From Chloroflexota bacterium (GTDB lineage Bacteria > Chloroflexota > Anaerolineae > Anaerolineales > Villigracilaceae), in NCBI GenBank assembly GCA_021414245.1, contig JAIOOU010000001.1:62001-126000 (forward strand): DNA of 64,000 nt. The letters run 5' to 3'. This document shows positions 1 through 64,000 of this stretch, in pieces. Position numbers and translations under genes: made by a program. Numbering within the stretch: the first letter of the stretch is position 1; the number at the start of each line of letters is the position of its first letter. The notes below the pieces were generated by a model. The model was not told where the DNA came from. It saw only the letters and a list, made by a program, of their open reading frames with translations, and made no database searches.

Positions 1-63
1 ACGAATTCACTGAGGCGTTACTACGGTCAGACACCGAGGGAACTTATCAAGTCTGAGCCGTAA
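1..63 (+). CDS. C-terminal end of an AraC-family transcriptional regulator (partial)
   Basis: Only the last 20 codons and a TAA stop are in the window. They read LRRYYGQTPREL near the end, which matches the last helix of AraC/XylS DNA-binding domains, where an F/L-RRYYG-TP-E/R pattern is typical. The rest of the protein, including any ligand-binding domain, lies upstream of the window, so its target cannot be judged. The fragment is short, so the family call rests on this one motif. Confidence 0.6.
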   Translation, partial: TNSLRRYYGQTPRELIKSEP

Positions 64-127
64 TCAGCAAAGCCGTGTAGAATCCCCTACACTTGAAATA
101 GACGCTACATTATGGACGGTATCTAAG

Positions 128-727
128 ATGATCGAACTTTCTCCCATTACATTGGAAGGTCATGGCATTCGGCTCGAACCGCTGACTCTTGAACATGAAG
201 CGGATTTCTCTGCGGCGGCAGCGGATGGCGAACTTTGGAATTTTTGGTTTACCTCTGTGCCCAAACCGGAAGAGACCAAGACCTATATTGAAACCGCGTT
301 GGCAGGTTATCTGGCGGGTCACATGCTGCCGTGGGCGGTCCGCGAACTGATGACGGGGAAGATCATTGGAAGCACTCGCTATCACGATGTGATGGCGAGT
401 ATTGATCGTGTAGAGATCGGCTACACCTGGTATTCCAAAAGCTGGCAGAAGAGTCATGTCAACACAGCTTGCAAGTTATTGCTGCTTGCGCATGCCTTTG
501 ATACCTTGGGATGCAAGGTGGTCGGTTTGCGTACCGATAATTTCAATTTCAATTCGCAAAAAGCCATTGAAGGCTTGGGCGCAAAAAAGGATGGTATTTT
601 GCGGCATCATGCCATGCGCCGCGATGGATCCGTTCGTGATAGCGTCATGTATAGCATTCTTGTTACCGAATGGGCAAGTGTAAATCAGCATCTCCAATTT
701 CGACTGGCTCGTCACGGAACGCCATAA
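128..727 (+). CDS. GNAT-family N-acetyltransferase (RimJ/RimL-like)
   Basis: A 199-residue protein of the length and layout of RimJ/RimL-type GNAT acetyltransferases, which move an acetyl group from acetyl-CoA to an amine. The N-terminus (ITLEGHGIRLEPLTLEHEADF) is the usual first strand and helix. The central part (GKIIGSTRYHDV, then VEIGYTWYSKSWQKSHVNTACKLLLLAHAF) holds the CoA-binding region and following helix. The segment NFNSQKAIEGLGAKKDGILRHH is the conserved N-x-x-S-x-x-A-x-x-x-x-G-F/A-x-x-E/D-G signature. The true substrate is unknown; many such genes acetylate small molecules rather than ribosomal proteins. It stands alone, 79 bases before the next gene. Confidence 0.85.
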   Translation: MIELSPITLEGHGIRLEPLTLEHEADFSAAAADGELWNFWFTSVPKPEETKTYIETALAGYLAGHMLPWAVRELMTGKIIGSTRYHDVMASIDRVEIGYTWYSKSWQKSHVNTACKLLLLAHAFDTLGCKVVGLRTDNFNFNSQKAIEGLGAKKDGILRHHAMRRDGSVRDSVMYSILVTEWASVNQHLQFRLARHGTP

Positions 728-805
728 GGGTGTCGTTTTTTTCCAAGACGAACTCTCCTTATCCCCATATCATAGGGTCATGCCTACTGTTCAAAAGGAG
801 AAACT

Positions 806-1375
806 ATGAGAAAAATAATTGTGCACGAGTTCATTACGTTGGATGGGGTTATTCAGGCACCGGGCAGCCCCACCGAGGATACCGACGGCGGCTTTCCCCA
901 TGGCGGTTGGACGATTCCATACTGGCATGACGATATTGGCGCTCACTTTGGTCAGATCTTTGCGGATGCCGATACCTTGCTGCTCGGACGAAAGACCTGG
1001 CAGATGCATGGTGAAGCCTTCGAGCCCAACCCTGCGGAAGATCCATTTGCCGGTTTCAAGAAATATGTTGTTTCTTCGACCTTGAAATCGGCGGACGCCT
1101 GGCACGATTCGTCTCTCATCCGCGGAAATGCGCTCGAAGAGATCCGTAAGTTGAAGAACCAGCCCGGCAAGAATATCATCCTGGATGGGAGCAGTGTTCT
1201 GGTCCATACCTTGATCGAGAATGACTTGGTGGATGAGCTTTCACTGCATGTGTATCCGCTGGCGCTTGGTATGGGGAAGCGTTTGTTCCCGGATGGAAAA
1301 CGTGTCAACCTTAACCTGATAGAGTCTTCTGCGCTTCCAACCGGCGTCGTGTATCAACGTTTTCAACTTACTTAA
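806..1375 (+). CDS. RibD C-terminal / dihydrofolate reductase-like family protein
   Basis: A 189-residue protein of the RibD_C (DHFR-like fold) family, which usually uses NAD(P)H in reductions of pteridine or other small substrates. The start MRKIIVHEFITLDGVIQAPGSPTED is the common opening of stand-alone members, followed by LLLGRKTWQMH (nucleotide-binding loop), KYVVSSTLKSADAWHDSSLI, and NIILDGSSVLVHTLIENDLVDELSLHVYPLALGMGKRLF, the conserved G-S-x-L-x-x-x-L-x-x-x-x-L-x-D-E core. A good ribosome-binding site (AAAAGGAG) sits 8 bases before the ATG. No riboflavin genes are nearby, so it is unlikely to be the riboflavin-pathway enzyme. The physiological substrate is unknown. Confidence 0.85.
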   Translation: MRKIIVHEFITLDGVIQAPGSPTEDTDGGFPHGGWTIPYWHDDIGAHFGQIFADADTLLLGRKTWQMHGEAFEPNPAEDPFAGFKKYVVSSTLKSADAWHDSSLIRGNALEEIRKLKNQPGKNIILDGSSVLVHTLIENDLVDELSLHVYPLALGMGKRLFPDGKRVNLNLIESSALPTGVVYQRFQLT

Positions 1376-1407
1376 AAACAAAGAGCAGGAGCATACAAGG
1401 AGTCCGC

Positions 1408-2301
1408 ATGAAAATTCATTTAGTTGATGGCACCTACGAACTATTCCGTGCTCATTTTGGCGCACCGCCCAAGAAGGCGCCCAACGGACAGGACATTGGC
1501 GCCACTCTTGGATTGCTGCGCAGTATGCTCCTGCTTCTCTCCGATCCTGAAGTGACGCATGTTGCCGTTGCCTTCGACCATGTGATCGAGTCGTTTCGCA
1601 ACAAGATGTACGAGAATTACAAATCGAGCGCAGGTGTTGACCCGGTCATCCTGAATCAATTTCCCCTGGCTGAAAAGCTGGTGTCCGCCTTGGGATTGGT
1701 GGTCTGGCCCATGGTCAAGTTTGAGGCGGATGATGCAATTGCCACGGCAGCAGCCGAATTCAAGAAAAACAAATCTGTTGAACAAATCGTCATCTGTTCG
1801 GTGGATAAAGATTTAACACAAATGGTGGAAGGGCAGCGGGTTATTTGCTGGGACCGCAGACGTGAAATTCATCTCGATGAAAAAGGTGTGACTCAAAAAT
1901 TTGGCGTCCACCCTGAATCGATCCCGGACTTTCTTGCGCTCGTGGGTGATTCGGCCGATGGCTATCCGGGCATTCAAGGTTGGGGAGAAAAATCCACTTC
2001 CACGGTGCTGGCGAAATTCAAACATATCGAGTCGATTTCCAAGGATCCGAACAAATTAGGCCTGGGGCTGGGTCGGGCGACAACCCTGCTTGAGAATCTT
2101 CGCAATAATTACAAGGATGCAATTCTTTTCAGAGAATTATCCACTCTTCGTACAGACGTTCCGCTTAAAGAGAATCTCAGCGACCTGAAATGGCGAGGCG
2201 CTTATCCGCGCTTGAAGAAGATATGTAACGATCTGGGAGACACTCGCATCCCGGAGCGCGTTACACGCTGGCGCCAGCCTGTCCCTGCGGAATCTGATTG
2301 A
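1408..2301 (+). CDS. 5'-3' exonuclease (FEN/PolI N-terminal-like)
   Basis: A 297-residue stand-alone relative of the 5'-3' exonuclease domain of DNA polymerase I. It begins [17 protein letters not shown], the metal-binding first strand. It keeps [17 protein letters not shown], the [14 protein letters not shown] acidic helix, [12 protein letters not shown] (second acidic cluster), and a helix-hairpin-helix-like region [28 protein letters not shown], which follows the family GDSSDNIPGVPGIGEKTA pattern. It probably works as a flap or RNA-primer removing nuclease. The ATG has an AAGGAG site. Its last 41 bases overlap the end of convergent metA, so both stop codons lie inside the other coding sequence. 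Confidence 0.85.
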
Positions 2302-3202
2302 CATCATATGGCGTGACTTGATACACATAGTAATTCAACCAGTTTGAATACAACAGATTTGCATGTCCGCGCCAGCGAACGTCGGGCGGCTGGGTGGGGT
2401 CGTCATTTGGATAATAATTCTGCGGGACATGAATGGGAAGTCCCCTGTTGACATCGCGGTCATACTCTCCCTTGAGGGTCAGAGGGTCATATTCAGAGTG
2501 GCCGGTGATGAAAAGGTGGCGCCCATCTTTTGTGCCGGCAATGTAAATGCCGGCCTCGCTGGATTCGGCGAGAATCTGCAGTTCTCTGACCTTTTCCACG
2601 TCCGCGCGTCGGATTTCGGTGTGGCGGGAATGCGGAGCCAGGAAAATATCGTCGAATCCGCGCAACAGGCTTTCGGTCGGGGAAAGGATGCGGTGCTCAT
2701 AGACGCCGAACATCTTGCGGGGCAGGTCATATTTCGGGATGCCGTATCGGTGATACAGCGCGGCCTGCGCCCCCCAGCAAATATAGAAATTCGATTCGAC
2801 ATTTGTCTCGGCCCAATCCAGGATACGGGTCAGTTCATCCCAATATTCAACTTCTTCGAATGGCATTTGTTCGACAGGCGCGCCAGTAATGATCAGGCCG
2901 TCAAATTTTTCATTGCGGACATCCTGGAAGGTGAGATAGTGGTTAAGCAGGTGGTCGGCATCCGTGTTTTTGGATTCGTATGTGGCGGTATGAAGCAGAG
3001 TTACCTCCACCTGAAGCGCCGAGTTTGAAAGCAGGCGCAGGAGCTGCGTTTCGGTTGCGATCTTGGTCGGCATCAGGTTGAGGATCGCAACGCGAAGAGG
3101 GCGGATATCCTGATGGGCAGCGCGGTCCTCATCCATAATGAAGATGTTTTCGCGTTCAAGTGTTGTGCGGGCGGGCAGGGTGATTGGAATTTTTACCGGC
3201 AT
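2261..3202 (-). CDS. metA: Homoserine O-acyltransferase (MetA family, probably O-acetyltransferase)
   Basis: A 313-residue MetA-family enzyme, which acylates homoserine in the first committed step to methionine. The nucleophile is the Cys in [14 protein letters not shown]; the catalytic His is in FITGHSEYD. Residue 111 is Glu, in [12 protein letters not shown]. From family knowledge, Glu at this site marks acetyl-CoA use, whereas succinyl-CoA enzymes carry a different residue. Acetylation also fits the O-acetylhomoserine-using MetY in the same operon. It is the last gene of metY - four-helix-bundle - metA and has only a weak ribosome-binding site, so it may rely on coupling. The product of acylation is inferred, not proven. 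Confidence 0.93.
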
Positions 3203-3212
3203 AATATTTAGA

Positions 3213-3241
3213 TGATGAATGATGAATTAGAAATGATGAAT
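3213..3241. repeat. ATGATGAAT-rich repeat, left of the four-helix-bundle gene
   Basis: Holds TGATGAATGATGAAT (3213-3227) and AAATGATGAAT (3231-3241). Exact reverse complements of both lie on the other side of the 366 bp gene (3621-3635 and 3642-3652). The order of the two units is not mirrored, so this is not a simple terminal inverted repeat. Confidence 0.7.
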
Positions 3242-3607
3242 TTAGGCGGATTGATTCTTTTTTGCCGTCTTTACAGACGCGACAAAAATAGCCGTTAGTT
3301 CTTCATTCTCTTTTTGTAACTCAGCAAGTTTCTCGGCCGGAATGATCTTGCTGTCAACAAGCAATTCAAGCCAATAGCCGGTCTCATCCAATTCTTGCAA
3401 GCTTCCCTCCATTTTATTTATGAAATCAGCTTGAGATTTTGCGCGGCAGGCTTCGCGATATTGCGCTCCAACTGAAGTTCCGCTCCGCAGAATCTGTTTT
3501 CCGATAACTTGCGCCTCACCGCTTTTTGGCAATCCTTGATAGAGTTTGATGATTCGCAAGGCATGGTTCTTGGTACGATTTTTAAGGTCGATTGGGTTGT
3601 GCGGCAT
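3242..3607 (-). CDS. Four-helix bundle protein (23S rRNA intervening-sequence / Avd-like family)
   Basis: A 121-residue protein of the small four-helix-bundle family first known from intervening sequences of 23S rRNA genes and as the accessory protein of diversity-generating retroelements. Visible signatures: KNHALRIIKLYQGLPKSGEAQVIGKQILRSGTSVGAQYREA in helices 1-2, CRAKSQADFINKMEGSLQELDETGYWLELL in helices 2-3, and a last helix AELQKENEELTAIFVASV. Free-standing members are common and their function is mostly unknown. Here the gene sits between metY and metA in the same direction, with a good ribosome-binding site (AAAAGGAG) and repeats on both sides. No reverse transcriptase or variable repeat is present, so a retroelement role is not supported. 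Confidence 0.88.
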   Translation of the reverse strand: MPHNPIDLKNRTKNHALRIIKLYQGLPKSGEAQVIGKQILRSGTSVGAQYREACRAKSQADFINKMEGSLQELDETGYWLELLVDSKIIPAEKLAELQKENEELTAIFVASVKTAKKNQSA

Positions 3608-3620
3608 AGTTTCTCCTTTT

Positions 3621-3652
3621 ATTCATCATTCATCAACCTGCATTCATCATTT
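3621..3652. repeat. ATGATGAAT-rich repeat, right of the four-helix-bundle gene
   Basis: Reverse complements of the left repeat units: ATTCATCATTCATCA (3621-3635) and ATTCATCATTT (3642-3652). The second unit overlaps the metY stop codon. Confidence 0.7.
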
Positions 3653-4933
3653 TAGAAGTGCCTGATCGATATCCCAGAGAATATCTTCAATATCCTCCAG
3701 ACCAATGGACAGCCGTATGAAATCGGGGCTGACCCCCGCGGCTTTTTGTTCTTCATCCGAGAGCTGGGAGTGGGTGGTGCTGGCAGGGTGAATGGCCAGG
3801 GATTTGGCGTCGCCAAAGTTTGCCACGTGGCTGAACAACTTCAAGCTGTCAATGAATTTTGCGCCAGCCTCCCGTCTGCCTTTCACGCCAAAGCCGAGCA
3901 CTGCACTTGGGCCTTTGGGTAGATATTTTTGAGCGCGTGCATAGTCCGGATGAGTCGGTAGACCCGAATAGATGACCCAATTCACTTTGGGGTGATCGGC
4001 CAGAAACTCTGCGACAGCCTGGGCGTTCCGCACGTGACGGTCCATGCGCAGGGATAATGTCTCCAGGCCTTGAATGAACAACCACGAATTGAACGGGGAT
4101 TGGCAGGTTCCGAGATCGCGCAGGATGCCCGCGCGTGCCTTTGAGATAAACGCCAGCGGACCGAAATCCTCGGCATACACGACATCGTGATAGGAAGGGT
4201 CGGGGGTATTAAAGTTTTTATGCCTATCGCTTTTTGCCCAATTGAATTTCCCGCTGTCCACGATCACGCCGCCGAGAGAGGTGCCATGTCCGCCGATATA
4301 TTTGGATGTGGAGTGTGTGATGATGTGCGCGCCCCATTCGAACGGTCTGCACAGGTAGGGCGTGGCGGCCGTGTTGTCGATCATCAGCGGAATGTGGAAT
4401 TCCTCTGCGATCTTTGCCACTTCTTCAAGCGGGAAGATGTTCCCAAGCGGATTGCTGATGGTCTCACCGTACAGCAGTTTTGTATTGGGCTGGACCGCGC
4501 GGCGGAAATTCTCGGGGTCGGAGGGATCGACCAGGGTCACGCTGATTCCCAAACGCGGGAATGTATACAAGAACTGGCTGACCGTTCCGCCATAGAGCGT
4601 GGAGGAGGAAACAATGTGGTCGCCCGCTTCGCAAATCGCGAAAATGGCCGTTGTCTGTGCGGCGTGACCGGAACTGGTCTCCACTGCGGCAATTCCGCCT
4701 TCCAGGTCGGCGATACGTTTTTCGACCACATTGGAGGTTGGATTGCCAATGCGGGTGTAAATATTCCCCGCCTCCTGCAGGGCAAATAACCGTGCGGCGC
4801 GGTCCGTGCTTTGCAGGTCATAGGCCGTGGTTTGATAGATCGGCACAGCCCGGCTGCCCGTTGTTACCTCGGGATCATATCCCGAATGCAATTGACGGGT
4901 GGTGAAACCAAATTGACGTTCTGATGTGGACAT
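3647..4933 (-). CDS. metY: O-acetylhomoserine aminocarboxypropyltransferase (sulfhydrylase)
   Basis: A 428-residue PLP enzyme of the Cys/Met metabolism family. It makes homocysteine from O-acetylhomoserine and sulfide. Family marks: [47 protein letters not shown], and the PLP-lysine segment [24 protein letters not shown]. The 10-residue loop typical of MetY ([15 protein letters not shown]) is present. The start was set at [15 protein letters not shown] because AAGAGGAGAG lies just before it. A longer reading frame runs upstream, but it would cross the riboswitch terminator. It is the first gene of the met operon and is controlled by the SAM-I riboswitch upstream. Confidence 0.94.
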
Positions 4934-4977
4934 GAGACTCTCCTCTTGAATATGATTTATCCGCCCTTCAGAAGAGT

Positions 4978-5014
4978 TAAAAAAAATCACCTCTTCTGAA
5001 AGTACAAGAAGAGG
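4978..5014 (-). terminator. Intrinsic terminator of the SAM-I riboswitch
   Basis: On the minus strand CCTCTTCT and AGAAGAGG form an 8 bp stem (4990-5014), followed by TGATTTTTTTT. The 5' arm CCTCTT can instead pair with GAGAGG, the 3' strand of riboswitch helix P1, which gives a plausible antiterminator. Confidence 0.88.
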
Positions 5015-5030
5015 TACATACGATACCGTC

Positions 5031-5148
5031 CTCTCATCTTCCAGTGTTTGAATGACGATTGCCATTCAGCTGTCGGAGTTGGCACCATGACTTTCGCCTG
5101 GTTGCCGAGACTTCAAAGGGCCGTTCCCTCAGTCTCTCTGGATAAGAG
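5031..5148 (-). promoter_or_regulatory. SAM-I (S-box) riboswitch
   Basis: Minus-strand RNA with the S-box core: CUCUUAUC (5148-5141) closes helix P1 with GAUGAGAG (5038-5031), all eight pairs formed. Inside lie CAGAGAGACUGAGGGA, the GGCCCUUUGAAG segment, the CGGCAACC element and a later helix (GAAUGGCAAUCGUCAUUC). This order matches the known SAM-I consensus. With SAM bound, P1 holds its 3' strand, the downstream terminator forms, and metY - four-helix-bundle - metA is off. Without SAM, GAGAGG is free to break the terminator. No covariance search could be run. Confidence 0.94.
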
Positions 5149-5167
5149 CGAATATTTAATTGGCCGG

Positions 5168-5197
5168 TTTATATCATATTGTCCGAAAAAATGTCAA
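5168..5197 (-). promoter_or_regulatory. Promoter of the met operon
   Basis: TTGACA (5197-5192) and TATAAA (5173-5168) with an 18 base spacer on the minus strand. Transcription would start near 5160, just before the riboswitch. Confidence 0.7.
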
Positions 5198-5452
5198 TGG
5201 TATTTGAAACGAAATCAATCCATGCCATCGATTTCCGAAGATTTAGTTTCGCATTTCATAAGCGGAGCGTGCAATGGTCCCCGAATAAAAACCGGATGCG
5301 ACAATGGCATGCCCGTAAACCACACAGCAGCCATCGTGGCATTTTCGCTCCATGATCACAGCGGTACTAGGGTTGAGAAAACATTTGTTGCAGCATCAGA
5401 TTTCGGCTGACGGGCAAGCCGCACCGATATGAGTAACCCTCGAATCCCAGTG
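5198..5452. other. Intergenic region without a recognisable gene
   Basis: Between the divergent met and pur promoters. Short reading frames here show no known motif or ribosome-binding site, and no clear repeat or RNA structure was seen. Confidence 0.6.
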
Positions 5453-5481
5453 TTGACTAGACAACTTCATAGAGGTAAAAT
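5453..5481 (+). promoter_or_regulatory. Promoter of the purine operon
   Basis: TTGACT (5453-5458) and TAAAAT (5476-5481) with a 17 base spacer, ending 27 bases before the purL start. No purine riboswitch or PurR-like palindrome was recognised between promoter and gene. Confidence 0.65.
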
Positions 5482-5508
5482 GACAGCGATTTACAAAAAG
5501 GCCCGGCC

Positions 5509-8301
5509 ATGTCCATATATAAATTCCTTGTCTTCAATAATAATGACCCGCGAATGACCGGTTATTTAACCGATGCGCAGGCGCTTGGATTCCAGCACCT
5601 CCAGGGGCTTATGGTCCATGACCTTTACTATATTGAGGGCCAACTGTCGCAGGAAGGGTTGCAGCAGTTGGCCCTCAAACTTTTAACCGACCCGGTCACT
5701 CAATCCATCAAATGGATCGAACTGCCGGGGACTCTCGCATCAGACTCACCCGGGGCTGATGCGGTTCTTCTGGAAGTGGCCCTTCGCCCCGGAGTGACCG
5801 ATCCTGTGGCCGAACAGATCGTGCGCGCGGCATATGAGATTGGAATCGATGGAGTCTGGCGCGCAGCGACCGCCCAGCGTTTTGTTCTTAAGTTCAATGA
5901 GCCGGCTGAACAGCCGGCAGTGGATCAGATCGTGAAAAATCTGCTGGCCAACCCCGTCATTCAGCACTGGGCGATGGGGGAGATCATCCCGTCCTTCCCG
6001 CAGGAAGCGGAATCAAGCGGAACTGTGGAGATTCTTCCCATCCGCTCGTTGGATCAAGAGGAACTGCTTGCCCTTTCCAGGGAGCGGCGTGCGGCGTTGG
6101 ACCTGGCCGAGATGCAGGCCGTTCAAAATTATTTTCTCAAGGAGCAGCGCGACCCAACGGATGTTGAATTCGAAACCATCGCACAAACCTGGAGCGAACA
6201 CTGCGTCCATAAGACTTTCAAGGCAAGGATCACAAGGGACGACGGACAGGTGATTGATTCGCTGATCAAGACCTATCTTAAGTCTGCAACGGACAAAATT
6301 AATGCACCCTGGGTCATTTCTGCATTTGTGGACAATGCCGGCATCATCGACTTCGATGATGAATTCGAGATCTCCTTCAAAGCCGAGACGCACAACCATC
6401 CATCTGCAGTGGAGCCCTTTGGCGGCGCGAACACAGGTGTCGGAGGAGTGATCCGCGATATCCTCGGCGTCTCAGCCAAACCGATCGCGAATACGGATGT
6501 GCTTTGCTTCGGCTCCCAGGACCTTGACCCAAATTCACTGCCGGAAGGTGTGCTGCATCCGCGCCGCATTCAGTCGGGAGTGGTTGCCGGCGTGCAGGAT
6601 TATGGCAACAAGATTGGCATTCCGACGGTGAATGGCGCGATTCTGTATGACGAAGGCTATACCGCCAATCCACTCGTTTTCTGTGGATGTGTGGGCATTG
6701 CGCCGAAGGGAAGGCATCATAAGGATCCGCAGGCGCGTGACCGGGTGGCCGTGCTCGGCGGACGCACCGGTCGCGATGGTCTGCGCGGCGCGACGTTTTC
6801 CTCAATGACCATGGATGCGCAAACGGGTGAAGTCTCCGGCGCCTCGGTGCAGATAGGCGATCCCATCACCGAAAAAGGCCTGATCGATGTCATCGTACGT
6901 GCACGGGACCTCGGACTGTACAACGACATCACCGATTGCGGCGCAGGCGGATTGTCATCCGCTGTTGGGGAAATGGCATCCTCCATCGGCTGTGATGTCG
7001 ACCTGGCCCGTGTACGCCTGAAGTATCCCGGCCTCGCTCCCTGGGAGATCTGGCTTTCCGAGGCACAGGAACGCATGGTACTGGCCGTCCCGCCGGAACA
7101 TTATCCCGCCCTCCAGGAATTATGTGACACCTTCGATACGGAACTGACCTACATCGGCGAATTCACAGGGGATGGCCGGCTCGTGGTGCGTTACGGTGAA
7201 AGCGTTGTTGTTGACATGGATAATGAATTTTTGCATGAGGGCATTCCACAAAGACAATTGAAGGCGGTCATTGAAAAGGTGTCATTCAAGTCCCGGGCTT
7301 TCGATATCGAAAATTCAAACATCAGGGACCGTCTGCTTGCGCTACTCTCCTCCCCAAATATCGCCAGCAAGGCCCCCGTCATCCGCCTGTACGATCACGA
7401 AATACAGGGTGGAACGGTGGTCAAACCATTGACTGGTGTTGAAGCGGATGCGCCCTCCGATGCGGCTGTGATCAAGCCGATGGGCACGAAAGGGCTCAAA
7501 GGCATTGTGCTTTCGAACGGAATTAATCCCGAATATGGGAAGCGGGATGCCTATCAAATGGCCTGGTCGGTGATGGATGAAGCCGTTCGCAATGCGGTCG
7601 CCGTCGGCGCCGATCCTGACCGGATTGCAGTTCTCGATAACTTTTGCTGGGGGGACCCACTTCGTCCGGAGACGCTCGGCTCGCTGGTCGAAGCCTGCCG
7701 CGGTTGTCATGATGCATCCTTGTTTTATGGGACGCCTTTTATTAGCGGAAAAGATTCACTTAACAATGAATATCTCGGGGCAGACGGGCAGCGCCATGCC
7801 ATTCCACCGACTTTATTGATCTCCGCGATTGGAGTAATTCAGGATGTTAATCAGGCCGTCACCATGGACCTGAAAAAGGCAAATAATCTTATCTATCTGG
7901 CCGGCGAGTTTTTGCCGGGGTCGGAAGGAGTGGTTCCCATTGTGCCGGCATCCACCCCCGGTGTTTACCGTGCCATGCATCAAGCCATTAAAAGCGGACT
8001 TGTAAAATCCGTGCATGATCTTAGTGAAGGCGGTCTTGCGGTTACTGCCGCGGAAATGTGCCTCGGCGGTCGGCTTGGGATGAAGGTGAATTCGGAAGCA
8101 TCCATTTTGTTCAGCGAGGTTAATGGGTGTTTTCTGGTAGAGGTGGCTCCTGGAAAAGCCAGCGCTTTTGAAGCGCAATTTGACGGACTGCCCATTTGTA
8201 AAATCGGAAAAGTCATCCCCGATCCCATTCTCAGGATTTCCAATCTTGACATCCCCCTGGTGGATCTCTTTCAAGCCTTTAACAATCCCTTACATCTATG
8301 A
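5509..8301 (+). CDS. purL: Phosphoribosylformylglycinamidine synthase, PurS-PurL fusion
   Basis: A 930-residue protein that uses glutamine-derived ammonia and ATP to turn FGAR into FGAM, step 4 of purine synthesis. Residues 1 to about 170 hold two PurS-like units: each ends in a similar stretch (LLTDPVTQSIKWIEL and LLANPVIQHWAMGEI), and the second begins LEVALRPGVTDP as in PurS. The small-PurL catalytic part follows, with TWSEHCVHK (about 227-235), AETHNHPSAVEPFGGANTG (from about 292), DCGAGGLSSAVGEMA, ISGKDSLNNEY and HDLSEGGLAV. The glutaminase is the separate PurQ encoded next, overlapping by 4 bases. The architecture lies between the three-part PurS/L/Q enzyme and the single long PurL. First gene of the pur-car operon. 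Confidence 0.95.
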   Translation: MSIYKFLVFNNNDPRMTGYLTDAQALGFQHLQGLMVHDLYYIEGQLSQEGLQQLALKLLTDPVTQSIKWIELPGTLASDSPGADAVLLEVALRPGVTDPVAEQIVRAAYEIGIDGVWRAATAQRFVLKFNEPAEQPAVDQIVKNLLANPVIQHWAMGEIIPSFPQEAESSGTVEILPIRSLDQEELLALSRERRAALDLAEMQAVQNYFLKEQRDPTDVEFETIAQTWSEHCVHKTFKARITRDDGQVIDSLIKTYLKSATDKINAPWVISAFVDNAGIIDFDDEFEISFKAETHNHPSAVEPFGGANTGVGGVIRDILGVSAKPIANTDVLCFGSQDLDPNSLPEGVLHPRRIQSGVVAGVQDYGNKIGIPTVNGAILYDEGYTANPLVFCGCVGIAPKGRHHKDPQARDRVAVLGGRTGRDGLRGATFSSMTMDAQTGEVSGASVQIGDPITEKGLIDVIVRARDLGLYNDITDCGAGGLSSAVGEMASSIGCDVDLARVRLKYPGLAPWEIWLSEAQERMVLAVPPEHYPALQELCDTFDTELTYIGEFTGDGRLVVRYGESVVVDMDNEFLHEGIPQRQLKAVIEKVSFKSRAFDIENSNIRDRLLALLSSPNIASKAPVIRLYDHEIQGGTVVKPLTGVEADAPSDAAVIKPMGTKGLKGIVLSNGINPEYGKRDAYQMAWSVMDEAVRNAVAVGADPDRIAVLDNFCWGDPLRPETLGSLVEACRGCHDASLFYGTPFISGKDSLNNEYLGADGQRHAIPPTLLISAIGVIQDVNQAVTMDLKKANNLIYLAGEFLPGSEGVVPIVPASTPGVYRAMHQAIKSGLVKSVHDLSEGGLAVTAAEMCLGGRLGMKVNSEASILFSEVNGCFLVEVAPGKASAFEAQFDGLPICKIGKVIPDPILRISNLDIPLVDLFQAFNNPLHL

Positions 8302-9053
8302 AACCAAAAGCTCTTGTTCTCCAGGCCCGCGGCTCCAACCGGGATCTCGATGTGATGGATGCACTGACCCTTGCCGGTGCAGATGCAGTCGGGATCCCTC
8401 TCAATGATCTGCGGAATCGAAAAACGCTTCTTTCGGACTTTCAACTGCTCGTCGTTCCCGGCGGTTTTTCCTACGCGGATGCCCTGGGCGCAGGCAAGCT
8501 TCTTGCCCTTGACCTTGCATCTTACTTTGTGGATGAAATATCCGCATTTGTGCACGCCGGCAAGCCCGTCATTGGCATTTGCAATGGATTTCAGGCATTG
8601 GTGAAATCCGGCATTCTGCCCGGCGATTCAAGTGCCGGCCAATCTACTTTAACCTTCAATGCGCAGGGACATTTTGAATGCCGTTGGGTGCACCTGCGCC
8701 CTGTTTCCCGAAACTGCATCTGGACCAAAGGATTGGAAGAGATCATTACATGCCCAATTGCGCACGGGGAGGGCAATTTCCAGTCTTTGGGCAGCCTGGC
8801 TCCGGAGCAAATTGCCATTTCTTATGTTCATATGGACGGATCGTCAGCGAATGGCGAATACCCGGCCAACCCCAACGGTTCCATGCTTGATATTGCAGGG
8901 ATTTGCAACCCGCAAGGCAATGTATTGGGACTCATGCCGCATCCCGAAAATCACATTCATACCTGGCAGCACCCGCGTCATACCCGCGGTGAGACCGGTG
9001 GAAGCGGATTGAAGTTGTTTGAGAATGGCGTGAAATACGCCGGTGACCTATAA
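8298..9053 (+). CDS. purQ: Phosphoribosylformylglycinamidine synthase, glutaminase subunit
   Basis: A 251-residue class I glutamine amidotransferase that feeds ammonia to PurL. Marks: LVLQARGSNRDLDVMDAL, VVPGGFSYADALGAGKLLAL, the nucleophile elbow PVIGICNGFQALVKSG, and the His-Glu pair in GLMPHPENHI. ATGA overlap with purL suggests translational coupling, which fits a fixed ratio of the two subunits. It is a little longer than many PurQ proteins (about 225-230), with the additional residues spread across the second half. Confidence 0.95.
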   Translation: MKPKALVLQARGSNRDLDVMDALTLAGADAVGIPLNDLRNRKTLLSDFQLLVVPGGFSYADALGAGKLLALDLASYFVDEISAFVHAGKPVIGICNGFQALVKSGILPGDSSAGQSTLTFNAQGHFECRWVHLRPVSRNCIWTKGLEEIITCPIAHGEGNFQSLGSLAPEQIAISYVHMDGSSANGEYPANPNGSMLDIAGICNPQGNVLGLMPHPENHIHTWQHPRHTRGETGGSGLKLFENGVKYAGDL

Positions 9054-9067
9054 AAAATGGAGGATCA

Positions 9068-10042
9068 ATGATACCCAAGGACAAACTTGCCAATCTTCTG
9101 CCCCAGGCATTGAATGAAACGAATTTGCCTTTATTGAACAGACAATCCGGGAAAGTGCGCGACTGGTACGACCTGCCTGATGGACAAAGATTGATCGTCA
9201 CCACCGATCGCCTGTCCGCGTTTGATATGATCCTGGCGCGGGTCCCGTACAAAGGGCAGGTGCTGAATCAATTATCCGCCTGGTGGTTCGAACAGACCCG
9301 GGATATTATTCCCAATCACATTGTTTCTCTTCCGGACCCGAACGCATCCATTGTGCGCACTGCGGAGCCCATTCTCGTGGAAGTTATTGTGCGCGGATAT
9401 ATTACAGGTGTCACGTCCACCGCCTTATGGTATCGCTACTCCCTGGGCGAACGTGATATTTATGGGTATCAATTTCCGGAAGGGCTGAAGAAAAATGCCC
9501 TTCTGCCGGAGCCGATCATCACGCCCACCACCAAAGGCGGCGCAACAGGCCACGACGAACGATTGACCTGTTCTGAAGTTGTCGAAAAAGGATTGCTCGA
9601 TGCAAAAACCTGGGATCAGGTGCAGTCTGCTGCCCTGGCGGTCTTCAAACGCGGACAGGAAGTTGCGGGAAAAGCGGGCCTGGTCCTCGTGGATACAAAA
9701 TATGAATTCGGAATTGCAGCCGATGGCAGCGTGGCCCTGATCGATGAAGTCCATACACCTGATTCCTCCCGGTTTTGGAAAGCGGATTCATACGAAGCAC
9801 GCTTTTCGGCCGGGGAGGACCCGGAAAACTTCGACAAGGAATTTGTGCGCATCGCCTATGCAGAAAAAGGCTACCGCGGCGATGGCGAAATTCCCTCCAT
9901 GCCGGATGAGTTATGGGCCTCGGCCAGCGAGAGATATATTCAGATCTATGAGATGCTGACAGGAAAGACCTTTGAGGCAGGCGGCTACCCCGTTGAGGAA
10001 AGGCTGCTTGCCAATTTGAAGAAATCAGGAGTAATTTCATAA
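9068..10042 (+). CDS. purC: Phosphoribosylaminoimidazole-succinocarboxamide (SAICAR) synthase
   Basis: A 324-residue enzyme that ligates aspartate to CAIR with ATP, step 8 to IMP. Signatures: SGKVRDWYDLPDGQRLIVTTDRLSAFDMIL, VEVIVRGYITG, GGATGHDERLTCSEV, LVDTKYEFGIAADGSVALIDEVHTPDSSRFW. The length and the first block resemble the longer, yeast-type PurC (about 300 residues) rather than the short 235-residue E. coli type. GGAGGA precedes the ATG. Its stop codon overlaps the purE start (TAATG). Confidence 0.95.
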   Translation: MIPKDKLANLLPQALNETNLPLLNRQSGKVRDWYDLPDGQRLIVTTDRLSAFDMILARVPYKGQVLNQLSAWWFEQTRDIIPNHIVSLPDPNASIVRTAEPILVEVIVRGYITGVTSTALWYRYSLGERDIYGYQFPEGLKKNALLPEPIITPTTKGGATGHDERLTCSEVVEKGLLDAKTWDQVQSAALAVFKRGQEVAGKAGLVLVDTKYEFGIAADGSVALIDEVHTPDSSRFWKADSYEARFSAGEDPENFDKEFVRIAYAEKGYRGDGEIPSMPDELWASASERYIQIYEMLTGKTFEAGGYPVEERLLANLKKSGVIS

Positions 10043-10521
10043 TGTCCACACCATTGGTTGTTATTTTGATGGGCTCCAAAGCGGACCTCGAACATTGCAC
10101 AAAAATATCGGATGCCTGTAAGGGATTTGGGCTTGAAACTGTTTTGCGGATCGGGTCCGCACACAAGACGCCTGAGCATGCAGTTTCGATCTTGAGGGAA
10201 TATGAGGCAGATCCAAGACCGAAGGTGTACATCACCGTGGCCGGGCGCAGCAATGCCTTGAGCGGGTTTACGGATGGCTCGGTATGTGCGCCAGTCATTG
10301 CCTGCCCTCCTTCATCCGATTCATTTGGCGGTGCGGACGTGTACTCGTCCCTGCGGATGCCTTCGGGGATCGCCCCGGCAGTTGTGCTGGAGCCGTTCAA
10401 TGCGGCATTGTTGGCGGCGAAAATCTTCGGCATAACGAATGCCGAAGTGCGGAAGCAGGTCATTGCCAGTCAGAAGCGGGCGGCGGACAGAATTATCGAG
10501 GACGATGCCGGTGTTCGATAG
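10042..10521 (+). CDS. purE: Phosphoribosylaminoimidazole carboxylase, class II PurE type
   Basis: A 159-residue PurE-fold protein. Class I PurE moves CO2 from N5-CAIR and needs PurK; class II uses AIR and CO2 directly. This protein reads MGSKADLEHCTKISDAC, IGSAHKTPEH, VAGRSNALSGFTDGSVCAPVIACPP and DVYSSLRMPSGIAPAVVLEP. These follow the animal AIR carboxylase pattern (SAHK-P, AGRSN, CPP, SSLR-PSG) and not the class I pattern (SAHRTP, AGGAAHLPG). No purK is in this complete pathway cluster, which agrees. purE directly follows purC, the pair that is fused in animals. Class assignment is from motifs only. Confidence 0.9.
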   Translation: MSTPLVVILMGSKADLEHCTKISDACKGFGLETVLRIGSAHKTPEHAVSILREYEADPRPKVYITVAGRSNALSGFTDGSVCAPVIACPPSSDSFGGADVYSSLRMPSGIAPAVVLEPFNAALLAAKIFGITNAEVRKQVIASQKRAADRIIEDDAGVR

Positions 10522-11962
10522 TCAGGTAATTTTTGGCCAGGAGGATGATCATCCGCATGAAGAGTGCGGTGTGATCGGCATCTTTGCGCCGAACGAGGAT
10601 GTGGCGCGAATGACCTTCTTTGGGCTGTATGCCCTGCAGCATCGCGGACAGGAGGCGGCCGGCATGGCGGTTGCAGATGGGAAGTCCATGTCCATTTACA
10701 AGGGCGTGGGACTGGTTTCGCATGTCTTCACACCCAATGCAATGACGGACCTGAATGGCCATTATGCGATCGGGCATACCCGCTATTCGACAACCGGCTC
10801 ATCGTCACTGCGAAATGCGCAGCCGTTCATGATCGAGACCATTCATGGTCCGCTGGCCCTGGCCCATAATGGAAATTTAATTAATTCGGCGGAACTGCGG
10901 AATGAATTAATGGGACAAGGCGTCGGGTTTTCATCCTCATCGGATACGGAGGTAATGACCATGATGCTGGCGCGCAATGGCGAAGGGACCTGGGAGGAAC
11001 GCATCCAGCACGCCATGAGGAAATGGGTGGGTGCATATTCCGTGGTGATCCTGACCCGCGATTGCGTCTATGCAGTCCGCGATCCCTGGGGGTTCCGTCC
11101 GCTGTGTATTGGGTTATTGCCGGGCGGCGGACATGCCGTTGCATCCGAGACAGGCGCGTTGCAAACGCTGGGTTGTGAAGCCATTCGGGATGTAAAACCC
11201 GGTGAAATTGTCTCGCTTTCCAACAGTGCGCTTAAAGTGATGCAGGCAGTATCACCCGCGGAACCGTCTGCCATGTGTGTTTTCGAACATATCTACTTTG
11301 CGCGTCCCGATCAGACCTGGGACGGGATCAACGTCCATCAGGCGCGCCAGAGATTGGGCGAGGAACTTGCCCGCGAAATCGATGAGCAAATGGGAAATGA
11401 ATATGGCGATGTGGTCATTCCCGTGCCGGATTCATCCGTGCCTGCCGCGATCGGTTTTTCACACGTGAGTCGAATCCCATATAACGATGGATTTATCAAA
11501 AATAGATACGTCGGGCGGACCTTTATCGAGCCCACGGACTCACTGCGCAAGCGCGGCGTGGCTTTGAAATTCAACGTGATCAATGAAAATATCCGCGATA
11601 AACGTGTGGTGATGATCGACGACAGCATCGTGCGGGGCAATACCACGGGGCCGTTGATCAAGCTATTAAGAAATGCGGGCGCAAGGGAGGTGCATGTGGC
11701 CATCACCTGTCCGCCGATCGCCCATCCGTGTTTTATGGGTGTGGACATGGGCAAGCATGATGACCTGATCGCGCACAAACGCACGGTGGATGAAATTCGA
11801 GAATATGTCGGTGCAGACAGTCTGTATTTTCTGTCTGTGGATGGCATGATGCGGGCGCTCAAGCGGACCGACGGATTTTGTCAGGCCTGCTTTACGGGGC
11901 GGTATCCGATCCCGGTGAATCTGTCATCCGTCAAGACGGGTTTTGAAAGGGTCATGAAATAA
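10505..11962 (+). CDS. purF: Amidophosphoribosyltransferase
   Basis: A 485-residue enzyme for the first step, PRPP plus glutamine to phosphoribosylamine. After a 20-residue leader (MPVFDSQVIFGQEDDHPHEE) comes CGVIGIF, whose Cys becomes the N-terminal nucleophile after propeptide removal in this family. The glutaminase part has LQHRGQEAAGMAV and GHTRYSTTGSS. The PRPP-binding loop is VVMIDDSIVRGNTTG. Cysteines in CVFEH, ITCPPIAHPC and FCQACFTGRYP match the set that binds a 4Fe-4S cluster in the Bacillus type. The start at 10505 was chosen for its GAGG site and family length; it overlaps purE by 17 bases. Confidence 0.95.
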   Translation: MPVFDSQVIFGQEDDHPHEECGVIGIFAPNEDVARMTFFGLYALQHRGQEAAGMAVADGKSMSIYKGVGLVSHVFTPNAMTDLNGHYAIGHTRYSTTGSSSLRNAQPFMIETIHGPLALAHNGNLINSAELRNELMGQGVGFSSSSDTEVMTMMLARNGEGTWEERIQHAMRKWVGAYSVVILTRDCVYAVRDPWGFRPLCIGLLPGGGHAVASETGALQTLGCEAIRDVKPGEIVSLSNSALKVMQAVSPAEPSAMCVFEHIYFARPDQTWDGINVHQARQRLGEELAREIDEQMGNEYGDVVIPVPDSSVPAAIGFSHVSRIPYNDGFIKNRYVGRTFIEPTDSLRKRGVALKFNVINENIRDKRVVMIDDSIVRGNTTGPLIKLLRNAGAREVHVAITCPPIAHPCFMGVDMGKHDDLIAHKRTVDEIREYVGADSLYFLSVDGMMRALKRTDGFCQACFTGRYPIPVNLSSVKTGFERVMK

Positions 11963-11964
11963 CC

Positions 11965-13233
11965 ATGAATGTCCTGATCATCGGCTCGGGCGGGCGGGAG
12001 CATGCATTGGCCTGGAAGGCCGCCCGGTCACCGCGCCTGACGAAACTTTATATTGCACCTGGCAATGCAGGTACGAGCTCATGCGGTGAGAATGTAGCGG
12101 TGGATATACATGATCATGATGCGGTCATCCATTTTTGCAGACGGAAACAGATCGATCTGGTGATCGTCGGGCCCGAGATGCCGCTTGCAGGCGGGTTGGT
12201 GGATTCGTTGTCAGCGGAAGGCATCCACTCTTTTGGACCGAAGCAGGCTGCGGCGCAGATCGAAGCGTCAAAGGTGTTTGCAAAGGATTTCATGACGCGG
12301 CATTACATCCAAACCGCGCGCTACGCTGCATTCACCCATCTGGAGGAAGCCATTCGTTATTTGAAATCCGTTGATCGTCCGATTGTCATTAAAGCATCCG
12401 GCCTGGCGGCGGGAAAAGGTGTGATTCTTCCCGGGACATTTGAAGAGGCAAAATCCACGCTTGAAAATATTTTTGTGGAAAGAACCTTTGGCGATGCAGG
12501 CAATCAAGTAGTGATCGAGGAGCGTCTGAGCGGACAGGAAGTCTCGTTGATGGCCTTTACCGATGGCATTACGATTGTGCCGATGCTGCCCGCGCAGGAT
12601 CATAAACGCCTGCTGGACGGTGACGAAGGGCCGAACACCGGCGGCATGGGCGCATATGCACCTGCTCCGGTGTTTACAAAAGCCATGATGAAGGAAGCGT
12701 TGGAAACAGTTTTGAAACCTGCGATCCACGGGATGCGAATGGAGGGGAATCCCTTCGTTGGGGTTCTGTATGCGGGTCTGATCTTAACCGGCGCCGGACT
12801 CAGCGTTCTGGAATTTAACTGCCGCTTCGGCGACCCCGAGACTCAGGCCGTACTGCCATTGCTTGAGACGGATTTGCTCGATATCGCCGAGGCTTGTGTC
12901 AACCAGACTCTGGCGGATGTGGATATTCGCTGGAGGAACGGCGCCGCTGTTTGTGTGGTGCTGGCGGGCAAGGGTTATCCGGAAAAAGCGGAAAGCGGAA
13001 GGATGATCGAGTTTGCGCCATTGCCCGAAAATGCAGTTTGTTTTCATGCGGGGACGAAACCAGAAAATGATCGGGTGCTTACATCCGGCGGGCGTGTCCT
13101 TGGATTAACTGCCTGGGCAGGTGATATCGCATCCGCAATTGACACCGTATATTCAAATGTGACAAAGGTTTCCTTTGATGGCATGAATTATCGCAGGGAT
13201 ATCGGTCAGCGGGCGCTGGAGGGTTTAAAGTGA
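11965..13233 (+). CDS. purD: Phosphoribosylamine-glycine ligase (GAR synthetase)
   Basis: A 422-residue ATP-grasp ligase joining glycine to phosphoribosylamine, step 2. The start MNVLIIGSGGREHALAWKAARSP is diagnostic. Further marks: VIVGPEMPLAGGLVDSL, KASGLAAGKGVILP, EERLSGQEVSLMAFTDG, QDHKRLLDGDEGPNTGGMGAYAPAP and FNCRFGDPETQAVLPLLE. It lies 2 bases after purF, and its last codons overlap the GTG start of purM. Confidence 0.96.
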   Translation: MNVLIIGSGGREHALAWKAARSPRLTKLYIAPGNAGTSSCGENVAVDIHDHDAVIHFCRRKQIDLVIVGPEMPLAGGLVDSLSAEGIHSFGPKQAAAQIEASKVFAKDFMTRHYIQTARYAAFTHLEEAIRYLKSVDRPIVIKASGLAAGKGVILPGTFEEAKSTLENIFVERTFGDAGNQVVIEERLSGQEVSLMAFTDGITIVPMLPAQDHKRLLDGDEGPNTGGMGAYAPAPVFTKAMMKEALETVLKPAIHGMRMEGNPFVGVLYAGLILTGAGLSVLEFNCRFGDPETQAVLPLLETDLLDIAEACVNQTLADVDIRWRNGAAVCVVLAGKGYPEKAESGRMIEFAPLPENAVCFHAGTKPENDRVLTSGGRVLGLTAWAGDIASAIDTVYSNVTKVSFDGMNYRRDIGQRALEGLK

Positions 13234-14243
13234 CAAAATCAAATTATGCCTCCTCCGGGGTGGACATCGATGCCGGCAACCGCGCGGTGGAGTTGATTAA
13301 GGATGCGGTCAGGTCCACCTACAATTCATCCGTGCTGGCGGGTATCGGCTCCTTTGGCGGGTTATTCGATGTGTCTGTCTTGAAAGAGATGAAATCCCCT
13401 GTGCTGGTCGCTTCCACGGATGGGGTGGGTACAAAGGTGAAATTGGCAGCTTCTGCCGGGCGTTATCGCGGCATCGGACATGACATTGTCAATCACTGCA
13501 TCAACGATATTCTTGTGCAGGGAGCCCGCCCGTTATTTTTTATGGACTACTTCGCAACCTCCAAACTGGACCCCGAACAAACCGCGGATGTGGTCACAGG
13601 CATGGCCGAAGCCTGCAGGGAATCCAGCCTGGCCCTGCTCGGCGGCGAAACTGCGGAAATGCCGGGTGTGTATCAGGCGGGTGAATTCGATGTGGCTGGA
13701 ACCATTGTCGGTGTCCTCGAGCGTGAAGATATCCTCCCGCGTCCGAATATCAAAGCGGGCGATGTCCTGGTCGGGCTAAAATCCAGCGGGCCGCACACGA
13801 ATGGCTATTCTCTAATCCGCGGAGTGTTTGCAAATACCTCCCTGGACACATTCGTTCCGGAACTCAACTCCACCCTGGCGGATGTACTTCTTGCGCCGCA
13901 CCGCTCTTATTACGCTCTTCTCCATCCGTTTCTTTCTGAAGTCAAGGCCCTTGTCCACATCACAGGCGGCGGGTTTGTTGAAAATATCCCGCGTATTTTG
14001 CCGGAGACCCTGGATGCGAAAATCCTTTCCGGCTCATGGTCCGTGCCTCCGTTGTGGAAACTCATCCAGCAAACAGGGGACATCGCCGCCGATGAAATGT
14101 ATCGCGTCTTCAACATGGGCATCGGCATGGTCGCCATCGTGGATGAAAATTCGGTTTCCAAAATCCAAACCCTGATTCCGGAAACGACCTTCGTCATCGG
14201 CGAACTCGTTAAAGGCAGTAAAAAAGTTCAACTCGTCAACTAA
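13230..14243 (+). CDS. purM: Phosphoribosylformylglycinamidine cyclo-ligase (AIR synthetase)
   Basis: A 337-residue PurM-fold enzyme that closes the imidazole ring, step 5. Signatures: YASSGVDIDAGNRAVELI, GIGSFGGLFDV, VASTDGVGTKVKLA, GIGHDIVNHCINDILVQGARPLFFMDY, LLGGETAEMPGVY, HTNGYSLIR, HITGGGFVENIPRI and FNMGIGMV. It uses a GTG start that overlaps purD by 4 bases and follows GAGGG. Confidence 0.96.
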   Translation: MTKSNYASSGVDIDAGNRAVELIKDAVRSTYNSSVLAGIGSFGGLFDVSVLKEMKSPVLVASTDGVGTKVKLAASAGRYRGIGHDIVNHCINDILVQGARPLFFMDYFATSKLDPEQTADVVTGMAEACRESSLALLGGETAEMPGVYQAGEFDVAGTIVGVLEREDILPRPNIKAGDVLVGLKSSGPHTNGYSLIRGVFANTSLDTFVPELNSTLADVLLAPHRSYYALLHPFLSEVKALVHITGGGFVENIPRILPETLDAKILSGSWSVPPLWKLIQQTGDIAADEMYRVFNMGIGMVAIVDENSVSKIQTLIPETTFVIGELVKGSKKVQLVN

Positions 14244-14256
14244 AAAGGAATTATCC

Positions 14257-15435
14257 ATGCCATCCTCCCTCCCCCTTCGTTACGGCGCCAATCCCCAGCA
14301 GGCACCCGCGCGCGTTTTCATGCCATCCGAGGCTGATTTGCCGATCACGGTCCTGAACGGCGCACCCGGATATATCAACCTGCTGGATGCGCTGAATGCC
14401 TGGCAGCTCGTGCGCGAATTAAGAAATGCGTTGAAATTGCCTGCTGCCGCCTCCTTCAAACATGTCAGCCCTGCGGGTGCGGCGGTCGCCGTTCCATTGA
14501 CTGATGTGCTTAAGAAAGCTTATTTCGTCGATGACCTTGAACTCTCTCCGCTCGCTACAGCGTATGCCCGCGCCCGGGGAGCGGACCGATTATGTTCGTT
14601 CGGCGATTTCATTGCCTTGTCCGATACGGTGGATGTCTCAACTGCAAAACTGATTGCCCGCGAAGTCTCCGATGGAGTCATTGCGCCCGCCTACGAATCT
14701 GCTGCGTTGGAGATTCTCAAAGCCAAGAAGCAGGGCAAATATGCCGTGGTGCAAATGGACCCTTCGTATGATCCATCATCCGCCCAGGAAATTCGAGAGG
14801 TCTTCGGCATCCGCTTTGAACAGCATCGTCATGACCGCCTCGTCACGCCCGCGGACTTTGCCAATATTGTCACCGCAGAAAAGGATCAGCCTGCCTCCGC
14901 GCTTCGTGATCTGACCATTGCCTGGATCACGCTCAAATATACCCAGTCCAATTCGGTCTGCTTTGTTGCAGACGGGCAGGCCATTGGCGTGGGGGCAGGA
15001 CAGCAATCCCGCATTCACTGCGTGCGGCTCGCCGGTCAAAAAGCGGACCTGTGGTTTTTGCGCCAGCATCCCGGCGTTTTGGAATTGCCGTTCAAGCCCG
15101 GTATCAAACGCCCCGACCGTGACAACGCCATCGATCAATTCCTGCGCGACGATGTGACACCCAACGAAAAAGCAGGCTGGGGCAATATCTTCGCCCGGAC
15201 CCCCCAACAGCTGACTCCGGCCGAAAAGCAGGAGTGGCTCGCCAAACTTGATTCGGTCACCCTCGGTTCGGACGCCTTCTTCCCCTTCCGCGACAGCATT
15301 GACCGGGCTGCAGCCAGTGGTGTACAGTATGTTTTGGAACCCGGCGGCTCCACCCGCGATGACGTTGTGATTCAGGCGGCCAATGAGTACGGCATGACCA
15401 TGATCTTTTCAGGCGTACGACTCTTTCATCATTAA
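14257..15435 (+). CDS. AICAR formyltransferase (stand-alone, PurH C-terminal part)
   Basis: A 392-residue protein that matches the AICAR transformylase half of PurH, which adds formyl from 10-formyl-THF at step 10. Clear blocks: LRYGANPQQAPARVF, VLNGAPGYINLLDALNAWQLVREL, ASFKHVSPAGAAVA, AYARARGADRLCSFGDFIALSD, SVCFVADGQAIGVGAGQQSRIHCVRLAG, DAFFPFRDSIDRAAASGVQYVLEPGGSTRDDVVIQAANE. The cyclohydrolase half is missing and is encoded two genes later. The length is near that of known stand-alone forms, so this is a natural split and not a truncated PurH. Confidence 0.93.
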   Translation: MPSSLPLRYGANPQQAPARVFMPSEADLPITVLNGAPGYINLLDALNAWQLVRELRNALKLPAAASFKHVSPAGAAVAVPLTDVLKKAYFVDDLELSPLATAYARARGADRLCSFGDFIALSDTVDVSTAKLIAREVSDGVIAPAYESAALEILKAKKQGKYAVVQMDPSYDPSSAQEIREVFGIRFEQHRHDRLVTPADFANIVTAEKDQPASALRDLTIAWITLKYTQSNSVCFVADGQAIGVGAGQQSRIHCVRLAGQKADLWFLRQHPGVLELPFKPGIKRPDRDNAIDQFLRDDVTPNEKAGWGNIFARTPQQLTPAEKQEWLAKLDSVTLGSDAFFPFRDSIDRAAASGVQYVLEPGGSTRDDVVIQAANEYGMTMIFSGVRLFHH

Positions 15436-15437
15436 TC

Positions 15438-16022
15438 ATGACTTCCCGACTTGTTGTTCTTATCTCCGGGTACGGCTCCAACCTGCAGGCAATTCTCGAT
15501 GCTTGTGCGGCAGACGAACTTCCCGCATCCGTGGTTGCAGTGATCTCGAACAATGCGGATGCCTATGGGCTCGTCCGGGCATATGAAGCTGGAGTAAAAG
15601 CCATTCATTTTCAAAAGTTGGAAAGCGAATCGCGCCGCGACTATGATGCCCGTCTCGCAGAAGATATATTGACCTATGCGCCGAATTATATTGTGCTGGC
15701 AGGCTGGATGCGCATCCTGACCTCCGCCTTTCTGGATCACTTTCCCAATCGGGTGATCAACCTGCATCCCGCCCTGCCGGGTGTTTTTCCAGGCACACAT
15801 GCCATCGACCGCGCCTTCGAGGCTTATCAAAAAGGTCAAATAAGACATACCGGTGTTATGGTTCATCTTGTCCCCGATGATGGCGTGGATGACGGTCCCG
15901 TGCTTGCTACCGAAATTGTCCCTATACATCCAAACGATACATTAGAATCCCTCGAAGGTCGTGTTCATGAGACGGAACATATTCTTTTGGTAAATACTTT
16001 GAAATCATTGTTGCAAAAATAA
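15438..16022 (+). CDS. purN: Phosphoribosylglycinamide formyltransferase (GART)
   Basis: A 194-residue folate-dependent GAR transformylase, step 3. Marks: LVVLISGYGSNLQAILDAC, AVISNNADAYGLVRA, IVLAGWMRILTSAFLDHFPNRVINLHPALPGVFPGTHAIDRAFEAYQKG, and THTG-like RHTGVMVHLVPDDGVDDGPVLATEIVPI. The catalytic Asn, His and Asp of NLHP...DDG are present. The gene lies between the two halves of the split purH and starts 2 bases after the first half. Confidence 0.95.
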   Translation: MTSRLVVLISGYGSNLQAILDACAADELPASVVAVISNNADAYGLVRAYEAGVKAIHFQKLESESRRDYDARLAEDILTYAPNYIVLAGWMRILTSAFLDHFPNRVINLHPALPGVFPGTHAIDRAFEAYQKGQIRHTGVMVHLVPDDGVDDGPVLATEIVPIHPNDTLESLEGRVHETEHILLVNTLKSLLQK

Positions 16023-16047
16023 ATACTCTCCCATAAGGACTCACTTC

Positions 16048-16620
16048 ATGCCCATTGCCATTCTCTCTGTTTACGATAAAACTGGAATTATCGAATTCGC
16101 CGAGGGGCTCACTTCCCTTGGCTGGACCTTGCTCGCCTCCGGCGGCACGGCCAAACTGCTGCGCGAAAATAATATCGAAGTTACTGAAGTTTCAGATTAC
16201 ACCAAATCCCCCGAGCTCCTTGGCGGACGCGTCAAAACTCTGCACCCCGCCATTCATGGCGGATTGCTCGCCCGTCCAACCGATGCAGATCACAAGGAAC
16301 TTCTTGATCAGAACTGGGATTACATTGATCTTGTGGCTGTTAACCTTTATCCCTTCGAAGCCACCATTGCCAAGGCAAATGTCACCTATGAAGATGTCAT
16401 TGAAAACATCGATATCGGCGGCGTTACCCTGATTCGCGCCGCAGCGAAGAATCATGAGCGTGTTACGCTCATTTGTGATCCCTCCGATTACAATGAGATC
16501 CTGTCCGCCCTGCAAAATGGGAAAATCCCCTTTGCGGTCCGTAAACAGCTTGCCGTCAAAGGCTTTCGAACCACCGCCCATTACGATGCCATGATCTCAG
16601 GATATCTCAAGAATGTCTGA
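16048..16620 (+). CDS. IMP cyclohydrolase (stand-alone, PurH N-terminal part)
   Basis: A 190-residue protein equal to the MGS-like N-terminal domain of PurH, which closes FAICAR to IMP, the last step. Blocks: AILSVYDKTGIIEFAEGLTSLGWTLLASGGTAKLLRENNIEVTEVSDYTKSPELLGGRVKTLHPAIHGGLLARP, DLVAVNLYPFEATIA, ENIDIGGVTLIRAAAKNHERVTLICDPSDY. It ends soon after the domain, just before purB, whose start overlaps it by 8 bases. An AAGGA site precedes the ATG. Together with the gene at 14257 it replaces one bifunctional PurH. Confidence 0.94.
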   Translation: MPIAILSVYDKTGIIEFAEGLTSLGWTLLASGGTAKLLRENNIEVTEVSDYTKSPELLGGRVKTLHPAIHGGLLARPTDADHKELLDQNWDYIDLVAVNLYPFEATIAKANVTYEDVIENIDIGGVTLIRAAAKNHERVTLICDPSDYNEILSALQNGKIPFAVRKQLAVKGFRTTAHYDAMISGYLKNV

Positions 16621-17974
16621 TGCTCTTCACGCTCTCTCTCCCTTGGATGGCCGCTATGCGGAAACGACTTCACCTTTGAGCGGGTTCTTTTCCGAGTTCG
16701 CTTTTCTGCGCGATCGGGTCCGCGTCGAGCTGGACTTTTTGGCTGCTCTTTCCAAAACCGGTCAGACCCGCGCTTTGACCGCTTCCGAATCCGTCCAACT
16801 CGAATCGATCAAGACAAATTTTTCCTCCGCCGATGCGGAATCGATCCTTGCCCACGAACGCAAGACCCGCCACGACGTCAAAGCCATCGAATACTTCATA
16901 CAGGAAAAGCTGCAGGGCACTTCCTTTCAGGATTTGCTTCCCTGGCTTCATTTCGGGTTGACTTCCGAGGATACCAACAGTCTTGGTCAGGCGCTTGCAT
17001 TGAAAGAGTCGCGTGATCATGTAATTCTTCCTGCACTGGATGAGCTGCTCTCCGCCCTGCGTGACTTTGCGATCCGCAACCGGGCGGTTCCCATGCTGGC
17101 GCGCACTCACGGTCAGTTCGCGGTCCCCACCACCCTGGGAAAGGAATTTGCAGTCTATATCGCCCGCCTTAAAAAGACCCGCGCTGATATCTCTGCATTT
17201 CGTTTCGAAGCCAAACTGACCGGCGCAGTGGGCAACTTCAACGCCCTGCAATCCGCCGCTCCACAAGTGGATTGGATCTCCTTCAGTGAAAGATTCGTTT
17301 CCAGCTTTGACCTCGAACCCAACCTGCTCACCACACAGATCCTTCCATACGATAACTGGGTCCGCTACTTTGACCTGATCCGGCTGACCAATTCCATTTT
17401 CATCGACTTTGCGCAGGACATCTGGCGCTACATCAGTGACGGTTCCCTCAGGCAGGCGGTGGTGGCGGGGGAGGTGGGTTCCTCCACCATGCCGCAAAAG
17501 GTCAACCCGATCGACTTTGAAAATGCGGAAGGCAATCTGGGCGTTGCAAATTCCCTTTTCATGCATTACGCCCAAAAGTTGACGGTCTCCCGTTTGCAGC
17601 GGGATCTGTCTGATTCAACGGTGCGCCGCACGTTTGGCACGGCCCTGGGTCACAGCCTGGTCGCGTGGACCAACTTTGGGCGTGGATTGAAGCGCATTGC
17701 CCCAGATCAGGAAAAACTTAATGCGGAATTAAATGCCCATTGGGAGGTTGTCTCCGAAGGGGCGCAGACCATCCTGCGTGCTGTTGGAAAACCGGATGCG
17801 TACGAGTCTCTCAAGGAACAAACCCGCGGGCGGGTCATAACAGAAACGGAATATCAAGCCTGGGTTGATGCGATCGATGTGGATGGGAGAACACGTGCAC
17901 GCTTGAAGGATCTCTCGCCGGAAACCTACATCGGACTCGCCATCCAGCTAACCGACCGTGTGGTGAATTCATGA
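16613..17974 (+). CDS. purB: Adenylosuccinate lyase
   Basis: A 453-residue fumarase-superfamily lyase that acts on SAICAR (step 9) and on adenylosuccinate. The start [24 protein letters not shown] resembles the E. coli-type enzyme. Other marks: [11 protein letters not shown]-like [52 protein letters not shown], and the signature loop [24 protein letters not shown]. It overlaps carA by ATGA. Confidence 0.95.
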
Positions 17975-19116
17975 AGTTGGCGGTATTGGTTTTGGAGGAC
18001 GGGACCGTGCTCGAAGGCCACGCTTTCGGCGCGGAGGCCGATGCCGTGTTCGAGTTGGTCTTCAATACCAGCATGACCGGCTATCAGGAAATTCTCACCG
18101 ATCCCTCCTATCGCGGGCAGGGTGTGCTGTTTACCGTGTCGCATATTGGAAATGTGGGCATCAACCCCGAGGATGATGAATCTGCGAAGCCGCAGGTTTC
18201 TGCGGCTGTGATCCGTTCGCTGAGTCCTGTGGTGTCGAACTGGCGTTCGGGACTTTCATTATCAGACTGGCTCGGACAAAATAACGTTCCAGGCATCAGT
18301 GGCGTGGACACACGCTGGCTGACTCGCAAACTGCGCGATGGCGGTACGCAAAAAGCCGTGCTTTCCACAAAAGGAACGCCTGCCGAAAAATTGCTCGCGA
18401 TGGTGCGCGAGTGGCCCGGCCTCGATGGCCGTGATATGGTCAAGGAAGTAAGCTGTCAAGAGACCTATCACTGGGTGGATGATGCGGGAAGCAAATGGGT
18501 TGAACAAAAAAATGAAGGAAAAAGGATAAGGGAAAAATCGCTTTCCATCGTTGCCTACGACTTTGGAATCAAAGAAAATATTCTTCGGCATCTTTCCAGT
18601 TATGGCGCAAACGTGACCGTCGTGCCCGCCGATACCACGGCAAAAGAAGTGCTCGCTTTGAAGCCGGACGGCATCTTTCTCTCGAATGGACCCGGTGATC
18701 CGGCCGGACTACCTTATGCCGTTGAAGCCGTGAGTGGATTGATCGAAAGCGGCCTGCCGGTCTTTGGCATCTGTCTCGGACATCAACTCATCGGACGCGC
18801 GCTCGGAGCAGATACATATCGCCTGAAATTCGGTCATCACAGCGGGAATCACCCCGTCCAGCATTTGTCGTCCGGTAAAGTGTTGATCACGGCCCAGAAT
18901 CACAACTATTGTGTCTCAGCCGGGGATTTGGATTCTGATGAAGTGGAAATTACCTATAAGAGTTTGAACGATGACTCGCTGGAAGGACTGCGCTTGAAAA
19001 ACAAGCCCGTGTTCAGTGTGCAGTTTCATCCCGAGTCCGCGCCCGGCCCGCACGATGCACATGACATCTTTGGGGAATTTATTGGAGCGGTTAGGAACAG
19101 GATGAACAATGGCTAG
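17971..19116 (+). CDS. carA: Carbamoyl-phosphate synthase, small (glutaminase) subunit
   Basis: A 381-residue amidotransferase subunit that supplies ammonia to CarB for carbamoyl phosphate (pyrimidine and arginine synthesis). N-terminal domain: [51 protein letters not shown]-terminal glutaminase: [19 protein letters not shown], the nucleophile in [29 protein letters not shown], and [19 protein letters not shown] short basic-acidic linker (about residues 172-182) lies before the glutaminase domain. It overlaps purB and carB and so probably shares the pur transcript. Confidence 0.95.
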
Positions 19117-22100
19117 GCGGACTGACATTCACACCATCCTCGTCCCCGGTTCCGGGGCCATCGTCATTGGCCAGGCCGCGGAGTTCGATTATTCCGGCAC
19201 GCAGGCCGTCAAGGCATTGAAGGCTGAGGGCTATCGGGTCGTATTGGTTAATTCCAATCCCGCCACGATCATGACCGATCCTGAAATTGCAGACGCAACT
19301 TATATTGAACCGCTCACTGTCGAATCGCTGGAAGCGATCATCGCGCAGGAAAAACCGGATGCCATGCTCCCCACGGTTGGCGGCCAAACGGGGTTAAACC
19401 TCGCCCTGGCGCTCAGCGAAAACGGGGTGCTTGAAAAATATGGCGTGCAATTGATCGGCGCAAATCTTTCCGCCATCAAGGCTGCTGAAGACCGTTTGCT
19501 GTTTCGTGAGACCATGCAGAAGGCCGGCATTCCCATTCCGCAGGGTGGCGCGGCGTATTCATTGGAAGAGGCCGAAGCGATCACCCAACAGACCGGCTAT
19601 CCGGTTTTGGTCCGGGCTTCGTTTGCGATGGGTGGAACCGGCGCATCCTGGGTCTATGAACCGAATCAACTCCAGGAAGCGGTTCGCAGCGCCATTTCCG
19701 AGTCGCCGATTGGACAGGCGTGGTTGGAAGAATCTGTTTTGGGTTGGAAGGAATACGAACTTGAAGTCATGCGTGACAGGGCCGATAACTTTGTCGTCGT
19801 GTGCTCCATAGAAAATCTCGACCCCATGGGCGTGCATACGGGCGACAGCATCACGGTCGCGCCTGCGCAAACCCTAACCGACCGCGAATATCAGATTCTG
19901 CGCGATATGGCTCATCGCGTGCTGAGTGCAGTTGGTGTGGAAACAGGCGGCTCGAATGTGCAATTTGGGGTTGACCCCAAAAGCGGCCGCGTGGTTGTCA
20001 TCGAAATGAATCCGCGTGTCAGTCGTTCGTCCGCGCTGGCCTCCAAGGCCACGGGTTTTCCCATTGCAAAACTTGCCGCGCTGGTCGCCGTCGGGTATAC
20101 CCTCGATGAGATCACCAACGACATCACAAGACAAACCAAGGCGGCCTTTGAGCCTTCTCTCGATTATGTTGTGGTTAAAATTCCACGCTGGGCGTTTGAA
20201 AAATTCCCGGGTGTTGATTCGACTCTCGGCCCACAAATGAAATCGGTTGGCGAATCAATGGCCCTCGGGCGCACATTTCCCGAAGCCTTGAACAAGGCGA
20301 TTCAGTCCCTGGAAATTGGTGTGGACGCATTGGACGGTTCTGGGCCCAACCGGGACTTGGCCGCTGGATCTGAAATATTATCAACCCTGAAGGTCCCCAC
20401 CGCCGACAGACTCTTCCGGGTTTATCGCGCCATTCAACAGGGACTGGCATTGGATGAAATATCCAAAGCCAGTGGATATGATTTATGGTTTCTGGCGCAG
20501 ATGAATGAAATCAGAAATTGCGAACTGGAAATTAAGAACTGCAAATTGGAAACTCAACTCAAACCTGTTTTGCGAACCGCCAAACAGATGGGATTTGCCG
20601 ACTCGCATATTTCGCGTCTTCTTTCCATTTCCGAATTTCCCCACACCCATGTTCGGGAACTGCGCAAACGCATGGGTATACTCCCGACTTTTCTGCGTGT
20701 AGACACTTGTGCCGCGGAATTCGAATCGCAAACACCTTATCTTTACAGTGCCTACGAAATGGAGGATGAATCGCGCCCGACGGATAAACAAAAGATCCTC
20801 ATCCTCGGCGGCGGACCGAATCGCATCGGTCAGGGAATCGAATTCGATTATTGCTGCTGCCAGGCCGCGTTTGCATTGTCAAAGATGGGTTATGAAACCA
20901 TCATGTACAACTGCAACCCTGAAACTGTCTCCACCGATTACGATACCGCGGACCGGCTTTACTTCGAACCATTGACACTTGAACACGTGCTCAACGTCAT
21001 TGACCGTGAACAGCCAGTGGGTGTGATCGTGCAATTCGGCGGGCAGACTCCGCTGAATCTCGCCGCAGGACTCGAAGCAGCGGGCGTGAAGATCTTGGGC
21101 ACTTCACCACACGCGATTCAACTCTCCGAAGATCGCGAAGAGTTTGCAAAATTACTTCACAAGTTGGAGATCCCGCAGCCTGAAAATGGCATCGCCCGCT
21201 CCTTTGAAGAAGCGCGTGAAGTGGCTGAACGCATCGGCTATCCCGTGTTGGTCAGACCGTCGTTTGTGTTGGGTGGCAGGGCAATGGCTTTGGTGGATTC
21301 GGAAGCTAATTTGGGCGGATTCATTCAACAGGCGATCGAAGCGGCTCCTGGTCAACCGATATTGATTGACAGGTTCATGGAGGATGCCTTCGAAATAGAC
21401 GTGGATGCGTTGGCAGACGGGGAGCGGGTCGTTATCGGGGCGATCATGCAGCATATCGAAGAGGCAGGTGTCCATTCGGGCGATGCGGCGTGTGTCCTGC
21501 CGCCGTATAAGGTCAGTGCCTATCATTTGGGAATCATGCGCGAGTACACCGAACAGCTGGGACTCGCGCTGGGTGTACACGGGTTAATGAACGTTCAATT
21601 CGCATTGAAGGATGAAGTGGTTTGCGTGCTTGAAGTGAATCCGCGTGCTTCAAGAACCGTCCCATATGCCAGCAAGGCCACCGGATTAAATCTGGCCTAT
21701 GCCGCCGCACAGGTCATGGCGGGCAGCAGCCTGGAAAGCCTGGGGATCCTGGAAGAGCCCCGCGTGGACGGTTTCTTTATCAAGGAAGCCGTGCTGCCTT
21801 TCAAGAAACTGCCCGGCTCCAGTATTCTGCTTGGACCGGAAATGCATTCCACCGGCGAGGTGATGGGACATGCCTCCCATTTTGGCCATGCTTTTGCCAA
21901 GTCCCAGATCGCGGCGGGAACGGGACTGCCTCAAAGCGGAGCCGTGTTGATCACGGTCAATGACTATGACAAGAGCGCCGGTCTGAAGTTTGCGCGTGAC
22001 ATGCATCGTCTGGGTTTTAACCTGTATGCCACCCCGGGTACTGCGGATATGTGCCAGAAGGCTGGATTGCCTGTGCAAGTGGTGGAGAAGGCCCAGGATG

Positions 22101-22342
22101 GGTCCACACAGATTGTGGATTTGATCCGTTCCGGCAGGATCCAATTGGTGTTAAATACCCCGCTGGGTCCGCACGCGCATTCGGACGGCGCCGAGATCCG
22201 TTCCGCTGCCATCGCTATGAATGTACCGCTGCTTACCACTCTGTCCGCGGCAATGGCCGCCGTCGCAGCCATCCAGGCGATCCGTAAAAAAGAATTAAGT
22301 TATCGCAGTCTGCAAAGTCATTTTTCCATTCAAGGAAAGTAA
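19109..22342 (+). CDS. carB: Carbamoyl-phosphate synthase, large subunit
   Basis: A 1077-residue synthase of normal length with two ATP-grasp halves. First half: [86 protein letters not shown]. Second half: [67 protein letters not shown]-terminal MGS-like allosteric domain follows ([18 protein letters not shown]). Between the halves the linker [18 protein letters not shown] has a repetitive DNA sequence, yet its length equals that of E. coli CarB at this place. Last gene of the pur-car operon. Confidence 0.96.
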
Positions 22343-22630
22343 AAGGTCGATATACGGAACATTATCGTCACTGCCAGGCGTTTGCAGATTGGGGTCTTCC
22401 GCCGGTGAAAGGTTCACCGGCGCGTTGGCCTGGAAAGTTAAACGAAATTATAGGCGGCGAAACCGTTGAGTCAGTTGGATTCGAGTTTGGATCGTATACC
22501 AATTGAACATTTTTCCCTGGATGGGCATTTGAGGGCCGTTCGGGGGCTGTCGAGTGCATGGATGAAATTGGCGGAATCATTGCGGAGTGGCGGTCAACAG
22601 CCTGATCGTTCTCCTGAAAGGATGGGTGTG
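22343..22630. other. Intergenic region with a GC-rich hairpin
   Basis: No gene recognised. A 9 bp perfect hairpin GCCGGTGAA-AGG-TTCACCGGC lies at 22401-22421. It has no T-tract after it, so termination of the carB transcript here is unproven. A frame open from a TTG at 22466 joins the next gene but has no ribosome-binding site or family similarity. Confidence 0.5.
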
Positions 22631-23638
22631 ATGGAATATCGAAGACTGGGACGTTCCGGGGTGCTGGTTTCGCCGTTATGTCTGGGGACGATAGATTTTG
22701 GCGGGTTGACCTCCGAAGAGGATTCTTTCGCGATCATGCAAAAGGCCGTGGATGGGGGAATCAATTTTCTGGATACGGCGAATGTCTACAATCATGGGGA
22801 AGGCGAACGTGTCATCGGGAAATTCCTGAAGAGCCGAAATTTACGGGACCAGGTCGTACTGGCGACGAAGGTTTTTGGGCGGATGGGGGAAGGGCCTAAT
22901 GACGGCGGCGGGACACGTTATCATATTATCAAGGCGTGCGAGGATTCTCTGCGTCGTTTACAGACGGATCATATCGACCTGTATCAGCTTCATCGTCCTC
23001 CGATGACCCATTCCCAGGAGGAGACCCTGCGCGCGTTCGATGATCTGATTCGTGCGGGCAAGGTTCGTTATATGGGCTGTTCCACGCACCCGGCCTGGAT
23101 GGTGATGGAAGCCTTGTCCATCAGCGAGAATTATGGATTGAATCATTACATCAGTGAACAACCTCCCTATAACCTGCTGGACCGCCGTATCGAAAATGAA
23201 CTTGTGCCTTTGTGCCAAAAACATGACCTTGCCATTATTTCCTATTCGCCATTGGCGGCAGGCATTCTGGCGGGGCGTTATGGCCAAACGGGAACTTATC
23301 CTGAAGGTTCACGCGCCCACCGTTGGGATAAGACCTTAAGCGCTTCGCGCATTACCCAGCGGGGAATCGATGTGGCGAGTGCAGTGGACAGGATGGCCCG
23401 GGAACGCGGACTGACTGCTTCGCAGCTCGCTCTTTTATGGACGAAAGATCAACCCGGCATCACAGCCCCGATCATTGGTCCGCGTACACTGGCTCACCTC
23501 GAAGATGCGCTTGTCATCATGGACAGGACATTGGAGGATGCCGACCGTCCGCTGTTTGATGAGCTCGTTCACCCGGGCAACGCTGTTTCGGATTTCCATA
23601 ATAGCAATGAATGGATGAAGGCGCGTGTGGTTTCCTAA
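22631..23638 (+). CDS. Aldo/keto reductase
   Basis: A 335-residue NADPH-dependent aldo/keto reductase of the YajO/voltage-channel-beta-like group. Marks: MEYRRLGRSGVLVSPLCLGTIDFGG, INFLDTANVYNHGEGERVIGKFLK, QVVLATKVFGRMG, DSLRRLQTDHIDLYQLHRPP, GKVRYMGCSTHPAWMVMEA, ISYSPLAAGILAGRYG and APIIGPRTLAHLEDAL. Catalytic Asp, Tyr, Lys and His are all visible (D-TA-VY, TK, QLH). The start at 22631 follows AAAGGA at good distance; a further-upstream TTG would add 55 residues without similarity. The natural substrate is unknown. It converges with asd, 4 bases apart. Confidence 0.9.
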   Translation: MEYRRLGRSGVLVSPLCLGTIDFGGLTSEEDSFAIMQKAVDGGINFLDTANVYNHGEGERVIGKFLKSRNLRDQVVLATKVFGRMGEGPNDGGGTRYHIIKACEDSLRRLQTDHIDLYQLHRPPMTHSQEETLRAFDDLIRAGKVRYMGCSTHPAWMVMEALSISENYGLNHYISEQPPYNLLDRRIENELVPLCQKHDLAIISYSPLAAGILAGRYGQTGTYPEGSRAHRWDKTLSASRITQRGIDVASAVDRMARERGLTASQLALLWTKDQPGITAPIIGPRTLAHLEDALVIMDRTLEDADRPLFDELVHPGNAVSDFHNSNEWMKARVVS

Positions 23639-23642
23639 ACTG

Positions 23643-24698
23643 CTATAACAGTCCTTCGTTGACCAATAATTCGGCATTATAGATCGAGCCGCCCGCAGCG
23701 CCGCGAATGGTGTTGTGTGAAAGCACCACGAACTTAAGATGATAAAGCGGATCCTGCCGCACGCGGCCGACCACCGTCGTCATGCCTTTTCCCGTGAACC
23801 GGTCGAGTCTGGGTTGGGGCCGATCCGCTTCAACCCGGACCTGGATCACAGGTCGCGGACTCGAGGGCAGGTCCCTGGCTGAGGCGGGGGCCTCATAGCT
23901 GGTCATGGCTTGAATGGCCGCTTCCGGGGAGACCGGCTGTGCAAATTCCACGCTTGCACAAACCGTATGACCATCCATCACCGCCACGCGATTCGTGTGC
24001 GCACTGATCCCGATCTCCGCCAGTTGAATTTTTGAATCCATATATTTGCCGAGCATCTTGAGCGGCTCCCATTCCACCTTTTCCTCTTCACCGCCGATGT
24101 TGGGGATGACATTGTCGATGATGTCGAGCGAAGACACGCCGGGATATCCCGCACCGGAAAGCGCCTGAAGTGAAACTGCAAAGACTTTTCTCACCCTGAA
24201 GGCATCGTCCAATGCTTTGAGCGCCACGGTCAGGCCCGTGCTCGTACAATTCGGGTTGGTGGCAATGCATCCACTCCAGCCACGATTGATGCGCTGTTGT
24301 TTAACAAGTTGAACGTGGTCCGCATTGACCTCGGGCAGCAGCAGCGGCACGTCTTCACCGCGCCGGTATGAGGAGGCGTTCGAACAAACCATTGCGCCCG
24401 CTCTCGCAAATTGCGGCTCGAGGTCTTTTGCAATTTCATTATGCAGCGCAGAGAAGACGATTTTTGCCTGAACCGTATCGGTGGCCGCGGGGACGACGAC
24501 CATATCGCGTGCGTATTCCGGCATGGGATCGTTAAGCACCCAGCGGCAGGCATCTGAATATCTTTGCCCGACGGAACGGTCTGACGCAACCAGGGCCACC
24601 ACCTTGAACCAGGGGTGATGCTCCAGCAGGGAGATAAAACGCTGGCCTACGGAGCCCGTTGCGCCGAGCACGGCCACAGGGATTCGAGATGAGGGCAT
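23643..24698 (-). CDS. asd: Aspartate-semialdehyde dehydrogenase
   Basis: A 351-residue NADPH enzyme that reduces aspartyl phosphate to the semialdehyde, the branch point to Lys, Thr, Met and Ile. Marks: PVAVLGATGSVGQRFISLLEHHPWF, FSALHNEIAKDLEPQFA, VCSNASSYR, the catalytic Cys in GCIATNPNCTSTGL, and GAGYPGVSSLDIIDNVIPNIGGEEEKVEWE, which is typical of the fungal/archaeal-like subgroup. It lies 17 bases after the aspartokinase gene and has an AGGAG site, so the two form an operon under the upstream attenuator. Confidence 0.94.
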   Translation of the reverse strand: MPSSRIPVAVLGATGSVGQRFISLLEHHPWFKVVALVASDRSVGQRYSDACRWVLNDPMPEYARDMVVVPAATDTVQAKIVFSALHNEIAKDLEPQFARAGAMVCSNASSYRRGEDVPLLLPEVNADHVQLVKQQRINRGWSGCIATNPNCTSTGLTVALKALDDAFRVRKVFAVSLQALSGAGYPGVSSLDIIDNVIPNIGGEEEKVEWEPLKMLGKYMDSKIQLAEIGISAHTNRVAVMDGHTVCASVEFAQPVSPEAAIQAMTSYEAPASARDLPSSPRPVIQVRVEADRPQPRLDRFTGKGMTTVVGRVRQDPLYHLKFVVLSHNTIRGAAGGSIYNAELLVNEGLL

Positions 24699-24715
24699 GT
24701 GATTTCTCCTAAAAA

Positions 24716-26146
24716 TTATTTCACAATTAATTCGTGCAGGGCTTTGACGGCGTTTTCTGTATCGTTTGTTTCCACCACCAGGCTGATTGAAACGTCCGAG
24801 GAGCCGTGCGCGATGGCAAGCACATTGATGTCCCTCTCGCCGAGCTTGCTGAAGAGATGGCCGGCCACCCCGGGCGTGTTGCGGGTGCCGGATCCCACCG
24901 CCGTGATAATGGCCACTTCATCGGTGGCCCAGACCCGGTCGATATCCCGCTCTGAAAGCTCAAGGGCAAAGTTCTTTTGCAGCGCATCCAAAACCAAATG
25001 TGCGGATTCGGTTGGAACCGCGAAACAGATCGATTGTTCCGAGGAAGCCTGAGTGATGAGCGGAACACTGGTACCCGTGGAAGCCACTGCACCGAAGGCG
25101 CGGGCCGCAACGCCGGGCACGCCCAGCATGCCGCGTCCTTCAATGGTCACCAGTTTTTGTTTCCGAATGGCGGTCACGGCCTTGATGACCTGCTCTCCCT
25201 TGTTGACCTTTCCATTGGTCTGGTCGTTCGCCTTTAAGCGTGTACCGGGATGGGTGGGGTTGAATGTGTTGCAGATGCGAAGTCCAATACCGGCCTCGAC
25301 AACGGGACGGATGGTTTTGGGATGCAGGACTTTTGCGCCGTAGTAGGCGAGCTCGGCAATTTCTCCATAGCTGATTTCAGGCAGGGTCCTTGCCGTGGAA
25401 ACAATGCGCGGGTCGGTGGTCATCACACCGTCCACATCGGTCCAGATCCAGACATCGTGGGCAGGCAGCACGGAGCCAATGATCGCCGCAGTGTAATCGC
25501 TTCCGCCGCGGCCAAGTGTGGTAATTACGCCGTCAGGGGTGGCCCCGATAAACCCTGTCGTGATCGGAACGATGCCCTCATCCAACAGGGGATTCAGGAT
25601 TTCCCTGGTCTTATCCGTTGTGGCTTTGAAGTCGGGATGCGCGTTTTGGTAATGTGCATTTGTGACAATGAATCGGGTCGATTCAATCACCCGGGATTGG
25701 GTTCCTGCGTCGGCGGCTCCCGCCCCTAAAAGACGGACACTCATTCTTTCGCCGAGGGATGCCACTGCGTCCAATGCGCGGGGGCTGGCTTCCCCAAGGA
25801 TCGCGATCGCCTGGCATAGGTTAACCAGGGACTGGATCAGGACATTGATCTCCGCTTTGACTGCGTTGCGCAATTTCCCATCCTTGATCATTGCCTCTGC
25901 AGCAGTGAAATGTCTTTCCCTCAGGGCGGATTCTGTACCCGGAAGAGAATCAATTTTCCCTTGCGCCGCGAACAAGGCGGAGTCCAGCAACAGGTTGGTG
26001 ACTCCGTACATTGCGGAGGTGATCACAACCAGGCGATTGTGATTCGCGCGTGCATCCTTGATAATTTGAACGGCCTTTGCCAGCGCGTCCGCCGAACCGA
26101 CCGATGTGCCCCCAAATTTCATCACCAAAGTTTCTTTTTCAGGCAT
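24716..26146 (-). CDS. Aspartate kinase
   Basis: A 476-residue monofunctional aspartokinase, the first enzyme of the aspartate family. N-terminal kinase: LVMKFGGTSVGSADALAKAV, ASLGERMSVRLL, TTGFIGATPDGVITTLGRGGSDYTAAIIGSVL, VWIWTDVDGVMTTDPRIV, ISYGEIAELAYYGAKVLHPKTI. C-terminal tandem ACT domains start near 320 (VTIEGRGMLGVPGVAARAFGAVASTGTSVPLITQASSEQSICFAVP). The kinase sequence resembles the ThrA/LysC-III branch, where ACT domains bind Thr or Lys. AAGGAG precedes the ATG. Upstream lies a Thr-rich leader and terminator, so threonine supply probably controls transcription. Feedback specificity cannot be read from the sequence. Confidence 0.93.
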   Translation of the reverse strand: MPEKETLVMKFGGTSVGSADALAKAVQIIKDARANHNRLVVITSAMYGVTNLLLDSALFAAQGKIDSLPGTESALRERHFTAAEAMIKDGKLRNAVKAEINVLIQSLVNLCQAIAILGEASPRALDAVASLGERMSVRLLGAGAADAGTQSRVIESTRFIVTNAHYQNAHPDFKATTDKTREILNPLLDEGIVPITTGFIGATPDGVITTLGRGGSDYTAAIIGSVLPAHDVWIWTDVDGVMTTDPRIVSTARTLPEISYGEIAELAYYGAKVLHPKTIRPVVEAGIGLRICNTFNPTHPGTRLKANDQTNGKVNKGEQVIKAVTAIRKQKLVTIEGRGMLGVPGVAARAFGAVASTGTSVPLITQASSEQSICFAVPTESAHLVLDALQKNFALELSERDIDRVWATDEVAIITAVGSGTRNTPGVAGHLFSKLGERDINVLAIAHGSSDVSISLVVETNDTENAVKALHELIVK

Positions 26147-26198
26147 GCTGTTCTCCTTTGTTTTCCTGCTCCCATAAAAAATGGAGGAGTGAAGTTAA

Positions 26199-26235
26199 GA
26201 TAAACAACAACGCCCCACGGAAACGTGGGGCGTTG
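26199..26235 (-). terminator. Attenuator terminator before aspartokinase
   Basis: On the minus strand a 12 bp stem (26235-26224 with 26219-26208, loop TTTC) is followed by TTGTTTATC. The 5' arm contains GCCCCACG (26231-26224). This can instead pair with CGTGAGGC inside the leader-peptide gene (26292-26285), with one mismatch, which would be the antiterminator. Confidence 0.8.
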
Positions 26236-26262
26236 TGTGTTCAGGTGTGCCGATTGTTTCGG

Positions 26263-26325
26263 CTACTTTTGACCAAGCACAATTGCCTCACGGGTTATAC
26301 CTGAGGTAGTGGTCATGGTCATCAT
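26263..26325 (-). CDS. Threonine-rich leader peptide of the aspartokinase-asd operon
   Basis: A 20-codon frame reading MMTMTTTSGI then TREAIVLGQK, with TAG stop. It has five Thr (four in codons 3-7), two Ile and three Met, which are all end products of the aspartate pathway. It resembles the design of E. coli thrL. It starts about 28 bases after the predicted transcription start and ends 28 bases before the terminator stem. Region 1 (CCTCA, 26306-26302, within the Thr codons) pairs with TGAGG (26290-26286). The latter is part of CGTGAGGC, which can pair with the 5' arm of the terminator. Stalling at Thr codons would free that antiterminator. No Shine-Dalgarno sequence is seen, and expression is inferred. 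Confidence 0.75.
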   Translation of the reverse strand: MMTMTTTSGITREAIVLGQK

Positions 26326-26359
26326 AGTGCCGAAACAAATGTTGTACATATTGGGCGGT

Positions 26360-26388
26360 ATTCTATGGCAGGGCCGGGGATGTGTCAA
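26360..26388 (-). promoter_or_regulatory. Promoter of the aspartokinase-asd operon
   Basis: TTGACA (26388-26383) and TAGAAT (26365-26360) with a 17 base spacer on the minus strand. The start would be near 26353, giving an untranslated lead of about 28 bases before the leader peptide. Confidence 0.75.
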
Positions 26389-26463
26389 GTGTTTTCCCTT
26401 GTAAGTTGTTGCCTAAACGACCATACGGCCAGTTTGCATTTAACCGAATCGGAAAATATCCCC

Positions 26464-26491
26464 TTGACTTATTTCCGTTTCCGCCTATAAT
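26464..26491 (+). promoter_or_regulatory. Promoter of the ilv-leu operon
   Basis: TTGACT (26464-26469) and TATAAT (26486-26491) with a 16 base spacer. The predicted start near 26498 lies about 13 bases before the leader-peptide ATG. Confidence 0.82.
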
Positions 26492-26510
26492 CGGGCGAAA
26501 TCCACAGCCC

Positions 26511-26615
26511 ATGAATACATTCTTGTTCAGCCTTTCCCTTATTGTAGTCGTCCTTGCAGTCCTTATTATTAAGGACTTGTTTTCGGTTAGGATGGCAGCG
26601 GTGAGAGTAAAGTAA
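26511..26615 (+). CDS. Branched-chain leader peptide of the ilv-leu operon
   Basis: A 34-codon frame with 16 Leu, Ile or Val residues. Codons 8-20 read LSLIVVVLAVLII, 11 of 13 branched-chain, as in E. coli ilvL or ivbL. A good promoter lies just upstream and a strong terminator just downstream, before ilvD. Inside the run, AGTCCTTA (26558-26565) pairs with TAAGGACT (26570-26577). After it, GGTTAGGATGGC (26585-26596) pairs with GCCGCCCTAACC (26637-26648), 11 of 12 positions including one G-U, which would disrupt the terminator. Stalling in the run for lack of charged tRNA would favour this antiterminator. No Shine-Dalgarno is visible. A longer upstream frame would start before the promoter and is not expected. 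Confidence 0.8.
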   Translation: MNTFLFSLSLIVVVLAVLIIKDLFSVRMAAVRVK

Positions 26616-26633
26616 ATCACTGAGTAAGTACGA

Positions 26634-26664
26634 AGAGCCGCCCTAACCACGGGCGGCTCTTTTT
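26634..26664 (+). terminator. Attenuator terminator before ilvD
   Basis: AGAGCCGCCC (26634-26643), loop TAACCAC, GGGCGGCTCT (26651-26660), then TTTTT. A 10 bp perfect GC-rich stem with a T-tract, 19 bases after the leader peptide stop. Its 5' arm and loop are the target of the proposed antiterminator. Confidence 0.92.
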
Positions 26665-26675
26665 ATTATCTTTAT

Positions 26676-26748
26676 TAACCGCTAAGACCGCGAAGCACGC
26701 GAAGATTTAAAGATTTTCTTGGCGCCCTTGGCGGGCTTCGCGGTAAAG
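26676..26748. repeat. Imperfect palindromic intergenic element before ilvD
   Basis: AACCGCTAAGACCGCGAAGC at one end and GGGCTTCGCGGTAAAG at the other are complementary over CCGCGAAGC / GCTTCGCGG. The AT-rich and GGCGCCCTTGGCG middle adds a further small stem. It looks like a short dispersed REP/MITE-type element; other copies could not be searched for outside the window. Confidence 0.55.
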
Positions 26749-26764
26749 AAAAAGGAAAAGAGTT

Positions 26765-28432
26765 ATGAGATCAGATACAGTAAAAAAAGGTTATGAAAAA
26801 GCGCCGCATCGCGCCCTCTTGCGCGCCACCGGCCTGCGGGACGATGATTTCAAAAAACCGTTTGTGGCCATTGTCAATTCCTATGTGGATATTGTCCCCG
26901 GGCATGTGCATTTGCAGGAGTTTGGGAAACTGGTAAAGGATGCTGTTCGTGCGGCGGGCGGCATGCCGTTCGAGTTCAATACCATTGGCGTGGATGACGG
27001 CATTGCGATGGGCCATATGGGGATGAAGTACTCGCTTCCTTCGCGTGAATTGATCGCTGACTGTGTCGAGACCATGATCGAAGCTCATCAGTTTGATGCG
27101 ATGGTTTGCATCCCGAATTGCGACAAGATCGTGCCTGGCATGCTGCTGGCGGCGATGCGTGTGAATATCCCCACCATCTTTGTATCGGGTGGTGCAATGA
27201 AGGCCGGCATGACCCCTGAAGGGGAATCCATCGACTTGATCTCCGTATTCGAGGGTGTGGGGGCATTTTCAGCGGGGAAGATCGACGAGAAACGATTGTC
27301 CATCCTTGAAAAATTTGCCTGCCCCTCCTGCGGCTCCTGTTCCGGTATGTTCACTGCAAATTCCATGAACTGTTTGATGGAAGTGCTGGGCCTGGCTCTG
27401 CCTTATAACGGCTCTGCCCTCGCAAAAACGCCTGAACGCGAGGCCCTGGCGAAACGGGCCGCAGTGCAGGTGATGACCCTGATCGAACGCGATATCAAGC
27501 CCCGCGACATTGTCACCGCGGATGCGATCGATGATGCCTTTGCCCTGGATATGGCCATGGGCGGTTCATCCAATACCGTGCTGCACACCCTGGCATTGGC
27601 AAACGAAGCCGGCGTGGACTATCCGCTGACGCGCATCAATTCCGTGGCAGACAAGGTGCCGCACATCTGTAAAGTGAGTCCTGCCGGCAAATGGCACATG
27701 GAAGATGTGCATCGCGCGGGGGGCATCCCGGCCATATTAAACGAAGTTCAACGGGGAACCGGCATGCTGCATTTGGACCGCATGACGGTCAGCGGGACCA
27801 CTTTGGGGAAATCCATTCAAGGTGTTGAAATCAAGGACGAAGAAGTCATTCGCAAATATGAAAATGCGCATTCCAAACGCGGCAGTCTGTCCATTTTGTT
27901 TGGCAACCTTGCGCCCAAAGGCGCAGTTGTCAAAGTGGGTGGTGTGAGTGAAGCCATGATGAAGTTTGAGGGGCCCGCGGTCATCTTTGAATCCCAGGAC
28001 GAGGCCATGGCCGGGATTATTGCCGGCAAGGTCGGGGCAGGCGATTGCGTTGTGGTTCGATATGAAGGCCCGAAGGGCGGGCCGGGGATGCAGGAAATGT
28101 TGTCGCCCACGTCCGCGATCATGGGACAGGGCCTAGGCGACAAGGTGGCCCTGATCACCGATGGCCGCTTCAGCGGCGGGACCCGCGGCGCGTGTATCGG
28201 TCATGTGTCGCCGGAAGCTGCTGCGGGAGGGCCGATCGCGGCGATTCAAGCCGGGGACATCGTCCAGATCGATTTGATGGCACGCAGCCTAAACGTTAAG
28301 TTAAGCGATGCGCAGATCCAAAGCCGGCTGGCCGCACTGCCTGTGTTCAGGTCCAAAACAACGTCGAAATGGTTAAAGCGGTATTCATATTTTGTCACGA
28401 GTGCTGATACGGGTGCGGTGTTGGAAAGTTAG
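26765..28432 (+). CDS. ilvD: Dihydroxy-acid dehydratase
   Basis: A 555-residue Fe-S dehydratase of the IlvD/Edd family, acting at the third step of Val and Ile synthesis and giving the 2-keto acids. Marks: [78 protein letters not shown] (cluster Cys), [61 protein letters not shown]. First structural gene after the attenuator; GGAAAAG precedes the ATG. Confidence 0.96.
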
Positions 28433-28440
28433 GAGAGCGA

Positions 28441-30126
28441 ATGAAAAAGACAGGCGCAGAGATTTTATGGGAATGTGTGGTGCGCGAAGGCGTGGAAGTG
28501 GTCTTCGGGTACCCAGGAGGGGCCAACATGCCGATCTACGATGCCATGTTGAGCTATCCCGTCCATCATGTGCTAGTTCGGCATGAACAGGGCGGAGCGC
28601 ATATGGCCGATGGGTATGCGCGCGCTTCCGGGAAAGTGGGAATGGCGATGGGGACATCCGGACCCGGTGCGACGAACCTTGTAACGGGCATTGCGACGGC
28701 GATGATGGATTCTGTACCAGTGGTTTTTGTTACGGGACAGGTGGCCGCCCACCTGATCGGCGGAGATGCATTCCAGGAAGTGGATGTGACCGGGATTACG
28801 CTGCCGATCACAAAACATAATTATCTGGTGACGCGTGCCGATGAGATCGCTGAAGTTGTGCGTGAGGCATTTTATATTGCCCGCAGCGGCCGCCCCGGGC
28901 CCGTACTGATCGACATCTGCAAGAATGCCCAGGTGGAACAGTGCGAGTTCGTGTACCCCGAAACCGTAAAACTTCCCGGGTATCAGCCTGTTGACCATGC
29001 ACCCAAAGACGCATTGGAACGCGCGGTCAAATTGATCGAGAAAGCGCAGCGCCCGGTCATTTTATGCGGACACGGTGTGCTGGTTTCGAAGGCCGAAGAG
29101 GTTCTCATGAACTTTGCCGTCAAGACGCAAACCCCGGTGGCCAGCACATTGTTGGGGTTGGGCGCATTTCCCGCCTCGCATGAGCTGAGTCTTGGGATGA
29201 TGGGCATGCATGGCGAAGTCCATACCAACATGGCCATCCAAAATTCCGACCTGATCCTGGCTTTCGGCATGCGTTTTGACGATCGTGTCACCGGCACTTT
29301 GAAGACCTATGCACCGCACGCCAAAAAGATCCATGTGGAAATCGATCCTTCCGAAGTGCACAAGAATGTAGCCGTGGACGTTCCCCTGGTGGGGGATCTC
29401 AACACCGTTTTGACCGATCTGGTCCCCATGGTGGATGAATATGATCACGAGGAATGGAAGAAGCAGATCCACAACTGGAAATCCGAGGCTGACAAACGCA
29501 GCATCATGAACTGGCCGGATGATGGAAAACTGTATGTCCCTCATTTGATCGAGGATATATGGAAGGCCACGGGCGGCGGTGCGATCATTTCCACGGATGT
29601 CGGCCAGCATCAAATGTGGACCGCGCAGTATTATGCGCTGGATAAACCCAACCGCTGGCTCTCTTCGGGTGGCGCAGGCACCATGGGCTTTGGTCTGCCG
29701 GCAGCGATTGGTGCCTGGTTTGCCGACAAGGAGCAGGAAGTTTGGGCCGTGGCCGGGGACGGCGGATTCCAGATGACGGCTGCTGAATTGACCACCGCCG
29801 TGCAGGAAGGTGCGAACGTGAAGGTCGCCATCATGAACAACAGTTTTCTTGGCATGGTGCGTCAATGGCAGGAGTTCTTCTTCGAGAAACGTTACTCGGC
29901 GGTGAATATGCTTTCGCCGGATTTTGTGAAACTGGCCGAGGCGCACGGTGTCCCAGCCAGGCGGGTGACGAAACGCGAAGAGGTAGACGAAGCGATTGCG
30001 TGGGCGCGCAGCATCAAAGGGCCCACGGTACTTGAATTCCGAGTGGAGCAGGAGGATGCAGTTTATCCGATGGTTCCCGCAGGGGCGGCGTTGGATCAAA
30101 TGATCCAGAGGCCGGCCAGAGCCTAG
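28441..30126 (+). CDS. ilvB: Acetolactate synthase, large subunit
   Basis: A 561-residue ThDP enzyme that condenses pyruvate with pyruvate or 2-oxobutyrate, first common step of Val/Leu/Ile synthesis. Marks: VEVVFGYPGGANMPIYDAM, RHEQGGAHMADGYARASGKVGMAMGTSGPGATNLVTGIATAMMDSVPVV, FQEVDVTGITLPITKHNYLV, GMRFDDRVTG, and the ThDP motif VAGDGGFQMTAAELTTAVQEGANVKVAIMNNSFLGMVRQWQEFF. It starts 9 bases after ilvD with an AGGAG site, and is followed by its regulatory subunit. Confidence 0.96.
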   Translation: MKKTGAEILWECVVREGVEVVFGYPGGANMPIYDAMLSYPVHHVLVRHEQGGAHMADGYARASGKVGMAMGTSGPGATNLVTGIATAMMDSVPVVFVTGQVAAHLIGGDAFQEVDVTGITLPITKHNYLVTRADEIAEVVREAFYIARSGRPGPVLIDICKNAQVEQCEFVYPETVKLPGYQPVDHAPKDALERAVKLIEKAQRPVILCGHGVLVSKAEEVLMNFAVKTQTPVASTLLGLGAFPASHELSLGMMGMHGEVHTNMAIQNSDLILAFGMRFDDRVTGTLKTYAPHAKKIHVEIDPSEVHKNVAVDVPLVGDLNTVLTDLVPMVDEYDHEEWKKQIHNWKSEADKRSIMNWPDDGKLYVPHLIEDIWKATGGGAIISTDVGQHQMWTAQYYALDKPNRWLSSGGAGTMGFGLPAAIGAWFADKEQEVWAVAGDGGFQMTAAELTTAVQEGANVKVAIMNNSFLGMVRQWQEFFFEKRYSAVNMLSPDFVKLAEAHGVPARRVTKREEVDEAIAWARSIKGPTVLEFRVEQEDAVYPMVPAGAALDQMIQRPARA

Positions 30127-30195
30127 AAAACAAATCCGCAGATTGGCATCACCCGCTTGATCCGGCCTGTCTGTGGATGAGAATTGGAGAACGGT

Positions 30196-30759
30196 ATGAA
30201 CTACACTTTTATTGCATTGGTTGAAAACAAACCCGGTGTCCTGAATCGGGTGGCCTCCCTGTTCCGACGGCGAAATTTCAACATTGAATCCCTCGCTGTG
30301 GGGAGGACGGAAGACCCCGAAGTATCCCGGATGACCGTGGTCGTGGATTGCCCCAACGGGGATATGGATGCACATAAGATCGAAGCGAATCTGTACAAAC
30401 TGGTCAACGTGATTGACGTGCAGGACGTCACGCGTCAACCCTCCGTGACCCGGGATCTGGCTCTCATCAAAATTAAGGTCGGCCCCGAAAAACGTGCCGA
30501 AGTTAATGGGCTGGCCGAAATCTTCCGCGCCCACATCGTAGATGTAGCGGTCGATTCAGTCATCGTGGAGATCACCGGCACGGAGGATAAGATCGAGGGC
30601 ATGATCGAACTTCTGCGCCCGCTGGGCATTGTCGAAATGGTGCGCACAGGCCAGGTGGCCATGACCCGCGGGGTGAATGATGGCGTGCGCCGGGTCCCGG
30701 GAGTGGCCGGGAATCACCGCTTTGAGGATATGTCTGAACTGGCCGAGATGGCGCCGTAG
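30196..30759 (+). CDS. ilvN: Acetolactate synthase, small regulatory subunit
   Basis: A 187-residue subunit with an N-terminal ACT domain (ALVENKPGVLNRVASLFRRRNFNIESLAVGRTEDPEVSRMTVVVD) that binds valine in this family, and a C-terminal domain (LALIKIKVGPEKRAEVNGLAEIFRAHIVDVAVDSVIVEITGTEDKIEGMIELLRPLGIVEMVRTGQVAMTRG). The start MNYTFIALVEN follows GGAG; a TTG 12 bases upstream is a weaker choice. It activates IlvB and confers feedback sensitivity. Confidence 0.95.
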   Translation: MNYTFIALVENKPGVLNRVASLFRRRNFNIESLAVGRTEDPEVSRMTVVVDCPNGDMDAHKIEANLYKLVNVIDVQDVTRQPSVTRDLALIKIKVGPEKRAEVNGLAEIFRAHIVDVAVDSVIVEITGTEDKIEGMIELLRPLGIVEMVRTGQVAMTRGVNDGVRRVPGVAGNHRFEDMSELAEMAP

Positions 30760-30771
30760 TTGTAAATGATG

Positions 30772-30876
30772 TCATTGCGAGAGCGGTATTTGCCCGCTCG
30801 AAGCAATCTCAAGTACATATCAGATATTTAATTTCATTTGCGAAGAGATTGTTTCATCGCTCTGCTCTTTGCAATA
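30772..30876. repeat. Palindromic intergenic repeat (TCATTGCGAG / GCAATCTC type)
   Basis: TCATTGCGAGAGCGG and GAAGCAATCTC on the left are mirrored, imperfectly, by GAGATTGTTTC and CTGCTCTTTGCAAT on the right, and a small GAGCGG..CCGCTC stem lies inside. This is the look of the TCATTGCGAG-type dispersed repeats common in bacterial intergenic DNA. It lies between ilvN and ilvC and could fold in the mRNA. Confidence 0.65.
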
Positions 30877-30905
30877 ATCTATCAAATTAAGGAGAACCAT
30901 TCATC

Positions 30906-31958
30906 ATGGCAAAGATCAATTTTGGCGGCACGGAAGAGGAAGTGGTAACCCGCGATGAATTTTCGCTCGACAGGGCCCGGGAAGTCCTGAAGAACGAGGT
31001 GGTGGCGGTCCTTGGCTATGGCGTGCAGGGACCTGCCCAGGCCATGAACATGCGCGATAACGGCATTCATGTGATCATTGGCCAGCGTGAAGGTACGGCC
31101 AATTGGGACAAGGCTGTTGCCGATGGCTGGGTCCCGGGCAAGACACTTTTCAATGTGGAGGATGCCGCTGAAAGAGGTACTGTAGTTCAGTACCTGCTTT
31201 CAGATGCAGGTCAGCGATCGCAATGGCCGAAGATCGTGGAACATCTCAATGAAGGTGACATGCTGTACTTCTCGCATGGATTCTCGGTCACTTTCAAGGA
31301 TGACACCGGCGTGATCCCGCCTTCCCACCTGGATGTTGCATTGGTTGCTCCCAAGGGCTCCGGCCGCAGCGTGCGCACGAACTTCCTCGAAGGATCCGGC
31401 ATCAATGCCAGTTTCGCCGTGCATCAGGATGCGACGGGCAGGGCCAGGGAGCGTACCATTGCGCTGGGCATTGCCATCGGCGCGGGATATTTATTCCCGA
31501 CCACTTTTGAAAAGGAAGTGTATTCCGACCTGACCGGGGAACGCGGCATTCTGATGGGCGCATTGGCAGGTGTGATGGAAGCCCAATACAACGAACTTCG
31601 CAAGCACGGGCATTCCCCGTCCGAGGCTTTCAACGAAACGGTCGAAGAGTTGACCCAGTCCCTGATCCGTTTGGTGGGCCAGAATGGCATGGACTGGATG
31701 TATGCGAACTGCTCCACCACCGCCCAACGCGGCGCATTGGATTGGAAGGACAAGTTCCGGGATGCCACGGCGCCCATATTCCAGGATCTGTATCAAAGCG
31801 TGGTGACCGGCAACGAGGCCCGTATCACCCTCGAAGCCAACAGCAAACCTGATTATCGTGCCAAACTCGAAGTGGAGCTGGCCGCCATACGTGATTCGGA
31901 AATGTGGCGCGCTGGCGCTGCTGTCCGTTCGTTGCGTCCTGAAAATTGGAAGAAGTAG
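30906..31958 (+). CDS. ilvC: Ketol-acid reductoisomerase
   Basis: A 350-residue NAD(P)H enzyme at the second step of Val/Ile synthesis. Marks: VVAVLGYGVQGPAQAMNMRDNGIHVIIGQREG (Rossmann G-x-G-x-x-G), DMLYFSHGFSVTF, VALVAPKGSGRSVR, and the C-terminal metal-binding knot ETFEKEVYSDLTGERGILMGALAGVMEAQYNELRKHGHSPSEAFNETVEEL. AAGGAG lies 11 bases before the ATG. It is closer to the longer KARI variants with an additional N-terminal strand than to the shortest class I forms. Confidence 0.95.
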   Translation: MAKINFGGTEEEVVTRDEFSLDRAREVLKNEVVAVLGYGVQGPAQAMNMRDNGIHVIIGQREGTANWDKAVADGWVPGKTLFNVEDAAERGTVVQYLLSDAGQRSQWPKIVEHLNEGDMLYFSHGFSVTFKDDTGVIPPSHLDVALVAPKGSGRSVRTNFLEGSGINASFAVHQDATGRARERTIALGIAIGAGYLFPTTFEKEVYSDLTGERGILMGALAGVMEAQYNELRKHGHSPSEAFNETVEELTQSLIRLVGQNGMDWMYANCSTTAQRGALDWKDKFRDATAPIFQDLYQSVVTGNEARITLEANSKPDYRAKLEVELAAIRDSEMWRAGAAVRSLRPENWKK

Positions 31959-32010
31959 TCTGTGACTCTGGAGTGCTGGAACGAACTGTCGCACTCCACA
32001 AGGAGAACGT

Positions 32011-33648
32011 ATGACCAATAACTATGTAAAGATCTTCGACACCACCTTGAGGGACGGCGAACAATCCCCCGGTGCCACCATGACCTCCGCTGAAAAACTG
32101 GAGGTGGCTCATAATCTTGCGCGCCTTGGGGTCGATATTATTGAAGCGGGATTTCCCGCCGCCTCGCCCGATGACCTGGAAGCTGCCCGGCGAATCGCTG
32201 TTGAAGTGGGCAACCCACCTGAAGGTCAGCCTGATGCGAAAGTCCCCGTCATTGCAGGTCTGGCGCGGGCCAATAAACCCGATATCGACAAGGCCTGGGA
32301 GGCGGTCAAGGATGCGAAACGACCGCGGATCCACACCTTCCTTGCAACCTCTGCGATTCACATGAAGCACAAGCTGAAGATGGATCCCGAGGATGTGGTC
32401 CAGCGGGTTTCAGAGATGGTGACCTACGCAAAAACACTTTGCAGCGACGTCGAATTTTCTCCTGAAGACGCGGGCCGCTCTGAACCGGAATTTTTGTATG
32501 TAGTTCTGGCCGAAGCCATCAAGGCCGGCGCCTCCACGCTGAACATTCCGGATACGGTGGGGTACACCACGCCCGATGAATTTTATAACCTGATCGACGG
32601 CATTATCCAACATACCCCCGGCATGCATGACGGCATTACGATTTCGGTCCACTGCCATGATGACCTCGGCCTTGCCACGGCCAATACCCTGGCCGGGATT
32701 CGTGCGGGCGCCCGCCAGGCCGAAGTGACCGTGAACGGCATCGGCGAACGCGCAGGCAACACTTCGCTTGAAGAGGTGGTGATGGCTTTGAAGACCCGCC
32801 ATCCGGTCTTTAATTTGGAAACAGGGATCGAGACTCAGCAGCTCTCCCGTATCAGCAAACTGGTCAGCAATTACACAGGCATTGTCGTCCAGCCGAACAA
32901 AGCCATTGTGGGCTCGAATGCCTTTGCACACGAAGCCGGCATTCATCAGGATGGGATGCTCAAACATCAGACCACATATGAGATCATGCGTCCCGAGGAT
33001 GTCGGGGTCAATCAATCCAATCTGGTGCTGGGCAAACATTCCGGTCGCCATGCGTTGCGAAACCGCCTCGCCGAAATGGGACATTCCCTCGACGAGATCG
33101 AGCTTGACAAGGCTTTTGCGCGTTTCAAGGAACTGGCCGACCGCAAAAAGGTCATCACCGATCTCGATCTTGAGGCCTTGATCGCCGACGAGTTCTACAA
33201 ACCGCGCGATGTGTATCTGCTCAACGGCATGCAGGTTTCCTGCGGCACGATGGGCATGCCCACCGCCACGGTTCGTCTGCGTGGACCGGACGGAGTGATC
33301 CATACCGTGGCCGCCATCGGCACCGGCCCGGTGGATGCAACCTACAAGGCCATCGACTCGATCGTCAGTGTGCCATGCACTTTGCTGGAGTTCAACATCC
33401 ATTCCATCACTCAGGGCATTGACGCGCTGGGCGAGGTCACCGTGCGCATCCAGAGCGAGCAGGGCTCGACCACCATGGACGCGCAAAGCGAAGTCACATA
33501 CGCCCGCGTATATGGCGGACACGGCGCGGATACCGACATCATTGTCGCCAGCGCCAAGGCCTATATCAATGCCCTGAATAAGCTCATCATCGCCCGGACC
33601 GAAGGGTCCGAGAAGGTGAAAGACAACATCGGTGTGATGCTGGGATGA
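32011..33648 (+). CDS. leuA: 2-isopropylmalate synthase
   Basis: A 545-residue enzyme that condenses acetyl-CoA with 2-oxoisovalerate, first step to leucine. The TIM-barrel part shows [103 protein letters not shown] and [19 protein letters not shown]. The C-terminal LeuA dimer domain (from about 400) usually binds leucine for feedback. AAGGAG before the ATG. Its stop overlaps a small palindrome. Confidence 0.95.
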
Positions 33649-33679
33649 AGCAATCTCTCCCAACTTTAAGGATTGCTTC
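33647..33679. repeat. Short palindrome at the leuA stop
   Basis: GAAGCAATC (33647-33655) and GATTGCTTC (33671-33679) form a 9 bp stem with a 15 base loop and no T-tract. It shares the GAAGCAATCTC core with the repeat between ilvN and ilvC. Confidence 0.55.
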
Positions 33680-33710
33680 GTCGCACGGACATAGCAAAAA
33701 GGTTTTATAA

Positions 33711-35117
33711 ATGATGCCAAAAACACTCTTTCAAAAAATATGGGACTCACATGTTGTCTTGGAGCAGCCTGAATCTCCCGCCGTGCTTTATATTGACCTG
33801 CACCTTGTACACGAGGTCACTTCACCACAGGCGTTTACCGGTCTGCGTCAGCGCGGACTGAAGGTCCGCCGCCCGGATAAAACCCTCGCCACGATGGATC
33901 ACTCCATTCCAACGACTCCCGTCAATGTCCCGATCGCGGACGAGCTGGCTGCCGCGCAGATCAGGCAAATGGAAACCAATGCCGCCGAGTTCGGCATTAC
34001 CCTGCATGGCATGACCAGCGCCCATCGTGGCATTGTGCATGTGATCGGCCCCGAACTCGGGCGTACCCAGCCGGGCATGACCATTGTTTGCGGTGACAGT
34101 CACACTGCCACCCATGGAGCCTTTGGCGCCCTGGCGTTCGGCATCGGCACCTCTGAAGTGGAGCATGTGCTCGCGACGCAGTGTCTCCTACAACGAAAAC
34201 CCCGGACCTTCGAGGTCCGGGTAAATGGGACCTTGTCCAAGGGGGTTTCCGCAAAGGATATCATCCTCGCCTTGATCGCACGGATTGGTGTTGGCGGGGG
34301 TACGGGTCATGTTTTTGAATTCACTGGTGAGGCCATTCGCGGCCTGACAATGGAGCAGCGCATGACCGTCTGCAACATGTCCATTGAAGGTGGCGCGCGT
34401 GCGGGCATGATCGCGCCCGATGAAGTCACTTTTGAGTACCTCAAAGGCCGCGAGTTCGCACCACAGGGCGCAGACTGGGATAAAGCCGTTGCCTATTGGA
34501 AAAATCTTCCCAGTGATGAGGGCGCTTTCTATGATAAATCCATCACCCTGGATGCCTCCGAACTTGAGCCGATGATCACATACGGCACGAATCCGGGTAT
34601 GGGCATGAAGATCACTGACCGGGTCCCAACCTCAGAATTTTTTAGCGAGCCTTCACAAAAGGCTGCCTTCGAAAAGGCCTTGACCTATATGGGCTTGCAG
34701 CCCGGTCAGTCCCTGCTTGGCAAGAAAGTGGATGTGGTCTTTATCGGCAGCTGCACCAACTCGCGTATCTCCGACCTTCGTCTGGCTGCTTCCATCCTCA
34801 AGGGACACAGGGTCTCTGAAAACACACGCGTGATGGTTGTGCCAGGCTCACAGGATGTAAAGAAGCAGGCCGAGCAGGAAGGTCTGGACAAGATCTTTAA
34901 AGAGGCAGGCGCCGAATGGCGCGAAGCCGGTTGTTCCATGTGCATTGCCATGAACGGTGACCAGCTTCAGCCCGGTCAATACGCAGTCTCCACCAGCAAC
35001 CGCAACTTTGAAGGCCGCCAGGGCAAGGGCGGGCGCACATTCCTGGCAAGCCCGGTGACTGCTGCGGCCACTGCCCTGAGCGGTGTGGTCACCGATCCAC
35101 GCACGATTCTGAGGTGA
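33711..35117 (+). CDS. leuC: 3-isopropylmalate dehydratase, large subunit
   Basis: A 468-residue aconitase-family subunit that isomerises isopropylmalate; it may also serve citramalate from CimA. Marks: [120 protein letters not shown] (cluster Cys), [27 protein letters not shown]. The start may be either of two adjacent ATG codons. The partner leuD lies one gene further on. Confidence 0.96.
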
Positions 35118-35119
35118 GC

Positions 35120-35848
35120 ATGGTCACGGATGAAATTTGGAAACTGCCCGCCATTGTCAGCCGCTTTTTGTCCTATCGAGCCGCCATCCCGCTGGCGCAG
35201 GAGCAGATCGGCATCATGATGTCCATCCTCAAGGTCCGTTCCCGGCCGGTTGAAAAATTTCTGGATCTGGGTTGCGGCGACGGCATTTTGGGTGCGGCCA
35301 TCCTGGGGACCTATCCGAACAGCCGCGGTGTCCTTGCCGATTTTTCCGAGCCGATGCTTGAAGAGGCACGCGAACAGTTAAAGGAATATGCCGGTCAGCT
35401 GGCCTTTGAGAATCTCGATTATGGCGACCCCGCCTGGGTGAACCGGATGCAGGCCGAGGATCCGTTTGATGCGATCGTGTCGGGCTATTCCATTCATCAT
35501 CAGCCGGATGCGCGCAAGCGTCCCATTTACGAAGAAATATTCTCCCTGCTTAAACCAGGCGGCTGGTTCATCAACATCGAACATATCGCCGCTTCCTCGC
35601 AACTGGCTGTGGATCTATTCAATCAACACATCATCGACGGAAGATATGCGATCGAAAAAGCCAATGGCGGAGGCAGGACCCGCCAGGAGATCTCGGATGT
35701 TTTCATGAACCGTCCCGACCGGGAGGCGAACATTTTGCTGCCCGTCGAGACGCAATGCAGCTGGTTGAATGAGATCGGCTACGAGGAAGTGGATTGTTAC
35801 TTCCGTGTGTATGAACTGGCAGTCTTTGGCGGCCGCCGCCCGGAATGA
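35120..35848 (+). CDS. Class I SAM-dependent methyltransferase
   Basis: A 242-residue protein with a Rossmann methyltransferase core: KFLDLGCGDGILGAAIL (SAM-binding motif I, about residues 48-64), GVLADFSEPMLEEAREQL (motif II acidic), FDAIVSGYSIHHQP (motif IV), EIFSLLKPGGWFINIEH. A C-terminal part (RPDREANILLPVETQCSWLNEIGYEEVDCYFRVYELAVFGG) matches trans-aconitate methyltransferase-like proteins in style. The ATG lies 2 bases after the leuC stop; a GTG 6 bases earlier is possible. It sits between the two subunits of isopropylmalate isomerase. A repair role on an aconitate-like by-product would fit this place but is only inference. Confidence 0.85.
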   Translation: MVTDEIWKLPAIVSRFLSYRAAIPLAQEQIGIMMSILKVRSRPVEKFLDLGCGDGILGAAILGTYPNSRGVLADFSEPMLEEAREQLKEYAGQLAFENLDYGDPAWVNRMQAEDPFDAIVSGYSIHHQPDARKRPIYEEIFSLLKPGGWFINIEHIAASSQLAVDLFNQHIIDGRYAIEKANGGGRTRQEISDVFMNRPDREANILLPVETQCSWLNEIGYEEVDCYFRVYELAVFGGRRPE

Positions 35849-35866
35849 CCGAAAAGGAAAAAAACA

Positions 35867-36451
35867 ATGGTTCAATTCACCACCTTAACTTCCCGTGTGA
35901 TGGCACTTCCGGTCAACGACATTGACACGGATCAGATCATCCCGGCTCAATTTCTCAAGGTTACGGATAAAAACAATCTGGCAGATGCGCTTTTCTACAA
36001 CTGGCGCTACAACGACGATAAATCCATCAAGCAGGATTTCATCATCAACAAGCCCGAGTCGAAAGGCTGCCAAATCCTTTTGGCCGGTGACAACTTCGGC
36101 TGCGGGTCGAGCCGCGAACATGCGCCCTGGGCACTGACGGCCTACGGTTTCCGCGCAGTCATCTCGACCTCCTTCGCGGATATCTTCCGCAACAACTCCC
36201 TGAAGAATGGCCTGATCCCGATCATCGTCGACAATGAAACCCACAAGATGCTCTTTGAGCTTGTGGAGGAGGCGCCCCGCGTCGAACTGACCGTTGATCT
36301 GGCCGCACAAACCCTGTCTTTCCCCGGCGGCTCGGTCAGCTTCCCGATCGATCCATTCAACAAGACCTGTTTATTGAACGGTGTCGATGAACTTGGATAT
36401 ATCCTTGGTTTTGAAAAAGAGATATCCGCCTTCGAGAATAGAACGGGATAA
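35867..36451 (+). CDS. leuD: 3-isopropylmalate dehydratase, small subunit
   Basis: A 194-residue swivelling-domain subunit that completes LeuC. Marks: FTTLTSRVMALPVNDIDTDQIIPAQFLKV, ILLAGDNFGCGSSREHAPWALTAYGFRAVISTSFADIFRNNSLKNGLIPI, and a C-terminal FPIDPFNKTCLLNGVDELGYIL. This is the bacterial LeuD length with the extended C-terminus. AAAGGA precedes the ATG. Confidence 0.95.
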   Translation: MVQFTTLTSRVMALPVNDIDTDQIIPAQFLKVTDKNNLADALFYNWRYNDDKSIKQDFIINKPESKGCQILLAGDNFGCGSSREHAPWALTAYGFRAVISTSFADIFRNNSLKNGLIPIIVDNETHKMLFELVEEAPRVELTVDLAAQTLSFPGGSVSFPIDPFNKTCLLNGVDELGYILGFEKEISAFENRTG

Positions 36452-36471
36452 GGAATATATAACGAGTTAAC

Positions 36472-38028
36472 ATGCAGTCCATCCAGATCTACGATACCAC
36501 CCTGCGCGACGGGACCCAGTCTGAAGGCTTCACGCTTTCCAGCAATGACAAGATCCGCATCGCCCAAAAATTGGACGACATTGGGGCCGCCTTCATTGAA
36601 GGCGGCTGGCCTGGTTCCAATCCTAAGGATGTGGAGTTCTTTGAACGCGCCCGCGACATCAAATGGAAGAATGCCCTGATCGCCGCTTTTGGTTCCACCT
36701 GCCGTGTCAAAGGCGGGCCGGAGGATGACGCCAACATCAAGGCCCTGCTTGATTCGCAAACACCCGTTTGTACGATCTTTGGCAAGACCTGGACCTTGCA
36801 TGTCAGGGAAGTTTTGCTGACCACCAACGATGACAACCTGCGCATCATCGAACAATCCGTGGCATATCTCAAATCCAGCGGCAAGCGTGTCATCTATGAT
36901 GCCGAGCATTTCTTCGACGGATACAAAGCGGACTCATCCTATGCACTCGAAACTTTGCAGGCCGCGATCCGGGGCGGGGCTGAGACCGTTGTCCTGTGCG
37001 ATACCAACGGCGGGACCATGCCCTGGGAAGTGGAGCGCATCATTCGTGACCTCAAGCCTGCCCTTGCCCATCCGTTTGGCATCCACACCCATAACGACTC
37101 CGAATGCGCGGTGGTCAATTCGTTGACCGCGATTCGTGAGGGCGCGATCCAGGTGCAGGGCACGATCAACGGAGTCGGGGAACGCTGCGGCAACGCCAAT
37201 TTGTGCTCGATCATCTCGGACCTGGAATTGAAAATGGGCTATTCCTGTCTGCCGGCCGGCAGGATTGGATCACTTTATGACCTTTCCCATTTTGTGGCGG
37301 AAGTTGCCAATATCGCGCCGGACGAACATCTGCCCTTTGTTGGAAAATCCGCCTTTGCCCATAAGGGCGGCGTGCATGTGGCTGCCATGAGACGCTCACC
37401 GCAATCGTATCAACACATCGAACCGGAAAAGATCGGCAATAAAATGCGTGTGGTGGTCTCGGACCTTTCAGGCCGCGGAAATCTTTTGAGCAAGGCCGAG
37501 GAACACGGCGTGGAAGTGGAAGGCGAGGAAGTTGTCGGCGTGCTCAATGACATCAAGGAACTTGAATCGCGCGGTTTCTCCTTTGAAGCTGCCGAGGCTT
37601 CGGTCACCATGATGTTGAAACGCCAGGAATATGGTTACAAGGCCCCCTTTGAACTGGTGGATTTCTTTGTTAACGTCGAGCACCGCCAGGGACGCGGGAT
37701 CTTCGCCGAAGCCATGGTCAAGGTCAGGGTGCAGGGCGAGTTGCTGCACACTGCGGCGGAAGGCAATGGTCCTGTCAATGCGATGGACAATGCCCTGCGA
37801 AAGGCTTTGGTCGGTTATTATCCGCAAATTGCAGGATTTCATCTCTCCGATTACAAGGTCCGCATCCTTGATTCGGACCACGGCACCGAAGCCATTACCC
37901 GGGTGTTAATTGACACACGGAATTACACAGGCCGTTGGAGCACGGTCGGCGCAAGTACGAACATTATAGAGGCTTCCTGGCGTGCCCTTGCGGATTCGAT
38001 GGAATACGGGTTGATGGTGGCGCATTAA
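36472..38028 (+). CDS. cimA: (R)-citramalate synthase
   Basis: A 518-residue member of the isopropylmalate synthase superfamily. The start IQIYDTTLRDGTQSEGFTLSSNDKIRIAQKLDDIGAAFIEGGWPGSNPKDVEFF, the segment KTWTLHVREVL and CDTNGGTMPWEVERI are those of citramalate synthases rather than LeuA (which has [12 protein letters not shown]). It would make citramalate from pyruvate and acetyl-CoA, giving 2-oxobutyrate for isoleucine without threonine. HTHNDSECAVVNSLTAIREGAIQVQGTINGVGERCGNANLCSI is the conserved barrel end, and a LeuA-type C-terminal regulatory domain follows. No threonine deaminase gene (ilvA) is in the operon, which agrees with this route. Confidence 0.92.
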   Translation: MQSIQIYDTTLRDGTQSEGFTLSSNDKIRIAQKLDDIGAAFIEGGWPGSNPKDVEFFERARDIKWKNALIAAFGSTCRVKGGPEDDANIKALLDSQTPVCTIFGKTWTLHVREVLLTTNDDNLRIIEQSVAYLKSSGKRVIYDAEHFFDGYKADSSYALETLQAAIRGGAETVVLCDTNGGTMPWEVERIIRDLKPALAHPFGIHTHNDSECAVVNSLTAIREGAIQVQGTINGVGERCGNANLCSIISDLELKMGYSCLPAGRIGSLYDLSHFVAEVANIAPDEHLPFVGKSAFAHKGGVHVAAMRRSPQSYQHIEPEKIGNKMRVVVSDLSGRGNLLSKAEEHGVEVEGEEVVGVLNDIKELESRGFSFEAAEASVTMMLKRQEYGYKAPFELVDFFVNVEHRQGRGIFAEAMVKVRVQGELLHTAAEGNGPVNAMDNALRKALVGYYPQIAGFHLSDYKVRILDSDHGTEAITRVLIDTRNYTGRWSTVGASTNIIEASWRALADSMEYGLMVAH

Positions 38029-38088
38029 AATAAATTCCATGATATTTGTGAGGAGCGTCCCCGCAATGTCATTTGAAAATGGAGACTC

Positions 38089-39153
38089 ATGAAAGCGAAC
38101 ATTGTTTTACTCCCCGGAGATGGCATCGGACCCGAAGTGGTTGCGGAAAGCGTACGTGTGCTGGAGGTGATCGCCGGCAAAAATGGCCATGCCTTCGAAT
38201 TTGTCGAGCGTTTGATGGGGGGGTGCTCCATTGATAAGTTTGGGACTTCCCTGACCGATGAGACTCTCGCCGATTGCCAGTCCGCGGACGCCGTGCTGCT
38301 GGGCGCGGTGGGCGGCCCGAAATGGGATGACCCGTCTGCCAGGGATCGCCCCGAGCGCGGCTTGCTCGCTTTACGCAAGGGACTGGGCGTGTTCGCAAAT
38401 TTACGCCCGGTCAAGGTGCACCCAGCTTTAATGGAATGGTCACCGCTCAAGCCGGAGAAGTTGAAAGGCGTGGATATTCTTGTCGTGCGGGAGCTTACGG
38501 GCGGGCTGTATTTCGGCTGGCCCAAAGGCCGTGACATCAAGGATGGCCGTGAACGGGCCGTGGACACGCTTGAATATTTCGATTACGAGATCCTGCGTGT
38601 CCTGGAGTTGGCCTTTGAACTGGCCAGGGGCCGCCGGAAAAAAGTGACTTCGGTGGACAAGGCCAATGTGTTGGAGACGTCCCGTTTGTGGCGGCAGATC
38701 GCGGCCCGAATCGGGGCGGAGAATCCGGATGTGGAACTCGAACATACCCTGGTGGATACCGCTTCCATGCGATTGATCACCGGGCCGGCCTGGATGGATG
38801 TTGTGGTCACCGAGAACATGTTCGGTGATATCCTCACGGATGAAGCCTCGGTTTTGGCGGGGTCAATGGGGATGCTGCCTTCTGCCAGTTTGGGCGGATC
38901 AGGCCTCGGGTTGTATGAACCGATCCATGGGTCCGCGCCGGATATCGCAGGCAGGGGCATCGCAAATCCGATCGGCACGATCCTGTCCACAGCCATGCTT
39001 CTGCGTCATTCGTTGAAACTCGAGGCTGAGGCAGTCGCAATTGAGAATGCCGTGGAGCGGACCATAACCGAAGGGGCGCGCACAACGGATCTCGGTGGCA
39101 AGTTAACGACCCGTCAAATGGCGGATGAAATTATTAAAAATATAGGAGATTAA
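38089..39153 (+). CDS. leuB: 3-isopropylmalate dehydrogenase
   Basis: A 354-residue NAD enzyme that oxidises isopropylmalate (and methylmalate from the citramalate route). Marks: [121 protein letters not shown] and [38 protein letters not shown] before the ATG. Confidence 0.96.
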
Positions 39154-39156
39154 ATC

Positions 39157-40111
39157 ATGGGAATGGAATCGAAATTCATCTGGAAGAACGGCGAACTTGT
39201 ACCGTTTGAGCAAGCGACCATACATTTTCTCACGCCGGCCCTGCATTACGGTGCGGCTGTGTTCGAAGGGATCCGTTCCTATAACACCCCGAAGGGACCG
39301 GCCATCTTCCGGTTGCGAGAGCATGTCGAGCGTCTGTTCGACTCGGCCCGCGTTCTGGGCTTTCGCGATTTTCCATGGACTGTGGATGAGATTTGCAAGG
39401 CCCACAAGGATACGGTCCGCGCGAACGGGTTCACGGATTGCTATGTGCGCCCGTTGATGTATTTGGATGGCGGCGGCTGGAACTTGAACGTGGACAGCGG
39501 CAAACCCGCCCTGATGATCGCAGTCTGGGAATGGAACAATTATCTGGGAGATGATGCGCTTGCGAAAGGCATCCGCGCCAACATTTCCTCCTTTACCCGT
39601 CATCACCCGAATGTTTCGATGACCAAGGCCAAGATCTCCGGAAATTATGTCAACAGCATTCTTGCCAAGACCGAGTCGCAGCGCCTTGGATTTGAAGAAG
39701 CCATCATGCTGGACCCACAGGGATACATCGCCGAATGCACCGGCGAGCCCACAGGGATACATCGCCGAATGCACCGGCGAGAATCTTTTTGTCGTACGAA
39801 ATGGGAAGATCGTTACCCCGTCCACTGCGCCCGTGCTGGAGGGAATCACCCGTAATTCCATTTATACGATCGCCATGGAACTTGGTTATGAAGTGCTGGA
39901 ACAGCCGGTCTCACGGGATCAGCTATACATAGCTGATGAGGTTTTTGTGTGCGGCACTGCGGCCGAGTGCATCGGGCTGAGTGAGATCGATTTCCGCACC
40001 ATTGGAGACGGCAACTCCGGCAAGGTGACTCGCGAGATCCAGAATGTGTACCACGACGCGATCCGCGGCAAGGTGAAGAAGTACGAAAGCTGGTGTGACT
40101 ACGTGGGGTAG
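39157..40111 (+). pseudogene. ilvE: Branched-chain aminotransferase, frameshifted by a 34 bp tandem duplication
   Basis: The last step of Val, Leu and Ile synthesis (PLP transaminase). The first part reads ESKFIWKNGELVPFEQATIHFLTPALHYGAAVFEGIRSY, FRLREHVERLFDSARVLGF, YVRPLMYLDGGGWNLN, and TKAKISGNYVNSILAKTESQRLGFEEAIMLD (PLP-lysine region). At 39714-39781 a 34 bp unit occurs twice in tandem; both copies encode the GYIAECTGE motif. Because 34 is not a multiple of 3, the first frame ends at 39855 after 232 residues, while the rest (GENLFVVRNGKIVTPSTAPVLEGITR..., to 40111) is in another frame. With one copy removed the gene would encode 306 residues, the normal IlvE length. It is a recent mutation, a reversible switch, or an assembly artefact. 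Confidence 0.88.
39714..39781. repeat. 34 bp perfect tandem duplication inside ilvE
   Basis: Unit 1 at 39714-39747 and unit 2 at 39748-39781, each starting CCCACAGGGATACATC and ending CACCGGCGAG. The copies are identical. Confidence 0.97.
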
Positions 40112-40120
40112 GACCATCTC

Positions 40121-40159
40121 ATCCCGTTGACCGGGTTGATCCGGTCAACGGGATTTTTT
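40121..40159 (+). terminator. Intrinsic terminator at the end of the ilv-leu operon
   Basis: ATCCCGTTGACCGG (40121-40134) pairs perfectly with CCGGTCAACGGGAT (40141-40154), followed by a TTTTT tract. It lies 9 bases after the ilvE stop. Confidence 0.93.
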
Positions 40160-40184
40160 ACAGGCGGGATTCCTGTGTTATAAT
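40157..40184 (+). promoter_or_regulatory. Promoter of the rpsB operon
   Basis: TTTACA (40157-40162) and TATAAT (40179-40184) with a 16 base spacer. This leaves an untranslated leader of about 150 bases before rpsB. Confidence 0.65.
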
Positions 40185-40215
40185 CCCGCCGCCTTGAAAA
40201 AGGCACATTCTGCTT

Positions 40216-40270
40216 GGGACGGGCAACAAGCGTCCCTGAGCGGGTCAGGCCGCAAGGCTGTATCCCCGCT
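40216..40270 (+). promoter_or_regulatory. Structured 5' leader of rpsB
   Basis: GGGAC (40216-40220) pairs with GTCCC (40232-40236). Next to it AGCGGG (40239-40244) pairs with CCCGCT (40265-40270) around an inner GCC-GCAA-GGC tetraloop hairpin. The long leader and compact fold suggest ribosomal-protein autoregulation, as known for rpsB in other bacteria. No match to a named RNA family was made. Confidence 0.5.
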
Positions 40271-40341
40271 AAACTCATTCCGTTCCACGCCTTTTTATAT
40301 AAACTTTGCGTCGGAGAACGGCAAAAGTTAAGGAGTCTTCA

Positions 40342-41229
40342 ATGGCTGTTATTTCCATGAAAGCCCTGCTTGAGAGCGGCGTCCACTTCGGACATCGCAC
40401 CAACAAGTGGGACCCCCGTATGAAACCGTACATCTTCACCGAGCGTAACGGGATTCATATTCTCGATCTGCAGCAGACCGTCAAGTTACTGCACCAGGGG
40501 TATAACGTCATCCGTGACACCGTTGCGAATGGCGGCAATGTTCTGTTCGTTGGCACAAAACGCCAGGCGCAGGAAACCATCGCCGAGGAAGCCGCGCGCT
40601 GCGGCATGCCATATGTGACTGAACGCTGGATGGGCGGCATGCTCACCAACTGGGCCACCATGTACAAGCGCATCCAGGAATTGGAACGCCTCGAAAAACT
40701 GCGCGATACCGAGGAAATCTATCACCTGACCAAGAAGGAAGGTTTGCTGGTCGAACGCGAGATCACCCGCCTGCAGACCCGTTTATCCGGCGCCCGGATC
40801 ATGAAGCGCCGCCCGGACATGCTCTTTATTATCGATGTGGGTCGTGAAGAAGCCGCCGTACGTGAGGCGAATCTTCTGAATATCCCGATCGTTGCCTTGG
40901 TCGACACCAACTGCAACCCGCAAAACATCGATTATGTGATCCCGTCCAATGACGATGCCATTCGCGCCATCAAACTGCTGGTTGCCAAAATGGCGGATGC
41001 GGTTCTGGAAGGCAAGGCTTCCCGCAAGGAAGAGGAGCCCGAACAAGCCGATGCCGGCTCGGAAAAACCCAAATCCCGCCCGTCCCGCAAGGCCGCTGTG
41101 GAGACCGAACAGGACGAGAACATGGGGGAGGACGCCCTGCTTGGTGAAGCCACTATTGCAAAATTGAACGTCACCCGCAAGGTGGATGATGCCCCGGCCG
41201 CCAGCGATGCCGTCGAAGCAGCTGAATAA
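40342..41229 (+). CDS. rpsB: 30S ribosomal protein S2
   Basis: A 295-residue S2 protein. Marks: ISMKALLESGVHFGHRTNKWDPRMKPYIFTERNGIHILDLQQTVKLL, NVLFVGTKRQAQETIAEEAARCGMPYVTERWMGGMLTNWATM, GARIMKRRPDMLFIIDVGREEAAVREANLLNIPIVALVDTNCNPQNIDYVIPSNDDAIRAIKLL. The start is set by AAGGAG and family alignment. The last 70 residues are a low-complexity charged tail (KEEEPEQADAGSEKPKSRP...), as seen in many S2 proteins of this phylum. Followed by tsf in the usual order. Confidence 0.96.
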   Translation: MAVISMKALLESGVHFGHRTNKWDPRMKPYIFTERNGIHILDLQQTVKLLHQGYNVIRDTVANGGNVLFVGTKRQAQETIAEEAARCGMPYVTERWMGGMLTNWATMYKRIQELERLEKLRDTEEIYHLTKKEGLLVEREITRLQTRLSGARIMKRRPDMLFIIDVGREEAAVREANLLNIPIVALVDTNCNPQNIDYVIPSNDDAIRAIKLLVAKMADAVLEGKASRKEEEPEQADAGSEKPKSRPSRKAAVETEQDENMGEDALLGEATIAKLNVTRKVDDAPAASDAVEAAE

Positions 41230-41252
41230 GAAAGCGAACCAAGGATAGTGAA

Positions 41253-41861
41253 ATGGAAGTAACTACTGAAATGATCAAGAAATTGCGCGCAGCCACAAGC
41301 GCTCCCATGTTGGACTGCCGCAAGGCCTTGCAGGAAGCAAATGGCGATTACGATAAGGCCGTGGACTGGCTGCGTGAAAAAGGCATGGCTACTGCAGCCA
41401 AACGCGCCGATCGCGAAGCCTCGAATGGCGTCGTGGAAATGTATTCCCATGGCGGTGGACGCGTGGGTGTGATGGTGGAGATCAATTGTGAGACCGACTT
41501 TGTGGCCCGCAATGAACAATTCCGCAGCCTTGCGCATGAGATTGCCCTGCAGATCGCGGCCAGTTCTCCAAAATATATCAAGGCCGATGAAATCCCCGCC
41601 GCAGAGCTGGAGCATGAAGCCGAGATTGCCCGGGCCCGGGCGGTTGAGGAAGGCAAGCCCGAGAACGTCATGGCCAAGATTGTCGAAGGCCGGGTTGAGA
41701 AATATAAGGATGAAGTCTGCCTGATACGCCAGACCTACATTCGGGATGAATCCCTTACCATTGAAAAGCTGATCTTGCAGAATGTCGCAGCGATCGGTGA
41801 AAGTGTGATCGTTCGCCGCTTCCAACGCTGGGAGCTTGGTGAGAGCACCACTCAGGAATAA
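41253..41861 (+). CDS. tsf: Translation elongation factor Ts
   Basis: A 202-residue guanine nucleotide exchange factor for EF-Tu. Start: TEMIKKLRAATSAPMLDCRKALQEANGDYDKAVDWLREKGMATAAKRADREASNGVV. Then VGVMVEINCETDFVARNEQFRSLAHEIALQIAA. It has the short form with one dimerisation-like core, as in Thermus-type EF-Ts. A strong terminator follows 8 bases after the stop. Confidence 0.95.
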   Translation: MEVTTEMIKKLRAATSAPMLDCRKALQEANGDYDKAVDWLREKGMATAAKRADREASNGVVEMYSHGGGRVGVMVEINCETDFVARNEQFRSLAHEIALQIAASSPKYIKADEIPAAELEHEAEIARARAVEEGKPENVMAKIVEGRVEKYKDEVCLIRQTYIRDESLTIEKLILQNVAAIGESVIVRRFQRWELGESTTQE

Positions 41862-41869
41862 GTTTTAAG

Positions 41870-41896
41870 AGCCAGCCTTCGGGTTGGCTTTTTTTT
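41870..41896 (+). terminator. Terminator after tsf
   Basis: AGCCAGCC-TTCG-GGTTGGCT stem (one G-U pair) at 41870-41889, with a UUCG tetraloop, then a run of T. It ends the rpsB-tsf transcript in part; pyrH starts 36 bases later. Confidence 0.92.
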
Positions 41897-41898
41897 AG

Positions 41899-42651
<753 letters not shown>

Positions 42652-42761
42652 TGTTCTGGTCATCTCCCTTGTGTTCCTAAAATTGTGGATGCATAGGGGA
42701 ATTCGGGAGATTTGCTCTCCAATTTTGTGAGAGTCTCTCAGTTTTTGGCATTTTCTATCAT

Positions 42762-42797
42762 GAATTTATGCTCCCATAGCATAAATTCTTGTTTTAA
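42762..42797 (+). terminator. Hairpin between pyrH and frr
   Basis: GAATTTATGCT (42762-42772), loop CCCAT, AGCATAAATTC (42778-42788), then TTGTTTTAA. An 11 bp perfect AT-rich stem with an interrupted T-tract, 48 bases before the frr start. Confidence 0.7.
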
Positions 42798-42835
42798 GGT
42801 ATCCTTGACGCGTAATCATTTTCAGGAGGAAGATC

Positions 42836-43405
42836 GTGAGTACTGAAGAAGTAAGAGATCTATTAAAAGATGCTGAAGGCCGCATGAATGGTGCGATCCA
42901 TTCGCTTTCAGACGATCTTGCAGGCATTCGTACAGGGCGCGCCAGCCCTGCCTTGGTGGAGAAACTTTCCGTGGAATATTATGGCGCTCCCACACCGCTC
43001 ATGCAGCTGGCATCGATCAGCGTGCCCGAGCCGCGTTCCATCATGATCAAGCCGTTCGACGCGGCCTCCCTGAAAGATATTGAAAAAGCCATTCGGGCTT
43101 CCAATCTGGGACTAAATCCCAACTCGGATGGAAAGGTCATCCATTTGAACCTGCCCCCCCTCGATGAAGAACGCCGCCGTGACCTGGTCAAGCAGATGAA
43201 CCACCGGCTCGAAGAGGCCCGCATTGCAGTACGCAACATCCGCCGCGATCTGCATAACGAGATCCGTGATTATGAGAAGGAAAAATTGATCACCGAGGAC
43301 GATCTCAAGCGCGCCGAGGAAGACCTGCAAAAGCTGACTGATAAATTCATCGAAGAGATCACCAAGCACGGCTACGTCAAAGAAAAAGAGATCATGGAAG
43401 TGTAG
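42836..43405 (+). CDS. frr: Ribosome recycling factor
   Basis: A 189-residue RRF that splits post-termination ribosomes with EF-G. Marks: VRDLLKDAEGRMNGAIHSLSDDLAGIRTGRASPALVEKLSVEYYGAPTPLMQLASISVPEPRSIMIKPFD, LGLNPNSDGKVIHLNLPPLDEERRRDLVKQMNHRLEEARIAVRNIRRD, and a final EEDLQKLTDKFIEEI helix. It uses a GTG start after a strong AGGAGGA site. Confidence 0.96.
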   Translation: MSTEEVRDLLKDAEGRMNGAIHSLSDDLAGIRTGRASPALVEKLSVEYYGAPTPLMQLASISVPEPRSIMIKPFDAASLKDIEKAIRASNLGLNPNSDGKVIHLNLPPLDEERRRDLVKQMNHRLEEARIAVRNIRRDLHNEIRDYEKEKLITEDDLKRAEEDLQKLTDKFIEEITKHGYVKEKEIMEV

Positions 43406-43451
43406 TGTCATTTTCCGGCTGCCGCCCGGCGTCGGAAAGAGCATTTAACTT

Positions 43452-44198
43452 ATGGCTGAAACTCCCATTACGACCCCTATCGAAAAAGTCCCCCAGCACG
43501 TTGCCATGATCATGGATGGCAACGGTCGTTGGGCGCTTCAGCGCGGCTTGCCGCGTCTGGCCGGACACAAGGCGGGTACTGAAAACCTGCGCCGCGTTAT
43601 CCGCGCCAGCGTTGAATTTGGGGTGAAGTATCTGACGATCTACGCCTTCTCCACCGAGAACTGGGGACGTCCGCCCGAGGAAGTAAAAGGGTTGATGTAT
43701 ATTCTTGAAGATGTCATTGACCGTGAATTGAATGAATTGCATAAGGAAGGCGTACAGCTGCGCCATATCGGCCGCCTGGAACGGCTTGCCCCTTCACTTC
43801 AGGAAAAAGTCCTGGATGCAATTGATGTGACCAAAAACAACGACCGTTTGATCTTAAATATCGCTTTCAATTACGGTGGGCGGGATGAGATTGTCCAGGC
43901 CATTCAGCGCATGATGAAGGATGAGGTCCCTCCTGAAAAGGTGACCGACGAACTGGTCAGCCAGTATCTTTATACGGCTGGTGTTCCGGATCCCGACCTG
44001 ATCATTCGCACCTCGGGTGAGCTGCGGGTCAGCAATTTTCTGATCTGGCAGGCTGCCTATTCTGAATGGTACATCACACCGACCTACTGGCCGGATTTTG
44101 ACAAGGAAGAGTATCGCCGCGCCCTCGAATCTTATGCCCACCGCGATCGCCGGTATGGCAAGGTGTCTTCGGGGGAGTTACAGGGATCGAATGCGTAG
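43452..44198 (+). CDS. uppS: Isoprenyl transferase (undecaprenyl diphosphate synthase)
   Basis: A 248-residue cis-prenyltransferase that makes the lipid carrier for wall and glycan synthesis. Marks: [114 protein letters not shown]. The catalytic Asp in MDGNGRW is present. Its last 8 bases overlap cdsA. Confidence 0.96.
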
Positions 44199-45003
44199 AC
44201 GCCTGATCACTTCGCTGGTATTGGCTTTTGTTGGAATGCCCGCCATCATTTTTGGCGGCATCTTTTATTTTTTATTGATGGGGATTTTTCTCGCTGGCGC
44301 GGCCTGGGAGTATGTGCATTTGTTCCGGGCCGTAAAATATGAACCGAACATGGTGATCACCGTTGGCGGTGTGACCCTGACCATCTTCGCCCGCATGTTC
44401 CTTCCACAATTGGCAATGCCTGTCTTTGCAGCGTTCATTCTCGCTGCTCTGGCTTATCATCTTATCTCTTATGAGCGCGGCCGGGATCAGGCCGCGCTTG
44501 ATTTTGCCATTACCCTGACCGGAGTGACGTATATCGGCTGGCTCGGCTCCTATCTCTTCGATCTGCGGAACCTTCCAGATGGGGGGTGGTGGTTGATGCT
44601 GGTCATGTGCTGCGTCTGGCTTGGTGACTCGGGAGCCTATTCCCTTGGCAGGGCTTATGGCAAACATAAAATGGCACCCCGTCTGAGCCCGAAGAAGAGC
44701 TGGGAGGGATATGCCGGCAGTGTGTTCACCGGCATGATCGCCGGTCTTTTCTTTGTCTATGCTTTTACCACCTATGGAAACTTGGCCGGGGAAATCACCT
44801 ACTGGCAGGGTGCCTTGCTTGGATTGACCCTCGGCGCGCTGCCACCTTTGGGAGATCTGGGCGAAAGCATGATCAAACGCCAGTCCGGGATCAAGGACTC
44901 GAGCGACATCATCCCCGGTCATGGCGGTTTCTTTGACCGGATCGACTCATGGTTGTGGGGTGCAGCCATCGGTTATTACTTCCTGATCTTTTTCATTTTA
45001 TAA
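44191..45003 (+). CDS. cdsA: Phosphatidate cytidylyltransferase
   Basis: A 270-residue integral membrane enzyme that makes CDP-diacylglycerol. There are about seven hydrophobic segments, starting [35 protein letters not shown]. The family signature is at the C-terminus: [21 protein letters not shown] and [34 protein letters not shown]. The start MRRRLI was chosen since it precedes the first membrane segment and overlaps the uppS end; longer upstream frames would lie inside uppS. Confidence 0.95.
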
Positions 45004-45023
45004 AATAAATACCGGAGGCTCAA

Positions 45024-46016
45024 ATGGATGTTCTTGGAGCTACCCCCACCCGAAATCTCGCGCTTGAACTGGCACGGGTCACCGAAGCTGCGGCCATGCT
45101 GGCAGGTCGTTTCATGGGACGGGGAGATAAGGAGGGGGCTGATCAGGCTGCCGTTAATGCGATGCGCCTGGTCCTGAGCACGGTGGATATGAACGGGGTC
45201 ATCGTCATCGGTGAAGGGGAGAAGGACCGGGCCCCGATGTTGTTCAACGGCGAAAAAGTGGGTAACGGTTCATCCCCCGACGTGGACGTGGCCGTGGACC
45301 CGATCGACGGGACCCGCCCTTTGGCATTCGGCCGCTCAAACTCTCTGGCCATGGTGGCCCTCGCCCCGCGCGGGACCATGTTCGACCCGGGGCCCTTCCT
45401 GTATATGAACAAACTGGCAGTGGGACCGGAAGCCAGGGGTGTGATCGATATCGAAAGACCGATCATTGACAACCTGAGGGCTATTGCGAAAGCCAAAGGA
45501 AAAAATATTGAAGACTTGACCACGATCATTCTCGACCGCCCGCGTCACGATGACATGGTCAGGGAAATTCGCAAAGCAGGCGCGCGTATCCGCCAAATCC
45601 CGGATGGTGACGTGGCGGCTGCGTTGATGACCTCCTGGCCTGACTCGGGAGTGGACGTATTGCTCGGCATCGGCGGCACGCCGGAAGGCGTGATCACGGC
45701 TTGTGCGCTGCGGGCCATGGGCGGTGAGATTCAGGGCAAACTGTATGCGCGCGATGAGGATGAACTGCGCCGTGGACGGGAGGCCGGATACAATTTCGAC
45801 AAGATATTGACCATGAACGACCTAGTCTCCTCTGAGGATGTTTTCTTTGCCACCACAGGCATCACCGATGGGGAGCTGCTTAAAGGCGTGCGCTATAATG
45901 GAAATCAGATCACGACCGAGAGCCTGGTCGTGCGTGGATTGACTGGAACCATCCGACGCATTAACGCCACCCACAGTTCAGACAAACTCGATAACCTAAG
46001 TTCGATCCATTATTAA
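45024..46016 (+). CDS. glpX: Fructose-1,6-bisphosphatase, class II
   Basis: A 330-residue GlpX-type phosphatase of gluconeogenesis. Marks: LELARVTEAAAMLAGRFMGRGDKEGADQAAVNAMRLVLSTVDMNGVIVIGEGEKDRAPMLFNGEKVG, VDVAVDPIDGTRPLAFGRSNSLAMVAL (metal site), DVLLGIGGTPEGVITACALRAMGGEIQGKL, EDVFFATTGITDGELLKGVRY. GGAGG before the ATG. It takes the place after cdsA that often holds dxr in other genomes. Confidence 0.95.
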   Translation: MDVLGATPTRNLALELARVTEAAAMLAGRFMGRGDKEGADQAAVNAMRLVLSTVDMNGVIVIGEGEKDRAPMLFNGEKVGNGSSPDVDVAVDPIDGTRPLAFGRSNSLAMVALAPRGTMFDPGPFLYMNKLAVGPEARGVIDIERPIIDNLRAIAKAKGKNIEDLTTIILDRPRHDDMVREIRKAGARIRQIPDGDVAAALMTSWPDSGVDVLLGIGGTPEGVITACALRAMGGEIQGKLYARDEDELRRGREAGYNFDKILTMNDLVSSEDVFFATTGITDGELLKGVRYNGNQITTESLVVRGLTGTIRRINATHSSDKLDNLSSIHY

Positions 46017-46040
46017 TGTCATGGCGATGCCATTTCCACC

Positions 46041-46069
46041 TTGACATTCCCCAATGTTATCCGTATAAT
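46041..46069 (+). promoter_or_regulatory. Consensus promoter of tRNA-Asn
   Basis: TTGACA (46041-46046), 17 base spacer, TATAAT (46064-46069): a perfect sigma-70-type match, ending 11 bases before the tRNA. Confidence 0.9.
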
Positions 46070-46080
46070 CTCGCACGCAT

Positions 46081-46153
46081 TCCTGACTAGCTCAATCGGC
46101 AGAGCGAGCGGCTGTTAACCGCTAGGTTCTAGGTTCAAGTCCTAGGTCAGGAG
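46081..46153 (+). tRNA. tRNA-Asn (anticodon GTT)
   Basis: Acceptor arms TCCTGAC and GTCAGGA pair fully. The D arm is GCTC..GAGC. The anticodon stem AGCGG..CCGCT frames CTGTTAA, anticodon GTT. The T arm is CTAGG-TTCAAGT-CCTAG, and the discriminator base is G. CCA is not encoded. The 3' half is the attachment site of the element that follows. Confidence 0.97.
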
Positions 46154-46155
46154 CT
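46119..46155 (+). repeat. attL: 37 bp direct repeat in the 3' end of tRNA-Asn
   Basis: From CCGCTAGGTTC to GTCAGGAGCT. It is identical to 52536-52572. It spans the 3' side of the anticodon stem, the T arm and the acceptor 3' strand, a classic integrase target. Confidence 0.95.
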
Positions 46156-46161
46156 ATTGCA

Positions 46162-46206
46162 ATAATTAATTTGCCCTCAGCTAAATGCTGGGGGCAAATT
46201 AATTAT
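46162..46206 (+). terminator. Hairpin at the left end of the element
   Basis: A 20 bp stem (46162-46181 with 46187-46206, one G-U pair) with loop TAAAT. The lower part is AT-rich. It probably ends the tRNA-Asn transcript in place of the host terminator, now displaced to 52575. Confidence 0.8.
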
Positions 46207-46285
46207 CAAAATTGAATAAAACTCAATTACAATATTATGATGGTACTTGCTGATATTCAATCATAGTTTATCAAAGGAGGATAAT

Positions 46286-46735
46286 ATGACATCTGATTGG
46301 AAAGCTGAACTCGATGACATGTTTCAAAACGATGAAAAACAAAAGAAAAATGACATTGCAGAACGTGCATTAGAAGAAAAGAAAGTTGTGGAATACATTG
46401 AGACCGTATTAGTACCTGCATGCGATGAACTCAAGGCATATTTTGAGGATAAAGGGAAGCGAGTATCCTCTACCAAAGGAACTAGTAGTGTAACGATTTC
46501 TGTATCGAATAATAATGGAATGCTTGAATTAAGTGTGCAATACAAGGCTAGCGCAAGATTAGGCAAAATTTCGGTTTACCCCGAAAATACTTTTTTAGAT
46601 AAGAAAGACGGTAAAAGATATACAACTCATGGTGGTACTGTAGAAGGTAAAACTGACAGCGGTGTTCCCACAAAAGATGACGTAATTGCAAATTTTGTCC
46701 GTGAATACAAACAAACCTATACATATCCATCCTAA
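46286..46735 (+). CDS. Uncharacterised element protein
   Basis: A 149-residue soluble protein not recognised. It starts MTSDWKAELDDMFQNDEKQKKNDIAERALEEKK (a charged helix), followed by a region with alternating strands (SSVTISVSNNNGMLELSVQYKASARLGKISVYPENTF) and the end RYTTHGGTVEGKTDSGVPTKDDVIANFVREYKQTYTYPS. AAAGGAGG lies 8 bases before the ATG, so it is a real gene. It lies between attL and the integrase, convergent with the integrase. AT-rich codon use fits the element. Confidence 0.75.
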   Translation: MTSDWKAELDDMFQNDEKQKKNDIAERALEEKKVVEYIETVLVPACDELKAYFEDKGKRVSSTKGTSSVTISVSNNNGMLELSVQYKASARLGKISVYPENTFLDKKDGKRYTTHGGTVEGKTDSGVPTKDDVIANFVREYKQTYTYPS

Positions 46736-46751
46736 TCAAGAAAAATAAACA

Positions 46752-47810
46752 TCATTTGTTTTTCTGTCTCCACAACACAAAATCTCTTAATAGCTTTATC
46801 ATTTCCTCCTCAGTCGATGCTGGCTGGGGAGGAAGACTAAGTGAATCAATTCGCTTCTTCACCTCATCATCATTATGCACAGAATAGAATTGGTCTGTGA
46901 TTTTCATGCTTGAATGCATTACGTTCAGACTTACGGCTTTATAATCCGCCACATCTTTTGAATTTGCTAAACCATAGTGAATATGCCCATGCCTAAATTT
47001 ATGTGGGGAGTGATAAGGCAACCCAACCCGCTCTAGCCATTCTTTTATATTTCTTCTTGCTATTGTCTCTCTATGCTCACCAATAGAAACAATATTTTTC
47101 TCTATTTTGCCTGTTACATTGGATAGGGGAGCGAACCAATAACCATTTGGAGGTAATGCCGATCTCACCTCATTATCCCAATCTTTCACCACCTTTAGCA
47201 ATTCGGGAATATCCAATAAAAAAGTAACAGCATGTTTGCTGTTTTTTGTCCTAACTCCAAGGCTGGGGGATTGTATTATTTTCTTGTTGGCAATATCTAC
47301 CGCTTGAATAGGCAAGGATACAAACGCCCCTATCCTTATCCCTGATAAATATAAAAATACCGCCGCCGCTCTTGCCCTTCTTTCCTGAATTGAATTCGCA
47401 GGACTTGCAGCTATTTTACAAATTTCTTCTAATGAAACCGCCTCGGCATTTTTGGGTATATCAGAGAGTCTTTTTACTTTTACGGTTTTTATCCATGCCT
47501 GCTTTATTCTTTTGTAGCTATACTCATTATCAGACAGCCAGGTGAAAAATAACCGGGCTGTAGCCAATGTCTTTTTGATGTAAACGGCTGATAATTGCCC
47601 TTCTTCGCCATCCATACGAGCTGTGAGCATGTATTCAGGGAAACTTGGCCTGATCTTCATGACTTCTCTGAATGGCTTTTCCTGTGCCCATTCGAGTAAA
47701 TATCGTAAATGAGTTTGTTCTTTCTTCAAAGACCCAATAGTAATTTGATCTACCGATAGCCGGTATTCATAATATTTCTTTGTCAATCGCCAATTATCCT
47801 TATTTATCAT
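46752..47810 (-). CDS. Tyrosine recombinase / integrase
   Basis: A 352-residue site-specific recombinase. The N-terminal part (about 1-110) is the core/arm-binding SAM-like domain. The catalytic domain keeps Arg159 in YLSGIRIGAFVSL, a Lys near 191-193, His270 and Arg273 in SPHKFRHGHIHYGLA, His299 in LNVMHSSMKITDQ, and the nucleophile Tyr309 in QFYSVH. It would carry out integration and excision at the tRNA-Asn repeat. The ATG after GAGGGG was chosen; a GTG 18 bases upstream would overlap the preceding gene. It is transcribed with the two genes upstream (overlap of 11 bases). Confidence 0.92.
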   Translation of the reverse strand: MINKDNWRLTKKYYEYRLSVDQITIGSLKKEQTHLRYLLEWAQEKPFREVMKIRPSFPEYMLTARMDGEEGQLSAVYIKKTLATARLFFTWLSDNEYSYKRIKQAWIKTVKVKRLSDIPKNAEAVSLEEICKIAASPANSIQERRARAAAVFLYLSGIRIGAFVSLPIQAVDIANKKIIQSPSLGVRTKNSKHAVTFLLDIPELLKVVKDWDNEVRSALPPNGYWFAPLSNVTGKIEKNIVSIGEHRETIARRNIKEWLERVGLPYHSPHKFRHGHIHYGLANSKDVADYKAVSLNVMHSSMKITDQFYSVHNDDEVKKRIDSLSLPPQPASTEEEMIKLLRDFVLWRQKNK

Positions 47811-48213
47811 TTTCCCCTCTTTTAGCACTTAGTATTTTTGTCAGACCCCTTCCGCAATTCGGGCAGGTGCTAAGAATGTAAACTAAATTACCTTTCTTTT
47901 TCTCCTTTGGGTTTTGAATAGCCACACCCTTTTTACAGGTTTTGCAGAATGTTTCATTAGGCATTAGGTGAATTTTTACGTAGACTTCGCTATACCATTT
48001 TGAGAATTCTTTTCCGTTGATGAGCAGGTGATTTCTCTCATCCCTTTTTTGTGGACAACCTAAAGGAACGTAAACAGTATAGATTTGATCTATTTTTATT
48101 CCGATCTCATCCGATAGCTCTTTAGGTGAATACATCATATTGAACAAGCTTTTTAGCTTGTTACGCTGTTTGCCATCCAGACGACCTTTTAGAACAATCT
48201 CAGGATTGCCCAT
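47800..48213 (-). CDS. Zinc-ribbon protein of the element
   Basis: A 137-residue protein of unknown function. The N-terminal half (NPEIVLKGRLDGKQRNKLKSLFNMMYSPKELSDEIGIKIDQIYTVYVPLGCPQKRDERNHLLINGKEFSKWYSEV) looks like a winged or plain helix-turn-helix of the kind that reads a repeat-sequence. The C-terminal half has two Cys pairs, CKTC and CPNC, about 30 residues apart, a zinc ribbon. Position between the Rep and the integrase, with overlaps on both sides (14 and 11 bases), suggests a regulator of excision or replication. The start is an ATG after a G-run. Confidence 0.75.
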   Translation of the reverse strand: MGNPEIVLKGRLDGKQRNKLKSLFNMMYSPKELSDEIGIKIDQIYTVYVPLGCPQKRDERNHLLINGKEFSKWYSEVYVKIHLMPNETFCKTCKKGVAIQNPKEKKKGNLVYILSTCPNCGRGLTKILSAKRGENDK

Positions 48214-48961
48214 CTTGCCCCCCAACAAACATAGCCCGACCAGACCATTTTTTACCGAACTTTTCCCAGCTCACAGCTTTTTGTATGGCATCTTCTTTGT
48301 CACGTTCAAATGACCAAACTGACCAACCTAAATTTAGCTCATCCATGATCTCTTTTCTAAGCTTAGTCAAGGAAGGCAATTCAGCCCATCCGAACTCATC
48401 CACTAACTCTTTTTGAAACAGCCTCAAAGATTGATAGCGTAACGATTGCTTTTGTAATTTGTCTTGAATGAAAACAGCAAAAACCCTTATCCCTTTAGGG
48501 AAGTTTGAAAAGTCCTTTTGATATTCTTTCCCCAAATAGGTGACAAGATAAAAAGGTGTTCTGGCTATCTCTACACGGGTAAAACCAAACGTCCATAAAC
48601 CTGATTGATCTGGATAGGGCAAATCATTTTCCACCGTCAAATAGTTAGGTACAACTAGCATTACGTGATAATGGACAGCGCCTCTTTTTTGCAATTCGGC
48701 TACCCACGCATAAGCTAAGAGACTATCCCCTAATTGCTTACGATAAGCAAGCATGAATTCCCTAATGTGATTAGGTTGCCAATCAAATTGGGGAGCGTAG
48801 GTCAGAGTAATCATTACAAATTGAATATCAGGAACAGGTTTTAGAATATTTACCCAATCCGCTATTCTTTTTCTCATCCGGTTATAGCGAACCTTGAAAT
48901 TGTCCAATACCATTACTCGATTTGTGCCATGATTGATTAATACAGTGAAATGTTTTGCCAT
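48200..48961 (-). CDS. HUH rolling-circle-type replication initiator (Rep)
   Basis: A 253-residue protein with the three motifs of HUH Rep proteins. Motif I is VMITLTYAP (about 49-57), motif II is GAVHYHVML with HYH at 97-99 (two metal-binding His), and motif III is YLVTYLGKEYQK with the likely nucleophile Tyr142 and Lys145. Such enzymes nick one strand and start rolling-circle replication or transfer. It is closest in style to Rep proteins of small plasmids and filamentous-type phages. AGAGGA precedes the ATG. A long palindrome lies 340 bases upstream. Confidence 0.82.
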   Translation of the reverse strand: MAKHFTVLINHGTNRVMVLDNFKVRYNRMRKRIADWVNILKPVPDIQFVMITLTYAPQFDWQPNHIREFMLAYRKQLGDSLLAYAWVAELQKRGAVHYHVMLVVPNYLTVENDLPYPDQSGLWTFGFTRVEIARTPFYLVTYLGKEYQKDFSNFPKGIRVFAVFIQDKLQKQSLRYQSLRLFQKELVDEFGWAELPSLTKLRKEIMDELNLGWSVWSFERDKEDAIQKAVSWEKFGKKWSGRAMFVGGQDGQS

Positions 48962-49013
48962 AGTATTTATCCTCTAGATAAATAAATAAACTTTGTTGTA
49001 ATTAAGACAAGCC

Positions 49014-49283
49014 CTAGCGTGCCGGGAGTATCCCCCCCGGGGGAACCTCTCCCGGCACGCTAGCATCTTGTTCTGCATCCGTCAGAAGCAGGTTGATCTC
49101 ATCCGGTGTAATGCCCTTGGATAGCTCTAGGAAGCCCGTAGTAAGGGCTAATCTCAAGAACTCGGCCTTTTTCATACCCGATTTCTTAGCCCAAGCTAAC
49201 ATGCTTGTTTTTACGGGTAGAGGGAGAGTAATATTTACTCGCCCGTAAATCCCTCGATTTGTATTGATTTTTTGATCCGTCAT
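49014..49283 (-). CDS. Ribbon-helix-helix DNA-binding protein
   Basis: An 89-residue protein. The strand RVNITLPLPVKTSMLAWAKKSG and following helix MKKAEFLRLALTTGFLEL match the ribbon-helix-helix fold of CopG-type repressors, which control plasmid copy number. The tail is Pro/Gly-rich. GGAG precedes the ATG; the longer frame upstream would run through the palindrome and is not likely. Position next to the palindrome and before rep suggests it represses rep. Confidence 0.78.
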   Translation of the reverse strand: MTDQKINTNRGIYGRVNITLPLPVKTSMLAWAKKSGMKKAEFLRLALTTGFLELSKGITPDEINLLLTDAEQDASVPGEVPPGGILPAR

Positions 49284-49301
49284 TTTATATTCTCCTTTTC
49301 C

Positions 49302-49435
49302 ATTAGCCGCCCGCCGAGCGAAGCCTACAACCTCGGCACTCATTGTCAATACTTCCTGGCTTGCGCCGCTTCGCTCATCAGTATTGACAATGAGCCTCGC
49401 CAAGGTTGTAAAAGCGGCTTCGTCAGGCGGCTAAT
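49302..49435. repeat. 134 bp imperfect palindrome, candidate replication or transfer origin
   Basis: Three nested pairs of arms: ATTAGCCGCC (49302-49311) with GGCGGCTAAT (49426-49435); TACAACCT (49326-49333) with AGGTTGTA (49403-49410); CATTGTCAATACT (49341-49353) with AGTATTGACAATG (49380-49392). The centre is 49354-49379. The outer GGCGGCTA motif recurs as GGGCGGCTAG at 49443-49452. It lies between the divergent control genes of an element that encodes an HUH Rep. Confidence 0.85.
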
Positions 49436-49507
49436 AGTTAGTCGGGCGGCTAGTTGCTCTTGCTTTTAGATTGATAAAGATGTAACATGTATTCAATCTA
49501 AAATTGC

Positions 49508-49574
49508 TTAAAAAGCAGTTGTTCGCTTATCCGTACGTAAGTATACGGTTTTGCGTACAACTTGTCAAGTATAC
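49508..49574. promoter_or_regulatory. Operator-like repeats before the XRE gene
   Basis: CCGTACGTAAGTATACGG at about 49531-49548 is a partial dyad, and GTATAC occurs twice (near 49541 and 49568). It lies just upstream of the XRE start, where an autoregulatory operator would be expected. Confidence 0.5.
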
Positions 49575-49585
49575 AGGAGTGGCCA

Positions 49586-50098
49586 GTGTTTGATAAATTA
49601 ATTGATCTTTTGCCACAACAAGAAGAACCAAAGCCTAATAAATTTACGATCTATATGGGGAATGCGATAAAAACAGCAAGAGAAGAAGCAGGTCTAAGCC
49701 AAGACGAGTTAGCTAAAAAGATTTTCAGACGCAGAGCTACCCTCTCAGATATAGAAACAGGGAAAGCAGATGTGGACGCTGGTACTTTATGGCTATTCTC
49801 AGCTTATCTGAAAAAACCTCTTTCGTATTTTTATCCCCCTTATGCACGTGAAAACATGCGGCCCGAAGAAATGGGACCTTTAGAGCATGAGTTGCAAATG
49901 CACTTTATGCAAATAAAAGAAGATGTACTAAAAATGTTGGTAATACAAATAGTGAAGACGTTATCAAAATTTGACCCAAATGATCACACTCTTGACTATA
50001 CAAAACCAGTTACCGAAGAAGAAGAATTAGCTCGAGCAAAGTTTGAAGATTTGATGTTTGGCCCCAAAAGAAAAAAGAAAATGCCACCTAGACAGTAA
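49586..50098 (+). CDS. XRE-family transcriptional regulator
   Basis: A 170-residue protein with an N-terminal helix-turn-helix of the Cro/C1 type: YMGNAIKTAREEAGLSQDELAKKIFRRRATLSDIETGKADVDAGTLWLFSAYLKKPLSYFYPP (about 23-85). The rest is helical, with a basic end (GPKRKKKMPPRQ). It uses a GTG start with AGGAG six bases before. It is divergent from the rep side, as in lysogeny-type switches, and probably represses its own promoter or that of the rep-int genes. Confidence 0.87.
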   Translation: MFDKLIDLLPQQEEPKPNKFTIYMGNAIKTAREEAGLSQDELAKKIFRRRATLSDIETGKADVDAGTLWLFSAYLKKPLSYFYPPYARENMRPEEMGPLEHELQMHFMQIKEDVLKMLVIQIVKTLSKFDPNDHTLDYTKPVTEEEELARAKFEDLMFGPKRKKKMPPRQ

Positions 50099-50130
50099 TA
50101 CTTCAAATAAATACTCTACAGGAGCAAATT

Positions 50131-50538
50131 ATGGCAACTAAAAATCCGAAAAAGAAATTGAATGACAAAATAACACCCTTAGTCTCAATTTTTGCATTTT
50201 GCGAATCCTTCATACAAGACAAGAGAAATCGTTTCTCCCTGATAAATATATTTGACCGCGTTCATTTTTCTAATGTACCTGCCCCATTTCCAATCACGAT
50301 TTTTGTTTCTGCAAGTCTCCCACCTGGTACCCACAAAATTAGTATCGTAGTAGGCAACCCTGCGAATAAAAAAGAAATCGGAGGGCATCAAATTGTTATC
50401 CCTTCGGATAACCCAGTATTTAATTATGCCATTAACGATATTGTCATTTTTGATCATTACGGAAAACAGGATTTTCATATAAAAATTGATGGTGAAATTA
50501 TCAGCAGCTCTTTTATTACAGTTACTTTGAGAGACTGA
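50131..50538 (+). CDS. Uncharacterised protein, DUF6941-like
   Basis: A 135-residue protein predicted to be mostly strands: SIFAFCESFIQDKRNRFSLINIFDRVHFSNVPAPFPITIFVSASLPPGTHKISI. The combination of an early 'FCE..Q...N..SLI.IFD.V...FP' pattern is one I associate with DUF6941 proteins, but that match is from memory. AGGAG precedes the ATG. The next gene starts one base after its stop, so the two are coupled. Confidence 0.72.
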   Translation: MATKNPKKKLNDKITPLVSIFAFCESFIQDKRNRFSLINIFDRVHFSNVPAPFPITIFVSASLPPGTHKISIVVGNPANKKEIGGHQIVIPSDNPVFNYAINDIVIFDHYGKQDFHIKIDGEIISSSFITVTLRD

Positions 50539-50539
50539 T

Positions 50540-50935
50540 ATGAATACACCAATTGCACCTACAAACTCTCCTCTCGGAGAAGCAGGGGCAACAGGAACTG
50601 CTCTTGCACCTGATGTAAAGTACATCCGTCCCACAGTGAATTTAGTAGCTTTTCATGAAATTGAAGCTCTTTATACTGAAGATCCTTTTTTTGATATTGC
50701 CAGCCTTATCTTGGGGCCAGTTCTAGGCATAATTATTGAACGATTTATTAACGGTAGCCTTGCTGGTGATTATCTAGCTATCTTGGTAGGTCTTTTGTGC
50801 ATAGCTTTTTTGATTTATTATGCCAATAGGCTAAAGAAAAAGCATGAAAAAATATCCGCTTTGATAGCGAAAGGAATTAGCGTTCCATATCCACCCCCAG
50901 AGGGCTTTACATCCTCACAAGCACAAGACAATTAA
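50540..50935 (+). CDS. Uncharacterised membrane protein of the element
   Basis: A 131-residue protein with two predicted membrane segments, IASLILGPVLGIIIERFI and YLAILVGLLCIAFLIYYA (about 50-95), and a basic stretch NRLKKKHEKI after the second. The N-terminus (MNTPIAPTNSPLGEAGATG) is unstructured. Not recognised. Coupled to the gene before it. Confidence 0.7.
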   Translation: MNTPIAPTNSPLGEAGATGTALAPDVKYIRPTVNLVAFHEIEALYTEDPFFDIASLILGPVLGIIIERFINGSLAGDYLAILVGLLCIAFLIYYANRLKKKHEKISALIAKGISVPYPPPEGFTSSQAQDN

Positions 50936-50988
50936 CATAACTATATACTATTTCATGAAGGGGTAACACGCACAAGAAGGATGACCTA

Positions 50989-51396
50989 ATGACACCAACC
51001 AACTTAAAAGCCACGGTACAGTATCAAGATTTCGAAGGAAGCGCAGCGGCAGATCACCATGACAAAAACTACCTGAACGATTTAGCTATAAGATATGCGA
51101 TTGACACTAAAAAATACTTTGTTATTGGAATACAGGTTTGGATTGGAGAAAATAGGGACATTCAAAAAGGAGGCACTTACATTGACCTTTTGGCAGTGGA
51201 TATATCGGAAGTTGGTGGGGATATCGACTCTATCGTAACGTATAAAGAAAATAACAATAGAATATTGCCTTACACAAAATTTCGTATTGAAATCGATTTT
51301 GAAGAACTCATAGAGTTTTATTTCAAGAGGTTTGCGATGACACTAATATATAGGAATTTGAGCAAGGACACGGAATTTAAGGAAATCGAGCTGTAG
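50989..51396 (+). CDS. Uncharacterised protein of the element
   Basis: A 135-residue acidic protein with alternating strands (KYFVIGIQVWIGENRDIQKGGTYIDLLAVDISEVGGD, RILPYTKFRIEIDFEELIEFYFKRFAMTLIYRNL). Not recognised. GAAGGATG lies before the ATG. It sits between the membrane-protein gene and the HEPN-like gene. Confidence 0.68.
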   Translation: MTPTNLKATVQYQDFEGSAAADHHDKNYLNDLAIRYAIDTKKYFVIGIQVWIGENRDIQKGGTYIDLLAVDISEVGGDIDSIVTYKENNNRILPYTKFRIEIDFEELIEFYFKRFAMTLIYRNLSKDTEFKEIEL

Positions 51397-51567
51397 ATAT
51401 TTATCTTTGCGGGGGTTGATATCCGACATCTAAGAATAGTTAGAGTATGATCCTGCGGGTGTTGAGTACAAATACACTTGCTTGTGGGTTCAATTCTAGT
51501 GCAATTGGTGTAATGAGCATTGTCAAAAGCAAAGACGATTTAAGGAATTTTATGTGGAGAACTTAAT
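51397..51567. other. Intergenic region in the element
   Basis: No gene or structure recognised. A good GGAG site at the end belongs to the next gene. Confidence 0.5.
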
Positions 51568-52440
51568 ATGAGTAAGGAAATTCGATTCAACATATCAATA
51601 CCAACACGTGATGGATTCATCGGCCGAGAATGTAACAATCCAGATTGCCGAAGATATTTTCAAGTTCATAGCACATCTATCAAGGCTGAAATGTTCTGCC
51701 CATACTGTGCCTTCAAATTCTCAAATAATGAACTTTTGACCAAAGACCAACATGATTATGTAAACGAAGTCGCAACAGAACAAGCAAAAGAATATATGTT
51801 TGGCGAAATAGATAAAATGTTTGGGCAACTAGCTAGAAAATCATCCAAAGCTGTAAAATACACTGCCCATCCCCAAAATTACAAGGCAAAGCCAATTCAG
51901 CCAAAGTACACTGAAAAGGAAGTTGACTCAGAATTGACTTGTCCTACATGTAACTTTCGTTTTCAAGTCTACGGAATTTTTGGTTATTGCCCAGGTTGTA
52001 GCAGTGAAAACCTACTTATTTATGACGCCAATTTGGAAATTATTAAGCAGGAAATCGCTTCTAGCCAAGACTCACACCGTGCTTTGCGCCACGCCTATGC
52101 TGACTTAGTTTCTACTTTTGAATCATTCTGTAAAAAGAAAGCCAAAGCTTTTACTGCAGAAACTATCCAATTTCAAAACCTTTTTGACGTTCGTAAATTA
52201 TTCAAAGAGCATGTAAAAATAGACATTCTCGAAAATATAAGTAGTCATGATTTGCTTACACTTCGACGTGTTTTTCAAAAAAGACATGCATACGAACATT
52301 ATCAAGGAATTATTGAAGAAAAATATATTCGAATGATACCTGAAGATAAAAACTTATTAAACCAAAAAGCAGAATTATCTCTTGACGAATTTACGCGAGC
52401 CTCCCATGTATTGAGACATGTACTTGAAAAAATGGTTTAA
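51568..52440 (+). CDS. Double zinc-ribbon protein with a HEPN-like C-terminal domain
   Basis: A 290-residue protein. The first zinc ribbon uses C22, C27, C44 and C47 (ECNNPDC..FCPYC); the second uses C125, C128, C141 and C144 (LTCPTC..YCPGC). From about 155 the protein is helical. FQKRHAYEHYQGIIEEKYIRMIPED (237-260) has R239-x4-H244 followed by the G-I-x-x-x-K/D-Y pattern of HEPN domains, many of which are RNases or toxins in defence and toxin-antitoxin systems. No nucleotidyltransferase (MNT) antitoxin is next to it. It is the last gene before attR, where cargo is often carried. HEPN identity is from the motif only. Confidence 0.72.
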   Translation: MSKEIRFNISIPTRDGFIGRECNNPDCRRYFQVHSTSIKAEMFCPYCAFKFSNNELLTKDQHDYVNEVATEQAKEYMFGEIDKMFGQLARKSSKAVKYTAHPQNYKAKPIQPKYTEKEVDSELTCPTCNFRFQVYGIFGYCPGCSSENLLIYDANLEIIKQEIASSQDSHRALRHAYADLVSTFESFCKKKAKAFTAETIQFQNLFDVRKLFKEHVKIDILENISSHDLLTLRRVFQKRHAYEHYQGIIEEKYIRMIPEDKNLLNQKAELSLDEFTRASHVLRHVLEKMV

Positions 52441-52518
52441 CAATAGAAAATAATAGACATGCAGAATAAAACCAAAATCACTTGATTATGTATTTACTAT
52501 TCAAAAACGTCTCTCAAT

Positions 52519-52560
52519 AGGACTTGAACCTAGAGCCGCTAGGTTCTAGGTTCAAGTCCT
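52519..52560. repeat. 16 bp inverted repeat made from the tRNA T arm, at attR
   Basis: AGGACTTGAACCTAGA (52519-52534) is the perfect reverse complement of TCTAGGTTCAAGTCCT (52545-52560), which is the T arm within attR. The loop is GCCGCTAGGT. Confidence 0.9.
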
Positions 52561-52572
52561 AGGTCAGGAGCT
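52536..52572 (+). repeat. attR: 37 bp copy of the tRNA-Asn 3' end
   Basis: Identical to 46119-46155. The 5' half of a tRNA is missing here, so this is not a second tRNA gene. Confidence 0.95.
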
Positions 52573-52574
52573 CC

Positions 52575-52609
52575 AATGCCCCCGAGTTCTACAAGAACTC
52601 GGGGGCATT
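52575..52609 (+). terminator. Host hairpin after attR (former tRNA-Asn terminator)
   Basis: AATGCCCCCGAGTTCT (52575-52590) pairs with AGAACTCGGGGGCATT (52594-52609), 16 perfect pairs with a 3 base loop, but with few T after it. It probably lay just behind tRNA-Asn before insertion of the element. Confidence 0.75.
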
Positions 52610-52660
52610 CGTTATAGATGATAAATTTGTTATATACTTGCCTTGGAAAGGATAAACCTT

Positions 52661-52972
52661 ATGCAATCATTCAAACCTGTCATACGCTGGTGGTCCATTG
52701 TCAATCCGCGGATCATCGCCCATTTTTCGGAGACCCTCGAAGTCCATGACGACACCCTGGTGTACCGCAAGGGGATCTTCAGCAAGAGCGAGGTGGTGGT
52801 GCCCTTTTCACGCATGACCAACTATGCCTCCGAGCAAAACCTGTTCGACCGCATCTTTGGGGTCGCGAACATCAGGATCGAGACGGCCGGGTCCGTTGCC
52901 CCGGAGATCGAGTTGATTGGATATTCCTACAAGCTCAGAGATATTCTGGCGCGGGCCATGAAGGCCAATTAA
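52661..52972 (+). CDS. PH domain-containing protein
   Basis: A 103-residue protein with a bacterial PH-like (bPH2) fold: IAHFSETLEVHDDTLVYRKGIFSKSEVVVPFSRMTNYASEQNLFDRIFGVANIRIETAGS. The pattern 'G.(l/f).....vvvPl.ri......Q...dRlfGv..v.ieta' is that of the YdbS/YdbT-type family, but the usual membrane segments are missing. The function is unknown. GGAAAGGA precedes the ATG. Confidence 0.85.
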   Translation: MQSFKPVIRWWSIVNPRIIAHFSETLEVHDDTLVYRKGIFSKSEVVVPFSRMTNYASEQNLFDRIFGVANIRIETAGSVAPEIELIGYSYKLRDILARAMKAN

Positions 52973-52982
52973 TAACCTGCCC

Positions 52983-53014
52983 AAAACGACCCGGCTGAAA
53001 AGCCGGGTCGTTTT
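52983..53014. terminator. Terminator after the PH-domain gene
   Basis: AAAACGACCCGGCT-GAAA-AGCCGGGTCGTTTT, a 14 bp perfect stem with T on the plus side and A on the other, so it can work in both directions. Confidence 0.92.
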
Positions 53015-53077
53015 CTTATCTTTTGCCGCTCTCCGGCGGTGAGGGCGTCGGAGAGCGACAGGAACGGTGATTGTGAA

Positions 53078-53932
53078 TTAATGCTGGCCGAGAGTGCCCA
53101 GCGTGCGGACCCGGCGTTCGAGCGAGCGAAAAGTGACGATGCCGATCCAGAGCATGACGAACATGAAGACGATTAACAGAACCAACTCCAGACGAATTGG
53201 CATGATGGTTTGGGTGCCGATCAACAGCGAGCGGACCGCGTCCAGGCCATAGGTGAGGGGCAGAGCCAGTGCAACCGGAAGCAGAAATTTCGGCAGGGCG
53301 TTGACCGGGAAGTTCGATCCTGAGAAGATTTGCACCAGGAAACTGCTCACATCCACCAAAGTGTTCGCCTCGCGGATCAGCATGACCACTGCGGCAAAGG
53401 CAAAACCGAAACCGTACAGTCCGATCATCATCGGGATAATGGGCAGCATGGCCTGCATGACATCCCCGGAGGTATGGAAGCCGAAGACCAGCCCGGCGAA
53501 GAGTAACATGCCCAAGGAGGTAATTGCGGTGATCAACAGGTTTGTGACCGAGTGTCCAACCAGAATGAGCAGGCGCGGAATGGGGGTCAGCCAGTTGGAT
53601 TCCATTACACCGGAGTCCATGTCGTTTTTCAAAGCGTAGCCCATGCCCCAGAAGACAGCGTTAATGAAACTTTCCAGCACGGTGCCGAGCAGAATAAAGG
53701 ACATGAAGTCGGTGGTCCCGCTGTACTGTGAAAAGCCGATGGCCTTGCCGTTCACGCTAAAGGCCATGCCCATGAAATATACGGGCGCGATCCAGATCAG
53801 CGGTTGAAAGACGGAGGAAACCGCATTGAGCGGATATCGCCAGTATTGCTTCCAGTCCTTGCGGATCAAGGCATACAAGGCCCGCAGGTGGGAGGATAAG
53901 CTGGGTTGGGAGAGGGTTTCTATTTTTTGCAT
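53078..53932 (-). CDS. ABC-2 type transporter permease
   Basis: A 284-residue permease with about six membrane segments, including YPLNAVSSVFQPLIWIAPVYFMGMAF, LVGHSVTNLLITAITSLGMLLFAGLVF, GLYGFGFAFAAVVMLIREANTLVDVSSFLVQIFSGSNFPVNALP and ELVLLIVFMFVMLWIGIVTF. The latter two blocks are the conserved ABC-2 region. The start MQKIETLSQ was chosen because the longer frame runs into the upstream gene in another reading frame and is not similar to permeases. It pairs with the next permease and the ATPase as an exporter (drug, lipid or polysaccharide; substrate unknown). Confidence 0.9.
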   Translation of the reverse strand: MQKIETLSQPSLSSHLRALYALIRKDWKQYWRYPLNAVSSVFQPLIWIAPVYFMGMAFSVNGKAIGFSQYSGTTDFMSFILLGTVLESFINAVFWGMGYALKNDMDSGVMESNWLTPIPRLLILVGHSVTNLLITAITSLGMLLFAGLVFGFHTSGDVMQAMLPIIPMMIGLYGFGFAFAAVVMLIREANTLVDVSSFLVQIFSGSNFPVNALPKFLLPVALALPLTYGLDAVRSLLIGTQTIMPIRLELVLLIVFMFVMLWIGIVTFRSLERRVRTLGTLGQH

Positions 53933-53943
53933 GTCTGCCTCAA

Positions 53944-54807
53944 TTAGTACTGTCCGATGGCCCCGGTCTGGCGGGCACGGCGCTCCATGATGACGAAGAG
54001 AATATATCCGACCGCCAGCCAGAAGATCCCGAAGACCGTCATCATAAGCAGGTCGTGGGAAATGCCGGTGAAACCTTCGGTCGAGAGGGCCGCCGAGCGC
54101 ATGGCGTGGATGACGTAAGTCTGGGGCAGCCATTGCGCCACCGACTGCATCCAGCCCGGCAGCAACATCAAGGGATAGGTGATCCCGCAGAAGATCATGA
54201 CAATCCCGCGCACCAGGAAGACAAAAGCGTTGGCTTCCTTGACCGTGATGACCACGCTGGCGAAAGCAAAGCCCAGCCCGTACACGGAAGGGATGGCTGC
54301 CAGGATGACCAGCAGGGTCAGCCAGAGGCTGCCGTTGAATTTCACGCCGAAAAGCAGCACATATTCCAGGCCGGAGATGGCCAGTAATAGCAGCATCGAA
54401 ACCATCTGCGGAACACTGCTGCCGAGCAGGTAGGAAAAGCGCCAGGTGGGCGAGAGCCAGTTCGATTCAAGTGTGCCGCGCAACTGTTCGTTGCGCAGGG
54501 AATAACCCACAGCCCACAGCACGATGTTCTGCCACATCCAGATCATGGTGCCCACGGCGATGTAGCCGACGTATTCGGTCAGGCCGGTGGAGGTTTTGAA
54601 GGTGGCCAGACCGCTGCCGTCCACCCCGGACAGGGCGCGGGCGGTCAGGATATAGCCCATGGGGAAGATGACCGGCCAGATCAGCAGGGATACGATCCAG
54701 GAGGGATAGCGCACGAAGACGGTCCATTCGCGGCGGACGACCGCCCAAAAGGCGCGCAGATCAGAGGGAAAGCCGCGGACGGCCAGGGAATTGGAATTGG
54801 CGTTCAT
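53944..54807 (-). CDS. ABC-2 type transporter permease
   Basis: A 287-residue second permease with about six membrane segments: YPSWIVSLLIWPVIFPMGYILTARAL, YVGYIAVGTMIWMWQNIVLWAVGYSL, VSMLLLLAISGLEYVLLFGV, LLVILAAIPSVYGLGFAFASVVITVKEANAFVFLVRGIVMIFCGITYPLMLLPGWM, and LLMMTVFGIFWLAVGYILFVIMERRARQTGAIGQY. Its C-terminal end is very like that of the neighbouring permease (RRxR-TG-x-GQ), which points to a duplication. It starts 15 bases after the ATPase gene. Confidence 0.9.
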   Translation of the reverse strand: MNANSNSLAVRGFPSDLRAFWAVVRREWTVFVRYPSWIVSLLIWPVIFPMGYILTARALSGVDGSGLATFKTSTGLTEYVGYIAVGTMIWMWQNIVLWAVGYSLRNEQLRGTLESNWLSPTWRFSYLLGSSVPQMVSMLLLLAISGLEYVLLFGVKFNGSLWLTLLVILAAIPSVYGLGFAFASVVITVKEANAFVFLVRGIVMIFCGITYPLMLLPGWMQSVAQWLPQTYVIHAMRSAALSTEGFTGISHDLLMMTVFGIFWLAVGYILFVIMERRARQTGAIGQY

Positions 54808-54822
54808 GGTTGACCTTATTTA

Positions 54823-55884
54823 TTAATCCCGCAATGCCTTGCCGGTCAGTTGAATGAAGACATCTTCGAGCGAAGGCTTTACGATGTTCATGTTGACCAG
54901 GCGTGTGCCATTTTGTCCGATGTGTTCCACGATCTTCGGCAGGACCGCGCGGCTGTTGTTGGATTGCAGGTTGACCTCCCACAGATCCGCTTCGCCCTGC
55001 TGGCGTGCCATCAAACTTTTTACCTCGGAAATAGAGCGTAATTTTTCACCGATATATTCCTGCCAGCCGGTCACTTCGAGTTTGATGATCTCCTGCTGGT
55101 CGATCTGGGCCTTGAGGTTGGCAGGCGTGTCAAGGGCGATGACCTTGCCCGTGTCGATGATGCCGATCCGGTCGGAGAGCTGGTCGGCTTCCTCCATATA
55201 ATGGGTGGTGAGCAGGATGGTGTGGCCTTCCGATTTCAATTGGGCGATCAACTCCCTTAAGTTGCGGGCAGCTTGCGGGTCCAGGCCGAGCGTGGGCTCA
55301 TCGAGCAGGAGAATGGGGGGGCGGGCCAGCAAGGCCTTGGCGATGGCAATGCGCTGGCGCATGCCTGTCGAATATTTTTCCACGAGTTCGTTGGCGCGGT
55401 CCTTGATCTCCATGCGTTCAATCAATTCCTCCACGCGTTTCTTGGCCACCGGGGCCGGGATGTGATATAGCGCGGCGAAGTATTCGAGGTTTTCGCGCCC
55501 GGACAGTTTCCAATAAATACTGCGCTCGCCAGCCAGGACCGTGCCAAGACTGCGGCGGACCTCGTTGGCCTGTTTGACGATGTCAAAGCCGTTAACACGG
55601 GCGGTGCCGCTCGTCGGTTCAAGCAGTGTGCACAACATGCGGATGGTGGTGGACTTGCCCGCGCCGTTCGGACCCAGCAGGCCGAAGATCTCGCCACGTT
55701 TGATCTGGATATCCACACCGTCGACGGCAGTGAAAGTGGCTTGCGGTTCCTTCTTACCGAAAAGCTGCCACGGCTTGCGTCGGGGAATGGGCATCCCTTC
55801 GGTTTTTTCGGATTTATCCCCGGTACCGGGCCGGGCGGGGAATTTTTTCACCAGTTGACTGGCTTCGACGGCAAATTCGGACAT
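54823..55884 (-). CDS. ABC transporter ATP-binding protein (DrrA-like)
   Basis: A 353-residue ATPase. Walker A is GLLGPNGAGKSTT, the signature YSTGMRQRIAIAKALLARP, Walker B ILLLDEPTLGLD, with H-loop LLTTHYMEEADQLSDRIGIIDTGKVIA. A spacer of about 35 residues (GTGDKSEKTEGMPIPRRKPWQLFGKKEPQAT) lies in the first domain, between the first strand and the A-loop. The C-terminus (from 260) is the DrrA-type regulatory extension. AAGGAG before the ATG. First gene of the operon. Confidence 0.95.
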   Translation of the reverse strand: MSEFAVEASQLVKKFPARPGTGDKSEKTEGMPIPRRKPWQLFGKKEPQATFTAVDGVDIQIKRGEIFGLLGPNGAGKSTTIRMLCTLLEPTSGTARVNGFDIVKQANEVRRSLGTVLAGERSIYWKLSGRENLEYFAALYHIPAPVAKKRVEELIERMEIKDRANELVEKYSTGMRQRIAIAKALLARPPILLLDEPTLGLDPQAARNLRELIAQLKSEGHTILLTTHYMEEADQLSDRIGIIDTGKVIALDTPANLKAQIDQQEIIKLEVTGWQEYIGEKLRSISEVKSLMARQQGEADLWEVNLQSNNSRAVLPKIVEHIGQNGTRLVNMNIVKPSLEDVFIQLTGKALRD

Positions 55885-56255
55885 CTTGAGCTCCTTTATT
55901 AAGGCGGATATCAATAAAACGAAGTCTTTCCTTGATAATATTGACTTGTTTTGCTAACAATTATGCATATATTATAACTAATCATTGATTTTGTCAATAG
56001 ATAATTCAAGAAAATCAAGGTCGGGCTTAATAATCCATGGGAAATGTGTCATTCTCAATCAAAGCGATATTTTGCACCGGATTGGCAGTATGGATGAGAC
56101 TTTGGATGGAGTAGGTGAGGTATTTGGATTGATTTTGAATGGCGTTATAATTTCAATCATGGGGCCTAATACAAAAAACTTTCCGTAGGGAAAATCTGTG
56201 GACACAATAGGACAAGCCTTTTTGTATCAGCAGTGAGCCTCAAGAGGATTGATCA
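55885..56255. other. Intergenic region with the ABC operon promoter
   Basis: On the minus strand TTGACA (55997-55992) and TATAAT (55976-55971) have a 15 base spacer, a short but acceptable promoter for the ABC operon. The rest is AT-rich and shows no gene or clear structure. Confidence 0.55.
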
Positions 56256-56729
56256 ATGAGTATGCCAATGCATTTGAGCGTGGTGGTTGTGGCGGAAAGA
56301 AGCGAGCTTGCGGGTATTGCGGCTGCCGTATTGCCCGGTAAGAATATTGGCGGTATTAATCCACGGATCCTGGCCGCTTCGAGTTCGTTGTCGAATGAAA
56401 AATCCATTTTCTTTTTGTCGGGGGACAAACATAAAATCCTGATTAATGTTGCGCCACCCTGTCACTTCATCAACCCCAAACGGATTGATCTGTGGATCGC
56501 GCTGGATGACGAAAGTGAGAAGGATGCGCGCCGGAATATCGAACTGTATGGTCCGCCTCCCGACAATTTTTATCGTGGTGTATTTCGTGACCCGGTCGCC
56601 ATGTGCGGTTTTAAGATTCCGGCCATCCCTTCCTCGAAAAGCGGTATCGATGCCTGGCTGGATGAACTCATCGGAAACCTTGAACCCTGGAGAAAGCAGA
56701 TTTGGGATGCTTTCTCCGATTCATCATAG
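56256..56729 (+). CDS. Uncharacterised protein
   Basis: A 157-residue protein not recognised. It has an alternating fold: HLSVVVVAERSELAGIAAAVLPGKN, IFFLSGDKHKILINVAPPC, IDLWIALDDESEKDARRNIELYG, then GFKIPAIPSSKSGIDAWLDELIGNLEPWRKQIWDAF. No signal peptide or metal motif. AGAGGA lies 8 bases before the ATG. It stands alone. Confidence 0.65.
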   Translation: MSMPMHLSVVVVAERSELAGIAAAVLPGKNIGGINPRILAASSSLSNEKSIFFLSGDKHKILINVAPPCHFINPKRIDLWIALDDESEKDARRNIELYGPPPDNFYRGVFRDPVAMCGFKIPAIPSSKSGIDAWLDELIGNLEPWRKQIWDAFSDSS

Positions 56730-56828
56730 CCTCAACCCCATCTCTTTAGCGATTGGACGGACAGACAGGTCTGTGGGCTGCAAAGAGTAACTGAGTGATC
56801 TTGTTAAATCAATTGGAGGAGAAAGAGA

Positions 56829-57338
56829 ATGGAATTTGAGAGATTCTATCGAGAGCTTGAGAATAGCACGGAAACGATCCGCACCCTGGTAAATGGGGTG
56901 TCACAGGCCGAGGCACGCCTCAAGCCGGCCCCCGGAGCCTGGTCCATTCTTGAAGTGATCTGTCACCTTTATGATATTGAGTGCGAAGATTTCCGTCAGC
57001 GCCTGGACTCCATCCTGCACCGGCCGACGGAGGAGTTTCCCCTGATCGACCCTCAAAGCTGGATCAAAGCCCGCGGATACAACCAACGGGATTTTGTCGG
57101 AGTCTTGCAGGATTTCTTCATGGAGCGGGAAAAATCCCTTGCCTGGCTGCAGAGTCTTTCCAATCCGGACTGGGAGGCAGAATATGTTGATGAGTCCGGA
57201 CCCACCAAGGCGGGTACGATGCTCGTCTCTTGGGCTGCCCATGACAATCTGCACATCCGTCAACTGGTGGAGTTGAGACGGGCCAGGATCGTAGGCATGG
57301 CCGAGCCGTTTGAAGTCGATTATGCAGGTGAATGGTGA
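56829..57338 (+). CDS. DinB-like protein
   Basis: A 169-residue four-helix protein of the DinB/YfiT superfamily. Metal-binding His residues of the family are visible: KPAPGAWSILEVICHLYDIE (first), and SWAAHDNLHIRQLVELRRAR (second pair). Such proteins often serve as thiol (bacillithiol or mycothiol) transferases or have unknown roles; the substrate is not known. GGAGG precedes the ATG. Confidence 0.85.
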   Translation: MEFERFYRELENSTETIRTLVNGVSQAEARLKPAPGAWSILEVICHLYDIECEDFRQRLDSILHRPTEEFPLIDPQSWIKARGYNQRDFVGVLQDFFMEREKSLAWLQSLSNPDWEAEYVDESGPTKAGTMLVSWAAHDNLHIRQLVELRRARIVGMAEPFEVDYAGEW

Positions 57339-57433
57339 CTTTTTCCCATGACAAACGAACTGATCGTGCGCAATGCTGAGGTCGAAGAATTGTTTTTGCA
57401 ATCAACGGAAATCCGATAAAGGAGGCTTGATCG

Positions 57434-57817
57434 ATGAGTCCAGTTCCCATGTCACGATTGGAATTAGCAACCCGAATCGTTCTTGAATTCAATGAGGCCT
57501 TCAACCGTCATGATGTCCCGGGGATGATGCGGCTGATGGGCGACGATTGCATCTTTGAGAACACTGACCCGGCTCCCGATGGCAGTGTCTACTCGGGCAG
57601 GGAAGCAGTCACTCAATTTTGGGCTGACTTCTTTCGGGAGTCACCCCAGGCCCATATTGAAATCGAGGAAATTTTTGGATTGGGACTTCGTTGTGTAATG
57701 CGCTGGAGATATGAATGGGTGGATGCCGCCGGCGCGAAGGGACATGTCCGGGGAGTAGACATATTCCAGATCAAGGATGGTTTGATCTCCGAAAAATTTT
57801 CTTATGTCAAAGGATAA
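57434..57817 (+). CDS. NTF2-like / SnoaL-like protein
   Basis: A 127-residue cone-shaped alpha+beta protein: LATRIVLEFNEAFNRHDVPGMMRLMGDDCIFENTDPAPDGSVYSGREAVTQFWADFF, then CVMRWRYEWVDAAGAKGHVRGVDIFQIKDGLISEKFSYVKG. This is the SnoaL-like pattern, with a hydrophobic pocket and no fixed activity. AAAGGAGG lies before the ATG. Confidence 0.87.
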   Translation: MSPVPMSRLELATRIVLEFNEAFNRHDVPGMMRLMGDDCIFENTDPAPDGSVYSGREAVTQFWADFFRESPQAHIEIEEIFGLGLRCVMRWRYEWVDAAGAKGHVRGVDIFQIKDGLISEKFSYVKG

Positions 57818-57861
57818 TTGAAAAAATACAGCGCACCCCTCGAAAGCGGGACCCGATACAA

Positions 57862-58632
57862 TTATCTGACCGGCCAGGGGATTTCCGCCGGCCCGGCGTA
57901 GCCATGTTTTTCCTGGAAATACACCCTGCCGTGTGAAGGCGTGTTGCACCCTTCTTCATCCACGAACCTGATCGCCGGATAATTCGTAGCCAGCGGGTCG
58001 AAGATCATCCTCCCGTCTTCACAGCGCCAGACCTCGATGATGTAAATGAACATGTTCTCGTCCTCCTGGTCGCCGGCGATTAAGGTGATCGCCTGCCAGG
58101 TGACGGTCACCTCGTTCGGGTTGTTCGGGTCACGGGATGCGCTTAATACGGTGGTGGGGGCATAATAAGGCGAAGCCGGCAATTTATATCCGTCGGGATA
58201 AACGATCTTGAGTGTCTGCTGGTCGCCCTGAATATCGACGAATTTTGCATTGATCCAACATTTCCTGTCATTGTCGACCATCAGCCAGTTATTGCCATCC
58301 GTGCGGCCGATCAATTTGATATTGGCGCCTTTTCGAAAGGCGAATAGATAAAGGTATTCAGACCCCGGGCCGTAGCGGCAGCTAAGCAGGTCCGCGGTAA
58401 CCTTGGCCTTCAGGCTGTCCACAACGGCAATCGGGGTGGGTGAGCTGGTTTCCGCCGGCGGAACCGGTGTGGAGGTTTCAGTTGGCGGAATCGATGTCGG
58501 GGTGAATGTGCCCGTTGGCAAAATCACAGCGGTGGCGGAAGCCTGAATCGCGGGCTGGATCGTCACTGTTCGAGGCGGTGCACAAGCTGAAAGGAAAAGA
58601 AGCAGCAGTAAAATTTTTGAAATATTTTTCAT
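57862..58632 (-). CDS. Lipoprotein with an SH3-like domain
   Basis: A 256-residue exported lipoprotein. The signal peptide KNISKILLLLLFLSACAPP ends in the lipobox L-S-A-C. A Pro/Thr-rich spacer (TFTPTSIPPTETSTPVPPAETSSPTPIAV) follows, common in Chloroflexota. Then comes an SH3b-like domain (VTADLLSCRYGPGSEYLYLFAFRKGANIKLIGRTDGNNWLMVDNDRKCWINAKFV), which in other proteins binds wall peptides. A C-terminal part of about 110 residues is not recognised. It lies 6 bases after the DsbA-like gene. Confidence 0.87.
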   Translation of the reverse strand: MKNISKILLLLLFLSACAPPRTVTIQPAIQASATAVILPTGTFTPTSIPPTETSTPVPPAETSSPTPIAVVDSLKAKVTADLLSCRYGPGSEYLYLFAFRKGANIKLIGRTDGNNWLMVDNDRKCWINAKFVDIQGDQQTLKIVYPDGYKLPASPYYAPTTVLSASRDPNNPNEVTVTWQAITLIAGDQEDENMFIYIIEVWRCEDGRMIFDPLATNYPAIRFVDEEGCNTPSHGRVYFQEKHGYAGPAEIPWPVR

Positions 58633-58638
58633 GCTTGT

Positions 58639-59391
58639 CTATCCGCTTTGGATGTCCAAAGCCCCATCCAGGATCTGGTCGATATATTGTTTCAATATGG
58701 AGAAAGGTTGTGCCCCTTCCAATTTGATTCCATTTATGAACAGGGTTGGCGTCGCGTGGACCCCGTCCGCTTCGGCTTGCGCCGCATCCTGTTCCACGGT
58801 CCCCTTGTGCTTTTCCCCGCTGATGCAGGACTCGAATTCATCCATGTTCAGGTCCAGTGTCCGGGCGTAGGAGACGAGCTTGTCCTTCGTAAAGTCGCCA
58901 ACGTTCTCCCCGGTCCAATTGCTGAAGAGCGTATCGTGATATTCCCAAAACCTGCCCTGATCTCCGGCGCAATACGCGCCCTCTGCCGCCCAGGCTGATT
59001 CGGTCCCGAGAAAGGCCCCCACAGACCGGTATTCGAAATACACCTTGTCCGTGTTGACGTATTCGGCGATCAATTGCGGTTCGGTGTCAGTCCAGAATTT
59101 CAGGCAGTACGGACATTGGAAATCGCCATATTCAATAATGTGCACCGGTGCGTCCGGATTGCCCATCGTGTTGTTTTGGGTCGGGGCCAGCGGAGTCCCT
59201 TTCACGGAATGGATTTGCTGCGGGATGAATTTCTGCACGAATTTCGGACCGGCGATGAACACGCTCCCGATCAGGGCAGTTCCGCACAGGATGACAAAAC
59301 AACCGCCAGCGGCCAGCCAAAATCTCCATTTTGGCCTGGACGTTTGCGGAATATCCTGCATAAGGTCCCCGGGAATTTTTTCTTCGATCAT
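58639..59391 (-). CDS. DsbA-like thioredoxin-domain protein, membrane-anchored
   Basis: A 250-residue protein. One membrane segment (FWLAAGGCFVILCGTALIGSVFIAG) near the N-terminus anchors it outside. The redox domain has GDFQCPYCLKFW (CxxC), AWAAEGAYCAGDQGRFWEYHDTLF and GVHATPTLFINGIKLEGAQPF (cis-Pro). This is the thioredoxin_4/DsbA family, for making or shuffling disulfides of exported proteins. The start MIEEKIPG follows AAGGAG; longer frames have none. Confidence 0.91.
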   Translation of the reverse strand: MIEEKIPGDLMQDIPQTSRPKWRFWLAAGGCFVILCGTALIGSVFIAGPKFVQKFIPQQIHSVKGTPLAPTQNNTMGNPDAPVHIIEYGDFQCPYCLKFWTDTEPQLIAEYVNTDKVYFEYRSVGAFLGTESAWAAEGAYCAGDQGRFWEYHDTLFSNWTGENVGDFTKDKLVSYARTLDLNMDEFESCISGEKHKGTVEQDAAQAEADGVHATPTLFINGIKLEGAQPFSILKQYIDQILDGALDIQSG

Positions 59392-59517
59392 TCCATTACT
59401 CCTTCCAAGGTCCAAATTGTACCGTGAAAAAAATTCATCGGTCGCGTTGAGCCCCACAGGATCCCTTTCCTAATCCAAAACTTATATAAATTGTACAAGG
59501 GAAATCCGTTTTTTCGT

Positions 59518-59523
59518 TATAAT
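59518..59523 (+). promoter_or_regulatory. TATAAT box just before the VanW gene
   Basis: TATAAT ends 7 bases before the ATG at 59531, and no ribosome-binding site lies between them. Transcription would start at or next to the ATG, giving a leaderless message. A good -35 was not found (TTGTAC at 59491 is too far). Confidence 0.5.
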
Positions 59524-59530
59524 CCTTTCC

Positions 59531-61411
59531 ATGTACACCCCTTTAAATACTCGTAACTCCCTGGTAAAACAGATCCTGGCCGCCCTCGCGATCGGATTGA
59601 TCCTCTTTATCGGGATCGTTGTTTTCTGGACGATCGGCTATCAACTGGTTTATGCCGGGCGGATCTTTCCCGGGACCTCCGTGGCGGGTGTGGACCTTTC
59701 CGGCCTTTCCCCGGAAGAAGCCGCGGTGAAATTAAGTCAGACCCTTTCGTATCCAAATACAGGCAAGATCCTGTTCCGGGATGCGGATAAATTATGGGTG
59801 GCTTCCCCGGCTGAACTCGGCATGGTCTTTGATCCCTCAGCCAGTGCCCTGGCGGCTTATCGATTGGGCCGTTCCGGCGGTTTGTTTGGCGCCCTGGCGG
59901 GGCAGATCAACTCCCGCGGACTGGGTGTGGACGTGCCTCCTGTAGTGATCTTTGATCAGCGCGTTGCCTATGCCTATTTGCAGAACATCGCCGGACAGGT
60001 TGACCAGCAGGTCGTGGAAGCCAGCCTGCATGTCGAGGGAACGAACGTGGTCGCACAGCCCGGTCAACTTGGACGCCTGCTCAATCTCGATGCAACGCTC
60101 ATTTATCTGGGCGCGCAACTGCAGTCCTTTCGGGATGGGGAGGTGCCCCTGGTGATTCAGGAGGCCGCCCCCAAGCTGTTGGATGTCTCCTCACAAGCGG
60201 ATGCCGCCCGGCGCATTCTCAGCCAGCCCTTGACCATCACTGTACCCAATTATCGTGAAGGTGACCCCGGTCCCTGGACATACGATGTGCCTGTGGTCGC
60301 GAACATGATCGCCGTGAATGTGGTCGAGAACGGCGGCAGATCGGAAATGCAGGTCGGGCTGGACCCGGCGGCCCTGCGCCAAACCTTGAATGAACTTAAA
60401 ACTTATGTAGACCGTCAGCCTGCCAATGCGCGTTTCACTTTTAATGATGGGACCGGGCAGCTTGAAGCCACTCAGGCCTCCAATGTCGGCCGGGTCATGG
60501 ATGTGGAAGCCAGCATTGCAGCCGTCAACGATGCCCTCCTGCGCGGTGAACATACAGTTGCCCTCTCCGTTGCGGAGTCCCAGCCGGCTGTGGCGGATAC
60601 TGCCACCGGCGCGGACCTTGGCATTACGCAGTTGATTCAGCAGCAGACAACGTATTTTTACGGTTCCAGCGATGCGCGCATACAGAATATCGTTGCGGCC
60701 GCGAAGCAGTATCATGGTCTGCTGGTTGCTCCGGGCGAGACCTTCTCCATGGGCAGTGTGCTCGGGGATGTCAGCCTCGAGAACGGCTTTGCGGAAGCCC
60801 TCATCATTTACGGCGGCCGCACCATCAAAGGCGTTGGCGGAGGCGTTTGTCAGGTCAGTACCACTCTTTTCCGCACGGTATTCTTCGCTGGTTTTCCGGT
60901 GGTCGAAAGATACTACCATGCCTACCGCGTTTCCTATTATGAAATGGATGCCAGTGGCTCAGTGGATCCCACCCTGGCAGGTTTGGATGCCACTGTTTAT
61001 TTCCCGCTGGTGGATTTTAAATTCAAGAACGACTCCCCCTACTGGCTGCTGATGGAAACCTATGTGGATGTCGGCGCACGCACGCTGACCTGGAAACTGT
61101 ATTCCACCTCCGATGGACGCAGCGTTACCTGGGATACTACCGGCCCGGCGAATGTTGTCCCTGCGCCTTCACCGCTTTTTGAAGTCAACCCCGACTTAAA
61201 GGAAGACCAGATCAAGCAGGTTGATTATCCCGCCCAGGGTGCGGACGTAACCGTCAACCGCACCGTCTGGCGCAACGGCCAGGCATATTTTACTGATCAA
61301 TTCCAGACCCACTATCAGCCCTGGCAGGCGGTCTGCCAGTATGGACCCGGCACGGAAGACCCGGAACGGGTTGCCAAAAGAAAGAAACTCTGCGTGACCT
61401 CCAGTACTTGA
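59531..61411 (+). CDS. VanW family protein with peptidoglycan-binding-like repeats
   Basis: A 626-residue exported protein with an N-terminal membrane segment (ILAALAIGLILFIGIVVFWTIGYQLV). Residues about 50-370 hold PG_binding_4-like repeats (start GTSVAGVDLSGLSPEEAAVKLSQ; later ANARFTFNDGTGQLEATQASNVGRVMDVEASIAAVNDAL). The VanW domain follows, with FYGSSDARIQNIVAAAKQYHGLLVAPGETFSMGSVLGDVSLENGF, YGGRTIKGVGGGVCQVSTTLFRTVFFAGFPVVERYYHAYRVSYYE. This family is linked to the cell envelope but its activity is not known. It is not evidence of vancomycin resistance. Confidence 0.93.
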   Translation: MYTPLNTRNSLVKQILAALAIGLILFIGIVVFWTIGYQLVYAGRIFPGTSVAGVDLSGLSPEEAAVKLSQTLSYPNTGKILFRDADKLWVASPAELGMVFDPSASALAAYRLGRSGGLFGALAGQINSRGLGVDVPPVVIFDQRVAYAYLQNIAGQVDQQVVEASLHVEGTNVVAQPGQLGRLLNLDATLIYLGAQLQSFRDGEVPLVIQEAAPKLLDVSSQADAARRILSQPLTITVPNYREGDPGPWTYDVPVVANMIAVNVVENGGRSEMQVGLDPAALRQTLNELKTYVDRQPANARFTFNDGTGQLEATQASNVGRVMDVEASIAAVNDALLRGEHTVALSVAESQPAVADTATGADLGITQLIQQQTTYFYGSSDARIQNIVAAAKQYHGLLVAPGETFSMGSVLGDVSLENGFAEALIIYGGRTIKGVGGGVCQVSTTLFRTVFFAGFPVVERYYHAYRVSYYEMDASGSVDPTLAGLDATVYFPLVDFKFKNDSPYWLLMETYVDVGARTLTWKLYSTSDGRSVTWDTTGPANVVPAPSPLFEVNPDLKEDQIKQVDYPAQGADVTVNRTVWRNGQAYFTDQFQTHYQPWQAVCQYGPGTEDPERVAKRKKLCVTSST

Positions 61412-61466
61412 TGGTTTGCAGGATATTTTCACATGGTACAATCTTTTCCTGAATAAAGGAGACTCA

Positions 61467-61685
61467 ATGGTCAGTTCAGAATTGCTCGAGATCTTAAGAT
61501 GCCCCAATTGCGTGCGCGAAAAACAAGGCATGCTGGTTTTATACAAGGATGCCTGGCTGGTTTGCCAGGATTGCAGCCGCAAATATCCGATCGTGGATGA
61601 TATTCCCGTCATGTTGATCGATGAAGGGGACAAGTGGATCAAGACTGCGCAGGAGTCCCTGCCGGTCCCGCCTCCCGCAAAATAA
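61467..61685 (+). CDS. Trm112-like zinc-binding protein
   Basis: A 72-residue protein of the Trm112/YcaR family: SELLEILRCPNCVREKQGMLVLYKDAWLVCQDCSRKYPIVDDIPVMLIDEGDKW. Two CxxC pairs bind zinc. In other organisms such proteins activate methyltransferases. AAAGGAG precedes the ATG. Confidence 0.9.
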   Translation: MVSSELLEILRCPNCVREKQGMLVLYKDAWLVCQDCSRKYPIVDDIPVMLIDEGDKWIKTAQESLPVPPPAK

Positions 61686-61687
61686 GA

Positions 61688-62251
61688 ATGCAGGAGCTGT
61701 TGGCCGAACTGACCAGCGGGGATGATGGACGTGCGGAGAATTCCATTCCCGCGATCACGGCCCTCGGGTCGGCGGCCCTCCCGCCCTTGTTGAATTTGAC
61801 GAGGGATGAAAAGGCGGATACTCGCTGGTGGGCAATCCGTGCCCTGGCTGCCTCGCCTCACACGCGGACCGAGGACCTGCTCTCGCTCCTCAGCGACCCG
61901 GCCCCGGAAGTGCGAGCCGCCGCCGCTCTTGCCGTCTGCGCTCATCCTCACGAATGCGCAGTCAAAGCTCTGGTGGAGACACTGGCAGATGCAGACTCTT
62001 TGGTTGCCGGTCTGGCCGGAAACGCCCTGGTGAAAATTGGCGGCCCTTCGGTGCCGGACCTGCTGGAAGTCATGAAAGAAGCGCCGGCAGGCGTCAGAAT
62101 TTTGGCCTTGCGCAGCCTGTCCGAGATCGGCGATCATCGTGCCATTCCTGTGATGATGAAGGCGCTGGGTGAAGAATCCGCGTTGCTGCAATATTGGGCG
62201 ACGGAAGGCCTGCAACGACTTGGGCTGGACATGGTCTATATGAAGCCCTGA
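61688..62251 (+). CDS. HEAT-repeat protein
   Basis: A 187-residue helical-repeat protein with about four HEAT/PBS-lyase-like units: IPAITALGSAALPPLLNLTRDEKADTRWWAIRALAASP, LLSLLSDPAPEVRAAAALAVCAHP, VKALVETLADADSLVAGLAGNALVKIG, and AGVRILALRSLSEIGDHRAIPVMMKALGEES. Such repeats carry protein contacts and have no activity of their own. Starts 2 bases after the Trm112 gene. Confidence 0.87.
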   Translation: MQELLAELTSGDDGRAENSIPAITALGSAALPPLLNLTRDEKADTRWWAIRALAASPHTRTEDLLSLLSDPAPEVRAAAALAVCAHPHECAVKALVETLADADSLVAGLAGNALVKIGGPSVPDLLEVMKEAPAGVRILALRSLSEIGDHRAIPVMMKALGEESALLQYWATEGLQRLGLDMVYMKP

Positions 62252-62262
62252 GGTTTTAAAAA

Positions 62263-63723
62263 ATGAATCGATTTGAATTCCTGAAAAAAATAAAATTCCC
62301 GAAATTTGCCCGTCCCACCAACAGGCAGTTGATCTTCTGGGGCGTCACGTTGGTGCTGGGCATTGCCACGTTTTTCGTTGCCCGCAACCTGACGACCTGC
62401 TTTAATCTCGCAAATCTGCCGGGTATTGTCCCTGCTACTTGTGCGGGCGGTGGGCAGGGTACCACTCAATTTGTCGAGAATTCCGATGGGACGCCTGCGG
62501 CTGTGGACGGCCTGCCGACCGCACCGCCCGTGGTCGCCCCCGAATCATCCCTGCCGCCCGCCTGGGACGGTGCAAGCCGCATCAATATTCTTTTCATCGG
62601 CCTGGATGCACGCGATGTGGAAGTGCAAAGCGGTCCACCGCGTTCCGATACCATGATGTTGATCACGGTGGATCCGGCCAGTAAGACGGCCGGCATGCTT
62701 TCCATTCCACGCGATATGTGGGTGAACATTCCCGGGTACGGATACAGCCGTATTAATACGGCTTATGCCAGCGGGGAAGGGGATAAACTCCCCGGCGGCG
62801 GACCCGGCCTCGCCATGAAGACGGTTTCTCAATTCATCGGTGTTCCCGTCGATTATTTTGTGCAGGTGGATTTCAATGTCTTTATTGACCTGGTGAAAAG
62901 ACTGGGTTGCATCAAGGTCACGCCCAACGAAACAATGATCCTTGACCCGATTGGTTCAGGCCTGGACCATTTTAAACTCACCTCGGGCGGTGAGCGCGAG
63001 ATCTGCGGTTGGATGGTGCTGGCGTATGCCCGCAACCGTCACACTTCAGGCGGTGATTTCGATCGCGCCAAACGCCAGCAGGAGGTCATCTTTGCCCTGC
63101 AAAAGAAAGTCTTCGATCCGGCGGTATTTCCATCTCTGATCGCCCAGGCCCCGCAGATGTATGCGGAACTGTCCTACGGCATTCATACCAACATGTCACT
63201 GGAGGACGCCCTGCGCCTGGCTGTGCTCGGCAGGGATATTTCAAGGGATAAAATTAAATCGGGTGTGATCGATACCACGATGGTCACCTTCGATACAACC
63301 ACTCTCGGCGGGCAGGATGCCAGCGTGATGAAACCGATCCCGGATAAGATCCGCATCCTGCGGGACGAGATCTTCACCTCCAGTGGTCCGCTCAGCCCGA
63401 TCGCCCAGGGTGACCCGGTCTCCTTGATGCGCGCGGAGGAGGCCCGTGTGCGCATCGTGGATGGGACTTTTACGCCCGGTATGGATCAGCGCGCGGGAGT
63501 GTTTTTTCAGTCACAAGGCATGAACGTCACCGAAGTCGGCCCGGCGGACAATGTCTACAGTTCGACGGTGATCATTGTGTATGGCCCGAAACTGTATACC
63601 TTGCGTTATTTGCAGAGCGTGTACGGTATTTCGCACACACAGATCCGTTTCAGCCCGGACCCCACTTCCACCGTGGATATTGAGATCCGCCTCGGTTCGG
63701 ATATTGCCGCAAGCATTCCATAG
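62263..63723 (+). CDS. LCP family cell-wall glycopolymer transferase
   Basis: A 486-residue LytR-CpsA-Psr protein that attaches glycopolymers to peptidoglycan in other bacteria. N-terminal membrane segment (QLIFWGVTLVLGIATFFVAR). LCP domain: RINILFIGLDARDVEVQSGPPRSDTMMLITVDPASKTAGMLSIPRDMWVNIPGYGYSRINTAYASGE, YFVQVDFNVFIDLVKRLG, MVLAYARNRHTSGGDFDRAKRQQEVIFAL. These Arg and Asp residues bind the polyprenyl pyrophosphate. A C-terminal LytR_C-like domain follows (ARVRIVDGTFTPGMDQRAGVFFQSQGMNVTEVG). It fits the wall-linked genes nearby. Confidence 0.94.
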   Translation: MNRFEFLKKIKFPKFARPTNRQLIFWGVTLVLGIATFFVARNLTTCFNLANLPGIVPATCAGGGQGTTQFVENSDGTPAAVDGLPTAPPVVAPESSLPPAWDGASRINILFIGLDARDVEVQSGPPRSDTMMLITVDPASKTAGMLSIPRDMWVNIPGYGYSRINTAYASGEGDKLPGGGPGLAMKTVSQFIGVPVDYFVQVDFNVFIDLVKRLGCIKVTPNETMILDPIGSGLDHFKLTSGGEREICGWMVLAYARNRHTSGGDFDRAKRQQEVIFALQKKVFDPAVFPSLIAQAPQMYAELSYGIHTNMSLEDALRLAVLGRDISRDKIKSGVIDTTMVTFDTTTLGGQDASVMKPIPDKIRILRDEIFTSSGPLSPIAQGDPVSLMRAEEARVRIVDGTFTPGMDQRAGVFFQSQGMNVTEVGPADNVYSSTVIIVYGPKLYTLRYLQSVYGISHTQIRFSPDPTSTVDIEIRLGSDIAASIP

Positions 63724-63750
63724 CAGTTTATTGATTTACAAGTTTAAATG

Positions 63751-63780
63751 AAAAGACCCGCGGCATGCCGCGGGTCTTTT
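63751..63780. terminator. Bidirectional terminator
   Basis: AAAAGACCCGCGGCA and TGCCGCGGGTCTTTT form a perfect 30 base palindrome, with T-tracts on both strands. It separates the convergent LCP and DUF4870 genes. Confidence 0.93.
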
Positions 63781-63796
63781 TGAAAGCTGAAAGGAA

Positions 63797-64000
63797 TTAT
63801 GCCCAACCCTGATTGCGAATGAAGTCAGTGACAAAGGGAACGACAACGGTCTCGCCTTGATATGCTTTGTAGCCAAGGTAAACCATGTAAATCACGAGGG
63901 CTATACCGGTACAAATACCAATGATGACGAAACTCAGGACGCTGGATACGATTCCATTGATAACGGCCAAAACAAGAGCCTGAATAGAATGGAATTTGAT
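63797..64000 (-). CDS. DUF4870 domain-containing membrane protein (partial, C-terminal part)
   Basis: The last 67 codons and stop. IKFHSIQALVLAVINGIVSSVLSFVIIGICTGIALVIYMVYLGYKAYQGE is the C-terminal half of Tic20-like DUF4870 proteins ('rFHa.QaL......' then two membrane segments and 'Y.a..Ge'), which end with a short stretch such as VVVPFVTDFIRNQGWA. The start lies beyond the window. Function unknown. Confidence 0.85.
   Translation of the reverse strand: MKFHSIQALVLAVINGIVSSVLSFVIIGICTGIALVIYMVYLGYKAYQGETVVVPFVTDFIRNQGWA

Follow-up and report, generated by a model that had tools for sequence, protein, structure and literature searches.

A ribosome-mediated transcription attenuator that senses charged leucine, isoleucine and valine tRNAs very probably controls the ilv-leu-cim gene run of this Chloroflexota bacterium, a reading to which the sequence lends a probability of about 0.92. 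The window, a stretch of 64,000 nucleotides on contig C15 of the source genome G000 (3.87 Mb), carries the genes for aspartate kinase and ilvD in divergent orientation, and the attenuator region lies in between (Table 1). There, the codons of a small branched-chain-rich ORF and a terminator in front of ilvD take part in pairings that exclude one another, and these elements are conserved jointly and co-vary in relatives.

Table 1. Features of the branched-chain locus and of the adjoining aspartate kinase locus, in window positions.
Feature	Position	Strand	Description
Promoter	26464-26491	+	-35 TTGACT 26464-26469; -10 TATAAT 26486-26491; spacer 16; consensus 11/12
Leader peptide ORF	26511-26615	+	34 codons and TAA, MNTFLFSLSLIVVVLAVLIIKDLFSVRMAAVRVK; open frame kept in relatives
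Control run	26532-26570	+	Codons 8-20 (LSLIVVVLAVLII), part of leader ORF
Region 1	26538-26554	+	Codons 10-15 and flanking base(s); partner 26589-26605; from folds, pair counts and swap test
Inner hairpin	26558-26577	+	AGTCCTTATTATTAAGGACT; nested in 1:2; built from control codons and the next two codons; from swap test
Region 2	26585-26605	+	Pairs with region 1 through 26589-26605 and with region 3 through 26585-26596 (GGTTAGGATGGC)
Region 3	26637-26648	+	GCCGCCCTAACC; part of terminator 5' arm and loop; partner is region 2
Intrinsic terminator (3:4)	26632-26664	+	Stem 26632-26662, 12 pairs; T-tract 26660-26664
ilvD	26765-28432	+	Dihydroxy-acid dehydratase; TIGR00110 at 814.5 bits (cut-off 618.15); heads the putatively controlled run
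ilvB	28441-30126	+	Profile scan of encoded proteins
ilvN	30184-30759	+	Profile scan of encoded proteins
ilvC	30906-31958	+	Profile scan of encoded proteins
leuA	32011-33648	+	Profile scan of encoded proteins
leuC	33711-35117	+	Profile scan of encoded proteins
Methyltransferase-like gene	35114-35848	+	Between leuC and leuD; no family above its cut-off
leuD	35867-36451	+	Profile scan of encoded proteins
cimA	36472-38028	+	Profile scan of encoded proteins
Threonine-type attenuator, whole	26207-26388	-	Back-to-back with the branched-chain attenuator, before aspartate kinase
Promoter of threonine-type attenuator	26388-26360	-	
Thr-rich ORF	26325-26263	-	MMTMTTTSGITREAIVLGQK; part of threonine-type attenuator
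Terminator of threonine-type attenuator	26236-26207	-	
Aspartate kinase	26146-24716	-	Downstream of threonine-type attenuator

The branched-chain gene run and its promoter

Downstream of the attenuator, all genes point in one direction in the order ilvD-ilvB-ilvN-ilvC-leuA-leuC-(methyltransferase-like)-leuD-cimA, and this order and the spacing suggest that the run from ilvD to cimA is co-transcribed. It encodes steps towards valine and leucine; isoleucine, reached via citramalate (cimA), is probably a further product. No leuB was present among the ten proteins scanned at the locus. Transcription of the run would start near 26497-26499. Promoter scores of at least 10/12 were obtained for the leader upstreams of 67 of 93 distinct relatives, against 1 of 93 after base shuffling. 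Between the terminator and ilvD, an imperfect inverted repeat, CCGCTAAGACCGCGAAG ... CTTCGCGG (26678-26746), can be seen by eye, and the start of this repeat also occurs 3' of the terminator at locus L005.

Mutually exclusive pairings in the leader RNA

An earlier note on this DNA had claimed a strong promoter, a 34-codon hydrophobic leader frame, a terminator with a T-tract before ilvD and an antiterminator pairing of 11 in 12 positions, the whole in the manner of the ilvL/ivbL leaders. The promoter, the frame and the terminator, with its 12-pair stem and T-rich tail, are all present (Table 1). So is the 2:3 antiterminator: of the 12 positions at which GGTTAGGATGGC (26585-26596) faces GCCGCCCTAACC (26637-26648), 11 pair, one of them as G-U, and one is an A-C mismatch. 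Through GCCGCCCTAACC, this pairing reaches into the terminator's 5' arm and loop. A gap in the note can be closed: the partner that region 1 should supply, described there as not obvious, is the control codons themselves, as CTTATTGTAGTCGTCC (26538-26553) pairs with GGATGGCAGCGGTGAG (26590-26605) at 15 of 16 positions, followed by one further pair. The anatomy is that of the classical attenuators, with mutually exclusive 1:2, 2:3 and 3:4 pairings.

Computed for isolated pieces, the energies are -18.0 kcal/mol for 1:2, -17.4 for 2:3, -22.8 for 3:4 and -10.0 for the inner hairpin. The fold of the 171-nt leader has a z of -5.2, and none of 200 dinucleotide shuffles folded as well. When codons were shuffled so as to preserve the peptide, the fold of the window leader was matched by 3 of 100 shuffles and its 2:3 duplex by 11 of 100; against these peptide-preserving shuffles the window by itself is only suggestive, and the weight falls on the relatives.

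Folding of the alternatives envisaged by the earlier note bore them out, with one reservation. In the window, a ribosome modelled as stalled at codon 12, 14, 18 or 20 gave 2:3 each time, and one placed over region 2 (codon 30) gave no 2:3. With a ribosome at the stop codon, the full-length RNA adopted 1:2 and the terminator, and an RNA ending after region 3 still preferred 2:3, which counts against the simple picture; the off state would therefore depend on timing. Region 2 lies inside the ORF, its end 19 nt short of where the stop codon finishes, and would be only partly covered by a ribosome at the stop.

Joint conservation and co-variation in relatives

Relatives of the element were sought upstream of ilvD. 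Of 110 loci, 95 gave usable upstreams once L097, which has no start, L024, with 1 nt upstream, and 13 duplicates had been removed. The best 80 of 590 ilvD relatives are Chloroflexi/Anaerolineae records, save three labelled Acidobacteria, Ignavibacteriae and Bacteroidetes, which agrees with the different phylum proposed in the earlier note. That note had also named an alignment of the ilvD upstreams of relatives as a check, and the hydrophobic run is indeed conserved along with the terminator: an Ile/Leu/Val-rich ORF and a terminator lie 5' of ilvD in 93 of the 95 upstreams, one of the 93 being doubtful. The cultured relatives Bellilinea caldifistulae (L086), Leptolinea tardivitalis (L088) and Ornatilinea apprima (L100) are among those that carry the element. 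The two misses are L083 (labelled Acidobacteria) and L093 (labelled Ignavibacteriae); L109 (labelled Bacteroidetes) was detected by the program and left out of the core set as doubtful. This core set of 98 loci comprises 92 upstreams and L112-L117, and four of its leaders are exact repeats, leaving 94 distinct ones. By eye, the metagenome-assembled genomes of L093 and L109 show an I/L/V-rich ORF before ilvD and then a hairpin with arms of the GCCAGAGGC/GCCTCTGGC type, without a clear T-tract.

A strict detector, which demands an Ile/Leu/Val-rich ORF, a terminator and 2:3 pairing in the last 450 nt before ilvD, succeeded on 93 of 98 ilvD upstreams. None of the 98 reverse complements and none of 490 dinucleotide shuffles triggered it. 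These counts bear on the plainest alternative, an unregulated terminator between divergent genes with a chance ORF beside it. Intergenic terminators are common, but this one has a promoter on one side and ilvD on the other, both on its own strand. A leader, 1:2, 2:3 and 3:4 recur jointly in relatives, and the detector found nothing in the 490 shuffles; a plain terminator is exceedingly improbable here.

For the attenuator, pair-by-pair evidence comes from an alignment, A1, of 52 of the 94 distinct leaders. Over 1:2, the inner hairpin and 3:4, 90.4% of cells pair, against 34.9-64.6% when the structure is shifted by 1-3 columns, and 17 cells are doubly changed; the figure for shuffles is 6.0, and none of 500 came up to 17. 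The corresponding values for 2:3 are 90.5% of cells, against 17.4-52.9% when shifted, and 6 cells doubly changed where shuffles give 0.6. Counts of further pair types in A1 were no higher than in shuffles, 402 of 500 of which reached them for 1:2, inner hairpin and 3:4 and 232 of 500 for 2:3. The 11-pair core stem of the terminator is paired in 97.3% of cells across the 52 aligned sequences, and two 1:2 pairs are missing in 27 and 22 of them.

Co-variation between loci, which supports the ilvL/ivbL-type design, was measured by a swap test in which partners were permuted 20,000 times among 39 nonredundant loci less than 72% alike. The real value stood at 22.3 against a mean of 16.7 for 2:3, at 20.5 against 16.4 for 1:2 and at 17.7 against 13.4 for the peptide-anchored inner hairpin, and in each case none of the 20,000 permutations reached it. 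The negative control on the same 39 loci, in which region 3 was set against the opening 45 nt of the ORF, gave no signal (11.5 against 11.7). Only 13 of the 39 rows have their own region 3 as the best partner or level with the best. Where several candidate ORFs occurred at a locus, the choice fell on the ORF whose 2:3 duplex was best, a slight bias in favour of the pairing. Compensated 2:3 pairs across loci include GGTTAGG/CCTAACC, GGTTGAGCGG/CCGCTCAACC and TTCGGGCGG/CCGCCCGAA. Likewise, the best hairpins within the ORFs of relatives include GGTCCTTA/TAAGGATC, GGTTCTCA/TGAGAACC and GGCTCTCA/TGAGAGCC, the encoded KD changing to EN or ES.

In folds of RNA blocked from the ATG to just past mid-run and ending after region 3, 2:3 forms with at least 6 pairs at 97 of 98 loci. 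Truncated folds without a ribosome still have at least 6 2:3 pairs at 35 of 98, so 1:2 is no complete lock at every locus. The near-identical loci L076 and L077 each carry two leader-plus-terminator units, one after the other, near positions -368 and -190 relative to ilvD.

Apparent selection on the peptide and on the RNA

In the window, 16 of the 34 leader residues are L, V or I. Across the 39 nonredundant loci, the best 12 residues of the leader are 85% I, L or V, with 1.5% F, 3.8% A and 2.1% G. The mean best-12 count of I, L and V is 10.2 in frame, against 5.1 and 2.6 in the other frames, and the leader frame is best in 39 of 39. It is open and I/L/V-rich at all 39 loci, and the other two frames have stops in 37 and 35 of them.

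The nucleotides behind these residues appear constrained as well. With peptide-preserving codon shuffles at 98 loci, the leader fold has a mean z of -2.03 (z < -2 in 52%, z > -2 in 48%) and the 2:3 duplex a mean z of +2.60 (z > 2 in 70%); individual significance fails at many single loci, 48% for the leader fold and 30% for 2:3. A column-shuffle test of I/L/V selection at the codon level was weak (0.920 against 0.915, shuffle maximum 0.920). Codon choice is bent towards RNA pairing, and selection appears to act on both amino acids and pairing, as expected under attenuation.

These results also bear on the reading of the ORF as a real small membrane protein, followed by a plain terminator with read-through. 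The conserved run equals a membrane helix in hydrophobicity, but membrane helices are usually broader in composition than the 85% I/L/V found here. Moreover, changes in the residues after the run (KD, KG, EN, ES, TD) go together with changes in the opposite arm of the inner hairpin, and pairing between the codons and region 3 exceeds that in the peptide-preserving shuffles. A membrane protein is on these grounds very unlikely.

Translation start and proposed mechanism

The window ORF has no Shine-Dalgarno match of at least 4 bases, and such a match is lacking in 80 of 93 distinct leaders, against its presence in 86 of 92 ilvD genes. The commonest spacing (29 of 92 leaders with a candidate) places the end of the best -10 box 19 nt before the ATG, so that at such loci the leader 5' UTR would be about 12 nt long. 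Longer in-frame starts in some relatives (e.g. PPIIGR...) were set aside, since they read through promoter sequence.

From these elements, we infer translation of the ORF, ribosome stalling, termination and read-through as the steps of control. Transcription would begin just 5' of the 34-codon ORF, whose codons 10-15 double as region 1. In the absence of translation, 1:2 would pair, region 3 would stay free and the 3:4 terminator would halt transcription. With ample amino acids, the ribosome would pass through the ORF, and region 2 would be covered or re-paired with region 1 as region 3 emerges, leading again to the terminator. At a slow Leu, Ile or Val codon, the stalled ribosome would occupy region 1 and leave region 2 free; 2:3 would then form before region 4 is made, and RNA polymerase would enter ilvD.

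Spread across Chloroflexota

Applied to the ilvD upstreams of 60 genomes, the strict detector found the element in 6 of 6 from the same genus, family or order and in 4 of 49 elsewhere in the phylum, with L128 a doubtful fifth from another scan. An apparent absence from other orders of the class (0 of 5, ilvD upstreams only) was overturned by the covariance model described next, as 3 of the 5 (G138, G090, G200) carry the element before ilvB.

At E <= 0.01, a covariance model, R1, in which 2:3 is not represented as pairs, matched 30 of the 201 genomes examined from the phylum and 45 of the 150 from the class. It found none in G114 and G122 (same family), which have no ilvD match either, or in G237 and G260 (same order). 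Among 40 matched regions taken for closer analysis, 34 have an ilvB, ilvD or leuC match that begins no more than 862 nt from where the region starts. An Ile/Leu/Val-rich leader and a terminator are present in 37 of the 40 (38 by program, with L247 judged false). Two weak matches, L245 (E 3.8e-4) and L247 (8.6e-4), are false and do not lead ilv or leu genes; three matched regions before ilvB (L225, L226, L244) belong to genomes outside the class. The 2:3 swap test on 29 further nonredundant R1 loci beat all 20,000 permutations. By these matches and their leaders, the element recurs widely in the class Anaerolineae, before whichever gene opens the branched-chain run.

In other Chloroflexota families, Ile/Leu/Val leaders with attenuator-like pairing were noticed at L130, L135, L136 and L144 (before ilvD) and at L244 (before ilvB). 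At the first four, 2-10 nt separate the end of region 2 from that of the stop codon, a distance of 19 nt in the window.

The threonine-type attenuator next door and other observations

Back-to-back with the branched-chain element, the minus strand carries a putative threonine-type attenuator in front of aspartate kinase (Table 1). It resembles the Rfam family Thr_leader (RF00506) and is no member by score, at 29.3 bits (E 0.0019) against a gathering threshold of 55. Of 30 aspartokinase loci in the genus, 25 have a Thr-rich ORF and a terminator, and three of the five misses (L187, L197, L198) have only 63-276 bases upstream. Antiterminator-like pairing is frequent at these loci, for example CCGTGAGGC with GCCTCACGG; in the window it is weaker and has a mismatch. 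For the Thr ORF of the window, the MMTM start was preferred by reading to a longer frame, MYNICFGT... An initial, looser search for such leaders (38 of 98) yielded mostly noise and was replaced by the scan of genus aspartokinase loci.

No convincing Trp leader was found directly before trpE. Just 5' of trpE at L202, a T-box-like antiterminator string, GGTGGCACCACGGGAGTCCC, and a terminator can be seen by eye, with no Rfam match at gathering. In G000, rated 98% complete, hisD (TIGR00069) had no match at E <= 0.001. Elsewhere in the window, a SAM riboswitch lies at 5031-5148 on the minus strand (77.5 bits).

Comparison with known regulatory systems

Rfam release 15 assigns no family at gathering in 26150-26764, and up to E 10 its plus-strand matches in the window leader include no branched-chain leader, riboswitch or T-box; the T-box covariance model gave no match there. 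The best plus-strand match, Phe_leader at 26609-26666 over the terminator, was rejected, as its 23.4 bits (E 0.17) fall far below the gathering threshold of 55. These searches bear on the reading of the element as a metabolite riboswitch, a T-box or a protein-bound RNA in which the ORF is incidental. Strong structure and a terminator would suit it, and two further genomes of the phylum, L139 and L142, have Rfam T-box matches ahead of ilvD (40 of 54 loci outside the order of the window were scanned). However, the Rfam searches of the window leader are empty in this respect, the leader frame is kept where the other frames mostly have stops, and regions 1 and 2 and the inner hairpin consist of the ORF's own codons. 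Such an RNA is extremely improbable here. T-boxes sense tRNA directly, without translation; the proposed attenuator would share with T-box leaders the same branched-chain genes and the same logic, from tRNA charging to antitermination, and differs from them in that the window has no T-box match.

In enterobacteria, the ilvGMEDA (ilvL) and ilvBN (ivbL) operons are preceded by an intrinsic terminator and by a leader peptide rich in end-product codons, with 1:2, 2:3 and 3:4 as alternative pairings. The Chloroflexota element has the same product-codon leader, alternative pairings and terminator before the operon. It differs in belonging to another phylum, in a leader that would start about 12 nt from the transcript start and has no Shine-Dalgarno sequence in most relatives, and in a region 2 contained within the ORF.

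A second likeness is to the actinobacterial ilvBNC leaders (Corynebacterium ilvB-II motif), which by the descriptions in the accessible parts of PMC1262725, PMC11857589 and PMC10272879 combine an I/L/V-rich leader, a terminator and an antiterminator before an ilv operon, as here. The C. glutamicum leader has 15 residues, against 34 in the window, and the first gene there is ilvB, whereas it is ilvD in the window and ilvB or leuC at other loci. According to PMC11857589, the start site of C. glutamicum ilv lies one nucleotide from the leader start codon; a very short leader 5' UTR therefore has precedent in this almost leaderless case. The ilvB-OMG and Leptospira ilvB motifs before ilvB have been reinterpreted in PMC10272879 as upstream ORFs rich in branched-chain codons, ilvB-OMG being said to come from various phyla. 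The window element is likewise a branched-chain-codon ORF, and has no Rfam match to either motif.

No amino-acid leader-peptide attenuator of Chloroflexota was found in the accessible parts of the literature, including PMC2965389, PMC8632094, PMC4833913, PMC9413887 and PMC2864571, a coverage sparse for subscription journals and no proof of absence; a comparative survey of attenuation from 2010 (Lopatovskaya et al.) is cited in PMC4833913. The element is apparently a known mechanism in a phylum so far unreported for it. Branched-chain attenuators across Anaerolineae and the adjoining threonine-type one would extend a device built on the coupling of transcription and translation to another deep phylum, and would predict such coupling in Chloroflexota. 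The element can also aid the annotation of many uncultured genomes, as it points to the gene that opens a branched-chain operon and to a small ORF that annotation usually overlooks.

It is possible, as a tentative view held at somewhat less than even odds, that these leaders form an old Anaerolineae attenuator family that arose independently of the proteobacterial and actinobacterial ones and reads Leu, Ile and Val together before ilvD, ilvB or leuC. If so, the near-leaderless, Shine-Dalgarno-free start and the nested hairpin of control codons would represent, beside those leaders, a distinct solution to the timing between ribosome and polymerase.
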